Below, one piece after another: positions 1 to 64,000 of a stretch of 64,000 nucleotides of DNA. Position numbers and translations under genes: made by a program. Position 1 is the stretch's first letter, and each line of letters opens with the position of its first letter. Under the pieces are notes generated by a model. It saw only the letters and a list, made by a program, of their open reading frames with translations. It did no database searches and was not told where the DNA came from. The DNA is from Gemmatimonadota bacterium (lineage in GTDB: Bacteria > Gemmatimonadota > Gemmatimonadetes > Longimicrobiales > Gaopeijiaceae): the NCBI GenBank assembly GCA_022827345.1, contig JAJDTB010000032.1:372001-436000 (forward strand). Direction: 5' to 3'.

Positions 1-1385
1 ATGGGGTACCGGAGCGAGGGGTCGAAGCCGGGGGGCTTGATGACCCAGCCGTGGATCGCCAGGCCGTCGTGCGACGATTCCGCCCAGATCTGTTCGACCT
101 CGCCGAGCGTCACCCCGGCCAGCACTTCGTCGTTCACCGCGGTGAGACGCGTGCGCTGATCGGGCCGGTCGACGGGGAAGGCGTAGATGTCGCCCGGCTC
201 GTGGGCGTCGCCCCAGGTTCCGACCGCCATGCCGCCGGCGCTCACGTCGTTCAGGGAGAACATCTGCGGGCCCTCGCTCGCGGCGCGGACATCGCCGCCG
301 GTCGACGCGTACACGATGTTCGCGTAGCCGTCGGCCTGGACGTTGAAGTAGACGCCGCTGCCGTCCGGCGCCCACTGGAGGCCGCGCGGGGTCCGGTCGA
401 GTTCGGTGGTGAGCGCCCGCGGGTTCGATCCGTCCGCGTTCATGACGTAGAGCGTGGACTCGATGTAGTCGAAGGTGGTCGTGTCGTGGCCGACGTATGC
501 GATCATGCGGCCGTCGGGGGAAGGGATCGGAGCCCCGTCAGGGCCTTTCCGGGTAGTGACCTGCCGCAGTTCGCCGGAAGCGACGCCGAGCCTGTAGACT
601 TCGCTCTCCTGCCAACGATACAGCGCATCGTCTTCGATCAGGCCGCTGAAGAGCAGGGTCTCGCCGCTCGGCTCCCAGACGGGCGCGCCGTAGTTGTGAT
701 CCCCGCGGGTGAGTTGGCGGGGGGTGCCGCCGCCGGCCGGGACGACGAAGATGTGGCGGAAGCTCTCGTCGAGGAATCCGACGCGGTCCTGGCGGTAGAC
801 GAGGCTCTCGATGATGCGGGGGCCAGGCGTCCATTCGGCGCCTTCGGGGCGCGGCAGCGAGACCTGCCAGTGGCGGGAACTCGGGTTTTCCGCGCGGACG
901 CTCTTGGTGAAGGACAGCTGCGTGCCGTCGGGCGACCAGGCGATGTCGGAGGGCGTCTCGGTGAGGCGCGTGACCGGCGAAACCGCGCCCTCGGCGTCCA
1001 TCCAGCGCACGAAGATCTGCGTGTTGCCCTCGTCGTCGGGGGCGAGGAAGGCGATGCGGTCGCCGGAGGGGGACCAGCGGGGGGACGAGCCGGCGATCAG
1101 GTCGCGGGGGCGCGATCCGTCCGAGTTCACGATGCGGATCGACGATTCCCAGCTGTCGTTCATCTTGTCGACCCAGCCGTGGGTGTAGACGACCTGCGAC
1201 CCGTCGGGCGAGATCCGGGGGTCGCTGACGCGCTCCCAGTCGAGCCAGGTGTCGAGGGAGAGGGGGGTCTGGGCGGATAGCGGGGCTGTGCTCGAGGAAA
1301 CCGCGACGACGGCCACGAGCGCGATGACGGTGAGACATGCAGGGCGCTGCAGGGAGCGGCGCCGACCGAGGTCGAATGCGTGCAT
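1..1385 (-). CDS. S9 family (prolyl oligopeptidase-like) secreted peptidase, 3' end cut by window edge
   Basis: About 461 N-terminal residues are visible; the gene runs off the left edge. It opens with ATG at 1385 and an export signal (basic start, then a hydrophobic run ending ...LSAQ near residue 39). After it come repeated PD40/WD40-like blades with the phrase SPDG (ISPDGSQ, WSPSGDR, WSPDGTQ, PSPDGRM, WAPDGSG), the propeller that gates the active site in this family. The last visible residues (HGWVIKPPGFDP) are where the alpha/beta-hydrolase domain normally begins, so the Ser-Asp-His triad lies outside the window. It follows the acyl-CoA mutase gene on the same strand after 86 bp and could be read through from it. 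Family call is firm; substrate is unknown. Confidence 0.85.
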   Translation of the reverse strand, partial: MHAFDLGRRRSLQRPACLTVIALVAVVAVSSSTAPLSAQTPLSLDTWLDWERVSDPRISPDGSQVVYTHGWVDKMNDSWESSIRIVNSDGSRPRDLIAGSSPRWSPSGDRIAFLAPDDEGNTQIFVRWMDAEGAVSPVTRLTETPSDIAWSPDGTQLSFTKSVRAENPSSRHWQVSLPRPEGAEWTPGPRIIESLVYRQDRVGFLDESFRHIFVVPAGGGTPRQLTRGDHNYGAPVWEPSGETLLFSGLIEDDALYRWQESEVYRLGVASGELRQVTTRKGPDGAPIPSPDGRMIAYVGHDTTTFDYIESTLYVMNADGSNPRALTTELDRTPRGLQWAPDGSGVYFNVQADGYANIVYASTGGDVRAASEGPQMFSLNDVSAGGMAVGTWGDAHEPGDIYAFPVDRPDQRTRLTAVNDEVLAGVTLGEVEQIWAESSHDGLAIHGWVIKPPGFDPSLRYP

Positions 1386-1471
1386 GGGAGACCTCCCGAT
1401 GTGCGTGAACGGCTGGAGACTACCGCTCAACATGGGGCCTGGACCGCAGATAGGACAGCGGAGCGATGCGG

Positions 1472-3190
<1,719 letters not shown>

Positions 3191-3191
3191 G

Positions 3192-4355
3192 TCAGCTGTC
3201 CTCCTGCCCGGCGGCGCTGTCCGGCAGGCTGCGAAAGCCCTCCGGCCCTGCCTCTAATATGGCGGGAACGATGCGATCCGCCACGCCGTAGGCGGTCGCG
3301 CGGCCGGTCCTGACCGCTTCCACCCACTCCGCGAGGTTCGGGTCCGAGGCGAAGAAGCGGTCCGCGCGGTGGCGCAGACGGCGCTGCACGACGTCGCGAA
3401 TGCGTCCCCGGGCGCGATCGGCGCGGCGCGCCTCGAGCGTCCCCGAATCGGCCAGTTGGCCGCCGTGCGAGAGGATGGCTTCGAGGAGGGCGTCGATCCC
3501 CTCGCCGCGGCCCGCCGAGGTTTTGAGCACGGGGATCTCCCAGCGTGGGGCCGGGGTCTCCCGCAGGCGCCCCGGGTGGCCGGCGGGATCCTCGGCCGGG
3601 GCCTCCGCGGCGTCCGTCCGGGTCGAAGCTCCCACCCCCGACAGATCCACCCCGTGGTGCGCGGGCACGTCGTGCGAGGCCCGGCCCGCGCGGAGCATCA
3701 GCGCCTGCCCGATCTCGCGCACCATGCGGTCGGCGCCGATGCGGTCGGACTTGTTGACGACGAAGATGTCGGCGATCTCCATCAGGCCCGCCTTCATGGC
3801 CTGGATTCCGTCGCCCGACTCGGGAACGAGGACGACGACGGTGGAATCGGTCGCGGCCTGGATCTCGAACTGCGTCTGCCCCACGCCGACCGTCTCGACG
3901 ATGATGTTGGCGAAACCGAAGGCGTCTAGGAGATCGATCACCTCGCGCGTGGTGGCGGCCAGGCCGCCGAGCGAGCCGCGGGTTGCCATCGAGCGGATGA
4001 AGATCCCGGGGTCGACGGAGAGCTCGTTCATGCGGATGCGGTCGCCGAGGAGCGCGCCGCCGGAGAAGGGCGAGGTGGGGTCGACGGCGACGATCGCGAC
4101 GTCTTCGTCCCGCTCGCGGAGGAGCTTGGCGAGGAGTGTGGCGAGGCTGGACTTGCCCGCGCCGGGCGGGCCGGTGATGCCGATGCGGCGGGCCCGGGGC
4201 TCGACCAGGAGGAGTTCCTGGAGGAGTTCGGTGGCGCGCGGGTGGCCGGCTTCGACCATCGAGATCGCGCGGGCGAGGGCGGGACGCCTGCCGCGCCGGA
4301 AGTCGGCCGTGAGCCGGCGGTTGCGCTCTTCGCGGGTCGGGCGGCCGGCGCTCAT
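3192..4355 (-). CDS. meaB: MeaB/ArgK-family GTPase, B12 mutase chaperone
   Basis: 387 residues. P-loop GTPase of the SIMIBI class that gates cobalamin loading and protects acyl-CoA mutases. Walker A is GPPGAGKS (about residues 62-69), followed by VDPTSPFSGGALLGDRIRM, the switch segment RSMATRGSLGGL and the guanine-binding NKSD (201-204). ATG at 4355 overlaps the mgtE stop by 4 nt (ATGA); a longer reading from 4847 is only an antisense extension over mgtE. Between the guanine-binding part and the WEIPVLKTSA strand there is an extra Ala/Pro/His-rich segment (about residues 225-270) that typical MeaB proteins lack. Placement directly before the mutase gene fits its role. Confidence 0.93.
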   Translation of the reverse strand: MSAGRPTREERNRRLTADFRRGRRPALARAISMVEAGHPRATELLQELLLVEPRARRIGITGPPGAGKSSLATLLAKLLRERDEDVAIVAVDPTSPFSGGALLGDRIRMNELSVDPGIFIRSMATRGSLGGLAATTREVIDLLDAFGFANIIVETVGVGQTQFEIQAATDSTVVVLVPESGDGIQAMKAGLMEIADIFVVNKSDRIGADRMVREIGQALMLRAGRASHDVPAHHGVDLSGVGASTRTDAAEAPAEDPAGHPGRLRETPAPRWEIPVLKTSAGRGEGIDALLEAILSHGGQLADSGTLEARRADRARGRIRDVVQRRLRHRADRFFASDPNLAEWVEAVRTGRATAYGVADRIVPAILEAGPEGFRSLPDSAAGQEDS

Positions 4356-5722
4356 GGCGACAACAGCGCGCTGGCGAGGCTCAGGACCATGACAAAGCCC
4401 ACCAGGTCCGTGAGGGTGTGGACGAAAACGGACGAGGCGACCGCGGGATCGACGCCGAGCCGGTCGAGGACGGTGGGGATGAGCGCCCCCGCGAAGCCGG
4501 CCACGATGATGTTGGCCCACATGGCGACGAGCACGACCAGCCCGATGCGCGGGTCGCCGCCCCACCGGAAGTAGGCGAAGGCGGCGAAGAGTCCGCCCAG
4601 GACGAGGCCGTTGACGAGCCCGACCAGCACCTCCTTGCCGACCGCGGGAAAGTGGTGCGAGCCGAGGCCGTCGCCGACCGCGATGCGGCGGATCGTCACG
4701 GCGAGCGCCTGCGTGCCGGTGTTTCCGCCCAGGGCGGCGATGACGGGCATGAGGAAGGCGAGGAAGGCGAACTGGGCAATCAGGCCTTCGAAGCGGAGGA
4801 TCACCATCGCGGCCAATCCGGCGGTCACCAGGTTCAGCGTCAGCCACGGGAGCCGCGAGCGGACGGAGTCGGTCCAGCCGGCCTGGAGCTCCTCCTCGTC
4901 GGACACGCCGGCCAGCTTGAGGATGTCCTCGGTGGTCTCGGCTTCGATCACGTCGATCACGTCGTCGAAGGTGATCTGGCCCCGGAGGGCGCCGTCTTCG
5001 CCGACAACCGGGATGCTGACGAGGTTGTACCGCGCCATGATGCGACCGACTTCCTCCTGGTCGGTGCCCGGATGCACCACGGCCGAGATGGGTTCGATCA
5101 GCGATTCGACCGGCGCCTCGGGGTCGGCGAGGATGAGGTCGGCGAGGGGGACGGTGCCGCGAAGCCGGTCTTTGTCGCCCACGACGAAGACGGAGTAGAA
5201 GTCCTCGACCTCGCGCCCTTGCCTGCGGATCTCGGCGATGGCCTCGCCCGCGCTGGAGTCGGCTGCCACCGCGACGAGGGCGGTCGTCATCAGTCCGCCG
5301 GCGGTCTCTTCGCCGTAGCGGAGCAGGTCGCGGATCTCGCCGGCTTCGGTGCTGGGCAGCGCGGCGAGCATGCGGTCGCGGTCGTCCGGATCCATCTCGC
5401 CGAGCAGGTCCGCGGCGTCGTCGTCCGCGAGTTCCTGCAGGAGGGCCGCGCCGCGCTTGTCGTCGAGGGCGGAGAGGAGTTCGGCCCGGTCTTCGTACTC
5501 CTCCATCTCGGCGAGCGTCTCGGACGCGACCTCGTCCGGCAGGGCCTCGAGGATCTCCAGCTGGCCCGCCTCCGAGGTGACCGACGCCACGAAGTCGGCG
5601 ATGTCCGACGGATGCATCCCGGCAACCCAGTCCGGGAGCTCGATGTGCTCCTCCTGGGCGAGCGCCCTCAACTCCTCCTGCGCGGTCGGATCCACGCCGA
5701 TCGGGGGCCTTTCGGAGCTCAT
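4352..5722 (-). CDS. mgtE: MgtE-family magnesium transporter
   Basis: 456 residues with the full MgtE layout: an acidic helical N domain (about 1-130, repeats such as LADDDAADLLGEMDPDDRDRML), two CBS domains (about 135-255, including the IPVVGEDGALRGQITFDDVIDVI strand) and a five-helix membrane domain (about 285-455) with the GGNTGTQ motif lining the ion path. It imports Mg2+, with the N and CBS domains acting as the Mg2+ sensor. Both ends overlap neighbours by 4 nt (ybeY stop at its start, meaB start at its stop), so it is translated as part of the string. I see no Mg2+ riboswitch here, as expected inside an operon. Confidence 0.95.
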   Translation of the reverse strand: MSSERPPIGVDPTAQEELRALAQEEHIELPDWVAGMHPSDIADFVASVTSEAGQLEILEALPDEVASETLAEMEEYEDRAELLSALDDKRGAALLQELADDDAADLLGEMDPDDRDRMLAALPSTEAGEIRDLLRYGEETAGGLMTTALVAVAADSSAGEAIAEIRRQGREVEDFYSVFVVGDKDRLRGTVPLADLILADPEAPVESLIEPISAVVHPGTDQEEVGRIMARYNLVSIPVVGEDGALRGQITFDDVIDVIEAETTEDILKLAGVSDEEELQAGWTDSVRSRLPWLTLNLVTAGLAAMVILRFEGLIAQFAFLAFLMPVIAALGGNTGTQALAVTIRRIAVGDGLGSHHFPAVGKEVLVGLVNGLVLGGLFAAFAYFRWGGDPRIGLVVLVAMWANIIVAGFAGALIPTVLDRLGVDPAVASSVFVHTLTDLVGFVMVLSLASALLSP

Positions 5723-6147
5723 CCGCTCACCGCCCTTCGCACGATCGCCTCCTGCTTGTGAAACATTTCACTAGCCAGGCGCTCGGGGCCTGCGGGGTGA
5801 TCGTAGCCGAGCACGTGCAGCGCGCCATGGACGGCCAGGCGGGTCAGTTCCTCTTCCGGCGCCGCACCGGCCTCGGCCGCCTGCCTCAACGCCTGCGCGT
5901 GGCCGACATAGACGTCGCCGAGAGGGTCTTCGCCGTCGCCGTGAAGGGCGAACGAGAGGACGTCTGTGGTCTCGTCGCGGCCCAGGTAGCGGCCGTGGAG
6001 GCTCGCGATCTCGGCGTCGGTGACGAAGCTGACCGACAGCTCGGCAGAGGACACGCCTTCGCGGCGGAACGCTTCGCGGAGCGCCCGCTCGAGGAGGTCC
6101 CCGGGGACGGTGCACGGCTCGGCCGCGTTGATGTGAATGGTGATCAC
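5719..6147 (-). CDS. ybeY: Endoribonuclease YbeY (rRNA maturation factor)
   Basis: 142 residues, normal length. The zinc-binding signature HGALHVLGYDH gives His107, His111 and His117. The upstream RDETTDVLSFAL strand is also typical. YbeY is a single-strand endoribonuclease that helps 16S rRNA 3'-end maturation and ribosome quality control. It overlaps mgtE by 4 nt downstream and the HD phosphohydrolase gene by 4 nt upstream. The neighbouring order phoH, HD membrane protein, ybeY is a widespread bacterial arrangement, which supports the call. Confidence 0.96.
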   Translation of the reverse strand: MITIHINAAEPCTVPGDLLERALREAFRREGVSSAELSVSFVTDAEIASLHGRYLGRDETTDVLSFALHGDGEDPLGDVYVGHAQALRQAAEAGAAPEEELTRLAVHGALHVLGYDHPAGPERLASEMFHKQEAIVRRAVSG

Positions 6148-8405
6148 GGTGCCTTCTCCCCCGCGGCCGGCGCCTGCGGAGCGGCCTGACCCGGCGCTTC
6201 GGGGTCTCCGGAGCCCGGGCTTTCGGCCGTCAGGTGGCGCGTGCCGGGATATTCGATCCGGCGGTGGTGAATGCCGGCCAGGATCTTGAGGAACCGCTTT
6301 CTGAGGAGGGTGAGGTCCTTCAGCGTGAGCGCGGCGTTGTCCAGCTGGCCGCGGTCCAGCTTGCCCGCGAAGATCTGCTGGATCAGGCGGGTGATCCTCT
6401 GTCGATCGGGCCTGTTCATCGCGCGCGTCGCCGACTCCACCGAGTCGGCCAGCATGACGATGGCGGTCTCGCGGCTCTTCGGCCGGGGTCCGGGGTAGCG
6501 GAACCGGGCGGGATCGGGCGGATCGCGTCCTTCCTTCTCGGCGTTCTCGCTTGCCTTGTCGAGGAAGAAGCTTATGGTCTGGTCGCCGTGGTGCTCCGAG
6601 ATGAAGTCGACGATCACCTCCGGGACATTTTCCCGCCGCGCCATGCGGACCCCCTCGATGACGTGCCCGCGCACCACCGCCGCCGAGGCATCGGGGGTCA
6701 TGGTGTCGTGGGGATTGTCGCCGCTCTGGTTCTCGATGAACAGGTCGGGGTGCACCATCTTGCCCACGTCGTGGTAGTAGGCGCCCGCACGGCAGAGGGC
6801 CGCGTTGGCGCCGATGTCGTTCGCGCCGGCTTCGGCGAGGTTGGCGACCTGGATGGTGTGCGCGTAGGTGCCGGGGGCTTCAGTGGCCAGCTGCTTGATG
6901 AGGGGCCGGTTCGGGTCGGCCCAGCTGATCAGGGTCTGGTCGGTGGTGCGGCCGGTCATCCACTCGAAGGCCGGCAGGAAGCCGATCGCCAGCATCGACC
7001 AGGCGATCGTGCCGAGGAGCGCCCAGCCTAGCGCCGGGAGGAACTCGAAGTCGGCGCCCCGCAGCATCACCGCGGCGAGGACGAGCGCGTAGGCCCCGAA
7101 GGTGATGCCGATGAGGAGCCAGGTCTGGGACAGGCGCCGGAAGCTGCGCACGGCCAGCGCCGCCGCGGCGCCGCCCGCGAGGGCGACGAAGAAGGTGTCG
7201 ACCGAGGCGAACGGTTCCTGGGCCGCGGTGAGGGCGGACAGTACCAGCAGCGACACCAGGGCCAGTCGCCCGTCCCACAGGATCGCGAGCGCGACGGTGA
7301 CGAAGACGGTGGGCAGGGCGGGACCAGGGAAGGCCAGGCGGGCCACGAAGAATGCGCCCGCGAAGTAGAGGGCGGTGATGGCGGCAAGGGCCTGGAGATA
7401 GCGGAATTCGCGAAAGATGTCGGGACGGTGGAAGAAGAGCAGCCCGCCGAAGATCGACAGGATCATCGCATTGAGGATCAGGCCGCCGAAGGCACCGCTC
7501 ACGTTCGACTCGTCCACGGCGATCCCGGCGGTCCGGAGGTGGTTCCTGTATGCCTCCAGCTTCTGCAGTTCGGCCGGACCCACCTGATCGTTCGCGCGGA
7601 CGATGGCCTCGCCCTCCAGCACCCGTCCGGCGGTCACGGATATGGAGTCGCGTGCGGCGGCCCTTTCCCGGGCATTGCGCGCCGCGTCCGGGGCCAGGCT
7701 CGGGACCATGTAGCGCGCGAGTACGAGGCGCAGCAGATCGGTATCGACACCGGGCTCGCGATCCGCGAGGACTGCGTCGTAGAACTCCCGCCCCGACAGG
7801 ACCGAGGCGCGGGGTACGACGCTCGCCCCGCTTCTCCGCACCACGCGCAGCGATTCGGTCGTGACCTCCGAGGCGGCGCCGGGCGCGATGATCCCCCGGT
7901 CGGCCATTCCGTCGATCGCCCCCGCCGCGCTCTCCCGGATGCTCTCGGCGCGCGCCGGGTCGGCCAGGGTCTCGACCTGCTCCTCGCCCGCGTCGATCCC
8001 GGCGGCGGCCAGCACGCTGCCGATCCCCGCCACGCCGCTTGCGGCGGCCGCCGAGTCGACATCGGCGAAGAAGCGGGCGAGCGCCGTGGATGCCGACTCG
8101 CGGGCGCCGTCCTGGAAGATGAAGGTGGGAATCACGGCACTTGCCGCCGCTTCCCTCTCGGCCCTCAGCACATCGGAGTCCTTGGGGATGTCGAAGGCGG
8201 CCACCGCAATGATGTCACGCTCCGCGACGGTGCCGGCCTCGTGCCTCCCGATAAGAACGGACGGATCCGACGGATACAGCAGCACGAGTCCGACGGACAG
8301 GCCGAGGACGAGAAGCCACCGCGCCCCGTGATGCACGACCGCATCCGGCCACAGCCGCCGCGGCCTTCCCGACAGCATCCCGCGCCGACGCCGCCTACCG
8401 CTCAT
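6144..8405 (-). CDS. PgpH/YqfF-type membrane HD phosphohydrolase, probable cyclic-di-AMP phosphodiesterase
   Basis: 753 residues. One N-terminal membrane segment (about 25-45) is followed by a large extracytoplasmic 7TMR-HDED-like domain (about 60-300), a seven-helix membrane block (about 310-490) and a C-terminal cytoplasmic HD domain. The HD pair is His545-Asp546 in [11 protein letters not shown], with a second metal motif in ISEHHGDQ. Known PgpH proteins hydrolyse c-di-AMP to pApA; that activity is inferred from the family. The C terminus is Pro/Ala-rich. Its start overlaps the phoH 3' end by 11 nt and its stop overlaps ybeY by 4 nt. Confidence 0.9.
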
Positions 8406-9390
8406 TGTCCCGGCTGCCCCCGCGGCGCTGATCCGCCACGGCGTAGGCCCGGACGATCTCCTTCACCAGGCGGTGGCGCGTCACGTCCCCCTCGTCGAGG
8501 TAGACGAACTCGATGCCCTCGATGTCCCTGAGGATCTCCTCGACCTGAACCAGCCCCGAGACCTGGGCGCTGGGGAGGTCGACCTGGGTCTTGTCCCCCG
8601 TGATCACGACCCGCGAACTCACGCCGATGCGGGTCAGGAACATCTTCATCTGGGCGGCGGTGGCGTTCTGGGCCTCGTCGAGGATGACGAAGGCGTCCGA
8701 GAGGGTTCTGCCGCGCATGTAGGCGAGCGGCACGACCTCGATGGTGCGGTCGCCGATGCCGCGGCGGACGCGGGCGGCGGGCATCATGTCCTCGAGGGCG
8801 TCGTAAAGGGGACGGAGGTACGGGTCGACCTTCTCCTGCAGGTCGCCGGGCAGGAATCCCAGGTTCTCACCCGCCTCGACCGCCGGGCGCGCCAGGATGA
8901 TCCGCCGCACGCGCTTCCTGAACAGCTCGTCGACCGCGCGGGCAACGGCGAGGTAGGTCTTCCCCGTGCCGGCCGGGCCGATGCTGATGACGATGTCCGA
9001 GTCCTCCATCGCCTGGAGGTAGGCGCGCTGCCCCTCGGAGCGCGGCGCGATGATCCGGCGCGATCCCGGCACCGAGATCTGCAGCTTCTCGTCGCCACGG
9101 CGGATGTCGGGCCCTTCGCGCGACTCGAGGCTCGTCGCGAAGCGGGCCACGTCCGATGCCGGGAAGGCCTTGCCCAGCCGTGCCAGCTCGATCATGTGCT
9201 CGACCACGCGGGCCGAATCCGCCACCGATTCGAGGGCGCCGGCGAGCCTGACGTGGTCTCCGCGCAACACGACCTGAACCCCGAAGAGCGAGGCCACTTC
9301 GCGGAAGTTCTCGTCGCCCACCCCGGCGAGGATGAACTGATCGGCCCCTTCGGCGCTCAGGTGATGCTCGACCATGGTCCCGGTCGTCAT
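8395..9390 (-). CDS. phoH: PhoH-like ATPase
   Basis: 331 residues. N-terminal KH-like segment (about 15-90), then a P-loop NTPase with Walker A GPAGTGKT (about 138-145) and Walker [10 protein letters not shown]. It resembles the YbeZ/PhoL group, which acts with YbeY in RNA metabolism; partner gene ybeY lies two genes downstream. The ATG at 9390 overlaps the aspS stop by 4 nt, so the 940-residue reading that extends into aspS antisense frames is not used. Cytoplasmic. Confidence 0.92.
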
Positions 9391-11171
9391 TCGCTTCCTC
9401 CAACCGAAATCCCGAGCGCGGCCAGCTCGGCCGCTCCGACCTGGACGGGGGCACCTTCGTAGAGGGCCCTGGCCGCGGTGGTCTTCGGGAACGCGATCAC
9501 GTCCCTCAAGCTTGTCCCGCCCGAAAGCCAGGCCGCAAGACGGTCCATCCCCAGCGCGATGCCCCCGTGGGGGGGCGCGCCCGCCCGCAGCGCCTCGAGG
9601 AGGAAGCCGAACTTGGTCGCGATCTCGTCCTCGCTCAGGCCGAGCATCCCCAGCAGGCGTGCCTGAAGGTCGGCGTCGTGGACGCGAACGCTCCCCGAGC
9701 CCAGCTCCGTGCCGTTGTAGACGAGGTCGTAGGCGAGACCGCGCACGCTGAGCGGGTCGGAATCGAGGCGGTGGATGTCGTCGGGATGGGGCTGGACGAA
9801 GGGGTGGTGGTTCGCGCCCATGGTGCCGTCCGCACCCTCCTCGAAAACGGGGAAGCCGGTTACCCACAGCCATGCGTGAGCGGTGGTCCTGGGGAGTTCC
9901 AGCGCCTGGATGGAGGCGCGGCGAGCGGCGTCGAGGGCGGGGGAGGTGACGCGGTCGGGGCCGGCGGCCGCGAGGATCAGGTCGCCGGGCGAGAGGGCCA
10001 GCCGCGCGCTTGTGTCGTCGCGGAAGAAGCGGCCCATGGGACCCGTGGCGCGGTCTTCCTGGATCTTGGCCCAGAAGAGGCCGGGCGCGCCCTCCGCCTT
10101 GGCCGCGCGCTCGATCGCGTCGATCTGTTTGCGCGAGAGACGGGCGCCGCCGGCGAGGTGCAGGCCGCGAATGCGTCCCCCCTTCGCGATGGCGCCGCGA
10201 AGGATGTTGGAGTCGAGGGCGCCCAGGACATCGCTGTAGTCGCCGATTTCGAGGCCGTAACGGAGGTCGGGGCGGTCGCAGCCGAAGCGCTCCATCGCGT
10301 CCTGGTAGGTCAACCGCAGGAACGGGGGATCCGCCTCGATCCCGGCAACCTCGGCCAGGCGCGCCATCAGACCCTCGCACCACCCGTAGATGTCCTCCGG
10401 CTGGACGAAAGACGCCTCGACATCGATCTGGGTGAACTCGGGCTGCCGGTCCGCGCGCAGATCCTCGTCCCTGAAGCAGCGCGCGATCTGCACGTAGCGG
10501 TCGAAGCCCGCGATCATCAGGAGCTGCTTGTAGATCTGGGGGCTCTGGGGCAGCGCGAAGAACTCGCCCGGATGCACGCGGCTGGGCACGAGAAAGTCCC
10601 TCGCGCCTTCGGGCGTGGGCTTGGTGAGCATCGGCGTCTCGATCTCGACAAAGCCCTGCTCGTGGAAGAAGTTGCGCACCTCCAGGACGAGCCGGTGCCG
10701 CAGGATCAGCCTCGCTTGCAGATCGTGGCGGCGCAGGTCGAGGACTCGGTGCCGCAGCCGCAGCTTCTCGGAGGGCAGTTCCTCCTCCGGCGGAAGGTAG
10801 ACGGGGATGGCCGGCGTCCGTGCCTTGTTGAAGACCTCCAGCTCCGTGATCTGCACCTCGACATCGCCGGTCGCCATGTCGGGGTTGCGGGCCGCTTCGG
10901 GACGGGGCGCAACGACGCCGCGAATCCCGATTACGTCCTCCGGTCCAAGCCCGCGCACGGCTTCCATCGCCTCGGGCGACGACCAGCCGGGGCCCGCCGA
11001 GGCCTGCAGCAGTCCGGACCGGTCGCGCACATCGAGAAAGACCAGTCCTCCCAGATCCCTTCGGCGATGCACCCAGCCGGCGATCCGGACCTCTTCGCCC
11101 GCCATGTCGGGGGTGACCATGCCCGCTCCGTTGGAGCGCATCGTCGTTGCACTTCTCGCGGCTGTCGACAC
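9387..11171 (-). CDS. aspS: Aspartyl-tRNA synthetase, bacterial type
   Basis: 594 residues. Layout: OB-fold anticodon domain (about 12-115), class II catalytic domain with motif 2 FRDEDLRADRQPEFTQID, an inserted GAD domain (about 290-410, bacterial type), and motif 3 GIALGMDRLAAWL. It charges tRNA-Asp. The longest start is GTG at 11171 with GGAGA 8 nt upstream; an ATG at 11141 (MRSNGAG) is a plausible alternative because homology begins just after it. It heads the tightly coupled string aspS-phoH-pgpH-ybeY-mgtE-meaB-mutase, so the promoter should lie in 11172-11384. Confidence 0.95.
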   Translation of the reverse strand: MSTAARSATTMRSNGAGMVTPDMAGEEVRIAGWVHRRRDLGGLVFLDVRDRSGLLQASAGPGWSSPEAMEAVRGLGPEDVIGIRGVVAPRPEAARNPDMATGDVEVQITELEVFNKARTPAIPVYLPPEEELPSEKLRLRHRVLDLRRHDLQARLILRHRLVLEVRNFFHEQGFVEIETPMLTKPTPEGARDFLVPSRVHPGEFFALPQSPQIYKQLLMIAGFDRYVQIARCFRDEDLRADRQPEFTQIDVEASFVQPEDIYGWCEGLMARLAEVAGIEADPPFLRLTYQDAMERFGCDRPDLRYGLEIGDYSDVLGALDSNILRGAIAKGGRIRGLHLAGGARLSRKQIDAIERAAKAEGAPGLFWAKIQEDRATGPMGRFFRDDTSARLALSPGDLILAAAGPDRVTSPALDAARRASIQALELPRTTAHAWLWVTGFPVFEEGADGTMGANHHPFVQPHPDDIHRLDSDPLSVRGLAYDLVYNGTELGSGSVRVHDADLQARLLGMLGLSEDEIATKFGFLLEALRAGAPPHGGIALGMDRLAAWLSGGTSLRDVIAFPKTTAARALYEGAPVQVGAAELAALGISVGGSE

Positions 11172-11384
11172 AGATCCGTCTCCGGTGGACCACGGGATTC
11201 CCGGCCGACGGTGCCACGCGGAGGTTCCACTGCGGATTGCTGGAGGCGGCGCCGGACGTATTCTCGCGGTAAACTTAGTCCCTGCTTCAAGGGACGTTCA
11301 AGCAATCGGCGGAATCTACCCGCGGACGCTGGCGCTGACGCTTCTCCCCTGATTCCGACCACCGAGAAAGGCTTTGTCGACGCC
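11172..11384. promoter_or_regulatory. Divergent intergenic region between aspS and rlmN
   Basis: 213 bp between two divergently read genes, so it must hold promoters for both the aspS string (-) and rlmN (+). A small hairpin, GTCCCT-loop-AGGGAC, lies near 11278-11295 in the presumed rlmN leader. I found no convincing -35/-10 pair and no T-box or other known leader. Confidence 0.4.
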
Positions 11385-12443
11385 GTGACCTCCGAACGCC
11401 CGAACCTGTTGGGGATGCCACCCGCGGAGCTGACCGAGCTTCTGGGCGGACATTTCGAGGCGCGCGGGCAGCCGCGCTACCGTGCGGCGCAGGTGCGGGA
11501 ATGGGTCTTCGGGAATACAGCGCGCTCCTTCGACGAGATGACGAACCTCCCGGCGCGGGAGCGCGCCGCGCTGGCGGAAGCGTTTCGCTTCCAGGAGCCC
11601 GAGACCGACATCGTGTCGCTGTCGAGCGACGGCACCGCGAAGCACCTGTGGAAGCTGCACGACGGCGAGGTCGTCGAGAGCGTGCTGATCCCTTCGGGGA
11701 GCCGGCTCACCCTCTGCATCTCTTCGCAGGCGGGGTGCGCCCTGCGCTGCAAATTCTGCGCTACCGGCTGGTCCGGCTTCGCACGCCAGCTCTCGGCGGC
11801 GGCGATCGTCGGCCAGTACCGGGCCTCGGTGCGCTGGGCGCGCGAAAACGATCGCGGCGCCGTGACGAACGTCGTGTTCATGGGGATGGGCGAGCCCCTC
11901 GCCAATCGCAAGGCCGTCATGCCCGCCCTCAGCATCCTCAACGGCGGCTACGGGCTCGGAGCCCGGAGGATCACGGTGTCGACGGTCGGCGTGATCCCGG
12001 GAATCGAGGCGCTCGCGCGGCGGCGGGAGCAATTCCGTCTTGCGCTGTCCCTGCACGCCCCGGTGTCCGAGCTGCGAGCCGAGCTGATCCCCCTGGAAAA
12101 GCGCTATCCCCTGGATCAGCTGATGCGGGCTCTGGAAGCGTTCAACCGCAAGGGCGGCCGCCGGATCACCTTCGAATACACGATGATCCGCGGCGTAAAC
12201 GACGATCCGGCGCTTTTGGCCCCGCTCGCCGGCCTCGCGCGACGCGTCCAGGCCTTCGTGAACCTGATCCCCTTCAACCCGATCCCCTACGTGGACTGGA
12301 AGCCCAGCCTGCGCGGGCGCGTCAACGAATTTCGTGACGGACTCGAAGACGGCGGCGTGCCCGTGGCCGTGCGCGAGCCCCGGGGAAGAGACATCGATGC
12401 GGCGTGCGGCCAGCTGCGCGCGCGCCGCCAGCAGTCCGCGTAA
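11385..12443 (+). CDS. rlmN: 23S rRNA (adenine-2503-C2)/tRNA methyltransferase RlmN
   Basis: 352 residues. Radical SAM enzyme with the 4Fe-4S motif CALRCKFC (Cys118, Cys122, Cys125), FMGMGEP and SLHAP motifs, and near the C terminus the region carrying the second catalytic cysteine (..DIDAACGQL). It methylates A2503 of 23S rRNA and A37 of some tRNAs. I chose GTG at 11385 because the family usually begins just before NLLG; GAAAGG lies about 12 nt upstream. The open frame continues far upstream over aspS in antisense, but that part has no homology. Confidence 0.93.
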   Translation: MTSERPNLLGMPPAELTELLGGHFEARGQPRYRAAQVREWVFGNTARSFDEMTNLPARERAALAEAFRFQEPETDIVSLSSDGTAKHLWKLHDGEVVESVLIPSGSRLTLCISSQAGCALRCKFCATGWSGFARQLSAAAIVGQYRASVRWARENDRGAVTNVVFMGMGEPLANRKAVMPALSILNGGYGLGARRITVSTVGVIPGIEALARRREQFRLALSLHAPVSELRAELIPLEKRYPLDQLMRALEAFNRKGGRRITFEYTMIRGVNDDPALLAPLAGLARRVQAFVNLIPFNPIPYVDWKPSLRGRVNEFRDGLEDGGVPVAVREPRGRDIDAACGQLRARRQQSA

Positions 12444-12480
12444 GCACCGGGAGCGGCGCGCAACCGGGCTGGCAAGGCGA

Positions 12481-13254
12481 TCAGCGGACCCGGTCGAAGA
12501 TCCGCCCCCAGCGGACTTCCCTGAGCCAGGGGAAGGGGAGAAACGAGCCCCGGTTGTAGGAGAAGTAGATCGCCACCGCGCGCCCTTCGAAGCGCCACGG
12601 TTCCAGCAGGCCCCAGGTGCGCCCGTCGAGGCTGGTGTCGCGGTTGTCGCCGAGCATGAAGTAGCGGTCGGGGGGGATTACGATCGGGCCCCAGGTGTCT
12701 CGCGACGGCCTGTAGTCGTCGCGCGGCCCTCCCAGCAGGATGTCGCGCTGCCAGAGCATGTCCGGGGCCGCGTAGTCGGGCTGGTTCGTGCGGACGACGT
12801 AGGGTTCGTCCAGCGCCTCCCCGTTGAGCAACAGCACCTTGTCCTGCATCTCGAGGGTGTCGCCCGGCATTCCGACCAGCCGCTTGACGAGGATGAGCGT
12901 GTCCTCGTGCGGGGGGTCGAAGACGAGGATGTCTCCCCGGCGGGGCTCCGAGTACCCCGGTATCCGAAGGTCGGTCAGCGGAACGCGAGATCCGATCGCA
13001 GCCCGGTTGACGATCAGAAAATCGCCTACCAGCAGGGTGTTCTCCATCGAGCCCGAGGTGATCACGAACGTCTGAAAGAGGAAAAAGCGGATCACCAGGA
13101 AGATCGCGAATGCGACGATGAGCGACTTGATCCACTCGCCGAGTCCACCCGGTCGGGCCTCGCCGCTCTCCGACGCGGCAGCCCCCTTGCCGCGGCCCTT
13201 CGGCTTTGCGGCCCCGTTGGTCCGGCCGCCTCCGGCCCCGCTCTGGCGACCCAT
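12481..13254 (-). CDS. lepB: Signal peptidase I
   Basis: 257 residues. Basic, Gly/Ala-rich N terminus (about 1-38), one membrane anchor (about 42-62), then the catalytic Ser69 in SGSMENTLLVGD and Lys124 in KRLVGMPGD; the C-terminal box GDNRDTSLDGR is present. It removes signal peptides on the outer face of the inner membrane, and so serves the many exported proteins encoded nearby. Last gene of a three-gene string (yqeK, LytR_C protein, lepB); it converges on rlmN with 37 bp between stops. Confidence 0.95.
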   Translation of the reverse strand: MGRQSGAGGGRTNGAAKPKGRGKGAAASESGEARPGGLGEWIKSLIVAFAIFLVIRFFLFQTFVITSGSMENTLLVGDFLIVNRAAIGSRVPLTDLRIPGYSEPRRGDILVFDPPHEDTLILVKRLVGMPGDTLEMQDKVLLLNGEALDEPYVVRTNQPDYAAPDMLWQRDILLGGPRDDYRPSRDTWGPIVIPPDRYFMLGDNRDTSLDGRTWGLLEPWRFEGRAVAIYFSYNRGSFLPFPWLREVRWGRIFDRVR

Positions 13255-13276
13255 CCCTACCCGCCCACCTCTCTCT

Positions 13277-13762
13277 TCATCTGCCCTGACCCAGCGCTCG
13301 CAGCCAATCGACCAGGGACTCCCAGACGGGCTCGTCTTCGACCGCCGGAGGAGCCGACCAATCCGAACCCAGGCGTACGGTCACGTCCACGAAGAGATTC
13401 GAGTCCGGCTCGCTCACCACCCGGACGACACCCATGGCGCGCGCTACCGCGGCTGCCTTGGAGGTCTCTCCGACCCGGTCGATCACCACGGTGGTATCGC
13501 TGCCGAAGATGCGGGCGTTGCCAAGGCTGACCACGTCGAACCCGGCTCCCCGGAGGTGGTCCGTCGCGTTGCGCGCCAACCCTTCGACGCCTGCCGCGTT
13601 GCGCACGTCAACGGTGATCCGCTCCTCGCCCACGGTCAGCAGCGAGACATCTTCCGGCGCCCTCTCCTCCGGTATCCACTGCCCCAGCGCGGATCCCACC
13701 AGGACGACCCCGGCCGCTGCGATCACCAGGAAGAGCATCGCCCTCAGAATGCCGCGCATCAC
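13277..13762 (-). CDS. Membrane-anchored LytR_C-domain protein
   Basis: 161 residues. One N-terminal membrane helix (about 8-27) followed by a single LytR_C-like domain (about 45-135: VDVRNAAGVEGLARNATDHLRGAGFDVV). In other bacteria this domain is attached to LytR-CpsA-Psr proteins or stands alone near yqeK and rsfS. The catalytic LCP domain is absent, so it is probably an envelope binding or scaffold protein; its exact role is unknown. The start overlaps the yqeK stop by 4 nt, and lepB follows 22 bp downstream. Confidence 0.8.
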   Translation of the reverse strand: MMRGILRAMLFLVIAAAGVVLVGSALGQWIPEERAPEDVSLLTVGEERITVDVRNAAGVEGLARNATDHLRGAGFDVVSLGNARIFGSDTTVVIDRVGETSKAAAVARAMGVVRVVSEPDSNLFVDVTVRLGSDWSAPPAVEDEPVWESLVDWLRALGQGR

Positions 13763-14343
13763 GTTCCGTTGACCAGGGAGTTCCAGAAGCCGAGGGTTCG
13801 CGGGTGCACGGGACTCCGTGCGTGTAAAAGGTAACCAATCCGGCTCGACACGATTTCGGTGACTACCCCGTCCAGCTCTTCAGGTGCCCGCTCGCGCAGT
13901 TCGCGGCGCCATGCAGGACGGCCAGTGCGCCCGGGTTCGAGAGCGTCGGCTGCCACCAGGGCCTTGCCCAGCTTGTCGAACCCGGGCGATCCGAGCGTGT
14001 GCCAGCGGATGGCGTCGAGCAGTTCCCGGTCGTCCACTCCAGCGGCCTCGAGGCGCGCCGCGGCGGCCGGCCCGTGATACGCCGTCTCAGGAAGTGCGCG
14101 CAGCCGCTCCGGCAGGCCTGGCGCGAGCTCGGCAGGGGGTGCGTCGCGAAGCGCGTCGTGAAGGAATCCGGCGGCGCGCCACCTCACTAAGCCCGGCTCC
14201 TTTCGACCCAGTTTGCGGCCCCAGGATTCCAGCAGAGAGGCGACCCTGGCCATGTGGGCTCGGCGTTTCTCGCCCGCAACGGCCCAGTCGGGGAGTACTC
14301 CGTCGGCTGCGGCGGCGACGACCGGGTGCAACTTGTCAGGCAT
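13759..14343 (-). CDS. YqeK-like HD domain protein, probable symmetrical Ap4A hydrolase
   Basis: 194 residues. HD-type metal ligands are visible: His in RRAHMARV, HD in GFLHDALRD, His in YHGPAAA and His in IRWHTLGSPG, ending with Asp in VAADALEPGR. The pattern matches YqeK, which splits diadenosine tetraphosphate. In many genomes yqeK sits beside nadD and rsfS, which are absent here. First gene of the yqeK-LytR_C-lepB string; its promoter probably lies in 14344-14475, overlapping the tandem repeat. Confidence 0.8.
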   Translation of the reverse strand: MPDKLHPVVAAAADGVLPDWAVAGEKRRAHMARVASLLESWGRKLGRKEPGLVRWRAAGFLHDALRDAPPAELAPGLPERLRALPETAYHGPAAAARLEAAGVDDRELLDAIRWHTLGSPGFDKLGKALVAADALEPGRTGRPAWRRELRERAPEELDGVVTEIVSSRIGYLLHARSPVHPRTLGFWNSLVNGT

Positions 14344-14364
14344 CCTCTCCCACCATTCCCTTCA

Positions 14365-14454
14365 GGCGATGCGAAAGCAGGCGATGCGACACCGGGCAGG
14401 GCGCAAGCTGGCGATGCGCGAGTTGGCGATGCGCAAGCTGGCGATGCCACGACG
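14365..14454. repeat. Six-copy 15-bp tandem repeat between yqeK and rqcH
   Basis: Six contiguous 15-bp units starting at 14365, 14380, 14395, 14410, 14425 and 14440; the consensus is close to GGCGATGCGCAAGCT. The first nine bases are nearly constant and units 3 and 5 share the last nine. The unit length is a multiple of three, so any reading frame through it gives a five-residue repeat (KLAMR on one strand). It fills most of the divergent spacer upstream of both genes and could be a repeated protein-binding site or a slippage-prone minisatellite. Confidence 0.85.
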
Positions 14455-14475
14455 AAAGATAGCAGCGGGGCACGG

Positions 14476-16098
14476 ATGATCTGGGATCCCTGCCTGGCGC
14501 GGGCCGTGGCCGCCGAACTGAGGGAGCGGCTGAGAGGGGCGCGGGCCCGGGCCATGAGCTTTGACCGCGAGGCGGCAGTGGTCGCGGTGTACTTTCGGGA
14601 CGCGACGCTGGAGGTGGATCTGTCGGCTGGCCGGCGGGTGATCGTAATGGGACCGCCGGGGGAGCCGGATCCGGATGCCGAACCGATTCCCGCGGTGCTC
14701 GCGGAGGTCGAGGCCGTGAGGGACGAGCGGGTGATCGTGATGCGCTTCCGGCGGGTGCGGGGGAGGAAGCCGAATCCGGTGCTCATCGTGGAGCTCGCCA
14801 CCAACCGCTGGAACGCCATTGTCGCGGACGGCCCCGGGATGCGGGTCCGCAAACGACTGCGCGCGGTGCGGTCGCGTCCGCACCCGATCGGGCAGCCGTG
14901 GAGGGCCCCGGGCGCTGGCAGCCAGGCCGCCGCGCGGGGCCCGGTCGACTCTGCAGGGTGGCGTGCGCTGGTGGAGGGTGCGGACCCGCGGGAGGCGAGG
15001 TCGGCATTGCTCGCCCGGGTGGAGTATGTGTCGGGACTGAATGTGGCCCATCTGGTGGAAGCGCCGGATCCGGACGAAGGGTTCCGGGCTTGGCGGGCGC
15101 TGGCCGAGGGCGGGGACGCCGCCCCATGTCTCGTTCGCCGCGCGTCGGGCCTCCAGCCCTACCCGTGGCCGTTGCCCGGTGCCGATCCCGAACCGGCCGC
15201 CAGCCTCCTGGACGCGATGCAGCAGGTGCGCGCGGCTTCCGGAACCGGCGCCGCTGAACCGCTCAACCGGATCGCCCGACGCCTCGCCAACCAGTCGCGC
15301 CGCCTGGAGAGGAAGGCGAAGCACCTCCGCGCACAGCTGGAAGAGACCACCCGCGCCGCCGAACTGCGCGATGACGGCGCGCTCATCCTCTCGTCCCTGC
15401 ACCTGATCGAGCCGGGGACGGCGAAGGTATCGCTGACCGGCTTCGACGGCGTGCAGCGCGCCTTCGAGTTCGACCCCGGGGTGCGCCCGCAGGAACATGC
15501 AAATGCCCTGTTTCGCCGTGCGGCCCGTCTCGAGCGCGCGGCCGAGGCTCTGCCCGGACGGATCGGACGCGTCGAAGCGGAGATGGCAGACATCTCGGCG
15601 CTGCGGGCACGCCAAGCCGCCGGGGAGCTCACCCGCGAGGAGGCGGAGGCCCTCCTCCCCACCCTGCTCCCATCCCCTCCCCGAGGGCGCCCCTCCAGGC
15701 CCGGCAGCGAACCGCCGCCCCTCCCCTACAGGCGCTACACCAGCTCGGGCGGCATCGAGATACGGGTCGGCCGGGGCGCGCGGCGAAACGACGCACTCAC
15801 CTTCCACCACTCGCGCCCCGACGACATCTGGCTCCACGCCCGCCACACGGCCGGTGCCCATGTGATCATGCGCTGGGCGCGTCCGGAGCGTCCTCCCGCC
15901 GCCGACCTGGAGGAGGCCGCGATCATGGCCGCGAACCACTCCGGCGCCCGCGGCTCGGGACAGGTGCCGGTGGACTGGACGCGCCGCAAATGGGTCAGGA
16001 AGCCGCGCGGCGCCGCACCGGGAGCGGTGGTCCCGGACCGGGTTCAGACTCTCTTCGTGACCCCGGATCCTTCACTGGAAGAACGGCTGGGCGGCTGA
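14476..16098 (+). CDS. rqcH: NFACT family protein, RqcH-like ribosome quality control factor
   Basis: 540 residues, the usual size for bacterial RqcH. N-terminal NFACT-N region (about 1-190), a helical middle with a coiled coil rich in Arg/Glu (about 265-370), and a C-terminal NFACT-R domain (about 420-535: GGIEIRVGRGARRND, DDIWLHARHTAGAHVIM). RqcH binds obstructed 50S subunits and adds C-terminal Ala tails to stalled peptides. The ATG at 14476 lies just after the tandem repeat. The 3' end overlaps the 3' end of trpA by 55 bp in convergent orientation, so neither gene can have a separate terminator there. Confidence 0.87.
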   Translation: MIWDPCLARAVAAELRERLRGARARAMSFDREAAVVAVYFRDATLEVDLSAGRRVIVMGPPGEPDPDAEPIPAVLAEVEAVRDERVIVMRFRRVRGRKPNPVLIVELATNRWNAIVADGPGMRVRKRLRAVRSRPHPIGQPWRAPGAGSQAAARGPVDSAGWRALVEGADPREARSALLARVEYVSGLNVAHLVEAPDPDEGFRAWRALAEGGDAAPCLVRRASGLQPYPWPLPGADPEPAASLLDAMQQVRAASGTGAAEPLNRIARRLANQSRRLERKAKHLRAQLEETTRAAELRDDGALILSSLHLIEPGTAKVSLTGFDGVQRAFEFDPGVRPQEHANALFRRAARLERAAEALPGRIGRVEAEMADISALRARQAAGELTREEAEALLPTLLPSPPRGRPSRPGSEPPPLPYRRYTSSGGIEIRVGRGARRNDALTFHHSRPDDIWLHARHTAGAHVIMRWARPERPPAADLEEAAIMAANHSGARGSGQVPVDWTRRKWVRKPRGAAPGAVVPDRVQTLFVTPDPSLEERLGG

Positions 16099-16927
16099 CC
16101 GACCATCCCATGCAGGACTCGGTCCGGCCGCACCTCGTCCAGCGCCGCCCGCAGCTCCCGCGCCAGCGACAACGCGCCTTCCACGCCCCCGCTGTCCAGC
16201 CGATCCACCAGGGCGCTCCCCACCACCGCCGCATCCGCCGCCGCGCCCACCGCGCGCGCGTGCCCGGCCGTCGAAACGCCGAACCCCACCGCCACCGGAC
16301 ACGGCGAGACCGCACGCACCGCCCCGGCCTCCCGCGCCAGCTCGTTGCGCAGCGCACTTCGGGCGCCCGTGACCCCCGTGCGCGCGATGTAGTAGACGAA
16401 TCCCTGGCTGGCGCGAGCGATCTCCCGGATCCGGTCCGGGTACGTCGTCGGCGCGATCAGCCGCACGAGGTCAAGCGGGGATTCCGACAGGCGCGATTCG
16501 AGCTCCGGGTCCGCGCCCAGCGGCAGATCGGTGGGCAGAACGCCATCGGCCCCGGCGTCCACCGCCTCCCGGATGAACTCGCCGACCCCACGCGAAACCA
16601 CAGGGTTCAGATACGAGAAGATCACCACCGGCACATCGCTGTGCCGCCTGAGCCCGGCCAGCACATCGAACACGTCCCCGGTTGTCGTGCCGGCATCGAG
16701 CGCGCCCTGACTCGAACGCTGGATGGTCGGCCCATCCGCCATCGGGTCGCTGAAAGGGATCCCCAGTTCGATCACATCCGCTCCCACCTCCGCCAGCCCC
16801 GCCACAAGCTCGCGCGTGTGGTCCAGCGTCGGATAGCCCGCCGTCACGTACGGCACGAACCCGGCCCGCTTCCCGGCCGCCAACCGGGCGAAACGGGCTG
16901 CGATTCGTCCCGGCGCCCGCCGACCCG

Positions 16928-16931
<4 letters not shown>
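16044..16931 (-). CDS. trpA: Tryptophan synthase alpha subunit
   Basis: 295 residues. Cleaves indole-3-glycerol phosphate to indole. Catalytic carboxylates sit in [13 protein letters not shown]; other landmarks are [10 protein letters not shown] and [11 protein letters not shown]. Start is GTG at 16931, overlapping the trpB stop as GTGA, so translation is coupled to trpB. The C-terminal tail after LRAAL is unusually long and hydrophilic; its last codons are antisense to the end of rqcH. Confidence 0.95.
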
Positions 16932-18114
<1,183 letters not shown>

Positions 18115-18118
<4 letters not shown>

Positions 18119-18777
18119 CTTCGTCCTCCCGCGCCCGCCCGCCGGACCGCCTCCACGAAGGCTCTCGTCCGCGCCGGGTCCTTGGCGCCGTGTGTCGATT
18201 CCACCCCCGAACTCACGTCGAGCACATCGGGCGACAGCGCCGCGACGGCCCCGCCGGCGTTCTCCGGGGTCATCCCGCCGGCGGCAATGAAGCTCGCCGA
18301 ACCGATGGCCTCGCGCACCTGCCGCGCGACCCCGTCCCAGGCGAATGTGCGGCCGGTCCCTCCCGGGCGCGCCGGATCCCAGGCGTCGAGCAGGATCCCG
18401 TCGGCGACGTCTACGTAAGGGCCCGCCGATACGGAGATTGACAAGCCCGGCCGTGCGTGCACGGTCTTCCACACCGCCCATGACCCCGCGTTTTGGACCG
18501 CGGCGGCGCCTGCGGGAGACTCGCCCCCCGAAAGCTGGACGACATCGAGCCGCATTTCGCGCGCCACCTCGGCGACCCGAGCGGCCTCCGCATCCACAAA
18601 GACCCCAACCCGCCGCGCCCGGCACGCGCTGTAGATCTCCCGGGCCCGCTCGTGCGCCACGCTCCGCGAAAAGCCCGGCGACAGGATCACCCCCATGTAA
18701 TCCGCCCCCGCCGCGTCCACGATCGCGGCGTCGCGCGGCGTCATCACCCCGCACACCTTGGCTCGCACTGCCGTCAT
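18115..18777 (-). CDS. trpF: Phosphoribosylanthranilate isomerase
   Basis: 220 residues, a small TIM barrel. The N-terminal strand [11 protein letters not shown] carries the catalytic cysteine, the general-acid aspartate is in LLDAWD, and the C-terminal phosphate site is AAGGMTPEN and DVSSGVES. It converts phosphoribosylanthranilate to CdRP. ATG at 18777 overlaps the trpC stop by 4 nt. Encoded separately from trpC, not as a fusion. Confidence 0.95.
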
Positions 18778-19622
18778 CCCCTCCGCCCCTCCACCCGCGG
18801 CACGGCCGCCATCCCGGCCAGCAGCCTCTCCGGGGCCCCGCTCCGCACCAGCGCCTCCCCGACCAGCACGGCGTCCGCCCCCGCGGCCGCCACCCGCGCC
18901 ACATCCTGGGCGCTGGCGATCCCGCTCTCGGAGATGAGCGCCACTTCGCGCGGCAGGTACGGCGCGAGACGCTCGGTCACCGCCAGATCGGTCTCGAACA
19001 CCGTGAGGTCGCGGTTGTTGACGCCCACCAGCGCGGCCCCGGCCTCCAGCGCCGACTCCACCTCCCACTCGTCGTGCGCCTCCACGAGCGCGGTCATGCC
19101 GAGGTCGTGGATCATGGCCCGCAGGTCCGCCAGCAGCGCCCGGTCGAGGATGCGCACGATCAGGAGCATCAGGTCGGCGCCCGCCGCGCGCCCCTCGTAC
19201 ACCTGGAGCGGATCGATCACGAAGTCCTTGCGGAGGACCGGGATCGCGCGCGCCTCGCGCACCAAACGGAGATCGTCCAGCGAGCCGCCGAACCAGGGGC
19301 CGTCGGTGAGCACGCTCACGGCCGCTGCGCCGGCCGTCTCGTACGCTGCCGACAGTTCGACCGGATCGAGTTCCGTGTCGATGTCGCCGGCTCCGGGCGA
19401 ACGCCGCTTGACCTCGGCGAACACGGCGACGCGGGTGCGCGCGCGCAGCGGTGCCAGCACCTCGCGCGGGGCCGGCGCGTCGTCGGCCGCTCGCCGCAGA
19501 TCCCGGCTCGTCAAGACGAGCCTGCGTACCTCGTCCCTTTTGGTCTCGACGATGCGTTCCAGGATTCCGGTCCGGTCGCGCCCGGATGATCGCCCGGCCA
19601 CGCGCACTTGCTCTTCGGTCAA
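18774..19622 (-). CDS. trpC: Indole-3-glycerol phosphate synthase
   Basis: 282 residues. TIM-barrel enzyme with [38 protein letters not shown] and ISESGI motifs. Makes indole-3-glycerol phosphate from CdRP. The start is TTG at 19622 (TTGACCGAAGAG); no ATG is available in frame near the N terminus. The start lies beside the lexA control region, so a repressor bound there could affect both genes. First gene of trpCFBA. Confidence 0.94.
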
Positions 19623-19729
19623 TTTTCGGTTATCGTTCTTCGGAGAATGTTCGGTATGGCGATGGTTCGCGTCCGCAGCCGGAAGCCCGGCCGCGGCGAC
19701 CAGGCTTCATTCGCAACAGGAGATCGACG
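19623..19729. promoter_or_regulatory. Shared divergent control region of trpC and lexA with candidate operator
   Basis: 107 bp between the trpC start codon and the lexA ATG. It contains three TTCGG words (19625, 19639, 19650) and a near-palindrome TTCTTCGGAGAA (10 of 12 positions symmetrical) at 19636-19647, flanked by GTTC on both sides. LexA usually represses its own gene, so this is the natural place for its operator. The motif does not match the Gram-negative or Gram-positive LexA consensus. AGGAG lies 7 nt before the lexA start. Confidence 0.4.
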
Positions 19730-20332
19730 ATGGCACTGACCAAGAAACAGAAACGAATCCTCGACTATCTCAAGGAATTCATCAACGAGCACGGGTATTC
19801 GCCGAGCTTCGAAGAGATCTGCAAGGCCTTCGGCTACACCTCGCTGGCGACGGTCCACGAGCACCTGTCCAATCTGGAGGCCAAGGGATACATCCGGAAG
19901 TCGTACCGCGGCAGCCGTTCGGTCGAGGTTACGCCCGAAAGCGAGCCGTCGGTCGCTCTGCCCCTCATGGGCACGGTGGCGGCCGGCCTGCCGATCGAAG
20001 CGATTCAGGACAACGAAACCCTGACCGTCCCCAGCGACATGGTGCCCAGGCGCTTCAACCACTACGCGCTCCGCGTCGAAGGCGACTCGATGATCGACGA
20101 ACAGATCCGCGACGGCGACCACATCGTGGTCCGCGAGCACCAGACCGCCCACGACGGCGAAACGGTGGTCGCCCTGGTCCGCGACGAAGCGGCAACGGTC
20201 AAGAAGCTCTACCGCGAGCCCGGCGACCGCGTCCGTCTGCAGCCGGCAAACGAAAGCATGGAACCCATCGTGGAAGACGCCGCCGACGTCCGGATTCAGG
20301 GCGTGGTGGTCGGGCTCATCCGCAACTACTAG
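19730..20332 (+). CDS. lexA: LexA repressor, SOS regulator
   Basis: 200 residues. N-terminal winged helix (about 1-65, GYSPSFEEICKAFGYTSLATVHEHL) and C-terminal S24 self-cleavage domain. The cleavage bond is Ala85-Gly86 in VAAGLP; the dyad is Ser120 (EGDSMID) and Lys158 (ATVKKLY). On DNA damage RecA filaments trigger self-cleavage and derepression. Start ATG at 19730 has an AGGAG ribosome site. It stands alone on the + strand between trpC and trpD, both on the - strand. Confidence 0.97.
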   Translation: MALTKKQKRILDYLKEFINEHGYSPSFEEICKAFGYTSLATVHEHLSNLEAKGYIRKSYRGSRSVEVTPESEPSVALPLMGTVAAGLPIEAIQDNETLTVPSDMVPRRFNHYALRVEGDSMIDEQIRDGDHIVVREHQTAHDGETVVALVRDEAATVKKLYREPGDRVRLQPANESMEPIVEDAADVRIQGVVVGLIRNY

Positions 20333-20362
20333 TCAGTCCGCAGCAACAAAAGGGGGAGGACG

Positions 20363-20539
20363 ATGAGGACGATGTTCGCCGTCGGTCACCAGACCGGCAC
20401 ACACACCAGGATCGTGATCAGGGGGCGCCGCCGGGATGACCGCCGGGCACCCGCCGCGAAGCCGGAGCGCCCGGTGGCGCCCCGGCCCGCGCGGCCCGAA
20501 GTCGCAGTCGAGGCTCCTGCGCAGGGGATGGTGCACTAG
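20363..20539 (+). CDS. Possible small basic protein downstream of lexA
   Basis: 58 codons from ATG 20363 to TAG 20539, preceded by a strong purine-rich GGGGGAGG site 3 nt upstream. The product is rich in Arg, Pro and Ala and ends with a Pro/Ala tail (APAQGMVH). It begins 30 bp after lexA and could be co-transcribed. No family recognised, and GC-rich DNA gives many open frames of this size, so it may not be real. Confidence 0.3.
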   Translation: MRTMFAVGHQTGTHTRIVIRGRRRDDRRAPAAKPERPVAPRPARPEVAVEAPAQGMVH

Positions 20540-20551
20540 CGGGGAGACCGG

Positions 20552-21604
20552 CTAGCGCCCCTTCCCGGCTGCCCTCCGGCTGGCGCCGACGAGCTTCTCC
20601 AGCGTCGCCGCCGCGGCCCCCGAGTCGATCGCACGGGCCGCGGCGGCGACTCCATCTGCGAGCGAGTCCACCCGCCCGGCCACATGGAAAGCCGCGGCCG
20701 CGTTAATGAGCACGGCCGTACGCGGCGCGCCCAGTTCCTGCCCGCCCACCACGGCGCGCACCACCGCCGCGTTCTCGCCGGGCTCGCCTCCAGCCAGCGC
20801 CTTGGGCGCGACCGCGTCGAGGCCGAGTTCCTCCGGCGTGACCTGGTAGGTCGAGACGCGGCCGTCCCTCAGTTCGGCGACGTGCGTCGGTCCGCAGGGA
20901 CTGAGTTCATCCAGCCCCGGCTCGCCGTGAACCACCATGGCGCGCTCGTGCCCGAGTTCGGTGAGCGCGTGGACCACCAGCTCGAGGAACGCCGGGTCGG
21001 CCACACCCACCACCTGGCGCCGCGCCCGTGCAGGGTTCGTCAGCGGCCCCAGGAGGTTCATGATCGTGGTGATCCCGAGATCGCGCCGCACTGGCACCAC
21101 GTGACGCATCGCCGGGTGCAGCAGCGGCGCGAACATGAAGACGATCCCGGCCTCGCGAAGGACCTGGCTCATGCCGCCGGGGGTGAGGTCGATCGATACG
21201 CCCAGCGCTTCGAGCACGTCCGCACTGCCGCACTTCGAGGTGAAGGAGCGGTTGCCGTGCTTCGCGACCGGGACCCCCGCCCCCGCCACGACGAGCGCGG
21301 CCGCCGTTGAGATGTTGAAGGTGGAAACGGTCCCGCCCCCGGTGCCGCAGGTGTCGATGATCGCTTCCGGGTCGGGCGAAGCGACGGGAATCATCGCGCC
21401 GCGGAGCGCCTCCACCCCGCCGGCCACCTCGGACGGCGCCAGCCCCTTGGTCTGAAGCGCGGCCAGGAGGCCCCCGGTCCTCACCGGCGACTCCCGGCCG
21501 GACACGATGCGGCTGAAGGCCCGCGCGGCTTCGTCGGCGGTCAGATCCTGCCCGCCGACCACCTTGGCCAGGAGGGGAACGAGGTTGAGGGTCTTGTCTT
21601 TCAC
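20552..21604 (-). CDS. trpD: Anthranilate phosphoribosyltransferase
   Basis: 350 residues. PRPP and Mg2+ site in DTCGTGGG, anthranilate site near KHGNRSFTSKCGSADVLEALG, and LGPLTNPA. Transfers phosphoribose to anthranilate. Start GTG at 21604. It is separated from trpC by lexA and a short spacer, so the pathway genes form two transcription units here; trpE and trpG are outside the window. Confidence 0.95.
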   Translation of the reverse strand: MKDKTLNLVPLLAKVVGGQDLTADEAARAFSRIVSGRESPVRTGGLLAALQTKGLAPSEVAGGVEALRGAMIPVASPDPEAIIDTCGTGGGTVSTFNISTAAALVVAGAGVPVAKHGNRSFTSKCGSADVLEALGVSIDLTPGGMSQVLREAGIVFMFAPLLHPAMRHVVPVRRDLGITTIMNLLGPLTNPARARRQVVGVADPAFLELVVHALTELGHERAMVVHGEPGLDELSPCGPTHVAELRDGRVSTYQVTPEELGLDAVAPKALAGGEPGENAAVVRAVVGGQELGAPRTAVLINAAAAFHVAGRVDSLADGVAAAARAIDSGAAAATLEKLVGASRRAAGKGR

Positions 21605-21639
21605 GGTTCGGCAGTCCCTTGTCGTGGATGATGGCGACC

Positions 21640-21669
21640 AGTGTACCGACGTGGCGGCCGCCGAATCAA
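21640..21669 (-). promoter_or_regulatory. Candidate promoter for trpD
   Basis: On the - strand TTGATT (21669-21664) and TACACT (21645-21640) are separated by 18 bp, a fair match to a housekeeping -35/-10 pair, about 35 bp upstream of the trpD start codon. The spacing and position are right, but the match alone is weak evidence. Confidence 0.35.
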
Positions 21670-21748
21670 CCGGTTCACATGCGTCTCCTCACTAGGTAGC
21701 TTTTCTTTTCGGCACTTCGACTACCAGGCGACAAGCCTTGGCGGGAGA

Positions 21749-22519
21749 ATGGGCGAGCGAGAGACCCGCTTCAAACTGACCCTGCACTACGACGGCTCCG
21801 CCTTCCAGGGGTGGCAGGTGCAGCCCGGAAAGCCGACCGTCCAGGGCGAGATCGAGGCCGCGCTCAGGCGGCTGACCGGGGAGCACCGCACGGTCCTCGG
21901 CTCGGGCCGGACCGACACCGGCGTGCACGCGACCGGGCAGGTGGCGGCGGTGACCGTGCCGGCCCGGTGGACCGCCGCCGAGCTGGCCCGCTCACTCAAT
22001 GCCCTGCTTCGCGGCAAGATCTGGACCGAGGACATTGAAGCGGTCCCAAACGGCTTCAACCCCAGGTACGAGGCGGTCGCGCGCAGCTATGCCTATCGGG
22101 TGGGCACGGCCGCCCGCGCCGCCTCACCCTTCCACCGCCGCTGGTGCTGGCCCCTCTGCCGGCCCCTCGACCTGGATGCCGCCGCCCGCGCCGCCGCACA
22201 CCTCACCGGCCAGCACGAGTTCCGTGCCTTCGCCAAGTCCGGCCAGCCCCATCGGGGGTACACCTGCCGCGTCACCCGGGCGCGGTGGGTGTCCTGGGAC
22301 GATCTCGGCGTTGTCTTCGAGATCTCCGCGAACCGCTTTCTGCACCGAATGGTGCGATATTTGGTAGGGACGATGGTCGACATCGGCCTGGGTCGCCGCG
22401 AGGCGGCCGAGATGGCTCTGCTGCTGCGAGGAGGAGAAGGAGACAGTGCCCTGAGGACGTCACGACCCGCGCCGCCTGAAGGCCTGTTCCTGACCCGCGT
22501 GGAGTACTCCGATGTGTAA
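21749..22519 (+). CDS. truA: tRNA pseudouridine(38-40) synthase TruA
   Basis: 256 residues. Catalytic aspartate is in GSGRTDTGVHA; other marks are LHYDGSAFQGWQ, FNPRYEA and FLHRMVRYLVGTMVDIG. Modifies U38-U40 in the anticodon arm. ATG at 21749 follows a GGGAG run closely. The last codons overlap the start of htrA by 8 nt, placing truA at the head of the string that continues into the purine genes. Confidence 0.95.
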   Translation: MGERETRFKLTLHYDGSAFQGWQVQPGKPTVQGEIEAALRRLTGEHRTVLGSGRTDTGVHATGQVAAVTVPARWTAAELARSLNALLRGKIWTEDIEAVPNGFNPRYEAVARSYAYRVGTAARAASPFHRRWCWPLCRPLDLDAAARAAAHLTGQHEFRAFAKSGQPHRGYTCRVTRARWVSWDDLGVVFEISANRFLHRMVRYLVGTMVDIGLGRREAAEMALLLRGGEGDSALRTSRPAPPEGLFLTRVEYSDV

Positions 22520-23987
22520 TGTCAACATTACATTTTGTAATGTTAAGTTTACTTTTCTGCTTGCTTCGGCGGGTGCTGTCGCCCTCTCCGGGTGTGAGAT
22601 CGTCCCCAGGAGCGCCGATTGGCCCGACTCCGCCGCCCCGGCAGCGGGAGCCGAACCGGTCGCCGCCACCATCCTGCCGCCCAGCCTCTCCTCCTCCCCC
22701 ACACCCCGGGAGTCCATCGCGCAGAGCCGCACGACCGCCATCGTGCGCGCGGCGCGGAGGGTGGCCCCCGCGGTGGTCACCATCTCGGTGCGGAGGCGCG
22801 AGCGCGTCCGGCGGCGCAGCTTCTTCGACGACTACTTCCTCCCCTTCCGTGAGACGCAGGGCCACGGCTCGGGGTTCATCATCGACGAAGGGGGGACCGT
22901 CCTCACCAACCACCACGTCGTCGATGGCGCCACCGAGATCCTCGTCACCCTTCCCGATGCCCGCGACTTCGACGCGCGGCTCGTCGGCTCCGACCCGGCC
23001 AGCGACATCGCCGTCCTCGCACTCGACGGCGCCGCCGACCTCCCCGCGGCCCCGCTCGGCACCGCCGCCGACCTCATGATCGGCGAGTGGACGGTCGCCA
23101 TCGGCAACCCCTTCGGCGGCCTCCTCTCGAACGCCGAGCCCTCGGTTACCGCGGGCGTGGTCAGCGCGCTCGGCCGCCACATCGTGCCCGGCGGCGACGA
23201 CGAAGGCTTCCATCTCGGCATGATTCAGACCGACGCCTCCATCAACCCGGGCAACTCCGGAGGCCCCCTGGTGAACGCGCTCGGCGAGGTGATCGGGATC
23301 AACGCCTCGATCCTGTCGCGCTCCGGGGGCAGCGAGGGACTCGGCTTCGCGATCCCGATCGACCGCGCGCTCAAGGTGGCAGGTGATCTCGCGCGTTACG
23401 GCGAGGTCCGGCGCGCCTGGCTCGGCCTGGACGTCGATGCGGTGGAGGCCGACGGGTTCGGCCGCTCGCGCGGGGTCCGGGTCGCGCGCGTGACTCCGGG
23501 GTCGCCGGCGGCTGACGCCGGGATCCGGGCCGGGGCGCGCCTGGTCCGCGCCGGGAAGACCCGCATGGCGACGCCCCTCGACTACGCTGCCGCGCTGCTC
23601 GACCTCGGAGCCGGGGACAGGATCGAGCTGGCGGTCGATGGGATGGAGCCCGTGCTCATCGAGGCCCAGCCGCTGCCCTCGGTCGCGGCGGAGCGGGTCG
23701 AACTCCTGCGAGACCTCGAAGTGGTGACCGTGACGCCGGGGATTCAGGCCGAACGAGGTCTTTCCTCGACCGAGGGGGCGCTGGTCGTCGAGATCTCGGA
23801 GCTGCTGGCGAGGAGGACGGGGCTCGCGCGCGGCGACGTGCTCCTGGCGGTGAACAACACCCGCCTCCGCACGGCGCGCGAAGCGGCGGAGGAGCTGCGG
23901 AGGACCCAGCAGCGCGGCCGGCCCTTCGTCCTCCTCTTCGAGCGCGGCGGACGCGTGGTGCGCACCGGACTGCTGGAATGGACATGA
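22512..23987 (+). CDS. HtrA/DegP-family periplasmic serine protease, lipoprotein
   Basis: 491 residues. Signal peptide with lipobox ALSGC (Cys28), a variable linker, then a trypsin-like domain with triad His135 (TNHHVV), Asp165 (SDIAVL) and Ser249 (GNSGGPL). Two PDZ-like regions follow (about 300-395 and 410-485). It degrades or refolds damaged envelope proteins. ATG at 22512 overlaps truA by 8 nt and is the only usable start before the hydrophobic core. Its first codons are formed by AT-rich palindromic DNA that looks like an operator, so it may be controlled apart from truA. purB starts 23 bp downstream. Confidence 0.9.
   Translation: MCNVNITFCNVKFTFLLASAGAVALSGCEIVPRSADWPDSAAPAAGAEPVAATILPPSLSSSPTPRESIAQSRTTAIVRAARRVAPAVVTISVRRRERVRRRSFFDDYFLPFRETQGHGSGFIIDEGGTVLTNHHVVDGATEILVTLPDARDFDARLVGSDPASDIAVLALDGAADLPAAPLGTAADLMIGEWTVAIGNPFGGLLSNAEPSVTAGVVSALGRHIVPGGDDEGFHLGMIQTDASINPGNSGGPLVNALGEVIGINASILSRSGGSEGLGFAIPIDRALKVAGDLARYGEVRRAWLGLDVDAVEADGFGRSRGVRVARVTPGSPAADAGIRAGARLVRAGKTRMATPLDYAAALLDLGAGDRIELAVDGMEPVLIEAQPLPSVAAERVELLRDLEVVTVTPGIQAERGLSSTEGALVVEISELLARRTGLARGDVLLAVNNTRLRTAREAAEELRRTQQRGRPFVLLFERGGRVVRTGLLEWT
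22515..22543. promoter_or_regulatory. AT-rich overlapping palindromes at the truA/htrA junction (family A operator)
   Basis: TGTAATGT-CA-ACATTACA is a perfect 18-bp inverted repeat at 22515-22532. The right arm is shared with a second perfect repeat, ACATTACA-TTT-TGTAATGT, at 22525-22543. A further half-match follows, so GTAATGT recurs 21 bp apart (two helical turns). It lies on the htrA start codon and codes for signal-peptide residues 2-11. A near-identical palindrome occurs at 45538-45557 in another protease promoter. AT content is far above the surrounding DNA. Confidence 0.7.
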
Positions 23988-24010
23988 ACGCCCGGCGGGA
24001 GACCTGAGCC

Positions 24011-25450
24011 ATGGCCGGCCAGGACGCGGACCGCTACCGACACCCGCTCTCCGCGCGGTACGTCTCGCGCGAGATGGAACGGATCTTCGCGCCGGCCTTC
24101 CGCTTCGGCACCTGGCGGCGGCTGTGGCTCGCCCTGGCCGAGGCCCAGCGGGACGCCGGGCTCGACATCCCCGCGGACGCGATCCGGCAGATGCGCGACC
24201 GCATCGACGACTTCGACTTCGAGGCCGCCGCCCGCTACGAGCGGCGCTTCCGTCACGACGTGATGGCGCACATCCACCACTTCGGCGATGTGGCGCCCGC
24301 CGCGCGGGGCATCCTCCACCTCGGCGCCACCAGCGCCTTCGTCGGCGACAACACCGACCTGATCCAGCACCGCGACGCGATGACCCTGGCGCGCGACCGC
24401 ATCGTCGCCGTCATCCGCGCCCTCGCCCGCTTCGCCAAGACCCACCGCGCCCGGCCGACCCTCGCCTACACCCACTTCCAGCCCGCCCAGCCCACCACCG
24501 TCGGGAAGCGCGCCACCCTCTGGATCCAGGACTTCCTCCTCGACCTCGGCGAGATCGAGTACAGGCTGGGCGCGCTCCGGCTGCGGGGCGTTCGCGGCAC
24601 GACCGGCACCCAGGCCTCCTTCCTGCAGCTCTTCGGCGGCGATCACGACAAGGTGAACGCACTCGAGCGCGCGGTGTGCCGCCGGCTCGGCTTCGAGGGC
24701 GCGTACCCCGTCACGGGCCAGACCTACACGCGCAAGGTCGACCAGGCGTTTCTGGCCACCTTGGCCGGCGTGGCGGCCTCGGCGTCCCGCATGGCGCACG
24801 ACATCCGCCTGCTCTCGCACCTGCGCGAAGTCGAGGAGCCCTTCGAGAAGGAGCAGGTCGGCTCGTCGGCGATGCCGTACAAGCGCAACCCCATGCGCTC
24901 GGAGCGCATCTGCGCGGTGACGCGCCACGTGATCGCGCTGGCCGCCGACCCCGCACAGACCGCCGCGACCCAGTGGCTGGAGCGCACCCTCGACGACTCC
25001 GCGAACAAGCGCCTGTGCATCCCCGACGCGTACATGGCCACCGACGCCGTGCTGGTGCTGGCCGAGAACGTCGCCGCGGGGCTGCACGTGAACGAGGGGG
25101 TCGTCGCGGCGAACCTGGCGGTCCATCTCCCCTTCATGGTGATGGAGGCCGTGATGATGGACGCGGCTGCCGGCGGGGGCGACCGCCAGGAGGCGCACGA
25201 ACGGATCCGGCGCCACACGCTGGCCGCCGCGCGCCGCATGACCGAGGGGGAGGAGGGCGACCTCTTCGCGCGCATCGCGGCCGACGCCGACCTGGGCGTG
25301 AGCGCCGCGGAGCTGGAGGAGATGGCCCGGCCGGAGAGGCTGGTGGGGCGCGCGCCGGAGCAGGTGGACGAGTTTCTGAGCGCGCACGTGGCCCCCGTGC
25401 TGGAGCGGTACGGAGACTCGGCGCGCGAGGCCGGCGAGGTGCGGGTGTGA
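24011..25450 (+). CDS. purB: Adenylosuccinate lyase
   Basis: 479 residues. The fumarase-superfamily signature is SSAMPYKRNPMRSE, with LGATSAFVGDNTD and TYTRKVDQ contributing to the tetramer active site. The sequence resembles the longer, ADSL-like form of the enzyme. It acts twice: SAICAR to AICAR, and adenylosuccinate to AMP. It opens the run of purine genes; purC begins inside its stop codon region. Confidence 0.95.
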   Translation: MAGQDADRYRHPLSARYVSREMERIFAPAFRFGTWRRLWLALAEAQRDAGLDIPADAIRQMRDRIDDFDFEAAARYERRFRHDVMAHIHHFGDVAPAARGILHLGATSAFVGDNTDLIQHRDAMTLARDRIVAVIRALARFAKTHRARPTLAYTHFQPAQPTTVGKRATLWIQDFLLDLGEIEYRLGALRLRGVRGTTGTQASFLQLFGGDHDKVNALERAVCRRLGFEGAYPVTGQTYTRKVDQAFLATLAGVAASASRMAHDIRLLSHLREVEEPFEKEQVGSSAMPYKRNPMRSERICAVTRHVIALAADPAQTAATQWLERTLDDSANKRLCIPDAYMATDAVLVLAENVAAGLHVNEGVVAANLAVHLPFMVMEAVMMDAAAGGGDRQEAHERIRRHTLAAARRMTEGEEGDLFARIAADADLGVSAAELEEMARPERLVGRAPEQVDEFLSAHVAPVLERYGDSAREAGEVRV

Positions 25451-26403
25451 TTCCGCTGCCGCTGCTCTTCCGCGGGAAGGTGCGTGACGTGTACGCGGTT
25501 CCGAATGACGGCGGCGCCGGCGACGGGGCCCCCGACGAAGCCGACCGCCTCCTCCTCGTCGCCAGCGACCGGGTCAGCGCCTTCGATGTCGTCATGGACG
25601 AGCCCGTCCCGGGCAAGGGCCAGGTCCTCACCCAGATCACCGCCTGGTGGATGGACACCCACCTGCACGACATCCCGCATCATCTCATCTCGGTGCGCAC
25701 CGACGAAATCCGCGAGGCAGTGCCGGTGCTGGCGGGGTGCGAGGGCGAATGGGCGGGCCGCGCCAGCCTGGTGCGCCGCACGCGCCCGCTGCCGGTCGAG
25801 TGCGTGGTGCGCGGCTACCTGTCAGGCTCCGCGTGGAAGGAGTATCGCGAGTCCGCAACGCTCGCCGGAGAGCCGCTGCAGCCGGGGCTGATCGAGAGCG
25901 ACGCGCTGGTGCCGGCGATCTTCTCGCCCGCGACCAAGGCCCGGGAGGGCCACGACGAGAACATCACCTTCGGCGACGTGATCGAGCTGCTGGGGGCGGA
26001 CCTCGCGCACCGGCTCCGCGACCGCTCCATCGACATCTACGAGCGGGCCCGGGCCGTCGCCGCACAGAGGGACATCATCCTGGCAGACACCAAGTTCGAG
26101 TTCGGGATCTCGCCCGAGGGGGAGCTCCTGCTCATTGACGAGGTGCTCACTCCCGACTCCTCGCGCTTCTGGCCGAAGGAGCACTACCGCACCGGTCGCG
26201 GCCAACCGTCCCTCGACAAGCAGCCGCTGCGCGACTACCTGAACGGGCTCACCGACTGGCCCAAACGGTATCCGCCCCCCGCCCTTCCCGGCGACGTGGT
26301 CGCGGCCATCGGGGAGCGCTACCGGGGGGTCTTCGAGCGGCTGACCGGGACGGCCCTGGCCGACTACGAGCCTCCGCGGTTTGCGGCGGAGGTGGCAGGG
26401 TGA
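25447..26403 (+). CDS. purC: SAICAR synthetase
   Basis: 318 residues, the longer yeast-like form. Motifs: LLFRGKVRDVY, DRVSAFDVVMDE, VECVVRGYLSGSAWKEY, ILADTKFEFG and DEVLTPDSSRFW. It joins aspartate to CAIR with ATP. Start is GTG at 25447, overlapping the purB TGA as GTGA. The open frame runs far upstream through purB but has no meaning there. Confidence 0.95.
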   Translation: MIPLPLLFRGKVRDVYAVPNDGGAGDGAPDEADRLLLVASDRVSAFDVVMDEPVPGKGQVLTQITAWWMDTHLHDIPHHLISVRTDEIREAVPVLAGCEGEWAGRASLVRRTRPLPVECVVRGYLSGSAWKEYRESATLAGEPLQPGLIESDALVPAIFSPATKAREGHDENITFGDVIELLGADLAHRLRDRSIDIYERARAVAAQRDIILADTKFEFGISPEGELLLIDEVLTPDSSRFWPKEHYRTGRGQPSLDKQPLRDYLNGLTDWPKRYPPPALPGDVVAAIGERYRGVFERLTGTALADYEPPRFAAEVAG

Positions 26404-26458
26404 TTGGGCCGCGGGCGGTGACCGGCGTCCGCGCCACGGCGTGCGTGGCAGGCCCGCC

Positions 26459-27130
26459 GTGAGAATCCCGATCGCGCGCGAGGGGATGCCATTCATCGTG
26501 GTGTGCGCCGTGCTCTTCGTCGCCGCCCTCATCTGGGCGCGGAGCGGAGGATCGGGAATGCGCGCGGCGCTCCCTGCCGTGCTCGGGATCACCGCCCTCT
26601 TCATCACCTGGTTCTTCCGTGATCCGCAGCGGCAACTCCCGACTGGCGAGGACGTCGTCGTGTCTCCGGCGGACGGCAGGGTGATGAGCGTCGAGACGGT
26701 CCCGGGCGAGGACTTCATGCACGGGGACGCGACCCGTGTGACTATCTTTCTAAGCGTGTTCAACGTGCATGTGCAGCGGGCGCCGCTCGGGGGCGAGGTG
26801 GGCCATTACGCATATCGTCCGGGACGGTATCTGGCGGCGTGGCGCGAGGAGGCCAGCGCCGAGAACGAGGCCGCGTCGCTGGGCATCGCGACGGCGGACG
26901 GGCCGGTTCTGGTGAGGCAGATCGCGGGGCTGATCGCGCGCCGCATCGTGACGTATCCGCGCGAGGGGGACCGGGTCGCGCGGGGCGACCGTATCGGACT
27001 CATCCGCTTCGGGTCGCGGGTGGACCTCTTCCTGCCGTCCGGCTGGCCGGTGAGCGTCGAGCCGGGCGATGTCGTGCGCGGGGGGGAGACCCCGGTGGCG
27101 AGGATCGGTCGCGCGGAGGAGCCATCATGA
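26459..27130 (+). CDS. psd: Phosphatidylserine decarboxylase, short form
   Basis: About 223 residues with GTG at 26459; an ATG at 26381 in frame would overlap purC. Two hydrophobic segments near the N terminus (about 12-30 and 35-52) precede FRDPQR, VVSPADGRVMSV, IFLSVFNVHVQRAPL and the self-cleavage site FGSRVDLFLP, where the serine becomes the pyruvoyl group. It makes phosphatidylethanolamine. The short size matches the archaetidylserine-decarboxylase-like branch. It overlaps pssA by 4 nt, and this lipid pair is embedded among purine genes. Confidence 0.9.
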   Translation: MRIPIAREGMPFIVVCAVLFVAALIWARSGGSGMRAALPAVLGITALFITWFFRDPQRQLPTGEDVVVSPADGRVMSVETVPGEDFMHGDATRVTIFLSVFNVHVQRAPLGGEVGHYAYRPGRYLAAWREEASAENEAASLGIATADGPVLVRQIAGLIARRIVTYPREGDRVARGDRIGLIRFGSRVDLFLPSGWPVSVEPGDVVRGGETPVARIGRAEEPS

Positions 27131-28077
27131 CGCCCGACAACCGCGGACCCCGACGCTGGCGCCGGCGACGCCGTGAGCGCCCCCGCCGGAACCTGAGGCG
27201 CGGGGTAATCATCCTGCCCTCGGCCTTCACTCTCGGCAATCTCTTCTTCGGCCTCTACGCGATCATCGCCGCTGTCAGGGGAGACTTCATCTGGGCGTCG
27301 TGGTGCATCGTCATCGCGTGGGTGCTCGACTACTTCGACGGGCGGGTGGCGCGGGTCACCCGCACGGGATCCGACTTCGGGGCCGAGCTGGATTCGCTGA
27401 CCGACGCGATCTCCTTCGGAGTCGCCCCGGCGCTGATCCTCGTCCTGCTCTACTTCCCCGAATCGGACTGGGGCTGGCTGATCGGCTTCGCATACGTCGC
27501 GGTCGCGGTGCTGCGGCTGGCGCGCTTCAACGTCGAGCAGGGGGGCGAGGCCCGCACGCACTTCCACGGCCTGCCCAGCCCCGCCGCCGGCCTGATCCTG
27601 GCCACCCACTACCCCTTCACCACCACGCCGCTCTTCCAGCAGTACCTGGCGGGCCTTCCCTGGCCCCAGATCATGGTGATCACGGCCGTTCTGGCCTCGA
27701 TCCTCATGGTGAGTCATATCCCGTACGCCAAGATGCCTCCGCTGGATTTCAGGACGCGGCGCGGAATCGTCAGGACGACGCTGCTGGCTGTCTGCCTCGG
27801 GCTCGCCGTCACGGTCCCCTACTACTGGTTTTTCCCCGCCATCGTGGGCTATGCGCTGTGGGGCCTTCTACGGTCGGTCTTCCTGGGACTGCTGCAGAGG
27901 CTCCCGGAACGGGATCCGCTGCTGGACGAGGAGCCGGACGACGCGGACTCGGATGTCGAGCCACGCGAGGTGGACTACAACGAGCTGACCCACGAGCCGG
28001 AGACGGCCGAGGACGATACTCGCACACCCGAAACCGACGAATCCGATATCATTCATTGGAAGGAGAACCGTTCTTGA
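27127..28077 (+). CDS. pssA: CDP-diacylglycerol-serine O-phosphatidyltransferase
   Basis: 316 residues. The CDP-alcohol phosphotransferase signature is present: DYFDGRVARVTRTGSDFGAE with the downstream LDSLTD. Highly basic start (about 1-25), several membrane helices (about 35-255), then an acidic hydrophilic tail (about 270-316) not typical of the family. It makes phosphatidylserine for the Psd encoded just upstream. ATG overlaps the psd stop (ATGA); its own stop overlaps the purS start. Confidence 0.93.
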   Translation: MTPDNRGPRRWRRRRRERPRRNLRRGVIILPSAFTLGNLFFGLYAIIAAVRGDFIWASWCIVIAWVLDYFDGRVARVTRTGSDFGAELDSLTDAISFGVAPALILVLLYFPESDWGWLIGFAYVAVAVLRLARFNVEQGGEARTHFHGLPSPAAGLILATHYPFTTTPLFQQYLAGLPWPQIMVITAVLASILMVSHIPYAKMPPLDFRTRRGIVRTTLLAVCLGLAVTVPYYWFFPAIVGYALWGLLRSVFLGLLQRLPERDPLLDEEPDDADSDVEPREVDYNELTHEPETAEDDTRTPETDESDIIHWKENRS

Positions 28078-28343
28078 GCCGATTCACAGTGGAGCTCCTG
28101 GTCACGCCCCGACCCGGCCTGCTGGATCCGCAAGGCAAGGCGATCCATCACGCCCTGTCGTCGCTGGGATACGACGCCGTCGACGAAGTGCGGGTGGGCA
28201 AGGCGATCTACCTCGAGGTCACGGCCGCAACGCCCGAGGCCGCGCGGGAGCGGGTCGAGGAGATGTGCCGCAAGCTGCTCGCCAACCCGGTCACCGAGGA
28301 CTTCCGGGTGACCGCGTCACAGAACGGGGGAGCCGCCGGATGA
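28074..28343 (+). CDS. purS: Phosphoribosylformylglycinamidine synthase, PurS subunit
   Basis: 89 residues. Small PurS fold: VELLVTPRPGLLDPQGKAIHHALSSLGY, then VRVGKAIYLEV. PurS bridges PurL and PurQ in the three-part FGAM synthase. Start is TTG at 28074, overlapping the pssA stop as TTGA; AAGGAG at 28060-28065 lies 8 nt upstream and decides this start. purQ follows with a 4-nt overlap. Confidence 0.94.
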   Translation: MSRFTVELLVTPRPGLLDPQGKAIHHALSSLGYDAVDEVRVGKAIYLEVTAATPEAARERVEEMCRKLLANPVTEDFRVTASQNGGAAG

Positions 28344-29041
28344 ACGTCGCGATCATCACCTTCCCCGGGTCCAACTGCGATCAGGACTGCCACCGCTCGG
28401 TCGATGTTGCCGGCGGGTCGCCGTCGTACGTGTGGCACCGCGAGACGTCGCTGGGCGGCGCGGACGCGGTGATCGTCCCCGGCGGCTTCGCGCACGGCGA
28501 CTACCTGCGCCCCGGCGCGATCGCCCGCTTCAGCCCGATCATGGATGCCGTGATCGATTTCGCGCGCGGCGGGGGGCTCGTCGTGGGGATCTGCAACGGC
28601 TTCCAGGTGCTCTGCGAAGCGGGACTGCTCCCGGGCGCGCTGCTCCGCAACGAGTCGCTCCGCTTCCAGTCCCACGACTGCAGGATGCGGGTGGAGCGGG
28701 CGGACACGGTCTACACGTCCGAGTATCGCGAGGGGCAGGTCATCCGCATGCCGCTGTCGCACGCCGACGGCAACTACTACGCGGACCCGGAGACGCTCGC
28801 CGAGCTGGAGGACGGGGGGCGCGTCGTGTTCCGGTATTGCGATGCCGGCGGGGCCGTTTCGGACGCGGCCAACCCCAATGGCTCGCTCAACAACATCGGC
28901 GGCATCGTCAATGAGCGCGGCAATGTGCTGGGGATGATGCCCCACCCCGACCGCGCCTTCGACCCCGCGCTAGGCTCGGTCGATGGCCTGCCGCTGTTCA
29001 CATCCCTCGTGGGTGCGCTGGCACGTGCGGAGGTGGCATGA
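28340..29041 (+). CDS. purQ: Phosphoribosylformylglycinamidine synthase, PurQ glutaminase subunit
   Basis: 233 residues. Class I glutamine amidotransferase: nucleophile Cys in [11 protein letters not shown], oxyanion strand [14 protein letters not shown], and His/Glu near [11 protein letters not shown]. Supplies ammonia to PurL. Start ATG overlaps the purS stop; its stop overlaps the purL start. Confidence 0.96.
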
Positions 29042-31368
29042 TGGCTGCCGATCGCGACGCATCCGGCTACGGCACGACCCAGGCGGGCGGCACCGCCACG
29101 ATCGCGCCCCCCGAACCCCGCCCCGGCGACCCTCCCATCACCCCCGAACTGGTCGACGACCACGGCCTGTCGCCCGACGAATTCGCGCAGATCCGGCGCA
29201 TCCTCGGCCGCGACCCCACCTTCACCGAGCTGGGCGTCTTTTCGGCCATGTGGTCCGAACACTGCGGCTACAAGAACTCGAAGCGGATGCTGCGGCTGTT
29301 GCCTACGCAGGCTCCCTGGGTCATCCAGGGCCCCGGCGAAAACGCGGGCGTGATCGACGTGGGCGGCGGGTATGCGCTGGCGTTCAAGATCGAGTCCCAC
29401 AATCACCCGTCGGCGGTCGAGCCCTACCAGGGAGCGGCGACGGGGATCGGCGGCATCCTGCGCGACGTCTTTACCATGGGCGCGCGCCCGGTCGCGACGC
29501 TGAACTCGCTCCACTTCGGCGACCTGGAACGCCCCCGCGTGCGCTACCTCTTCGGCGGCGTGGTCAAGGGGATCGGCGACTACGGGAACTGCGTCGGCAT
29601 TCCGTCGACCGGGGGTGAGGTGTACTTCGACCGCGGCTACGAGGAGAACCCGATCGTCAACGCGATGTGCCTGGGGCTGATGCGCAAGGAGGAGCTGATC
29701 CGCGGCACCGCCGAGGGCGTGGGCAACACGCTGATGGCGGTGGGCGCGCGCACCGGCCGCGACGGGATCCACGGCGCCACTTTCGCGTCGGAGGAGCTGT
29801 CCGAGGGGGACGACGAGGCAAGCCGCCCGCAGGTGCAGGTGGGCGACCCGTTCACCGAGAAGCTGCTGCTGGAAGCGTCGCTGGAGCTGATCGCCAGCGG
29901 GCACATCGTGGGAATTCAGGACATGGGGGCGGCCGGGCTGACGTCGAGCGGGGCAGAGATGGCGGGTCGCTCCGGCACGGGCGTCGAGATGGACGTGGCG
30001 CTGGTGCCGGTGCGCGAGGAAGGGATGACGCCGTACGAGATCCTGCTGTCGGAGTCGCAGGAGAGGATGCTGGTGGTCGCCGCGGCGGGCCGCGAGGACG
30101 CCGTGCGCGAGATCCTGGAGAAGTGGGAGCTGGAGGCCGAGACGATCGGGCACGTCACCGCAAGCGGCGCCTTCCGCGTGCTCGAGGACGGGGTCGTGGT
30201 GGCGGACATCCCCGCCCTGCCGCTGACCGAGGGCTGCCCGACCTATGAGCGGCCCGGCGAGGAGGGGGACGAGGTGCGGTCGCTGCGCACGATGGACATT
30301 GCGCCGCATGAGGAGCCGCCCGCCGGGCTGCGGGACGCGTTCCTGCGCGTGGTGGGGTCGCCGAACGTGGCCTCGAAGCAGTGGGTGTACGAGCAGTACG
30401 ACACCACCGTGCGGGCGAACTCGATCGAGCGCCCGGGCGGCGATGCGGGCGTGATCCGGATCCCGGGCACCAATCGGGGCATTGCCGCCTCGACCGACTG
30501 CAACGGCCGCCACACCTACCTCAACCCGCGCGTCGGCGCGATGGGCGCCGTCGCCGAGGCGGCCCGCAACGTCGCGTGCACCGGCGCGGTCCCGATGGCC
30601 ATCACCAACTGCCTCAACTTCGGCAGCCCCCTCAAGCCGCACATCATGCATCAGTTCCGCGAGGCGGTGCTGGGGATGCGCGACGCCTGCGGCTACCTCG
30701 AGACCCCGGTCACCGGCGGCAACGTGTCGTTCTACAACGAAACCGACGGAAAGGCCGTCTACCCGACCCCCGTGATCGGCATGATCGGCGTCATGGAGGA
30801 CCTGGACACCATCGTGCGGCACCCCTTCCAGGACGCCGGCGACGCGATCCTCCTGCTGGGCACCAACACCGGCGAACTCGGCGGCTCCGAATACCTGTAC
30901 GCCGTCCACGACCTCGTCGCGGGCGAGCCGCCCGGCGTCGACCTCGCCGCCGAACGGGCCCTCCAGCGCTGCATCCTGGCCATGGCCGCGCGGCGCGTCC
31001 TCAAGTCGGCCCACGACATCGCCAGCGGCGGTCTCGCGGCCACCCTGACCGAATCCTGCCTGGGCAGACCGCGAAAGGGCGACGGCGTCGGCGCTTCCGT
31101 CCGCTTCGAGGACGATCTCCCCGACACCGCCCTCCTCTTCGGCGAAGACCACGGACGGATCGTGGTCAGCTGCGCCCCCGGCGACGAGGCATCCGTTCGC
31201 GGCCTCGCGGCGGACTACGGGGTCCCCTGCGCGCGCATCGGCACCGTCACCGGCAAGGGGTCGCCCCTCCGGATCGAGACGCCGACCGCCGCCCTGCAGC
31301 TGGGACTCGACACACTGCGGGAGCGCTACTTCGGCGCCATCCCGGGAATCATGAACGAGGCGGGATAA
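29038..31368 (+). CDS. purL: Phosphoribosylformylglycinamidine synthase, PurL subunit (small form)
   Basis: 776 residues, the small PurL that needs PurS and PurQ. Landmarks: [52 protein letters not shown] and [12 protein letters not shown]. The N terminus has about 35 extra Ala/Pro/Thr-rich residues before the first conserved block. ATP-dependent FGAM formation. The stop TAA shares one base with the purF ATG (TAATG). Confidence 0.96.
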
Positions 31369-32819
31369 TGCGACAGGGTGGGCGCAGGCCGACCGACATC
31401 CCCTTGAGCCACCTCGACGACCGTCCGCGCGAGGAATGCGGCATCGTGGGGATCTGCGGCGTCGAGAATGCCGCCGAACTCTCCTTCCTCGCGCTCTACG
31501 CCCTGCAGCACCGGGGACAGGAGGCCGCCGGCATCTGCGCGGCCAACAACGGCCGGACACGCGTGTACAAGGAACTCGGGCTCGTTTCGGACGTCTTCGA
31601 CGCGAAACGACTCGAATCGCTGCCGGGAAGCACCTCGCTCGGCCACGTCCGCTACTCCACGACCGGCGGCGGTCAGCGGGTCAATGCGCAGCCGATCGTA
31701 GTCGGGTATTCGGAAGGCGACCTGGCGATCGTGCACAACGGCAACCTCACCAATGCCCACGCGGTGAAGCGCCAGCTCGTGCACGAAGGCGCGCTCTTCC
31801 AGAGCACCTCCGACTCCGAGGTCATCGTGCACCTCATCGCGCGCTCGCGGCACCGGATGGTGCAGGCGCAGCTGCGCGACGCGCTCAGCTTCCTCGAGGG
31901 CGCCTATTCGCTCGTGATGACCGTCGGCGAGACGATGTACGCCGTGCGCGACCCGCGCGGCTTCAGGCCGCTCGTCATGGGTGAGCTGAACGGCGGCCAC
32001 ATCGTCACCAGCGAGACCTGCGCCCTGGACATCATGGGTGCCACCTACGTCCGGGACATCGAGCCCGGCGAGCTGGTGCGCTTCCGCAAGGGCGAGGTCG
32101 AAAGCCTCCCCGGGCTGCACCCGCAGACCCCCGCGCCGTGCATCTTCGAGCTCGTCTACTTCGCCCGCCCCGATTCGAACCTTTGGGGGATGAGCGTGGA
32201 CCGCGCGCGGCGGGCCTTCGGCCGGCAGCTGGCCAGGGAGCACCCGGTGCCGGCAGACTGCGTGATCGCCGTGCCGGACAGCGCCAACTCGGCGGCGCTC
32301 GGCTACAGCGAGCAGAGCGGGATCCCGTACGAGCTGGGGCTGCTCCGCAACCATTACATCGGCCGCACCTTCATCCGGCCGTCGCAGGCAGACCGCGACT
32401 TCGGCGCGCGCGTCAAGTACAACCCGGTGAAAGAGGTGCTGGCCGGCCAGCGCGTGGTCGTGGTGGACGACTCGATCGTGCGGGGGACCACTTCATCCAG
32501 CCTGGTCAAGTTCATCCGCGGCGCCGGAGCGGCCGAAGTGCATTTCCGGGTGGCAAGTCCGCCGGTTCGCCACCCCTGCTACTACGGGATCGACATGCCC
32601 TCGAAGGAAGAGCTCAAGGGGTCGGGGATGTCGGTGGACGAGATCGCCGCCGATCTGGAGGTGGACTCGCTCGGGTACCTGTCGCTGGACGGGATGGTCG
32701 ATGCCGTCGCCGAGGGCAGCCCGTACTGCACGGCATGTTTTTCGGGTGATTACACGGCCCCGCTGGTGGATCTGCAGGAGAAAACCCAGAATACTAAACA
32801 ATTTGATTTAGTATTGTAG
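31368..32819 (+). CDS. purF: Amidophosphoribosyltransferase
   Basis: 483 residues. First step of purine synthesis. A 23-residue propeptide precedes the N-terminal nucleophile (CGIVGICGVEN, Cys24), as in Bacillus-type enzymes; PRPP site VVVVDDSIVRGTTSS. Cysteines of the Fe-S type are visible near the C terminus (YCTACFSGDY). The final codons (TQNTKQFDLVL) are made of AT-rich palindromic DNA shared with two other places in the window, unlike the GC-rich rest of the gene. Last gene of the long + string. Confidence 0.95.
   Translation: MRQGGRRPTDIPLSHLDDRPREECGIVGICGVENAAELSFLALYALQHRGQEAAGICAANNGRTRVYKELGLVSDVFDAKRLESLPGSTSLGHVRYSTTGGGQRVNAQPIVVGYSEGDLAIVHNGNLTNAHAVKRQLVHEGALFQSTSDSEVIVHLIARSRHRMVQAQLRDALSFLEGAYSLVMTVGETMYAVRDPRGFRPLVMGELNGGHIVTSETCALDIMGATYVRDIEPGELVRFRKGEVESLPGLHPQTPAPCIFELVYFARPDSNLWGMSVDRARRAFGRQLAREHPVPADCVIAVPDSANSAALGYSEQSGIPYELGLLRNHYIGRTFIRPSQADRDFGARVKYNPVKEVLAGQRVVVVDDSIVRGTTSSSLVKFIRGAGAAEVHFRVASPPVRHPCYYGIDMPSKEELKGSGMSVDEIAADLEVDSLGYLSLDGMVDAVAEGSPYCTACFSGDYTAPLVDLQEKTQNTKQFDLVL
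32790..32815. promoter_or_regulatory. AT-rich palindrome at the purF 3' end (family B)
   Basis: Arms AATACTAAA (32790-32798) and TTTAGTATT (32807-32815) are perfect complements around an 8-bp centre. It overlaps the last codons and stop of purF and lies 22 bp from the serpin stop, so it sits between convergent genes. The same core (ATACTAAACA) recurs at 40973 and, on the other strand, at 47992. The stem is AT-rich, so a strong intrinsic terminator is unlikely; a protein-binding site is favoured. Confidence 0.6.
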
Positions 32820-32837
32820 GCCAGCAAATCGGGTGTA

Positions 32838-34124
32838 TCACATTCCCGAGCCCTCCGGAGGGCTCGCCAGCTTGCCGGCGAAGAGGATGGTGCCGGAGAG
32901 GCGCTCCCGGATGAAGAAGAGGAAGGGCCGATCGGCGCGAAGGACGGGACCAGCGCTTTCAACCACCGTGACCACGGTCGCGGCGGCAGCCTCGGTACCC
33001 TCTTCGTTTACATCCACCCAGGCCTTCTGCCTGACCTGGGAGATGAACAGTCCGCCGACCGGCGAGAGCCTCGATAGATCCGCCCGGTGGTCGAACGCGT
33101 CGACCATGCCAAGGGCGGCGAGATCGTCGTTGAGCGTGCGTTCGTAGGGCAGCCGAAAGCGCGGCAGCAGAAGCAGGAGATCGGTTTCCTGGAAGCCGCG
33201 GGCGATATCCTCCCATGCGGCTGCGTCGAGTGTGGCCGCGAGTTCGTCCACGCTCACGCCCTGCTGCGGCAGCAGCACGGTCATCGAAAAAGCACGGCCC
33301 CCGTACGGCAGATCAACGGCCTGAAACCGGCTGTTCTCCTGGTATTGGAGCTCTCTCCGCAATGTCATGAGCGGCACGGACCGAGTGGAACCGTCGTCCA
33401 GGTGAAAGGGCTCGGTTCGCGTGTCGGACGGATCGAACTGGAAGGTCCACGAACCCTTGAAGTAGATCGCGTTGATCAGGTACATGACGACCGCACCCGG
33501 AATCACGGCGGGAACGATGTCCTCGATGCGTCCCTGCGTGGCGTCCTTCACCCATTCGTTGATGCGCACGGACGCGGCAGGGTCCGCGAAGTCGAGTTCC
33601 GCCACCTCGGCGTCGAAGGCGTCTCGCACGGAGTCCAGGAAGTCCCCTTGCACCGGGAATCCCAGCCGGGTCCATACGGAGTTGCCGATCGCGGTCTCGA
33701 CGGCGGGATCAAGGCCGACGAGGAGTTCGATCAGGGATCCGTAGGAGGCGTTGATCTCCTCCTCGGTGAGGCTCCCGAACCCGAGCACGCCGTGCATCTG
33801 GTTCCAGGTCTCCCCCGCGGCTCCGTTCATGGTCATCCCGAGCGCCATGGACGCCGACAGCGGTGACAGGAAGAGATTGTCGCCCGCGCGGTTGGCCTGC
33901 ACGAGGAGGTCGAATGCGAAACGGTTGCTGGCCCTGATGACCTCGACCTCCGCCGCAGTCAGCGCGCGCGGAAGCTCGGTGATCTCGTCTGTGCCGGGGC
34001 CGGTGAGCGAGTCTCCGCAGCCGGTGGTGGCAAGCAGAAGGAGGATACCCGGACAGGAGAACCGGGGGCAGCGCACGGTGGTGCGGGCGCGGGCGCTCGA
34101 ATCTGACTCTTTGCGCTTGGTCAT
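32838..34124 (-). CDS. Serpin-family serine protease inhibitor, lipoprotein
   Basis: 428 residues. Signal peptide with lipobox LATTGC (Cys36), then a complete serpin fold: NLFLSPLSASMALGM, NSVWTR, NAIYFKGSWTFQFD, KAWVDVNEEGTEAAAAT and RPFLFFIRE. The hinge GTEAAAAT (about 376-383) is that of an inhibitory serpin, able to insert its loop and trap a protease. Counting from the hinge, the cleaved bond is near Ser390-Ala391, with no basic residue at P1, which would suit an elastase- or subtilisin-like target rather than trypsin. Start ATG at 34124; the frame is open upstream but shows no signal there. It is probably anchored in the outer membrane. Confidence 0.92.
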   Translation of the reverse strand: MTKRKESDSSARARTTVRCPRFSCPGILLLLATTGCGDSLTGPGTDEITELPRALTAAEVEVIRASNRFAFDLLVQANRAGDNLFLSPLSASMALGMTMNGAAGETWNQMHGVLGFGSLTEEEINASYGSLIELLVGLDPAVETAIGNSVWTRLGFPVQGDFLDSVRDAFDAEVAELDFADPAASVRINEWVKDATQGRIEDIVPAVIPGAVVMYLINAIYFKGSWTFQFDPSDTRTEPFHLDDGSTRSVPLMTLRRELQYQENSRFQAVDLPYGGRAFSMTVLLPQQGVSVDELAATLDAAAWEDIARGFQETDLLLLLPRFRLPYERTLNDDLAALGMVDAFDHRADLSRLSPVGGLFISQVRQKAWVDVNEEGTEAAAATVVTVVESAGPVLRADRPFLFFIRERLSGTILFAGKLASPPEGSGM

Positions 34125-34342
34125 TTGCCGCCTCAGATCGTCTGGACCGCCGCGGTCGGATTCTGAAAATGTAGCGGTTGCGGGTGACTCCGGCGGAGTT
34201 CCGACTTCGGCTGAGGGCGGAAGCGTTGCCCCTGGCAAGTTCGAGACAACCGTCCGTCGGGGCGCTTCATGGCCCGTAGCACCAGCTTGCGCCGGCATCC
34301 AGGCATTCGCTATATGGTCGCCAACACCAAACCGACATTCCC
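34125..34342. other. Divergent spacer between serpin and channel-like protein
   Basis: 218 bp holding the promoters of both neighbours. It contains a short inverted repeat ACTCC-GGC-GGAGT near 34190 and an AT-richer patch near 34165-34175. I see no gene and no clear -35/-10 pair. Confidence 0.3.
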
Positions 34343-35437
34343 ATGCGCAGAATACTGCTGAACCCGACAGCCTGGCTGGCGATCCGTATCACGGCCTGCG
34401 TGGCCGTGGTTGTCGTGTCTTTCGGTTATGCGTTCACTGGCATCCACTCCGACGTGCTGATAGGCGCGGGCTGCGGCATTGCAATCGGGACAGGTGTCAG
34501 CCTCCGGGGACGATCACTTGGCAGCAGTCCGTGGACCGGTGTCCTGATCGGATCGATCGTGGGCATCGCCGCAGTGTTCTGTGCCGGTGCACTCTCGGGC
34601 AACCGATGGGGATTCATCATACCTCCCACGCTGGCCCTGGCGGTAGGGCTCATCTGCGGGATCCGCGGGCCATCGCTCGCAGGGTATAGAGACTTGCGGC
34701 ACGAGACCTTCATTGTGGCTGTGTTGCTTGGCCTGGGGCTCCTTCCCTATGTGGTCGCAGTGAGCTTCCGTGCCTTTCTCGTACCGATGCAGCCCCTGCT
34801 GTTAGTGCCCTGGATCACGCTGATGGCCGGTTTCCTCAGCCGTAATCGGGAGGGTTGGCAGGACGCCCGCCCCTCACGGCTTCTGGTACTGGGTGTGGTT
34901 GCCGTGTTCATCCTCATGGGTCTTCTGATGGCAGGTGAGATCCGTGGACCTCGATTCATCGTCCTGGCACTGACCATCGCTCTCCTGGTGGCCACGTTGG
35001 TGGCGCTTCCCGCAGCCGCTTTTCTTCTGGGGCGCGCCGCGATCACGTGGCTTCAGCCCCGGCTCCGAGTGTATGGCCACCTTGCCGACTACCTGCGCGT
35101 AATGTGGGTCCCGATCGGGGGATTTGCCGTCGGCTACCTGACGATCATCTTCCTGTTTTCCGGGTTTTACGGAATGCTGGGGCGGTTCCAGCCCGGGGCG
35201 TTCACGGGTGCCGCCACCGGGATTGCCGACTGGTTGTCGTTCGCTTTCTTCACCGCGCTCGGGCAGGACTTCACGACGGTCGCCCCGGTCTCGGTCGCAG
35301 CAAGGATGCTCGTCGGTGTCCACCTGATCCTCTCGGCGGGTTGGGCGCTCGTGTTGTTCGCGGCGGTGATGTCGTCCATCAAGCCGAGGCTCGACCGGAT
35401 CGCACATCGCCTCGGTGACGACGGCAGCGACGCCTAG
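34343..35437 (+). CDS. Polytopic membrane protein with a K+ channel-like pore region lacking the GYG filter
   Basis: 364 residues with about eight hydrophobic segments (near 12-30, 35-52, 60-80, 90-105, 125-160, 180-205, 210-235, 260-285) followed by a C-terminal hydrophobic, pore-helix and hydrophobic arrangement. The last part, DWLSFAFFTALGQDF then PVSVAARMLVGVHLILSAGW (about 296-333), closely recalls the S5-pore-S6 unit of two-helix K+ channels (TVGYGD ... P.S...R). Here TALGQDF (304-310) replaces TxGYGD, so K+ selectivity is doubtful. Lower GC than the purine genes. Alternative: an unrelated transporter with chance similarity. Confidence 0.7.
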   Translation: MRRILLNPTAWLAIRITACVAVVVVSFGYAFTGIHSDVLIGAGCGIAIGTGVSLRGRSLGSSPWTGVLIGSIVGIAAVFCAGALSGNRWGFIIPPTLALAVGLICGIRGPSLAGYRDLRHETFIVAVLLGLGLLPYVVAVSFRAFLVPMQPLLLVPWITLMAGFLSRNREGWQDARPSRLLVLGVVAVFILMGLLMAGEIRGPRFIVLALTIALLVATLVALPAAAFLLGRAAITWLQPRLRVYGHLADYLRVMWVPIGGFAVGYLTIIFLFSGFYGMLGRFQPGAFTGAATGIADWLSFAFFTALGQDFTTVAPVSVAARMLVGVHLILSAGWALVLFAAVMSSIKPRLDRIAHRLGDDGSDA

Positions 35438-35464
35438 CGCGGCAGGTTCCGTCCGCTTGGAGGC

Positions 35465-35561
35465 GCTTGCATCGCACGTCCGCCGACTGCAAGCTGGGAT
35501 TCCCGAGACCGTCGGCTCGGGTGACGCCCGACGGTAACCGTCGTCCCGCGATTAGCGGAGG
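35465..35561 (+). ncRNA. Candidate structured 5' leader with mutually exclusive hairpins
   Basis: The 130-bp gap before the dienelactone hydrolase gene contains stem GCTTGCA/TGCAAGC (35465-35471 with 35488-35494), then ACCGTCGG (35508-35515), CCGACGGT (35528-35535) and ACCGTCG (35537-35543). The second of these three can pair with either the first or the third, not both. CCCGAG (35502-35507) and CTCGGG (35516-35521) offer another competing stem. A last hairpin, CCGC/GCGG (35546-35549 with 35555-35558), covers part of the GGAGG ribosome site at 35557-35561. This is the layout of a switch-like leader. No known riboswitch class recognised. Confidence 0.45.
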
Positions 35562-35567
35562 ATTCCC

Positions 35568-36494
35568 ATGACCAAACGAAAGAAGGCGAGCGATTTCCCC
35601 CAGGAGGTGCTGGCGCTCTTCGATGGCTACGTCCACGGGCACATCCAGCGCCGGGACTTCCTGGAGGGCGCCGGAAAGGTGCTGGGCGGCGGCGCGGCGG
35701 CCGTGGCGGTCCTCGACGCACTTCGTCCCAACTACGCATGGGCGCGGCAGGTGGAGACCGACGATGTCCGGATCCGGCAGGAGTACGTCACCTACCCTTC
35801 GCCGGACGGCTCGGGGACCATGCGGGGCTACATGGCCATGCCCGCCGGCGCGACGGAGCCGAAGCCGGCGGTTCTTGTCATTCACGAGAATCGCGGCCTG
35901 AACCCCTACATCGAAGACGTGGTGCGCAGGTTCGCGGCGGCGGACTTCGTGGCGCTGGGGCCGGACGCGCTCACCCCCCTGGGCGGCTATCCAGGCAACG
36001 ACGACGAAGGCCGCGTGATGCAGCGGCAGCTCGACCGGGACGTCATGATGGAGGACTGGGTGGCCGCGTTCCGGTTCCTGCGCGACCACGAGACGACCAC
36101 CGGGCGCGTCGGAGCCGTCGGATTCTGCTACGGCGGCGGAGTCGTGAACCAACTCGCGGTCCGCCTTCCGGACCTGGGGGCCGGCGTGCCGTTCTACGGG
36201 TCGGCGCCGGACCCGGCGGACGTGCCCTCAATTCAGGCGCCCCTCATGATCCAGCTCGCGGGCCTGGACGAGCGGATCAACGCCCGCTACCCGGCGTACC
36301 AGGAGGCGCTGGAGGCGAACGGGAATGACTTCGCGGTCCACGTCTATGAGGGCGCCAACCACGGATTCCACAACGACACCACCCCACGTTACGACCAGGA
36401 AGCGGCTGCCCTCGCGCAGGAGCGCACTATCGCGTTCTTCAACGAGCACCTGCGGGGCGAGGGGCTCATGCCTCCGAGTCTGCCAGCAGATTGA
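35568..36494 (+). CDS. Dienelactone hydrolase family protein, Tat-exported
   Basis: 308 residues. Twin-arginine signal QRRDFLEG (Arg28-Arg29) with a hydrophobic Ala/Gly stretch after it, so a folded enzyme is likely sent to the periplasm. Alpha/beta-hydrolase core: HENRGLNPYIEDVVRRFA, nucleophile Cys187 in GFCYGGG, Asp in GLDERIN and His in GANHGFHND. The cysteine triad is that of the dienelactone hydrolase/carboxymethylenebutenolidase family; true substrate unknown. Start ATG at 35568 with GGAGG 6 nt upstream; the leader may regulate translation. Its end overlaps a decayed gene on the other strand by 29 bp. Confidence 0.9.
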   Translation: MTKRKKASDFPQEVLALFDGYVHGHIQRRDFLEGAGKVLGGGAAAVAVLDALRPNYAWARQVETDDVRIRQEYVTYPSPDGSGTMRGYMAMPAGATEPKPAVLVIHENRGLNPYIEDVVRRFAAADFVALGPDALTPLGGYPGNDDEGRVMQRQLDRDVMMEDWVAAFRFLRDHETTTGRVGAVGFCYGGGVVNQLAVRLPDLGAGVPFYGSAPDPADVPSIQAPLMIQLAGLDERINARYPAYQEALEANGNDFAVHVYEGANHGFHNDTTPRYDQEAAALAQERTIAFFNEHLRGEGLMPPSLPAD

Positions 36495-36784
36495 CGATCA
36501 GGCGGATCATCAAGTCCTTGTTGGCGGGTGCGCTTTCGGCGATAAGGAGCGTGAGCGCGGTGAGCGCCTGGGGGTTCAGGTCGTGATGCAGTCCCTCCTG
36601 CCGAAGGTAGAGCAGGAACAGAAGCGAGCCGATGCGCTTGTTGCCATCGGTGAAGGGACGGTCCTTCACCAGGAAGTAGAGCAGATTCGCGGCCTTCTCC
36701 TCGCGGGTTCAGCTGGATCTCGCCGTCCGGGGCCTCGTAGACGACGACCTCGCCGCCCGGGCGGGGTTGGGAAGTGTCGGTCAC
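36466..36784 (-). pseudogene. Remnant of a RhuM/Fic-type gene with internal deletion and frameshift
   Basis: On the - strand a start at 36784 opens a frame with GEVVVYEAPDGEIQL, the usual N terminus of RhuM-type proteins. Immediately afterwards, in a different frame, comes EEKAANLLYFLVKDRPFTDGNKRIG followed by SLLFLLYL, the C-terminal Fic/Doc AMP-transferase motif (here PFTDGNKR), running to a stop at 36466. The roughly 200 residues that normally separate these parts are missing, so the gene has lost its middle and its frame. The remaining 3' part could still be translated from GTG 36669 but lacks the Fic fold core. Likely a relic of an accessory element. Confidence 0.75.
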
Positions 36785-36927
36785 TCGGTCGGCTCCCTTT
36801 CCTCGAGGCGGCGCTCGCCCACGCGTGAAATGATGATCCGTTGCCGGAGACGCTGGAAGCTAACTGTTCCGCATCGCCTTTCCGAAGTTCGCCCAACTAC
36901 CCGCAATTGCACCTGCACGCGCGAGCC

Positions 36928-38523
36928 TCACCGCGGCAACCTCGGAACGTTTAGCGGACTCGCCTCCAGCACCTGACCCCAGATCCTCCGCCCCACCGCG
37001 TCGGCCTCCCGCAGGATTGCCTCCTCGTCCATGGTGGTGACCTCGCGGTCGCGCATGACGAACTGCCCGTCGATCATGACCGACTCGATGTCGCCCGGGT
37101 GGCCGCTGTGGACCAGCGCGGAGATGATCCGTCCCGCCGGCACCAGGTGGGCCCGCAGCGTGTCCACCACAAGAAGGTCGGCTTTCTTGCCGACTTCGAG
37201 CGTGCCGATTTCGTCGGGCTGCTGAACCGCCAGCGCCCCTCCCTGCGTGCAGTCCGCCAGGATGTCCTCGGGCTGCGGCGCCAGGCCGGGCACCTCGTCG
37301 CCATCGCGGTTGCGCCGGATCCGCTCGGTCAGGAGCGCGATCCGCATCACCTCGAAGACGTCGTTGGTGTTGTTGTCGGTGCCGAGCGCGATCGGGCAGC
37401 CGGCCGTCCGCAGGGCCGGGATCGGCGGGCTGATTCCGCGGTTCGCCGCCATCCCCGCCTGGTGCGCGATGATCGTGCCGGACCGCCCAAGCAGCGCGAC
37501 CTCGGCATCGTTCACGTAGCGGGCGTGCGCCGCGAAGAGGCGGGGGCCGAGGAAATCGTGCCGGTCCAGGTATTCCGCCGGGCGCAGGCGGTGGTGCATG
37601 ACCATGAACTCGTACTCGGCGCGGCTCTGGTTCAGGTGGATGGTGTAGCCGAGGTCGTGGGTCTCGGCGAAGTCGCGCACGGCGGCCAGCAGCTCGGGCG
37701 ACGACGTCTCGGTGAGCGCCGCCGCCGGAAACACCGAGACGCGGCCATTTCGCGCTCCGTGCCAGGTGCTGAACAGGTCGTCGATGCGCTGGAGCCCCTC
37801 CTCCCGCAGCCTCTCCGAGAACCGCGGCGTCTCGCTGACCGTCCGCGCCATCGCCCTGGTCGACATCGGGCCCGGTACGTTCTCGGCGTCGCGAATCCCC
37901 TCCGCCAGCACGCAGCGCAGCCCCGAGTCGGCGAGCACCGCCGCCTGTCGCTGCACGTTGCCCGTGTACTCGACGATGGTCGTCGTCCCGGTGCGGATCG
38001 CCTCCAGCGCCGCGACCTGCACCATCAGATTGCCCTCCTCGCCTTCAAGGAGGCTCCCGGGCGAGATCGCCAGATTCGCCGTGTTCGGGAACCCGAAATC
38101 CTCGTTGAAGCCGCGCGCGATGACCGCCCGCATGTGCGCGTGAGTGTTGATCAGGCCCGGAAACAGCGCCTTCCCCCGTCCGTCGTACCGCTCGGCCCTC
38201 GGATACTGCTCGAGCACCTCGTCCGTGGGACCGATCGCGGCGATGCGGTTGCCTGCGACTGCCAGCGCAACGTCGTCCTGCACGGCGTCAGGGTTGGCTA
38301 CGGTAGTGTTTGTGAAGACGACCGTGGTCTCCTGGACTTCCCGGATCATGCCGGACGGTGCGCCGTCATGCAGGTGCGCCTGCAGGTGATCCGCCTTCAC
38401 CAACAGGGCCGCCGTGCCGGCCCCGGTGGCGGCCAGCCATTTCCTGCGCGAGAGGCTCGCCGCGCTGCCAGAGGAGTCGGGCGTCGGAGCCGAGTTCTTT
38501 CGGGTCGTGGTCGACATGGTCAT
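36928..38523 (-). CDS. Tat-exported amidohydrolase (cytosine deaminase/TRZ-ATZ-like superfamily)
   Basis: 531 residues. Twin-arginine signal SRRKWLAATGAG (about 25-36). Metal-dependent hydrolase core: first metal site HAH (His128, His130 in NTHAHM), then HLNQSRAEYE, HARY region and Asp in GTDNNTND, closing with the composite beta domain (LEVGKKADLLVVD ... RDREVTTMDEEAI). Such enzymes deaminate or dechlorinate N-heterocycles; substrate cannot be assigned. Periplasmic location is less common for this group. Divergent from the S9 peptidase at 38729. Confidence 0.88.
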   Translation of the reverse strand: MTMSTTTRKNSAPTPDSSGSAASLSRRKWLAATGAGTAALLVKADHLQAHLHDGAPSGMIREVQETTVVFTNTTVANPDAVQDDVALAVAGNRIAAIGPTDEVLEQYPRAERYDGRGKALFPGLINTHAHMRAVIARGFNEDFGFPNTANLAISPGSLLEGEEGNLMVQVAALEAIRTGTTTIVEYTGNVQRQAAVLADSGLRCVLAEGIRDAENVPGPMSTRAMARTVSETPRFSERLREEGLQRIDDLFSTWHGARNGRVSVFPAAALTETSSPELLAAVRDFAETHDLGYTIHLNQSRAEYEFMVMHHRLRPAEYLDRHDFLGPRLFAAHARYVNDAEVALLGRSGTIIAHQAGMAANRGISPPIPALRTAGCPIALGTDNNTNDVFEVMRIALLTERIRRNRDGDEVPGLAPQPEDILADCTQGGALAVQQPDEIGTLEVGKKADLLVVDTLRAHLVPAGRIISALVHSGHPGDIESVMIDGQFVMRDREVTTMDEEAILREADAVGRRIWGQVLEASPLNVPRLPR

Positions 38524-38728
38524 GCGCCTCCGCGGGATTGGTGAGAAGTCATTCGCGAGCTTGTCCGAGTATGTGTCGCGGCCGGGAGCGCATCAAGCAG
38601 GGTCCGGTCCCTGCCCCTCCTCGCCGACCTTGATCTCTGTGCGTATCATCAAGGGCAACGGCAGATCGTCGCGGAGTGAAGCGGCGACTCGCCACAGCTA
38701 CAGTCCACCGTCGCCAAAGAGGTTTCAG

Positions 38729-40966
38729 ATGCGTCTCCGTTCCTTCGCCCTCACCGCCTTCGCCGCAGTGCTCGCAGCGTCAATCGGCTCGCCGCTCGCC
38801 GCACAGCAACGGCCCCTCACCTTCATGGACGTGCAGGAGCTGAAGCGCGCCGGCTCGTGGACGCCGAGTCCGGACGGAGCGTGGATGCTCTACACCGTCA
38901 CCACGCCCGACTGGGAGGCGGCCGAGTCCCAGACCGACATCCACCTGGTGTCGCTGAGCGACGGCGTTCCGTCCGACCGCCGCCTCACCTACACCGACGA
39001 CAAGAACGAGGCGAGCCCGACCTGGGGACCCGACGGATCGTTCTTCCTCTTCTCATCCAATCGCGACGGCGACGAGACCCAGCTCTACATGATGCGCCAC
39101 GACGGCGGCGAGGCCCGCAAGATCACCGATGCCGACGAAGGCGTTTCCGGCTTCGCCTTCAGTCCCGACGGGAGCTGGCTGGTCTACCTGTCCGGCAAAA
39201 ACGATCGCGAGCAGCTCTACCGGCTCCCGGCGGACGACCTGACAGGCGCCGAACCCGAGCAGCTCACCGACGGCGACGCGGGGGTCGACCAGTGGGACTT
39301 TACCGGCGACGGCAGCCGCATCTACTTCACGCGCGCCGACTCGTTCGACGAGGACGAGGTGAAGCGGCGCGAGCAGGGCTTCACGGTCGATATCCGCAAC
39401 TCGGTGACGCCGCTGTCGAGCCTGTGGAGCGTCGAGGTGGCGACCGCCGAGGAGCGCCGCGAGACAAACGATCCGTCCTACAGCATCAACAGCTTCGTGC
39501 TCTCCGACGACGGCCGCTGGATCGGCATCACGGGAGGCTCGCCGGAGCGCTACGAGCGCAACATCACCGCCCAGCGCCTCTACGCCGACCAGTACCTCAT
39601 GGAAGTCGCCACCGGCGAGATCGAGCGTCTCACCGACAACTACGAGGTCAGCGAGAGCGGGCTCAGCTTCTCGCCCGACGGCCGCCTGATCGCGTTTTCG
39701 GCGCCGGACAACATGGAGCGCTACACGATGACCGACAACCGCGTGTACATCCGCGAGGTCGGCGACCGCGGCGGCTCCTTCCGCAAGCTCGGCACCGACT
39801 TCGACCAGAGCTCGAGCGTCGGGTTCTGGTCGGACGACTCGAAGACGATCTACTTCAACGCGGGCGTGACCGTAACGACGCAGCTGCACGCGCTCGACGT
39901 GGCCACGGGCGCGGTGCGCCAGCTCACCGAGGAGCGCGCCGCGCTGTCGGTCAACCGCGACGACGACACCGGCACGATCCTCATCGGCTACAGCGACCCG
40001 AAGACGCCGTCGACCGTGTTCACCGTGGCGGGCGTCGACGACGTGCCGAACCGTTCGGCCTGGACGCAGCTGGTGGACGTCAATCCCCACGTGCGGGACA
40101 TCGCGCTCGGCGAAGAGGTCGAGGTCAACTGGCGCTCGTCCGACGGCAAGACGGTCGGTGGGGTGCTGGTCTACCCTGTCGGCTACGAGGAGGGGACGCG
40201 CTATCCGCTCATCGTCGCGATCCACGGGGGACCTGCGTCAGCCGACATCCTGCGCTTCAATGGCGGGTATAGTGCACAGGTCTACGCCGGCGCGGGGTAC
40301 GCCGTCCTCAAACCCAACTACAGAGGCTCGCGGAACTATGGCAACGCCCATCGCACGGACATCGTGGGGGATTACTTCACGATGGGGTACGAGGACATCA
40401 TCACCGGCGTGGACCATCTGATCGATGAGGGGATTGTGGACGGCGACCGGATGGGTGCGCTCGGCTGGAGCGCGGGCGGCCACTGGTCCAACTGGATCCT
40501 GACGCAGACCGACCGCTTCAAGGCGATCAGCTCGGGCGCGGGGACGATGAACTGGATCAGCATGTATGCGCAGAGCGACGTGCAGCGGAACCGGCAGTTC
40601 TATGTGGGCGACGGGTTCCTTTACGAGGACTTCGACACGTATTTCGACCAGTCGCCGCTCAAGTACATCAAGAACGCGAAGACGCCGACGATGATCCACG
40701 TGGTTGAGGGCGATCCGCGGGTGCCGAGCCCGCAGTCGGTCGAGCTGCACATGGCGCTCAAGAAGCTGGACGTGCCGACGGAGCTGTTCATGTATCCGGG
40801 GCGCAGTCACGGGATTCCGGATCCGCGGAACCGGCTGGTCAAGGCCGTGAGCGAGATGGCGTGGATGGACTACTACGTGCGGGGGATGGGCGAGAAGTTC
40901 GAGTGGCGTCAGGTGCTGGAGACGCTGGAGGGGGGTGAGGGGCCGACGGTGGTTTCGGATGGGTAG
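38729..40966 (+). CDS. S9 family prolyl oligopeptidase-like secreted peptidase
   Basis: 745 residues. Signal peptide ending LAAQQ (about residue 26), PD40-type propeller (about 45-480; SPDGAWMLY, FSPDGSWLVY, FSPDGRLIAF) and a C-terminal alpha/beta-hydrolase domain (about 490-730) with Ser581 (GWSAGGH), Asp662 (EGDPRVP) and His694 (RSHGIP). Cleaves short peptides, probably acylaminoacyl- or dipeptidyl-peptidase type. ATG at 38729; the frame is open upstream without signal. A family B palindrome lies 9 bp after its stop codon. Confidence 0.93.
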   Translation: MRLRSFALTAFAAVLAASIGSPLAAQQRPLTFMDVQELKRAGSWTPSPDGAWMLYTVTTPDWEAAESQTDIHLVSLSDGVPSDRRLTYTDDKNEASPTWGPDGSFFLFSSNRDGDETQLYMMRHDGGEARKITDADEGVSGFAFSPDGSWLVYLSGKNDREQLYRLPADDLTGAEPEQLTDGDAGVDQWDFTGDGSRIYFTRADSFDEDEVKRREQGFTVDIRNSVTPLSSLWSVEVATAEERRETNDPSYSINSFVLSDDGRWIGITGGSPERYERNITAQRLYADQYLMEVATGEIERLTDNYEVSESGLSFSPDGRLIAFSAPDNMERYTMTDNRVYIREVGDRGGSFRKLGTDFDQSSSVGFWSDDSKTIYFNAGVTVTTQLHALDVATGAVRQLTEERAALSVNRDDDTGTILIGYSDPKTPSTVFTVAGVDDVPNRSAWTQLVDVNPHVRDIALGEEVEVNWRSSDGKTVGGVLVYPVGYEEGTRYPLIVAIHGGPASADILRFNGGYSAQVYAGAGYAVLKPNYRGSRNYGNAHRTDIVGDYFTMGYEDIITGVDHLIDEGIVDGDRMGALGWSAGGHWSNWILTQTDRFKAISSGAGTMNWISMYAQSDVQRNRQFYVGDGFLYEDFDTYFDQSPLKYIKNAKTPTMIHVVEGDPRVPSPQSVELHMALKKLDVPTELFMYPGRSHGIPDPRNRLVKAVSEMAWMDYYVRGMGEKFEWRQVLETLEGGEGPTVVSDG

Positions 40967-40974
40967 AGCTGAAT

Positions 40975-40994
40975 ACTAAACATTGTTGTTTAGT
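40975..40994. promoter_or_regulatory. Perfect AT-rich palindrome between convergent genes (family B)
   Basis: ACTAAACA-TTGT-TGTTTAGT: perfect 8-bp arms around 4 bp, preceded by GAAT as at the purF end. It lies between the S9 peptidase (+) and the propeller gene (-), whose stops face each other, so no promoter is obvious. The same arms with a different centre occur at 47970-47989. Confidence 0.6.
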
Positions 40995-41055
40995 GTCTAT
41001 GGCTGCACGGGGATGGTCGGGGTGGCAACCGCACCACCGTTAGCAGTTAGCGGGC

Positions 41056-42243
41056 TCACATCCCCCAGGGTTCTCCGTTGGCATCCACGATCTGTGGCGC
41101 CATGACCCGTACGCGAAGATCTCCAGAAGGAGCGTCGACCACCGAGTAGACGAGGGAACTGTTGCACATGGGCGCTATCCTGTCGTCATGAATGTCTCTG
41201 GCGATCAGCCGAGCCGATGCAGGATCGATCACCTCTACCAGGTAATCGAAGGTCTCACGGTTCCAAGTGTGTCGAGGCCTACGAGGGATCGCCGGGCGCC
41301 AGTTTGCGTCGGGCAGCAGTACGAAAGCCCACAACCGGCCCTGGTCATCTTCCCGCAGATGATACAAACCCGCGGGAGGCGGCTCTGAATCGAAAACCCC
41401 GTCCGGATACGGGGGGTATGGCGGGAACCAGGTGACATCACGGACCAACGTGCCTTTCAGGGATCCCGCACTGTCCCATCGCTCGATGGCGTAGTGCCAG
41501 ATGCTGGCAGCCCAGAACCCACCGCCTGGACCATGCCGTCTCGTCAACACACTCCATTCCAGGTCGAGCTCCGTGGATCTGGCCTCTCCGACCCGGGCAA
41601 GTTCCTCACCTGATGAACTGCTCAGGACGTAGTACATCGGGTCACCGGTCCGGCCCACGGGCCCTTCGAAGACGAAGTCTCCTTGTTTCAAACGTGTGAA
41701 GCGCCGGTAGGGGGCCGGCAAGGGAAAGGACCGGATGTAATGGCCTGCGGAGGTCCAGACCTGCATGCGGACGTTGCCGTCGTCCGCCACCCATAGTGTG
41801 TCACCAGCGGTGACCAGAATGCGGGCCCTCGAGGTCAGTTCTCCTGGCCCTTGGCCTTGTCGGCCAATGGACCTGGAGAATCGTCCCTGGTCGTCGTAAA
41901 CGAAGACGTCGCCCCGGCTCGCTACGCCTCCGAGCACGAATTCGCCGGTGCCAAGCTCGGCGACCATACACTCGGAACCAGCCGCACCCTCCCAAACGGA
42001 AGCGGGATCCGCGTCGCTACCGAGAGTCACCACATGGCGGAAGTTGATCTGACAATCCGCGCAGATTGGGTCACCGTCGATAACGCGGGTGTAAGAATCG
42101 GCGTCCCTGCTGTCGGGGAGTTCTCGCTGGACACAAGTGCTGGTGGCGAGTGCCGCAAATGCAACACCTGTCTTGAACGCGCGACGCCTTCGAGAACGAC
42201 TGCGCGTGACCCTGAGCCCTTCCCTCGCGTCCGTTGCTCTCAT
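41056..42243 (-). CDS. 6-bladed beta-propeller lipoprotein
   Basis: 395 residues. Basic n-region then lipobox ALATSTC (Cys37). A conserved CADC motif (ICADCQINFRHVVTLG, about 60-75) leads into NHL/6-bladed repeats (GRQGQGPGEL, GDTLWVADDGNVRMQVW, GRLWAFVLLPD). Members of this group are surface or periplasmic lipoproteins of unknown ligand. Start ATG at 42243 overlaps the plug-like gene upstream by 4 nt, so the two products are made together and probably act together. Confidence 0.8.
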   Translation of the reverse strand: MRATDAREGLRVTRSRSRRRRAFKTGVAFAALATSTCVQRELPDSRDADSYTRVIDGDPICADCQINFRHVVTLGSDADPASVWEGAAGSECMVAELGTGEFVLGGVASRGDVFVYDDQGRFSRSIGRQGQGPGELTSRARILVTAGDTLWVADDGNVRMQVWTSAGHYIRSFPLPAPYRRFTRLKQGDFVFEGPVGRTGDPMYYVLSSSSGEELARVGEARSTELDLEWSVLTRRHGPGGGFWAASIWHYAIERWDSAGSLKGTLVRDVTWFPPYPPYPDGVFDSEPPPAGLYHLREDDQGRLWAFVLLPDANWRPAIPRRPRHTWNRETFDYLVEVIDPASARLIARDIHDDRIAPMCNSSLVYSVVDAPSGDLRVRVMAPQIVDANGEPWGM

Positions 42244-43058
42244 CGGCGATGCGTCTCGATTTCCAACACCCCGTTTCGACCACGGCGACCGTATCGAAAA
42301 AACCCTTCTACTCCGCCGAGGAAGCGAACCGAGTATATGTCATAGGAACTCGTTTGGAACATCCAGCCTGCCGACATCGGGTCTATGAGGACGCCGTCCA
42401 TGACAATTGTCGCACACACCCTCAAGCCCGACTGGGTGACGAGCCTCAAACAACCGTTTGAGATGGAATCGCCCGGAATTCCGCCCTGTTGGACCGGCGG
42501 TATGTACCGTACCTGCGGTAGCCGGCGCACCCTGAGGATGTGATCCAGGCTGAGGTAAGTGTCGCGGAGATCCTCGATCTCCCCCGGGCCGATGAACGCC
42601 CGCCGGCTGGTCCCCACTGGACGCCAGTCCAGCTCGCTCAGCCCCACAACCTCGACCTCGACCCCCTCGAGAGGGATTGGGCCTGGGGTCAGATAGAGGG
42701 CGAACACCTCCGCGCCGTTGACCGCGACATCGGCTTGGAACTCCTCGTAGCCGAGGCGGATGACCCGGATGGCATGAGTGGCTGCCGGAACGTCATCCAT
42801 GCGGTAGTATCCCAGACGGTCGGTAACCGCAGTCAGACCGACGGTCGGCAAGCTGACGATTGCGCCTTCCACAGGGAGGTTATTCGATGCGTCGACGACT
42901 TCGCCTTCCAGAGTAACCAGTTCCTCGCCGCTTGCCTCCTGTGCTCCGAGTTCTCCTGGACCCAGCATGGTCCCAACAAGCATCAACGGCAAACAAACGA
43001 CCAAGGCCACCGCACGCTCGGGATTCCAGCCACGTAATCTCACAACTGCATCGGCCAT
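42240..43058 (-). CDS. Exported protein with carboxypeptidase-regulatory-like and TonB plug-like domains, no barrel
   Basis: 272 residues. Signal peptide (about 15-40), a carboxypeptidase-regulatory-like fold (about 47-125: [21 protein letters not shown] ... [26 protein letters not shown]), then a segment like the end of a TonB receptor plug (about 150-270; [33 protein letters not shown]). SusC-type receptors have these two parts before a 600-residue barrel; here the protein stops after the plug. It is translationally coupled to the propeller lipoprotein. Upstream DNA resembles that of the propeller gene at 52229. Role unknown, possibly a partner or decoy of surface receptors. Confidence 0.75.
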
Positions 43059-43163
43059 TGATACCTCAGTCCCCGTATTAACACGGTAGGCTTCTCAACA
43101 TAACGGCGCAGTCGTACGAGCATTACTGGTCGCCGCCCAGGACTGACGTCTGGCGCTGGACCG
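43059..43163 (-). promoter_or_regulatory. Upstream region of plug/propeller pair, shared with 52230-52300
   Basis: 105 bp between an S9 peptidase stop and the plug gene. Next to the start codon it carries TACCTCAGT, then ACGGTAG, CTCAAC and ATAACG in the same order and nearly the same spacing as the region above the propeller gene at 52229. GAGG on the - strand serves as ribosome site. The shared blocks probably mark a promoter or control site copied with the module. Confidence 0.45.
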
Positions 43164-45482
<2,319 letters not shown>

Positions 45483-45537
45483 GGTTTCTGCTCCTGCTTG
45501 GATCGGGGCGCGATGTTGGACCGGAATTGACGTTCGC

Positions 45538-45565
45538 ATGTAATGTTCACATTACATTGTGTCAA
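45538..45565 (-). promoter_or_regulatory. Promoter with embedded perfect palindrome (family A) upstream of S9 peptidase
   Basis: ATGTAATGTTCACATTACAT (45538-45557) is a perfect inverted repeat with 9-bp arms. On the - strand a consensus -35 TTGACA (45565-45560) lies directly upstream, so the palindrome fills the spacer and -10 area where RNA polymerase would sit, about 55 bp before the start codon at 45482. That is a classic repressor site. The arms match those at the htrA start. Confidence 0.65.
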
Positions 45566-45610
45566 CCACAGTATACTTTTTTCTCTCGGAGCCTTCGCTC
45601 TGCGTTGGCC

Positions 45611-47800
45611 CTACGCCGGCCCGGCCGGCAAATGCTCCAGCAAATACCTAACCATCAACATCCGAACATGGACCGGCGTCCCCTCCCCCTCCGACAGGCC
45701 GTGGTTCCGGTTGGGGTAGGTGAAGTAGTCGAAGGTCTTGCCGAGCTGCACGAGACGGTCCACCAGTCCCTCGACGATCTCCAGGTGCGTGTTGGTTTCC
45801 CCGGTTCCGTGAATGATGAGCAGGTCCCCCTCCAGCCCTTCGGCATAGTTGATCGGCGCTGAGACGCGGTACCCCTCCGGGTTCGTCTCCAGGGTCTCCA
45901 TGTAGATCTCCTGGAACCAGGCGTTGTAGAGGTGCGGCTGGGGTTTGGGGACCACGGCAATCCCCAGGTGGTAGACATCGGGCTTGCGGAAGAGGGAATT
46001 GAGGGTGTTCGATCCGCCGCCGCTCCATCCCCAGATCCCCACTCTGGACACATCGACGTAGGGGAGCATCCTGCCGAGCTCGCGGACTCCCGCCGCATGT
46101 TCCTCCGTCGACTGTACGCCGATCGTCGGAAAGGGCGCCCTCCGCCACGCCGCTCCCTTCGGCGCCGGCGTGCCCCGGTTCTCGATGGACACGACCAGGT
46201 ACCCGAGGTCCGCGATGGCGCGATGGTAGTTGTTTCGGGTCGACCAGCGGTCGAGGACGGTCTGGGCGTGCGGTTCCCCGTAGACGTAGATGAACACCGG
46301 GTATTTCGCGCCGGGGTCGAAGTCCCGCGGCTTGATCATCCACGCGTCCATCTCCACCCCGTCCCCGATGTCCAGCTCCAGGAACTCCGTGGGGTGGGAG
46401 GTGGTGGCCTCGGCCCGGCGCCGCACCTCGTCGTTGTCCTCCAGGATCCGAACGACGCGGTGGTCCGGGAGGCTGATCAGCGCGGTGACCGGGGGCGTGT
46501 CGAAGGTGGAGTACGTGTGGAAGGCCCAGCGAAGGTCAGGAGAGAAGTCGTAGAAGTGGGTCCCCGGCTGGTCCTCGGGAGTGACCCGCTCGGGCTCTTC
46601 GGCGCCGTCCAGCCGGACCCGGTAGAGGTACCGCTGGGTGGCGTTGTTGGGCGAGGCGAAGAAGTAGGACCAGCCCTCGCGCTGATCGACCGGTCCCCGC
46701 TCCATGACGTCGCTGGCTCCCGGGGTCAGCAGGCGTTCCTCCCGCCCGTCCCGCGAGTACACGTAGGAGTGGCGCCACCCGTCCTTTTCGGTCAGGAAGA
46801 GGAATGACTCGCCGCCCCGGATCCACTCCAGGCCGGCATTCAGGCGATAGCTGGCGATCACCCAGGCCGGATCGGATTCGTGGTAGATCCGGTTGAGCTC
46901 GCCCGTGGTCACGTTCGCGATGAAGAAGTCCCGTTCGTCCCGAAACCGGCTGAACTGCTCGATCAGGAGCTCCTCGGAGTTCCCGGCCCAGCTCACCTGC
47001 CCGAGATAGAAGCCCTCGGTCGGCGAAGGGATGGAGATCCAGCGGACTTCCCTGCCCTCGGCGTCCACCACTCCCACCCGGAGCTTGGCGATGGTCTCGC
47101 CCACCCTCGCGAACCGGACCTCCTGGAGCTCGGGATAGGAGGGATCGGTGGGGACGAGCATGGATCTCATCCGCACTCCGGAGGCGTCGGATTGGACGAA
47201 CGCGATCCGGGTGCCGTCGGGGCTCCATACGGCGCGGCCGTTGGAGACGGATTCGGCGGTGATGTGGGTGAGGCGGGTCGTTTGAGCGGTTTCGAGCTCA
47301 TGGACGTGGAGGTCGCCGCCGCGGGTGAAGAGAATGCGGTGGCCATCGGGGGAGATGGTGCTTCCGCCGCCGGCGTCGACCCTCTTCAGCGTGGAGGTGG
47401 CCGGTTCGAACATCCAGAAGCCCTCGCCGCTGGCCGGGACGAGGACCCACGTGCCGTCCGGCGCGAACTGGTAGCCGGATATGCTCAAGGGCCCCGAGGC
47501 GCCCGCTGGCGTGAGGTCGGAGAGCGAGGCGAGGACCGTCCGGTTCCCACTGGCGGCGTCGTAGCGGATCAGTTCGCGTGCCGAGGAGCCCGGGGGAGAC
47601 TCCAGGGTCGTGTATGCGGATCCGTCGGGCAGCCAGGTTGCCTGGAATGAACGGGCGTTGAAGTCGCCTGACTCGAAGATGGAGCGGAGGCGGACTTCGG
47701 TCTCTGCGGGGACCTGGCACAAGGCCGGAGGTGGGAAAATGGTGGGGACGGCGAGTAGGCCGAACAGCCAATGGATCCGAGAAACCCGTCTTGCGCTCAT
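45611..47800 (-). CDS. S9 family dipeptidyl-peptidase IV-like secreted peptidase with Glu at the catalytic Asp position
   Basis: 729 residues. Signal peptide (about 1-28), propeller (about 45-470; ISPDGHRILF, WSPDGTRIAFVQ), catalytic domain with Ser593 (GWSGGGS) and His700 (NRNHGL). Where DPP IV has HGTADDN, this protein has HGTGETN, so Glu668 stands at the catalytic Asp. It may still work, but it is unusual. ATG at 47800 has GGGAG 6 nt upstream; the in-frame extension to 48001 crosses a palindrome and is unlikely coding. Same strand as the next S9 gene, 128 bp apart. Confidence 0.92.
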   Translation of the reverse strand: MSARRVSRIHWLFGLLAVPTIFPPPALCQVPAETEVRLRSIFESGDFNARSFQATWLPDGSAYTTLESPPGSSARELIRYDAASGNRTVLASLSDLTPAGASGPLSISGYQFAPDGTWVLVPASGEGFWMFEPATSTLKRVDAGGGSTISPDGHRILFTRGGDLHVHELETAQTTRLTHITAESVSNGRAVWSPDGTRIAFVQSDASGVRMRSMLVPTDPSYPELQEVRFARVGETIAKLRVGVVDAEGREVRWISIPSPTEGFYLGQVSWAGNSEELLIEQFSRFRDERDFFIANVTTGELNRIYHESDPAWVIASYRLNAGLEWIRGGESFLFLTEKDGWRHSYVYSRDGREERLLTPGASDVMERGPVDQREGWSYFFASPNNATQRYLYRVRLDGAEEPERVTPEDQPGTHFYDFSPDLRWAFHTYSTFDTPPVTALISLPDHRVVRILEDNDEVRRRAEATTSHPTEFLELDIGDGVEMDAWMIKPRDFDPGAKYPVFIYVYGEPHAQTVLDRWSTRNNYHRAIADLGYLVVSIENRGTPAPKGAAWRRAPFPTIGVQSTEEHAAGVRELGRMLPYVDVSRVGIWGWSGGGSNTLNSLFRKPDVYHLGIAVVPKPQPHLYNAWFQEIYMETLETNPEGYRVSAPINYAEGLEGDLLIIHGTGETNTHLEIVEGLVDRLVQLGKTFDYFTYPNRNHGLSEGEGTPVHVRMLMVRYLLEHLPAGPA

Positions 47801-47969
47801 GGCTCGCTCCCTGGCTTCGGGCGGAGGGGCGTTTCCGCCGGAACCTGCACCACTGCCGTGTTCCGGGGGATCGCAGCCCAAGATACGACATGTGACGCGG
47901 CGCCGTACACCTCTGGACGGCAGGCCCCTGTCCCCAACGGACTCCTCGTCTGAATTATCGGGGCACGAC

Positions 47970-47989
47970 ACTAAACACGTTTGTTTAGT
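47970..47989. promoter_or_regulatory. Perfect AT-rich palindrome upstream of S9 peptidase (family B)
   Basis: ACTAAACA-CGTT-TGTTTAGT with perfect 8-bp arms, about 170 bp upstream of the S9 start at 47800. On the - strand a TATACT hexamer (47992-47987) overlaps the left arm and TTGACC lies at 48001-47996, so the site probably covers a promoter. The arms equal those at 40975-40994. Confidence 0.6.
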
Positions 47990-48041
47990 ATATGCGGTCA
48001 ACAGGGAGGCGGAGCCGCCGGACCAACCAGGGTCGCGCCCA

Positions 48042-48758
48042 TCACGGCAACAAGAGAGGGCCCAGCCACGAGAGCCATCCGAAGAGGCCCAAACCGATGC
48101 CGCCCGCTATCGGGACCACTACCTGGATCCTCCGGCCGCGAGGGATGGCTGTCACGAGGAAGCACGGTGCGAGCAAGAGGCATGCGACGCCGGGTAGAAC
48201 GGTAAGGGATGATGGAATCCCGGCGATCGCCGCTACCCACGCTTCGTCCTGGTTTCCTATGAATCCGCCGCCGAAGAGGTTGACGGCAAGAACCATCAAG
48301 GCACCCAGCCCCTGCCCCGGCGCCGACAATCCGAGTGCGAGAACAAAGGATAGAGGGCCGGGGCCGAATCGACGGACCGCGAGCACGCAGACAATGGCCG
48401 TCAAGTAGCTCACCGTTGGCCCCCCAGCTATGGCGACCGCCACCTTCCACGGTTCCGCAATCGCCGCCGCCGCCGCCATGTCTCCCGCCCGGAAGAGCGT
48501 GGCGAACTCGCCGGAACCGGCCCAGCTGGCGGAGGAATAACGAAGGACCGGGTCGGAGAATCCGAATGCGACGTATGCCCCGTAATGCCCAAGTTCGTGG
48601 AGCAGGATCGCGACCGGGACGGCCACCGCGCCGGCGACACCCCGGGCCAACCAACCCTCGGTCCCTCGCCAGTTCGGCATCATGTTGGGAGTATCACGCC
48701 TTGCACCAGTCACTTTCCCCCCCTTGGTTCCAGGCGAAAACCGACGCCCGCTTACCAT
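48042..48758 (-). CDS. Membrane zinc metalloprotease-like protein (HExxH, M50-like)
   Basis: About 239 residues from ATG 48758. Five or six membrane segments, with HELGH inside the first one (VAVPVAILLHELGHYGAYVAF), the placement seen in intramembrane M50 proteases. The second M50 motif (NxxPxxxLDG) is not evident, so it may be a distant or inactive relative. The start is uncertain: TTG 48785, ATG 48758, GTG 48713 (with GGGGGG just upstream) and ATG 48683 are all in frame. Same strand as the S9 peptidase that follows, with the family B palindrome between them. Confidence 0.65.
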   Translation of the reverse strand: MVSGRRFSPGTKGGKVTGARRDTPNMMPNWRGTEGWLARGVAGAVAVPVAILLHELGHYGAYVAFGFSDPVLRYSSASWAGSGEFATLFRAGDMAAAAAIAEPWKVAVAIAGGPTVSYLTAIVCVLAVRRFGPGPLSFVLALGLSAPGQGLGALMVLAVNLFGGGFIGNQDEAWVAAIAGIPSSLTVLPGVACLLLAPCFLVTAIPRGRRIQVVVPIAGGIGLGLFGWLSWLGPLLLP

Positions 48759-48867
48759 ATAATCGAGAAGGTACGCTTCGAGCAACCACCGCTCAATTCG
48801 ACATTGCGGCCTTGACCTCCCCGCCGGGCCGGTGACTTGGTTACGATCCCCGCCCGTAACCGGATGC

Positions 48868-50352
48868 CTACTTCACGCGAATCGCTTCGGTCGTCTCACC
48901 TGCCTGATCGATCGTAATGCCGGTCACATTCCCGGCCTCGTCCGACCTGAAGGTGATGTACACCGGCACAACCGCCACCTTGAAGCGCTTCTCCGATGTC
49001 GCGTACAGCTCGAACGTTCTGCCCTCGAGCTCCACCGCCAGTTTCTCTCCCTCCAGGAAGAATCGAAGCACTTCGTCCGGATCGTCGGGGACGACATATG
49101 TTCCCACATACGACTCCAGGACGCTGACCGGCACGTGCACGCTCTCGGGGTAATCGGACAGGTCGACGCCATACTCCGTGAGCTTTTCGCGGGCCGGAAC
49201 GTTCCTCGGGTCGATCCGAAGAGCGTGCCTGTAGTGCTCGATGGCCAGGTCCCGATGGCCCATGAGGGCGTGCGCTTCGGCCAACCCGTTGTGGGCGGGC
49301 GCCAGATTGGGGTCGCTTTCGATCAGGCGTGTGAAGATCGCCTCCGCGACGGCCGCGTTGCCGTCCTCGAGCGCCCTGCCGCCGACCGGACCGAGAATCC
49401 CCACCGACGGCGTCCTCTCGACCCCGAACCTCGCCGATGCACGCGCGAAATGCCGGTCGATGGCCTCGAGGCCACCTGACACGTACAGGCCGACCGGATC
49501 GTGCAGGCTCCAGCCGTCGAAGATCTTCTCGAGCCCGTAGTAGGTCGATCTGTGCGGAACCGAGCCGTGGCTCTCCTCTTCCATGAGCTTGAATTCCCAC
49601 CGGAGATCCTCCGGGGCCTTCGCTTCCAGAATGCCTGCGAATTTGAGAGCACCGCCGAGCATCGCGCCGCCCTCGTTCCCCATGGTCATGTAGAAATCGC
49701 CGACCAGGTCGCTGGCGTGGTCGAACGCGGAATCGGCCTGCGCGACCAGACGCTGCTCGTCCCACCAGAGGCTGGGACTGATCGAGATGTACGCGTCGAA
49801 CATCTCCGGCCGATGCACCAGAGCGTGATTCGCCAGCAGTCCCCCGAGCGAATGCCCGATGAGGATGCTGTACGGTCTTGTCCTGTAGTTCTCATCAATG
49901 AACGGTTTCAGTTCCGCACTGATGAATTCCAGGAAGTTGTCGGCTCCACCGGCGCTCGAGCGCGCGGGGCTAGCATCGGAGTAAACCGGCGGCGACAGGT
50001 CACGCGTCCTGTCGGTATTGGGAATGGCCACGACGATGACTTCCGGCATGCGTCCGTTCCTCGCCAGGAAGCGCGCCGTTCCCGTCGTGTGATGGAAGTG
50101 CGACGGGCCGTCCAGGAGATACACCACGGGGTACGTCTCGTCGCCGCCTTCGTAGCCGGCAGGCAGGCCCACGATGATCTCCCGGCGCTCGCCGAGCACG
50201 TTCGAACGGAGTTCGCGTTTCTCCCCGAGGGACAGAAAGGGCTCTGCGTCCTGCGCGAGGCTCGGCCGTGGCGCGAACGCGATGACGCACGGGAGGAGGA
50301 GGATGGAGAGGAAGAGCGGCATCGTGGCATCTCGGCGGGTTGGCCGGGGCAT
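48868..50352 (-). CDS. Exported esterase-D-like hydrolase with C-terminal TPR and beta domain
   Basis: 494 residues. Signal peptide ending SLAQ (about 34). Esterase domain (about 45-290, PF00756-like): PVVYLLDG, nucleophile Ser168 in IGHSLGG, His in EEESHGSV. Then TPR-like helices (about 325-395: NLAPAHNGLAEAHALMGHRDLAIEHYRHAL) and a C-terminal beta domain (about 410-494) like those found after serine hydrolases in this type of genome. Start ATG at 50352 with AGGAAG upstream; a second ATG is 30 nt later. Could act on siderophore or acyl esters; substrate unknown. Confidence 0.85.
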   Translation of the reverse strand: MPRPTRRDATMPLFLSILLLPCVIAFAPRPSLAQDAEPFLSLGEKRELRSNVLGERREIIVGLPAGYEGGDETYPVVYLLDGPSHFHHTTGTARFLARNGRMPEVIVVAIPNTDRTRDLSPPVYSDASPARSSAGGADNFLEFISAELKPFIDENYRTRPYSILIGHSLGGLLANHALVHRPEMFDAYISISPSLWWDEQRLVAQADSAFDHASDLVGDFYMTMGNEGGAMLGGALKFAGILEAKAPEDLRWEFKLMEEESHGSVPHRSTYYGLEKIFDGWSLHDPVGLYVSGGLEAIDRHFARASARFGVERTPSVGILGPVGGRALEDGNAAVAEAIFTRLIESDPNLAPAHNGLAEAHALMGHRDLAIEHYRHALRIDPRNVPAREKLTEYGVDLSDYPESVHVPVSVLESYVGTYVVPDDPDEVLRFFLEGEKLAVELEGRTFELYATSEKRFKVAVVPVYITFRSDEAGNVTGITIDQAGETTEAIRVK

Positions 50353-50383
50353 GTGAGGTCTTCCTGGTGGGTGACGAGTTTTT

Positions 50384-50689
50384 CTACACCGCCGCGTGCC
50401 TGGGCGTGACTTGTTCGGCGATCTCGCGACCCGCCTCGATCTGCGTTCGCCGTAGCTCCCAGGTCTTCTGGAGATTCATCCAGAGTTCCGGGGTCGTCCC
50501 GAAATAGGTGGCAAGCCGCATCGCCGTGTCGGCGCTCACGCCGCGCTGGCCGTTCAGGATCATCGTCACCCGGTTCACCGGCACACCGAGTGCTTTCGAC
50601 AGCGCGTTGGCCGACAGCCCGAGCTCGTCGAGTTCCTCGCGCAGGACTTCGCCGGGGTGCACCGGCCTCATGCCATTCCTCGCGTTCAT
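50384..50689 (-). CDS. higA: HigA-family antitoxin
   Basis: 101 residues. XRE helix-turn-helix of the HigA/VapI type: MRPVHPGEVLREELDELGLSANALSKALGVPVNRV, then ILNGQRGVSADTAMRLATYFGTTPELWMNLQ. It neutralises the toxin encoded just upstream and should repress the pair. 13 bp separate it from the toxin gene; toxin-first order is the usual higBA arrangement. Confidence 0.93.
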   Translation of the reverse strand: MNARNGMRPVHPGEVLREELDELGLSANALSKALGVPVNRVTMILNGQRGVSADTAMRLATYFGTTPELWMNLQKTWELRRTQIEAGREIAEQVTPRHAAV

Positions 50690-50702
50690 GTCGCTTGTCC
50701 TC

Positions 50703-50981
50703 TCAATGGTAGTCCACGATCGTGACCTCGCAGGGCCCGTCGTCGGTCCAACGGAAGCAGATACGCCACTGTGTGTTGATGCGAATGCTGTGCTGACCGG
50801 AGCGGTCGCCCCGAAGCGCTTCCAGCCGGTTGCTCGGCAGCGCGGCCAGGTCGCCGAGCACCTCCGCGCTGTCCAGCAGGGTCAGCCGGCGCACCGCTTG
50901 ATCGGCAAAGCCGTGAAACGCCGCGACACGCCGCCCCTCGAAGAAACGCCTTGTTCTTCGGTCCCCAAAGCTCCGAATCAT
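50703..50981 (-). CDS. higB: HigB-type toxin (RelE superfamily mRNA interferase)
   Basis: 92 residues, normal length. Pattern: MIRSFGDRRTRRFFEG near the start, LLDSAEVLGDLAALPSNRLEALRGDR in the middle and INTQWRICFRWTDDGP-EVTIVDYH at the end. HigB cuts mRNA on the ribosome. Start ATG at 50981; the promoter region above contains a perfect inverted repeat. Longer reading from 51063 is in another frame. Confidence 0.93.
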   Translation of the reverse strand: MIRSFGDRRTRRFFEGRRVAAFHGFADQAVRRLTLLDSAEVLGDLAALPSNRLEALRGDRSGQHSIRINTQWRICFRWTDDGPCEVTIVDYH

Positions 50982-51004
50982 GTGATCCCCGAATGTACGC
51001 CCTG

Positions 51005-51019
51005 TTACGGGTTCCGTAA
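51005..51019. promoter_or_regulatory. Inverted repeat, candidate HigA operator
   Basis: TTACGG-GTT-CCGTAA, perfect 6-bp arms, 24 bp upstream of the higB start. HigA proteins normally bind such repeats in their own promoter, so this is the likely autoregulatory site. Confidence 0.5.
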
Positions 51020-51080
51020 AGGTTGGTTCGCACCCCTGCCGTGCGGCAGGCCCAGGATACCAAATGATCTTGTCGCGTAT

Positions 51081-52229
51081 TCAGAAATCCAACCCATCGA
51101 TGTCATACCAATCGACCGCGAGCTGGGCAATCCCATACTGGTCCGGTTTACGCTCGACCAGGACAACAAGAGTCGCACCCAGGATGTCGTAGTCCATCAG
51201 CCGGTCGCGAACGCGCACCGTCCCGGCGTACTCGGTGCCTGTCCAGATCTCGAGATACGAGAAGTCGTCCCGGTCGAGGGTGAGGGCTGCCCAAAGGCGG
51301 TTCAGGCCGTCGAAGTTCAGTGACGCGGAACCACCGAAGTACCACCGCCTGGGTTTTTCCCGGTATCCTGCCGCATAGGCCTCCTTTTGTGCCGGCGAGA
51401 GGGAAACCAGGCCACCCCCGATTCGGGTGACGTCGTGTACGTACTCCTCCACGTCGCGTGCACCGGGCAACGCCGGAAAGTAGTTTGGAGCAGCGACTAA
51501 GGTGGCGCTGGCGGCATCCCTGTGGTCCAGGAAGACCAGCTCATGCTCGCAAGCGGTGGCGACAAAACCGCCTTCCGGTCTCAAAACGCTTCCGAACCCG
51601 CCGAAGCAGTCGCGCCCGACTGCGTCCGCAAGATCCTCGCGCTCCCACAGGATTTCGCCCGAAGAGGCGTCGACCACCGTGGGGACATAGTCGGGCTGAT
51701 CCTCGGAGCGTGTCCGGTCCAGCATCGCCAGACGGTAGCCCAATACCCGGCCGGCCTGGAGGTCGGTCGGAACGACGTCGGCAGGCATGCGGGTTGCCGA
51801 TACCAGGGTTCCGTCGGGTTCGAAGAAGGTCAGTCGCGCCGCGCCAAGATCGAAGGCGGCCAACAACCCGTCGGGCCCGCCCATCAGCCAGAGAGGCTTG
51901 CGAAACTCTCCGGGACCCTCGCCCTCGCGCCCGAAGGCCCCGACCGCGAAGCGACGGCTGTCCGTGCAATGGATCCGGGATTCGAAGGAGTCGAAGGTGC
52001 ACGCTACCTGGTCGGATACAAGAGCGACACCGCCGCTCTCACTCAACGGAACCAGAGTGGTTGCGAAGGGCCGCAACTGGATGACGCGATCGTCGGATGC
52101 GTCGTCGGTGCAGGCGGTGGTGGCCGTCGCCGCGAGCAGGACGGCCAACCCCGCGCGCCGCAACGCGCCGCCGCAAGCCACGCCCAACGGAAATCTCCCG
52201 CTGCGTAAGGCCAGAGTTGAATCAGGCAT
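51081..52229 (-). CDS. 6-bladed beta-propeller lipoprotein
   Basis: 382 residues. Signal peptide with lipobox TATTAC (Cys40). Propeller marks: GREGEGPGEFRKPLWLMGGPDGLLAAFD, LTFFEPDGTLVSATRMP, and a last blade NFDGLNRLWAALTLD. Same family as the protein at 41056-42243, but without the CADC motif; it has spaced cysteines (VACTFDS, RIHCTD). It is divergent from a plug-only lipoprotein at 52599, so plug and propeller genes are again neighbours. Its upstream DNA matches that of the plug gene at 43058. Confidence 0.75.
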   Translation of the reverse strand: MPDSTLALRSGRFPLGVACGGALRRAGLAVLLAATATTACTDDASDDRVIQLRPFATTLVPLSESGGVALVSDQVACTFDSFESRIHCTDSRRFAVGAFGREGEGPGEFRKPLWLMGGPDGLLAAFDLGAARLTFFEPDGTLVSATRMPADVVPTDLQAGRVLGYRLAMLDRTRSEDQPDYVPTVVDASSGEILWEREDLADAVGRDCFGGFGSVLRPEGGFVATACEHELVFLDHRDAASATLVAAPNYFPALPGARDVEEYVHDVTRIGGGLVSLSPAQKEAYAAGYREKPRRWYFGGSASLNFDGLNRLWAALTLDRDDFSYLEIWTGTEYAGTVRVRDRLMDYDILGATLVVLVERKPDQYGIAQLAVDWYDIDGLDF

Positions 52230-52598
52230 CGTTACCTCAGTTCCTGCACCGATACGGGTAGCCCCTCAACCATAGCGTGGCAATCGCGCAGTTGTTACAG
52301 GTCAATCCGATTTCGGGCGTCTTCGATTCGGAGCGACGGTACACCCGGCCCGGCGATCCGCTTGGTTGCCGGCCGCGCCTCCGGTATCTTCGGTCCGAAG
52401 GGCGAGAAGCTCCAGCGCAGCGCGGAAGACAGGAGAAAAGCAGCGATGACGTTGATCGGGCGGTCGCGGATGTGCGGCACGTGCGGCGAGGGGCAGGACC
52501 GACCGTGGCTGCAGGCATTGAGACGGGCATCGAGCAGGAGCGGCACGCATCAATCCACTCGGCCCTCGACCGGCTGCCGGTGAATGTGAGGTAGCGGC
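52230..52598. promoter_or_regulatory. Divergent intergenic region sharing elements with 43059-43110 and 57456-57781
   Basis: 369 bp without a convincing gene. Beside the propeller gene it carries the TACCTCAGT/ACGGGTAG/CTCAAC blocks also found above 43058. CAGTTGTTACAG (52289-52300) recurs at 57569-57580 above susC. A 22-bp block at 52369-52390, including GGCCGCGCCTCCGGTATCTT, recurs at 57690-57711. Small open frames here (for example 52446-52583) lack support. About 200 nt remain between the presumed promoter and the plug gene start. Confidence 0.5.
52363..52390 (+). promoter_or_regulatory. Candidate promoter for the plug lipoprotein
   Basis: TTGGTT (52363-52368) and TATCTT (52385-52390) with a 16-bp GC-rich spacer. 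The -10 and most of the spacer are identical to the candidate promoter of the CocE-type hydrolase, which argues that the block is functional. Confidence 0.45.
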
Positions 52599-53027
52599 AT
52601 GGTCCGTTCTCGATTTGTCTTGAGCGCGTCGGTCGTACTCCTGCTCACGGCCTGCGGCATACGCCCCCGGCCGAACCTGCCTGATGCCCAAGCCGGCACG
52701 GTCATCACCGCCGACGAGATCACCGCATCCGAGGCGACCACGATGTGGGAAGCGCTGCGGCGAACGGTCCGTTATGCGAATTTCGGAGAGTCCTCGACCG
52801 GTGACCCCACCCGCATTCATCGACGGGGTGCTTCCAGCATCTCCCTGGTCGAAGACATGCCGATCTACATCGACCGGGTCCAGGTTCGCGACCTCAGCCT
52901 CCTGGACGCACTGCCGGCCAGAGACATCGAGCGTATCCAGGTGCTCACCGGCGTGCATGCGACCACCTACTACGGCACCAATGCGGGAGACGGAGTGATC
53001 CTCATCCGGACCCGCACCGGCACATGA
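52599..53027 (+). CDS. Small lipoprotein consisting of a TonB plug-like domain only
   Basis: 142 residues. Lipobox LLLTAC (Cys19), then a plug-like domain: IHRRGASSISLVEDMPIYIDR, LLDALPARDIERIQVLTG and YYGTNAGDGVILIRTR, the last being the classic end of a SusC plug. No barrel follows; the gene ends at a strong hairpin. It is the second plug-only gene in the window. As a lipoprotein on its own it could contact TonB, a SusC barrel or the neighbouring propeller lipoprotein; this is unknown. Confidence 0.8.
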   Translation: MVRSRFVLSASVVLLLTACGIRPRPNLPDAQAGTVITADEITASEATTMWEALRRTVRYANFGESSTGDPTRIHRRGASSISLVEDMPIYIDRVQVRDLSLLDALPARDIERIQVLTGVHATTYYGTNAGDGVILIRTRTGT

Positions 53028-53029
53028 CC

Positions 53030-53063
53030 GAGGGGCGTCCCGCCTCGTGGCGGGACGCCCCTC
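53030..53063. terminator. Strong hairpin between convergent plug lipoprotein and susD
   Basis: GAGGGGCGTCCCGCC (53030-53044), loop TCGT, and its perfect complement (53049-53063): a 15-bp GC-rich stem directly after the plug gene stop and 46 bp after the susD stop. The T-run is short, but the position suits a bidirectional terminator. Confidence 0.75.
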
Positions 53064-53109
53064 TTACCTGCTTGCAGCGGACAAGCCGAGGGAGCTCGGC
53101 CTTGGCCGA

Positions 53110-54429
53110 CTAGGCCTCGCGGTCAAGGCACAGCGACTGTCCCTCCAGCCCGGACAGCGCTTCGTTCTCATGTTCTTCGAAGGGGATCGGGAAGTTCACG
53201 TCGCTTCCATACGCGCCGCCCTTGAAGAAACTGCCAGTCGGGAACACCTCTGCCTGGCCATACCCGTATTGACGCACGAGTCGGCGCAGGTCGCCCAGGC
53301 GATGCCCGGTCCCGAACAGCCACCGGGCACGTTCCTCGAAGAGCATTTCGACCTGTCCGTTCCGGTCGCCGGGATCCGACAGAGCCGGCAGCCCCACGCC
53401 GTCGCGCAATGCATTCAGCGTGGCGAGCCACGGGCCGCCCGTGCTCAACTCGACCTCGGCCTTGATGAGCTGGGCCTCGAGCCCGCTGGCGAGCACGACA
53501 TCGGACTCCTCGGAGGTGTACTTGAGCTGGTGGAAAAGCGGCGTCTCCTGGTCGAAGCCCGGACCTCCGCTGTCTTCCCAGGGCACGCGCACATCGTCGT
53601 CTGAACGGAACGCGACACCGTTCTCTCCCTCCGCGTCGGAGATCGACCAGCGACGCTGGCGCTGGTTGAGTTCGAAGATGGCGTTCCGCTGACCGAAGTC
53701 TCCGCCCTGCTTGCTTCGGACGTAGTATTCCCAATCGGCGGGAACGGTCGCGGCCGCGCTCGCCGCGCCGGCGTAGTCGTTCATGTTGAGGCGGGTTCGT
53801 GCGAGTCCGATCGCGGCCAGGTTCTTCTGATTCGCGTCGCCTCCCGCTGCCTGGTCCGCCGCCCCGAAGGAAACCAGGGCAGCGTTATAGATCTCGTCCG
53901 TCGTCTGCCGCTCGCCGTACACGATGTCGCCCTCGTTGGGGGTGTCGCTGAACGGGACTCCGGAGCAGTAGTTCTCCGCAAAGAAGAGGTTGACGAAGGC
54001 GTTCATGTTCCACATCTCGGCGATGCGGCTGTCACCCGGGAGAAGCTCCGCCATCCGCTCGGCGGCGTTCTTGGTCCCTACCCGGGCCCGGTGGTAGGTC
54101 CGGTACTGGCCGAGGAGTGTCCCGTTGCGGTCGTCCATCTCGCGCCGGTCCACTTCGTTGCGACTCGGAAAAGTACCGGAGAGATGGAACTCATCGGAGA
54201 TCATCCCCGAGTAGACCACTACTCCGCCGCCTCCACTCGAATAGGCATTTGCGAAAAGGCCGACGGCTCCGGCCCAGTACAGCTCGGCACCCGGCTCTCC
54301 CACCACGTCGTCGGGCGTCACGATATCGGGGTCGACCACGTTCAGAAGCTGGTCGGTGTCGCACGCTGCGAAACCTGTCGCCACCAGCATCACCAGGAAC
54401 GGCCGAACCGTCTTGTTCACATACTTCAT
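53110..54429 (-). CDS. SusD/RagB-family nutrient-binding lipoprotein
   Basis: 439 residues. Lipobox TGFAAC (Cys23). Helical TPR-rich SusD fold: RMAELLPGDSRIAEMWNMNAFVNLFFAENYCSGVPFSD, then ALVSFGAADQAAGGDANQKNLAAIGLARTRLNMNDY and ARWLFGTGHRLGDLRRL near the C terminus. It is the lid of the SusC channel, binding peptides or glycans at the surface. Same strand as susC with a 14-bp gap. With secreted peptidases all around, an oligopeptide ligand is the better guess. Confidence 0.93.
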   Translation of the reverse strand: MKYVNKTVRPFLVMLVATGFAACDTDQLLNVVDPDIVTPDDVVGEPGAELYWAGAVGLFANAYSSGGGGVVVYSGMISDEFHLSGTFPSRNEVDRREMDDRNGTLLGQYRTYHRARVGTKNAAERMAELLPGDSRIAEMWNMNAFVNLFFAENYCSGVPFSDTPNEGDIVYGERQTTDEIYNAALVSFGAADQAAGGDANQKNLAAIGLARTRLNMNDYAGAASAAATVPADWEYYVRSKQGGDFGQRNAIFELNQRQRRWSISDAEGENGVAFRSDDDVRVPWEDSGGPGFDQETPLFHQLKYTSEESDVVLASGLEAQLIKAEVELSTGGPWLATLNALRDGVGLPALSDPGDRNGQVEMLFEERARWLFGTGHRLGDLRRLVRQYGYGQAEVFPTGSFFKGGAYGSDVNFPIPFEEHENEALSGLEGQSLCLDREA

Positions 54430-54443
54430 TGGTCGGTCTCCTG

Positions 54444-57400
54444 TCAGAAGGTGAGGTTGAGGCGGACGGTGTAGTAGCGGACCGGAGGCTGGGTCAGGAA
54501 CTCGGAGATACCGAAGTTGTCACCCGATCCGTTCCAGTTGATCTCGGGGTCCATCCCCGTGTAGTCGGTCCATACTCCCAGGTTGCGTCCCGACACGGTG
54601 AGCGAGCCGCGCGACGCACCGATGCGGCCCGTGATCAACTCGGGCAGCGTGTACCGGACCGAGACCTCGCGCAGCTTCCAGAAGTCACCCCGTTCCATGT
54701 AACCCCAGACCGTCTGGCTCGGATGCAGGAGGGACGCCACCGCCCGGGCCTGTTCGTCGATCGGCGTCCCCGGATCGATCAGGGCCTGGCACAGCCTGAA
54801 CCGGCAGCGGAACCGCTCCGTGTTGTTGTAGGCGATATAGTTGCCCCGATAGTCGAGGAGTCCGTAGACGTTGATGTTCTCGAGGATCTGGAAGTTCGAG
54901 CTTATCGTCAGCTGGTTTTCCGGCTGGCCCGGGCCGATGTACTCGATCGTGTCACCGATCACGAGTTCGTCCGGCGTGAGGATGCCGTTGCCATCCGTGT
55001 CGCTCCAGCTCTGGATCGGACGGTCCCACTGGCCGCCGAGCGGGAAGCCTGGGACGAAGCGGGTCTGCGAACCGATCGGCTCGGTTCCCTCGCCCAGTGA
55101 AAGAAGCTCGTTCTTGTTGATCGATCCGGAGAGCGTCACGTCCCATCCGAACTGGTCGGTGGTTACGATGTCGGTTGTCAACGTGGCTTCGAAGCCGCGG
55201 TTCTGTACCTCGCCGATGTTGATCCACCGCGATGCGCTCGCACCCAGCGACGGGGCCAGCGGCACGGTGATCAGCGCCCCATCGGTTCGCTTGTCGTAGT
55301 AGGTGAACTCGAGCCCCGCGCGCCCGCCGGCAACTTCGGCGTCGAAGCCGAGTTCGATTTCGCTGGACCTTTCCGGCTCGAGCAGGCTGTTCCCGATATT
55401 CCCGATCGACACACCCGAACTCGTCTCGTCACCTGGTGTGGTGATCGCCGTCGCCGACAGCGTCCGGATGGCGTCGTCCGATCCCGGCTGCAGGCCGGAC
55501 TTGCCCCAGGCGCCGCGGAACCGCAGCTGGTCCAGGAACGGGATCTCCGGGAAGAACGCTTCCTCCGACGCAATCCACGAAAGGCCCGCCTTGGGGTAGA
55601 AGATGAGATCGAAGTCCTGGCCGAAGGCGCTGTTGTCGTCGGCGCGGATGGCGCCGGTGACGAAGAGGCGGTCATTCAGGCCGAACTGCTGGTCGATGAA
55701 AAGTCCCGCGGTCTTCTCGAAGGTGTGGAATTCGCTCGAGAAGGTCTCGGCTGCGAGACCGATCGAGGAGCCACCGTTCACGATGTCGATGCCCCAGGCA
55801 CTGGTGCCCTGGAACTGGTTTTCGAAGTACTGCACTCCGACGGTTGATCTCGATGTGATCGATCCCGGCAGGTCGAAGGATGCCGTACTGCTCATGTCGA
55901 GGGTGTACTGCCACTGATTCAGGTAGTCGGTGTCCTTTCGCCCGAGGTCACGGTCGCCCGGAACGCCGATGTCACGCGCGAAGAATGAAATGTCGCCGCG
56001 GTTGTAGTAGTCGATCCCGCCGGTACCGCGCATCGACAGCCACTCGAATGGGTCCCAGGTGACGGTACTGCCCGCAGTGAGACGGTTCGTATCCTGGTAG
56101 AATGTTCGTCCGAAGAGCTGTGCCGGACGCTGGAATCCCCAGGCCCGATCCGGGTTCGATCCTCCGAAGAAGGCACTCGGCAGGAATCCGAACGAGTTGT
56201 TGTCATTCCCCATGTAGGCGAAGTGGCTGTCGAGGTAGGACATCTGCAGCGAAAGGGTCACCCGGTCGGCCACCTGGCTGTTCAGGTTGACTCGCAGATT
56301 CCTGCGCTCGAGCTGGTTCGGGCGTTCGACCTCGCTGGTGATCGGGACGCCGCGCGTCTCCAGATCCTCGCGGTCCGGCTGCGGCAGCGAATACGGCCCC
56401 ACTTCCGTCTCGAGTTCGGCGGCGATGTAGTAGTTGATCCGTTCCGACCCACCGGTCAACGACACACCGAGCTGCCGGCGGTTTCCGTCATCGATCGGCG
56501 AGAGCGCCGGGTCGTGCAGCACCTGGTAGGATTCGACCGACGTCTGGTTGCAGAGTCCCTGGGCCACCTCGTTCAGGCGGCATGCCCGTGCGTACCTTCC
56601 CCCTGCCGCATCGAGCCCTGCGAAATTCAGCGGGTAGGTGTTCGGCTCCTGGATCACGCCGCCTTCGGTCCAGATGTTCCAGCGTGTATCGCCCGGCAGT
56701 CCGCGACGCGTCGTGATCCGGATCACGCCATTTGCGGCTTCGGTGCCGTACAGCGTCGCCGCCGACGGGCCCTTGACGATCTCGATCGACTCGATGTCCT
56801 CGGGATTGAAGTCGTCGAGACGGGAAGCTTCCTGGCCTCCGGCTCCAAGGCCGCTCATGCGGTTGTCGACCCGGATGCCGTCCACATAGACCAGCGGTTC
56901 GTTGGACAGGGAGATCGAACTCGATCCCCGAATGCGGATTCTGGAACCCACGCCCGACGTGCCTGCGGAGCTGAAGACCTGGACCCCGGCCGACCGTCCC
57001 TGGAGGAGGTCGGAGATGTTGTTGATCGGGGCAATCTCCCGGACTTCGGTCACGTCGATGTCTCCAACCGCGTTTCCGAGTTCCCGCTTGCGCTGCTGGC
57101 CGGTGGCCGTAACGACGAGTTCGTCGAGCGCGAGGGCCGACGTGGTGAGCTCAAAGTCCACCTCGGCGGTGCCGCCAACGGTGACGGTGAGCTCGTGCGC
57201 GACGGGGCCGTAGCCGATGAAAGTCGCGCGCAACGTGTACGTCCCCGGAGGAATGTTGAGGATGAGGAAACGGCCTTCGGCAGTCGTCAAGCCACCGTAG
57301 TTCGTGCCCTCGATCTGCATCTGGGCCCCGGCGAGCGGCGCCATTGTGGCCGCGTCTCGCACGGTGCCGCTTACCGAGCCGCGTTCCTGGGCGCTCGCGG

Positions 57401-57455
57401 GCACGGCAAGTGCCAGCAACGCCAAGGCGACTCCGGTCTTACGAAGTAGACTCAT
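54444..57455 (-). CDS. SusC/RagA-family TonB-dependent outer membrane receptor
   Basis: 1003 residues from ATG 57455 (MSLLRKTG). Signal peptide ending ASAQ (about 23), carboxypeptidase-regulatory-like domain (about 27-110), TonB box/plug (about 115-240: DLLQGRSAGVQVFSSAGTSG, VYVDGIRVDN, ESIEIVKGPSAATLYGTEAANGVIRI) and a 22-strand barrel to the C-terminal aromatic strand YYTVRLNLTF. It imports the ligand held by the SusD protein encoded next. The long reading from 57836 is only open frame. The promoter region is shared in part with 52230-52598. Confidence 0.94.
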   Translation of the reverse strand: MSLLRKTGVALALLALAVPASAQERGSVSGTVRDAATMAPLAGAQMQIEGTNYGGLTTAEGRFLILNIPPGTYTLRATFIGYGPVAHELTVTVGGTAEVDFELTTSALALDELVVTATGQQRKRELGNAVGDIDVTEVREIAPINNISDLLQGRSAGVQVFSSAGTSGVGSRIRIRGSSSISLSNEPLVYVDGIRVDNRMSGLGAGGQEASRLDDFNPEDIESIEIVKGPSAATLYGTEAANGVIRITTRRGLPGDTRWNIWTEGGVIQEPNTYPLNFAGLDAAGGRYARACRLNEVAQGLCNQTSVESYQVLHDPALSPIDDGNRRQLGVSLTGGSERINYYIAAELETEVGPYSLPQPDREDLETRGVPITSEVERPNQLERRNLRVNLNSQVADRVTLSLQMSYLDSHFAYMGNDNNSFGFLPSAFFGGSNPDRAWGFQRPAQLFGRTFYQDTNRLTAGSTVTWDPFEWLSMRGTGGIDYYNRGDISFFARDIGVPGDRDLGRKDTDYLNQWQYTLDMSSTASFDLPGSITSRSTVGVQYFENQFQGTSAWGIDIVNGGSSIGLAAETFSSEFHTFEKTAGLFIDQQFGLNDRLFVTGAIRADDNSAFGQDFDLIFYPKAGLSWIASEEAFFPEIPFLDQLRFRGAWGKSGLQPGSDDAIRTLSATAITTPGDETSSGVSIGNIGNSLLEPERSSEIELGFDAEVAGGRAGLEFTYYDKRTDGALITVPLAPSLGASASRWINIGEVQNRGFEATLTTDIVTTDQFGWDVTLSGSINKNELLSLGEGTEPIGSQTRFVPGFPLGGQWDRPIQSWSDTDGNGILTPDELVIGDTIEYIGPGQPENQLTISSNFQILENINVYGLLDYRGNYIAYNNTERFRCRFRLCQALIDPGTPIDEQARAVASLLHPSQTVWGYMERGDFWKLREVSVRYTLPELITGRIGASRGSLTVSGRNLGVWTDYTGMDPEINWNGSGDNFGISEFLTQPPVRYYTVRLNLTF

Positions 57456-57781
57456 GTGTGACCTCCCATGGAGATTGGCAAAAACGGGCGACACATCCGG
57501 ACGCCCGGACAGGGTTCGAGCGGTTGGCGGGAAAGCGGGGCCTCGGGAATTGGTACTCGGGAGTTGCTCAGTTGTTACAGCCGAGCCGCTGGACCAACAG
57601 TTCATTGGAGAGAATGTGGCAGGAAACCCATGGAAGCAACCCCCAAGGCAACCGGCTCGGGCCCCGTGTCCGGCCTGCCTGCCTGGACACCGGCCGCGCC
57701 TCCGGTATCTTTTCATCGAGCCCCGGGCGCATGGGCCGGCCTCGATGCCGCCGAGTTCCGGTTGAGAAAGGATGGTAGCCC
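57456..57781. promoter_or_regulatory. Divergent intergenic region between susC and CocE-type hydrolase
   Basis: 326 bp with no supported gene. Toward susC it has CAGTTGTTACAG (57569-57580); toward the hydrolase it has the 22-bp block at 57690-57711. Both occur in the same order and orientation at 52289 and 52369, so the two regions are related. GGGAGG precedes the susC start. Confidence 0.5.
57684..57711 (+). promoter_or_regulatory. Candidate promoter for CocE-type hydrolase
   Basis: TGGACA (57684-57689) and TATCTT (57706-57711), 16 bp apart, about 70 bp before the start codon. The spacer and -10 are identical to those at 52369-52390. Confidence 0.45.
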
Positions 57782-59677
57782 ATGAGACCGCCGACGCGTC
57801 AAGTCGAGGCGCTGACCATTCTCCTCGTCGCTGCACTGACTGCAGGGTCTTGCGCGGCGCCGGACGCCCGGGAGCAGGCGCCCGACCCCGACCTTCCCGA
57901 CAGACCCGTCACCGATATCGATATCCACGGGATACTGGAGAAGCGCGTCGCCATGATCCCCATGAGGGACGGCGCGCGCCTTCACACCGAGATCTATGTG
58001 CCGCGGGACGTGGACGAGCCGCTTCCGTTCATCATCGAGCGCACGCCGTACGGGCTGCTGCGGGACTCGCAGGGCTACAGCACGCGCCTCTACGACCACC
58101 CGGATCTGATCGAGGACCGCTACATCCTCGTGTTCCAGGATCTCCGCGGGCGCTTCGACTCGGAGGGGGAGTTCCTGTCCCTGCGGCCGCCGAAGGACCC
58201 GGACGACGCGGACGGGATCGACGAGACCACCGACGCCTGGGACACGGTCGAGTGGCTCGTGAACAACGTGCCGGAATCGAACGGGCGCGCGGGGATGCTC
58301 GGGATCTCGTACGGCGGGTTCACCTCGATTCGGGCGTCGCACGATCCGCACCCGGCGCTGAAGGCCGCGTCGCCGCAGGCAACGTGCGCGGACATGTTCA
58401 TCGGCGACGACTGGCATCACAACGGGGCCTTCCGCCTGGAGTACGCCTTCAACTGGATCGCGCGGGTGGAGGGCGCGGGCCGGGTGGTCGACCAGCACGA
58501 CCTGTACGAGTGGTTCCTGGACCTCGGGGCGCTCTCGAACATCAACGAGCGGTACTTCCACGGCGAGGCGCCGACCTGGAACGCGTTCGCCGAGCATCCG
58601 AACATGGACGAGTACTGGGAGACCGAGATGTGCGGCGTGCTGCCGTTTGTCGACGAGCCGCTGATCCCCCTGCTCCACGTGCTCGGATGGTACGACAGCG
58701 AGGACTTCTACGGGCCGCTCGAGGTCTACAAGAAGCTGGAGCGAAAGGACGAGAACGGCTGGAACAACCTGGTGATCGGCCCGTGGACCCACGGCGGCTG
58801 GACCTTCCACACGGGCGATCGCATGCTGGAATTCGACTTCGGGTCGGAAACGGGGCGCTACTACAAGAAGGAAATCGAGGCGAAGTGGTTCGCTCACTGG
58901 CTGAAGGACGGGCCGGGGGTGGACCTGCCGGAGGTGATGGCGTTCCGGACGGGGGGGGACGAGTGGGAGACGTTCGAGTCGTGGCCGCCGCCGAGCGAGT
59001 CGCTTGACATCTACCTGCATGCAGGGAGGCTGGTGTCGTTCGATTCGCCGGCCGCGGGAAGGGATGGGCCGGCGGGGTCCGACTACGACGAATACGTCTC
59101 GGATCCGTGGAATCCGGTGCCCTACCGGTCGCGGCCGATCCAGTGGGACGGATGGCCCACGTGGCAGGCCGAGGACCAGCGGTTGGCGCACGGTCGTCCG
59201 GACGTGCTCTTCTGGGAGTCGGAGCCGCTGGAGGAGGACCTGACGATGAGCGGCGATCCGGTGGCGCACCTGTTCGCGTCAACGTCTGGGACAGCGTCCG
59301 ACTGGGTGGTGAAGCTGATCGACGTGTACCCCGAAGACTACGAGCCCAACCCGCAACTGCGGGGCTACCAGTACATGGTGGCGGGTGAGGTCTTCCGTGG
59401 CCGGTACCGGAACTCGTACCGGGAGCCGGAGCCGATTCCGGCGAACGAAGTGGTGGAGTACAGGATCGCTTTGCGCGACAGGAGCCACACGTTCAGGGCT
59501 GGACACAGGATCATGGTGCAGGTTCAGAGCACCTGGTTTCCGGTGATCGATCGGAATCCGCAGTCGTGGGTGCCGAACATCTATGTGGCGACGGAGGACG
59601 ACCTGCAGACGGCGACGCAACGGGTTTATCGGTCGGAGCGGTATCCCACGCGGATCACGCTGCCGGTGCGGCGGTAG
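57782..59677 (+). CDS. CocE/NonD family hydrolase, lipoprotein (X-Pro dipeptidyl-peptidase-like)
   Basis: 631 residues. Lipobox LTAGSC (Cys24). S15-type alpha/beta-hydrolase domain with MRDGARLHTEIYVP, LVFQDLRGRFDSEGEF, Ser176 (GISYGGF), Asp305 (GWYDSEDF) and His337 (GPWTHGG), then a jelly-roll C-terminal domain (about 400-630). Family members are X-Pro dipeptidases, cocaine esterase or glutaryl acylases. Beside SusCD and S9 peptidases, a proline-specific exopeptidase is plausible. Start ATG at 57782. Confidence 0.92.
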   Translation: MRPPTRQVEALTILLVAALTAGSCAAPDAREQAPDPDLPDRPVTDIDIHGILEKRVAMIPMRDGARLHTEIYVPRDVDEPLPFIIERTPYGLLRDSQGYSTRLYDHPDLIEDRYILVFQDLRGRFDSEGEFLSLRPPKDPDDADGIDETTDAWDTVEWLVNNVPESNGRAGMLGISYGGFTSIRASHDPHPALKAASPQATCADMFIGDDWHHNGAFRLEYAFNWIARVEGAGRVVDQHDLYEWFLDLGALSNINERYFHGEAPTWNAFAEHPNMDEYWETEMCGVLPFVDEPLIPLLHVLGWYDSEDFYGPLEVYKKLERKDENGWNNLVIGPWTHGGWTFHTGDRMLEFDFGSETGRYYKKEIEAKWFAHWLKDGPGVDLPEVMAFRTGGDEWETFESWPPPSESLDIYLHAGRLVSFDSPAAGRDGPAGSDYDEYVSDPWNPVPYRSRPIQWDGWPTWQAEDQRLAHGRPDVLFWESEPLEEDLTMSGDPVAHLFASTSGTASDWVVKLIDVYPEDYEPNPQLRGYQYMVAGEVFRGRYRNSYREPEPIPANEVVEYRIALRDRSHTFRAGHRIMVQVQSTWFPVIDRNPQSWVPNIYVATEDDLQTATQRVYRSERYPTRITLPVRR

Positions 59678-59845
59678 GACGGAGGGCATGGCTTCCGGCC
59701 GCACCGCCGGCAGCCCATCGAAGACCCTGCACCTCGGACAGCCCCGAAATGTCCGGCTTTTGTCCGCACATCCAGGGATGCGAATCGCATCAACAGACAG
59801 CGCCGGCCGTATTACGAAGCGAGGGCTGGGACACTCGCCCGGAGT

Positions 59846-60403
59846 GTGTCAGACCTGCTCATCCGTACGGAGTACGTTTGCCTCCCCTTCGCACTGGCGT
59901 TCGACCGCCGTGGCAGGAGATTCAACGAGGCCGGGATCCCGATAATCCAGGACGATTTCGTATCAATGGACGAGATTGGAGATTCTCATGATCCGCCCAC
60001 TTTCACGAACCGTGCGGGACGAAGCGAATTCGAGGCCTTGAGTGCGGAGCTGGGTGAATACACCCGCTGCCTGAGAGACAGCGCCAAGCGCTTCGATTTC
60101 GAACAGGCTGCCCGCGATACTGCGCGGATGCTGGCGAATGTGGCGGGGCGGGAGACCCGATGTGGAGCACACTTCGCGATGGTGCGGCACCTGTTGGAGT
60201 CCATCGGCCTTGCCGCCGTGAACGCGCTCCGCTACGAGGAACTGAGCAGAGGCGATACGCGGACTCTGTCCCGCGATCTGCTGCTGTTCGAAACCAGAGG
60301 ACTGGGGACCTCGGTCGCATTGGACCGGCGCGCGCAGCACGCCCACGCTGTGGGAGTTGGCATTCTCGTCAACGATCTCCCCGCGATACCGTTCCCTGCC
60401 TAG
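59846..60403 (+). CDS. Hypothetical protein
   Basis: 185 codons from GTG 59846 with GGAG close upstream. No family recognised. The N-terminal third has mixed composition (TEYVCLPFALAFDRRGRRFNEAGIP) and the rest is helical and charged (FEALSAELGEYTRCLRDSAKRFDFEQAARDTARML). Third-position GC is lower in the first part, so the true start may be later, or the gene may be worn. It lies between the CocE-type gene and a kinase remnant on the other strand. Confidence 0.45.
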   Translation: MSDLLIRTEYVCLPFALAFDRRGRRFNEAGIPIIQDDFVSMDEIGDSHDPPTFTNRAGRSEFEALSAELGEYTRCLRDSAKRFDFEQAARDTARMLANVAGRETRCGAHFAMVRHLLESIGLAAVNALRYEELSRGDTRTLSRDLLLFETRGLGTSVALDRRAQHAHAVGVGILVNDLPAIPFPA

Positions 60404-60708
60404 GTCGTTGACGATGTAGAACTGCGATCTGTGCCGGTCGAAGCTGCTCCGGCGACCAGACTGGCACCAATGAACTCCGGCGCAGTCCGCCGCTCTCCAC
60501 GCGGATGCGGCCGCCGTGCGCCTCTACCTCCCCCGGATCTGGTCGACGACCGACACGGCAATGCCCACTGTCCCTCAAGGCCCCACCGACACGGGATTGC
60601 AAAATCTGCACGATAAGGGTACGGTGATTTGAGGCGCCGATTAATGTACAGAACGGGCGGCGTGTCGCGTTTTCCATTGGATCGCCCTTGAGAATCGAAA
60701 GAAAGACG
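60404..60708. other. Intergenic region with a kinase remnant and lipoprotein upstream sequence
   Basis: 305 bp with no intact gene. The left part holds the histidine-kinase remnant at 60486-60565 (-). The right part (60595-60670) is AT-richer and probably contains the promoter of the lipoprotein at 60709; TTGCAA at 60597 is a possible -35, without a good -10. Confidence 0.4.
60486..60565 (-). pseudogene. Fragment of a histidine kinase ATPase domain
   Basis: On the - strand GIAVSVVDQI (60565-60536) is followed, after 8 extra bases, by VEAHGGRIRVESGG (60527-60486) in another frame. Joined, they read like the G2 box of HATPase_c domains (GLGLSVVRQI-VEAHGGRI). The 8-bp insertion breaks the frame, and I cannot see the H box or the G1 box nearby. 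It appears to be the tail of a lost two-component gene. Confidence 0.5.
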
Positions 60709-61113
60709 ATGTCCCGAACCCACCGCCTCTGTGTGGTAATCGCCCTGCTCACGACCACGTCCGGTTGCACGTCTCTTGTACTAACCAAGGGACCCGAACC
60801 ACCGGGACATCCAAACCACGAAGCGAGCGTCGCTTTCTGTTCGACCGGGAAGGGATTGATCGTGCTTGACGGCGTGATCGGCGGTTTTTTTGCCTTTTCG
60901 GGTCTGGTCGGGGCCGGCCTTGCTTCCACCGATGAGGGAGAAGCCAGGTCGCTTCTGTTTGCTGGCGGAATCACAGGACTCTCCGTTGTGTCCATGGTCG
61001 CGGGAAACCGCAGGGTCAATGAATGTCGCGCGGCGAAGCTGGAAGCCCTGGAAAGAGCCCGGGAACGCATGGAAGCGCGTACGGCGATGGAGCGCCTGCC
61101 CGGCAAGAGGTAG
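60709..61113 (+). CDS. Small lipoprotein with glycine-rich membrane-like segments
   Basis: 134 residues from ATG 60709. Lipobox TTSGC (about Cys20). Two hydrophobic Gly-rich stretches (LIVLDGVIGGFFAFSGLVGAGLA and LLFAGGITGLSVVSMVAG) and a charged helical C terminus (ECRAAKLEALERARERMEAR). Two extra cysteines (VAFCSTG, NECRA). No family assigned; layout recalls small envelope lipoproteins with a helical hairpin. A TTG at 60688 would add 7 residues. Confidence 0.65.
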   Translation: MSRTHRLCVVIALLTTTSGCTSLVLTKGPEPPGHPNHEASVAFCSTGKGLIVLDGVIGGFFAFSGLVGAGLASTDEGEARSLLFAGGITGLSVVSMVAGNRRVNECRAAKLEALERARERMEARTAMERLPGKR

Positions 61114-61170
61114 TGGTTCGCTACCTTCGGCATCCTTTGCACCGGAGATGACACGGGCAGTCATGGAGCC

Positions 61171-62169
61171 ATGAGGACGCTCACGATCGTCCACCGGGTC
61201 GAGGACCTTGCATCACTGCGGGCCGGCGCTGTGGAGCCCTTGGATGCCGAGAGCTTCCGGCTCACCAATCCCTCGCGCCATATCGCGCTGCAGGACGCAA
61301 CGGGAGGGTTGCTCGCCCGTTGTTCTCTCTGGAGGGCCCGCGACGCCTGCGGCGCGCCGACCACGGCCGGGCTGATCGGTCACTACGCCGCGGTGGACGC
61401 TGAAGTCGGCCGGGACATCCTGCACCACGCACTGGACTGGCTCCAGGCGGAAGGGTGCGACCGGGTCATCGGTCCGATGGACGGCTCCACCTGGCACCGC
61501 TACAGGCTGCTGACTGAGCGCGGAACCGAACCAATCTTCTTTCTGGAGCCCGACAATCCCGACGCCTGGCCTCGGCACTTCACCGACGCCGGATTCGTTC
61601 CACTGGCCACCTACACCTCCGCGCTCAATCCGGACCTGGACCGGGTCGACCCGCGCTCCGACGCCCGTCGCGCCGAGCTTGAACGGAGCGGCATCACCTT
61701 GCGGACAATCGACCTCGAGTGTTTTGACGCCGAGCTCGCGGCCATTCATGAACTGTCGCTCGTGGCGTTCGCCCGCAATCTCCTCTACAGCCCCATCGGG
61801 CTCGAGGCGTTCCTGGTCTCCTACGCCCCGATCCGTCCACATCTGGTACCCGAACTCGTCCTTCTCGCGGAGCGCGACGGGCAGTTGGTCGGCTTCATCT
61901 TCGGCATCCCCGATCTCATGGAGTCCGCCCGCGCTGAGCCACTGCGCACGGTGATCGTCAAGTCGATGGCGGTGCATCCGGCGTGCGGCGGAAATGGACT
62001 CGGCGGTCTGCTGATGGACGATTGCCAGCGGGCGGCGCGAAGGCTGGGATTCGATCGGGCCATTCACGCGCTGATGCATGAAACCAACTACTCGCGGAGC
62101 ATTTCGGCCCGCTACGGCAGAGTAATCCGCCGGTACACGCTCTACGAGAAGGCGCTTGGGCACCCGTGA
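61171..62169 (+). CDS. GNAT-family N-acetyltransferase
   Basis: 332 residues with two parts: an N-terminal degenerate GNAT-like half (about 1-150, HYAAVDAEVGRDILHHALDWLQAEGCDRVIGPMDGSTWHRYR) and a C-terminal half with the acetyl-CoA loop (VKSMAVHPACGGNGLGGLLM, about 265-285). Start ATG 61171 with GGAG upstream. It overlaps the acyl-CoA ligase gene by 4 nt (GTGA), so the two are co-made; together with the next gene they may form a small lipid or polyketide-like pathway. Substrate unknown. Confidence 0.82.
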   Translation: MRTLTIVHRVEDLASLRAGAVEPLDAESFRLTNPSRHIALQDATGGLLARCSLWRARDACGAPTTAGLIGHYAAVDAEVGRDILHHALDWLQAEGCDRVIGPMDGSTWHRYRLLTERGTEPIFFLEPDNPDAWPRHFTDAGFVPLATYTSALNPDLDRVDPRSDARRAELERSGITLRTIDLECFDAELAAIHELSLVAFARNLLYSPIGLEAFLVSYAPIRPHLVPELVLLAERDGQLVGFIFGIPDLMESARAEPLRTVIVKSMAVHPACGGNGLGGLLMDDCQRAARRLGFDRAIHALMHETNYSRSISARYGRVIRRYTLYEKALGHP

Positions 62170-63773
62170 ACATCACCCGCATCCTGATCGACCAAGCCAC
62201 GGAGCGGCCCGACCAGCCCGCCATCGTGGAAGCGCGCAGGCGGGGCGAGCGCATGCTCACATTCGGCCAGATGGCGGAACGTTCGGCGCGGGCCGCCGCC
62301 CTGTTCAGCGCGGCCGGGCTCCACAAGGGAGATCGGGTGCTGGTGTTTCAGCCGATGTCGATCGAGCTGTACGTCGCGCTGCTGGCAATCTTCCGCCTCG
62401 GCCTGGTGGCCACCGTGCTCGACCCCTCTGCCGGGCGCGGGCATATCGAGCAGTGCTGCGGTATCGCCCGGCCCAGGGGGTTCCTCGGCCCTTCCCGGGC
62501 GCACCTGCTGCGGCTCTTCTCCCGCGGTCTGCGTCGAATCGAACGGCACTTCGTGACCGCGGGCTGGGCCCCCGCTGCCACCCGGTGGTCCAGGCTCGAA
62601 CGCCTCGCGCCCCTACACTCGATCACCACCTGCGATTCGTCGCACGACGCACTTCTCACCTTCACCAGCGGCAGCACAGGAGCTCCGAAGGCGGCGGTTC
62701 GCAGCCACGGTTTTCTGCTGGCGCAGCACGATGCCCTGGCAGAGGCGATCAATCTCGAGCCCGGCGAAGTGGACCTCGCCACCCTGCCGATCTTCGTACT
62801 CGCCAACCTGGCCTCGGGCGTTACGACGGTCATACCGCAGGGCGACCTCCGGCGTCCCGGCTTCATCGAACCGGGCCCCGTGCTCGATCAGCTCCTGCGT
62901 CATCAGGTCACGCGGACCGTCGGCTCGCCGGCGTTGTACGACCGGCTGCTTCAGGGGGCACGTCCCGCCGGGGGCGCCCGAGGTGACCGCAGCAAGTCGT
63001 GCCTCGGGACGCTCAGGAAGCTCTATACCGGCGGCGCTCCCGTCTTCCCTCCCCTTCTGCACGAGCTCCGCTCGGCGATGCCGGAAGGTCGGGTGTTCGT
63101 GGTCTACGGCTCGACCGAAGCCGAGCCGATCGCCGATCTGGACTGGGAAGAGGCTCAACCTGCCGACCTGGACGCGATGTTTGCCGGCAAGGGGCTCCTT
63201 GTCGGAAGACCGGTTCCGCAGATCGATCTGCGCGTGGTGAAAAACCGCTGGGGCGAGCCTCTTGGGACGATGAGTGCACGGGAGTTCGACAAGCTCGCGT
63301 TGCCCGGTGGGCGGGCCGGAGAGATTGTGGTCAGCGGCTCCCACGTGCTCTCCGGCTATCTGAACGGCGTCGGCGACGAGGAGACGAAGTTCCGGGTCGA
63401 CGGTGAGGTCTGGCACCGCACCGGCGACGCCGGCTACCTCGACTCCGCAGGCCGACTCTGGCTTCTGGGACGCGCTGGCGCCGTCATTCGGGACGAACGC
63501 GGTACGATCCATCCCTTCGCGGTCGAGTGCGCGGCCACCCAGCTCGGCTGGATTCAGCGGAGCGCCCTCGCAAGGCACAACGGCGAGCGCCTCCTGGCAG
63601 TACAGCTGGGACCGCGGGCACCGGCGGATGCCGAGCGGCGGGTGAAGGAGACGTTGCCCTGGGCAGAGCTCGACCGGGTCGTGAAAGTGCCACGGGTTCC
63701 GGTCGATCGCCGACACAATGCGAAGATCGATTACACCGCACTGGAGAGGGTACTGGAGCGCCATGGCAACTGA
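62166..63773 (+). CDS. AMP-dependent acyl-CoA synthetase/ligase
   Basis: 535 residues, ANL superfamily. Phosphate loop FTSGSTGAPKAA, adenine motif VVYGSTEAEPI, TGDAGYLD, and the C-terminal catalytic lysine in HNAKIDYTALERVL. It activates a carboxylic acid as acyl-AMP and passes it to CoA. Residues of the middle are divergent (CCGIARPRGFLG), so chain length cannot be read. GTG start at 62166 overlaps the GNAT stop; the next gene overlaps its end by 11 nt. It resembles the OleC/long-chain group, but that is a guess. Confidence 0.88.
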   Translation: MNITRILIDQATERPDQPAIVEARRRGERMLTFGQMAERSARAAALFSAAGLHKGDRVLVFQPMSIELYVALLAIFRLGLVATVLDPSAGRGHIEQCCGIARPRGFLGPSRAHLLRLFSRGLRRIERHFVTAGWAPAATRWSRLERLAPLHSITTCDSSHDALLTFTSGSTGAPKAAVRSHGFLLAQHDALAEAINLEPGEVDLATLPIFVLANLASGVTTVIPQGDLRRPGFIEPGPVLDQLLRHQVTRTVGSPALYDRLLQGARPAGGARGDRSKSCLGTLRKLYTGGAPVFPPLLHELRSAMPEGRVFVVYGSTEAEPIADLDWEEAQPADLDAMFAGKGLLVGRPVPQIDLRVVKNRWGEPLGTMSAREFDKLALPGGRAGEIVVSGSHVLSGYLNGVGDEETKFRVDGEVWHRTGDAGYLDSAGRLWLLGRAGAVIRDERGTIHPFAVECAATQLGWIQRSALARHNGERLLAVQLGPRAPADAERRVKETLPWAELDRVVKVPRVPVDRRHNAKIDYTALERVLERHGN

Positions 63774-64000
63774 TCTGCGAGGCGTAGGCGGATACTTCAA
63801 GCGTCTGCTCGCCGAACGTTCTCAGGAGGAAATCGAGCAGGATCTGAAGCCCTCCCAGGAGAATATGCCGCCGCGTGTCCCCCGGGGCGGCGCGCTCTCG
63901 CCGATTACCCCGGAAGCGGTGGAACGGCGCTGGCAGGTGCTCGAAGCCGAGGCGTCCGTGAAGCACCCGCTCCTCGACGACATGACGCGCGATCAGATGC
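63763..64000 (+). CDS. Truncated gene at window edge, possibly HMG-CoA reductase-like
   Basis: 79 N-terminal codons from ATG 63763, overlapping the ligase gene by 11 nt and running off the right edge. It reads MATDLRGVGGYFKRLLAERS, then PPRVPRGGALSPITPEAVERRW and HPLLDDMTRDQM. The last part recalls the region before the first conserved block of class I HMG-CoA reductases, but no catalytic motif is visible, so the name is a low-confidence guess. Confidence 0.4.
   Translation, partial: MATDLRGVGGYFKRLLAERSQEEIEQDLKPSQENMPPRVPRGGALSPITPEAVERRWQVLEAEASVKHPLLDDMTRDQM

Follow-up and report, generated by a model that had tools for sequence, protein, structure and literature searches.

ARG boxes are built of paired 18-bp palindromes with a 3-bp spacer, which gives a pitch of 21 bp and occasionally of 20 bp. 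TyrR boxes, TGTAAA-N6-TTTACA, are of the same length of 18 bp, and the promoters controlled by TyrR are those of aromatic amino-acid genes. ParB, Noc, MatP and SlmA occupy many palindromic sites along the chromosome with no regard to gene promoters, and it is mainly from such chromosome-organising proteins that extensive sets of palindromic protein sites placed irrespective of promoters are known. REP/BIME elements and MITEs are dispersed palindromic repeats as well, and they are enriched at gene 3' ends and in gaps between convergent genes. The operator of HipB, a protein of the XRE family, has the form TATCC-N8-GGATA, spans 18 bp, and several such operators are bound cooperatively (PMC3376134, PMC3920265).

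The site considered here was found at the junction of truA and htrA in a 64,000-nucleotide stretch of Gemmatimonadota DNA (further referred to as the window). It is 39 bp long and consists of two 18-bp palindromes TGTMA-N8-TKACA with 3 bp between them and a pitch of 21 bp; its parts are given without strand. The gene truA (21749..22519, plus strand, PF01416) encodes tRNA pseudouridine synthase and has its 3' end inside the first palindrome, while the next gene, htrA-like (22512..23987, plus strand), specifies a serine protease that has PDZ domains, a signal peptide of the lipoprotein type and an N-terminus encoded by the site. The two genes overlap by 8 nt and are both coded through the element. 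The first palindrome, TGTAATGTCAACATTACA (22515..22532), reads TGTAATGT-CA-ACATTACA and includes the truA stop codon TAA (22517-22519) together with htrA codons 2-7. The spacer TTT (22533..22535) sets the 21-bp distance between the centres, and the second 18-bp half, TGTAATGTTAAGTTTACT (22536..22553), encodes htrA residues 9-14 and deviates in one of the 20 generalised fixed bases, the mismatch being in the outer half-site. The motif GTAATGT occurs at 22516 and 22537, i.e. 21 bp apart, so that both the palindromes and this repeat lie exactly where the preliminary description had placed them. That description recognised two interleaved palindromes, and both are present, but the functional unit is the tandem of 18-mers 22515-22532 and 22536-22553, while the second palindrome, ACATTACATTTTGTAATGT (22525..22543), which reads ACATTACA-TTT-TGTAATGT and comprises the inner half-sites of both copies, is a by-product of their junction. 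The ATG at 22512-22514 is the sole in-frame standard start of htrA, giving the N-terminus MCNVNITFCNVKFTFLLASAGAVALSGC. A lipobox-like LSGC closes the signal peptide, which makes HtrA a probable lipoprotein.

Palindromicity by itself is within chance, as 15 perfect palindromes with 8-bp arms and 0-4 bp centres were counted in the window against 13.7 expected; it is the recurrence of the sequence that goes beyond it, with three matches to the palindrome (up to 3 mismatches) in the window against 0.01 expected. The consensus TGTMA-N8-TKACA emerged from a comparison of the htrA junctions of 22 congeners. The host genome is a Gemmatimonadota MAG of 4.79 Mb in 75 contigs. The single palindrome gave 117 matches there (up to 2 mismatches) versus 3 for the reversed pattern, and the tandem site (up to 1 mismatch in 20 fixed bases) was registered 92 times versus zero in the reversed-pattern control, with a pitch of 21 bp and rarely of 20 bp. 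The second bipartite site of the window, TGTAATGTTCACATTACA TTG TGTCAACCACAGTATACT (45539..45577), lies 56 bp upstream of a minus-strand gene for a DPP IV-like S9 peptidase, and to its right one arm of a MITE-like repeat is recognisable. Another AT-rich palindrome, ACTAAACA-N4-TGTTTAGT, was met at window positions 32793-32812, 40975-40994 and 47970-47989, in two perfect copies and one with 2 mismatches (reversed control zero). In about 1 Mb of host sequence searched it occurred nowhere else than in this part of the window, and it may possibly serve as a local operator for the genes clustered between its copies. The host genome also carries a selenocysteine tRNA gene (L012 7610-7702, minus strand).

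At the truA-htrA junction 20 of 22 congeners have the paired site, which deviates there in 0-2 of the 20 fixed bases, versus 5-8 for the next-best alignment, and its half-sites are near-invariant. The pair was not found at this place in G008, G001 or five outgroup genomes, and in both G008 and G001 the overlap of truA and htrA is a plain ATGA. The start codon of htrA changes its position from species to species, as the ATG may fall within the first flank, the spacer or the second copy, and the N-terminal residues of HtrA vary with the part of the element that supplies it. The half-sites persist, whereas the inner bases, the start codons and the residues of the signal peptide vary, so it is the DNA and not the peptide that is conserved at the junction. 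In two genomes (L059 of G004 and L065 of G019) truA and htrA form one continuous frame through the element, which may reflect either a fusion or an internal start. Conservation of the palindrome with varying codons had been expected in advance from a search of related genomes at htrA, and this is what the 20 congeners display; retention of the peptide with loss of symmetry, named as the opposite outcome, is the reverse of what was observed. Thus, the idea of a DNA site that doubles as coding sequence gains support, as does the suggestion that it dictates residues of the signal peptide, since these follow the element across species. The supposed disposition of paired copies on one helical face is likewise in line with tandem 18-mers repeated every 21 bp. 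Only the exact core, TGTAATGT-N2-ACATTACA, turned out to be a preference of the species, while TGTMA-N8-TKACA repeated twice is what has been conserved.

Strict copies of the site were detected in 22 of 23 members of the genus, from 4 to 153 per genome (the largest number in G010), whereas the 57 further genomes examined from the family and order had none. Across the phylum, only 2 of 372 other Gemmatimonadota genomes have the site, in one copy each. One strict copy outside the genus, G264:C63:23135-23173, is likely to be a result of transfer or to belong to a contaminant contig, since it is letter-identical to the copy G002:C124:50680-50718 of a congener. The congener G008 has no strict site anywhere in its genome; in the truA+htrA tree it is the first branch within the genus, with weak support (54). 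The host genus itself seems to be Palauibacter-like and sponge-associated.

Selective constraint was measured on 12 orthologous sites common to the host and its sister species G009. Automatic mapping of the host to G015 and G002 gave many false orthologies, and only pairs with high two-sided scores were used. Half-sites differed at 2 of 240 positions (0.8%), a value that is partly ascertained since most pairs were picked where both species matched, versus 48 of 452 (10.6%) in the 20-bp flanks and 38 of 192 (19.8%) in the inner N8. The N8 changes about twice as fast as its immediate flanks (19.8% vs 10.6%, p=0.002). In an unbiased 162-kb syntenic stretch three of four sites are common to both species. 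The existence of a family of selected DNA-binding sites is well supported. Complementarity of the arms at positions 4/15 in the host was 0.54 versus 0.61 expected from columns, and no consistent covariation between the arms was found for inner position pairs. Since the arms lack complementary covariation, the site is read as duplex DNA rather than a hairpin, and four half-sites at fixed spacing with free bases inside point to a duplex bound by paired dimers. Single sites are dispensable, as the htrA copy is lost in G001 and site C9:255428 of the host is missing in G009. In the latter case the region G000:C9:255421-255491 was compared with G009:C22 around 152345 (95% identity), and the site falls in about 71 bp absent from G009, the boundaries of which are not clean. 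For core-only copies no clean target-site boundaries were resolved, their alignments being too diverged.

The position of sites relative to genes was assessed using gene calls from a simple codon-usage caller. The sites are intergenic, and among 74 host sites with gene context 43 are located between co-directional genes, 22 between convergent and 9 between divergent ones. Convergent gaps account for 11% of the total number of gaps and 9% of their total length, and the excess of sites in them is significant in both respects (p=1.1e-5 and 4e-7, respectively). In co-directional gaps the sites tend to lie nearer the stop codon of the upstream gene, at a median relative position of 0.37 (p=0.002). 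The TAA within the site repeatedly serves as the stop codon of a gene, as registered for several genes. Some sites are found 4-60 bp upstream of gene starts, gyrA being an example. No common function is apparent among the neighbouring genes, and in the complete genome G021 no strong clustering of sites was seen by eye among the positions listed. Canonical intrinsic terminators are scarce in the host genome (3 of 80 convergent gaps, with or without sites). Since the gaps bearing sites are not specially poor in such terminators, nothing links the sites to termination directly. The initial assumption that the palindromes constitute an operator specific to htrA had to be abandoned, as there are about 90 sites in the genome, nearly a third of them between convergent genes and with neighbours of no obvious common function.

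In some copies the 39-bp site occupies approximately positions 79-117 of a longer repeat of 246-250 bp, which has terminal inverted repeats GCAG[TC]CCGTGGACAA and resembles MITEs. This repeat was found in all genomes of the genus, at full length across most of it, and other genera contain it in a diverged form. The repeats of G008 (L155) and of G033 from genus g12 (L154) lack the 39-mer together with the bases next to it, while in copies with the insert (L012 around 4923-5168, L132 1501-1746, L114 and L145-L153) a 9-bp direct repeat GCTTCGCTC is present on both sides of it. Three head-to-tail copies with a 249-bp period, 2 bp apart, were observed at G021:C1:207149-207893. Features of MITEs, namely short non-coding sequence, terminal inverted repeats, near-identical copies and empty sites, characterise the 246-bp repeat and not the core-only sites. 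Most host sites, including that of htrA, have no recognisable repeat arms, and asymmetric copies of the site show no consistent orientation to genes. The Rfam search with the long repeat gave no match, and in the literature nothing was found on transcription factor sites in MITEs and nothing relevant on the literal 8-mers. The repeat has probably spread a part of the sites.

It is rather doubtful, though it deserves attention, that the whole set is a selfish dispersed repeat of REP or MITE type, in which the 39-mer would be a part or a relic of the mobile element with no function for the host. The location of the 39-mer inside a repeat with terminal inverted repeats present throughout the genus, the absence of the insert from the repeats of G008 and G033, the presence/absence difference between host and G009 at C9:255421-255491 and the copy number varying from 0 to 153 per genome are all in line with such an origin, but it does not account for the majority of sites devoid of repeat arms, for half-sites conserved much better than their flanks and for the same junction being retained across the genus. 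A classical regulon, with a global repressor or activator acting at approximately 90 target promoters including that of htrA, where a repressor would bind the palindrome at the transcription start or immediately downstream of it, may explain the dimer geometry, the tandem 21-bp spacing, the preservation of the site over the htrA start codon in the congeners mentioned above and the proximity of some sites to gene starts such as that of gyrA. Operators of promoters should lie upstream of their targets; instead, 22 of 74 sites are in convergent gaps, where neither gene has a promoter, 9 are in divergent ones, many cover stop codons, co-directional sites lie nearer to the upstream stop, and their neighbours have no function in common. 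On balance we consider the regulon unlikely.

The 5-8-5 inverted layout resembles core sites of tyrosine recombinases, i.e. inverted half-sites around a variable 8-bp overlap, and the rapid evolution of the inner bases, about twofold faster than that of flanks, would suit a site-specific recombination site. Yet the sites stay at fixed conserved positions, no excision, inversion or inserted cargo was seen in the loci read, and N8 differs among sites, which would block recombination between them, so this possibility is highly improbable. Even less credible is an RNA element, in which paired hairpins would act as a terminator or processing signal: it may be suggested by palindromes located at 3' ends, but complementarity at positions 4/15 is below the column expectation with no consistent covariation of inner pairs, the stems are short, AU-rich and not followed by a U tract, and asymmetric copies take no consistent orientation to genes.

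Based on these data one can tentatively assume, as a reading with a reasonable though less than even chance, that the site is a clade-specific bipartite element bound at gene boundaries by one putative protein acting as a roadblock or insulator. Boundary marking is preferred to control of htrA alone because the genome contains about 90 sites, often between convergent genes. A single sequence-specific protein, as two cooperating dimers or as a tetramer, would bind the duplex 39-mer, contacting its four TGTMA half-sites from one face of DNA and remaining nearly indifferent to the eight inner bases. Such a protein would occupy gene boundaries across the chromosome and limit read-through in both directions. 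At truA-htrA, where the site covers stop and start codons, it may lower transcription passing from truA into htrA. The set of sites would have been spread partly by the 246-bp MITE-like repeat and maintained by selection on half-sites. Less favourable to this reading are the 9 of 74 sites in divergent gaps, the dispensability of single sites, the lack of any direct link to termination and the fact that no obvious regulator was seen among the site neighbours read. The broader scenario is more tentative still: one clade might have acquired a dedicated DNA-binding protein together with paired sites numbering from a few to over 150 per genome, which punctuate gene boundaries, are partly MITE-spread and are now under selection. 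If true, the sites could be roadblocks, insulators or marks of chromosome domains, and relatives with empty positions (G008 and other genera) would serve as outgroups for tracing the rise and fixation of a genome-wide binding network, including its rise by means of a mobile repeat. The case of htrA also cautions that a single conserved palindrome over a start codon need not be a gene-specific operator, and it gives an example of a putative binding site dictating residues of a signal peptide.

Reading the site neighbours by eye revealed no obvious regulator gene among them that might be autoregulated through an adjoining site, and a Pfam check of ten neighbours or controls found only one Fur-type gene, adjoining a MITE-borne copy, and one BlaI-type gene, convergent and having the site at its 3' end. 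ArgR was rejected as the binder, as PF01316 is absent from G010 with its 153 strict sites and present in most other genera that have none. A Noc-like second ParB was rejected too: nearly every genome, that of G008 included, has one HTH_ParB protein, and no clade-specific paralogue was found.

Among the described systems, HipB operators share with our sites the 18-bp length and 5-bp inverted half-sites around eight free bases, but the half-site is different, the pitch implied by the published O1O2 oligonucleotide is about 28 bp instead of 21, and HipB sites are confined to the hipBA promoter, while those described here are dispersed at gene ends; no XRE candidate was found adjoining them. TyrR boxes coincide with them in the outer bases and in the length, differing in that the sites studied here are dispersed. 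REP/BIME elements and MITEs are similar as dispersed palindromes at gene ends, and part of the copies indeed reside in a MITE-like repeat, but the sites are 39 bp long and AT-rich, show no covariation of arms and are constrained in half-sites alone. With ParB, Noc, MatP and SlmA they have in common the dispersion of palindromes that ignore promoters, though the sequences are other. In architecture they come close to the sites of ArgR/AhrC, with two 18-bp palindromes 2-3 bp apart and a 21-bp pitch that is occasionally 20 bp, and depart from them in the sequence, which is TGTMA-N8-TKACA and not TGAAT-N4-ATTCA of the ARG box.
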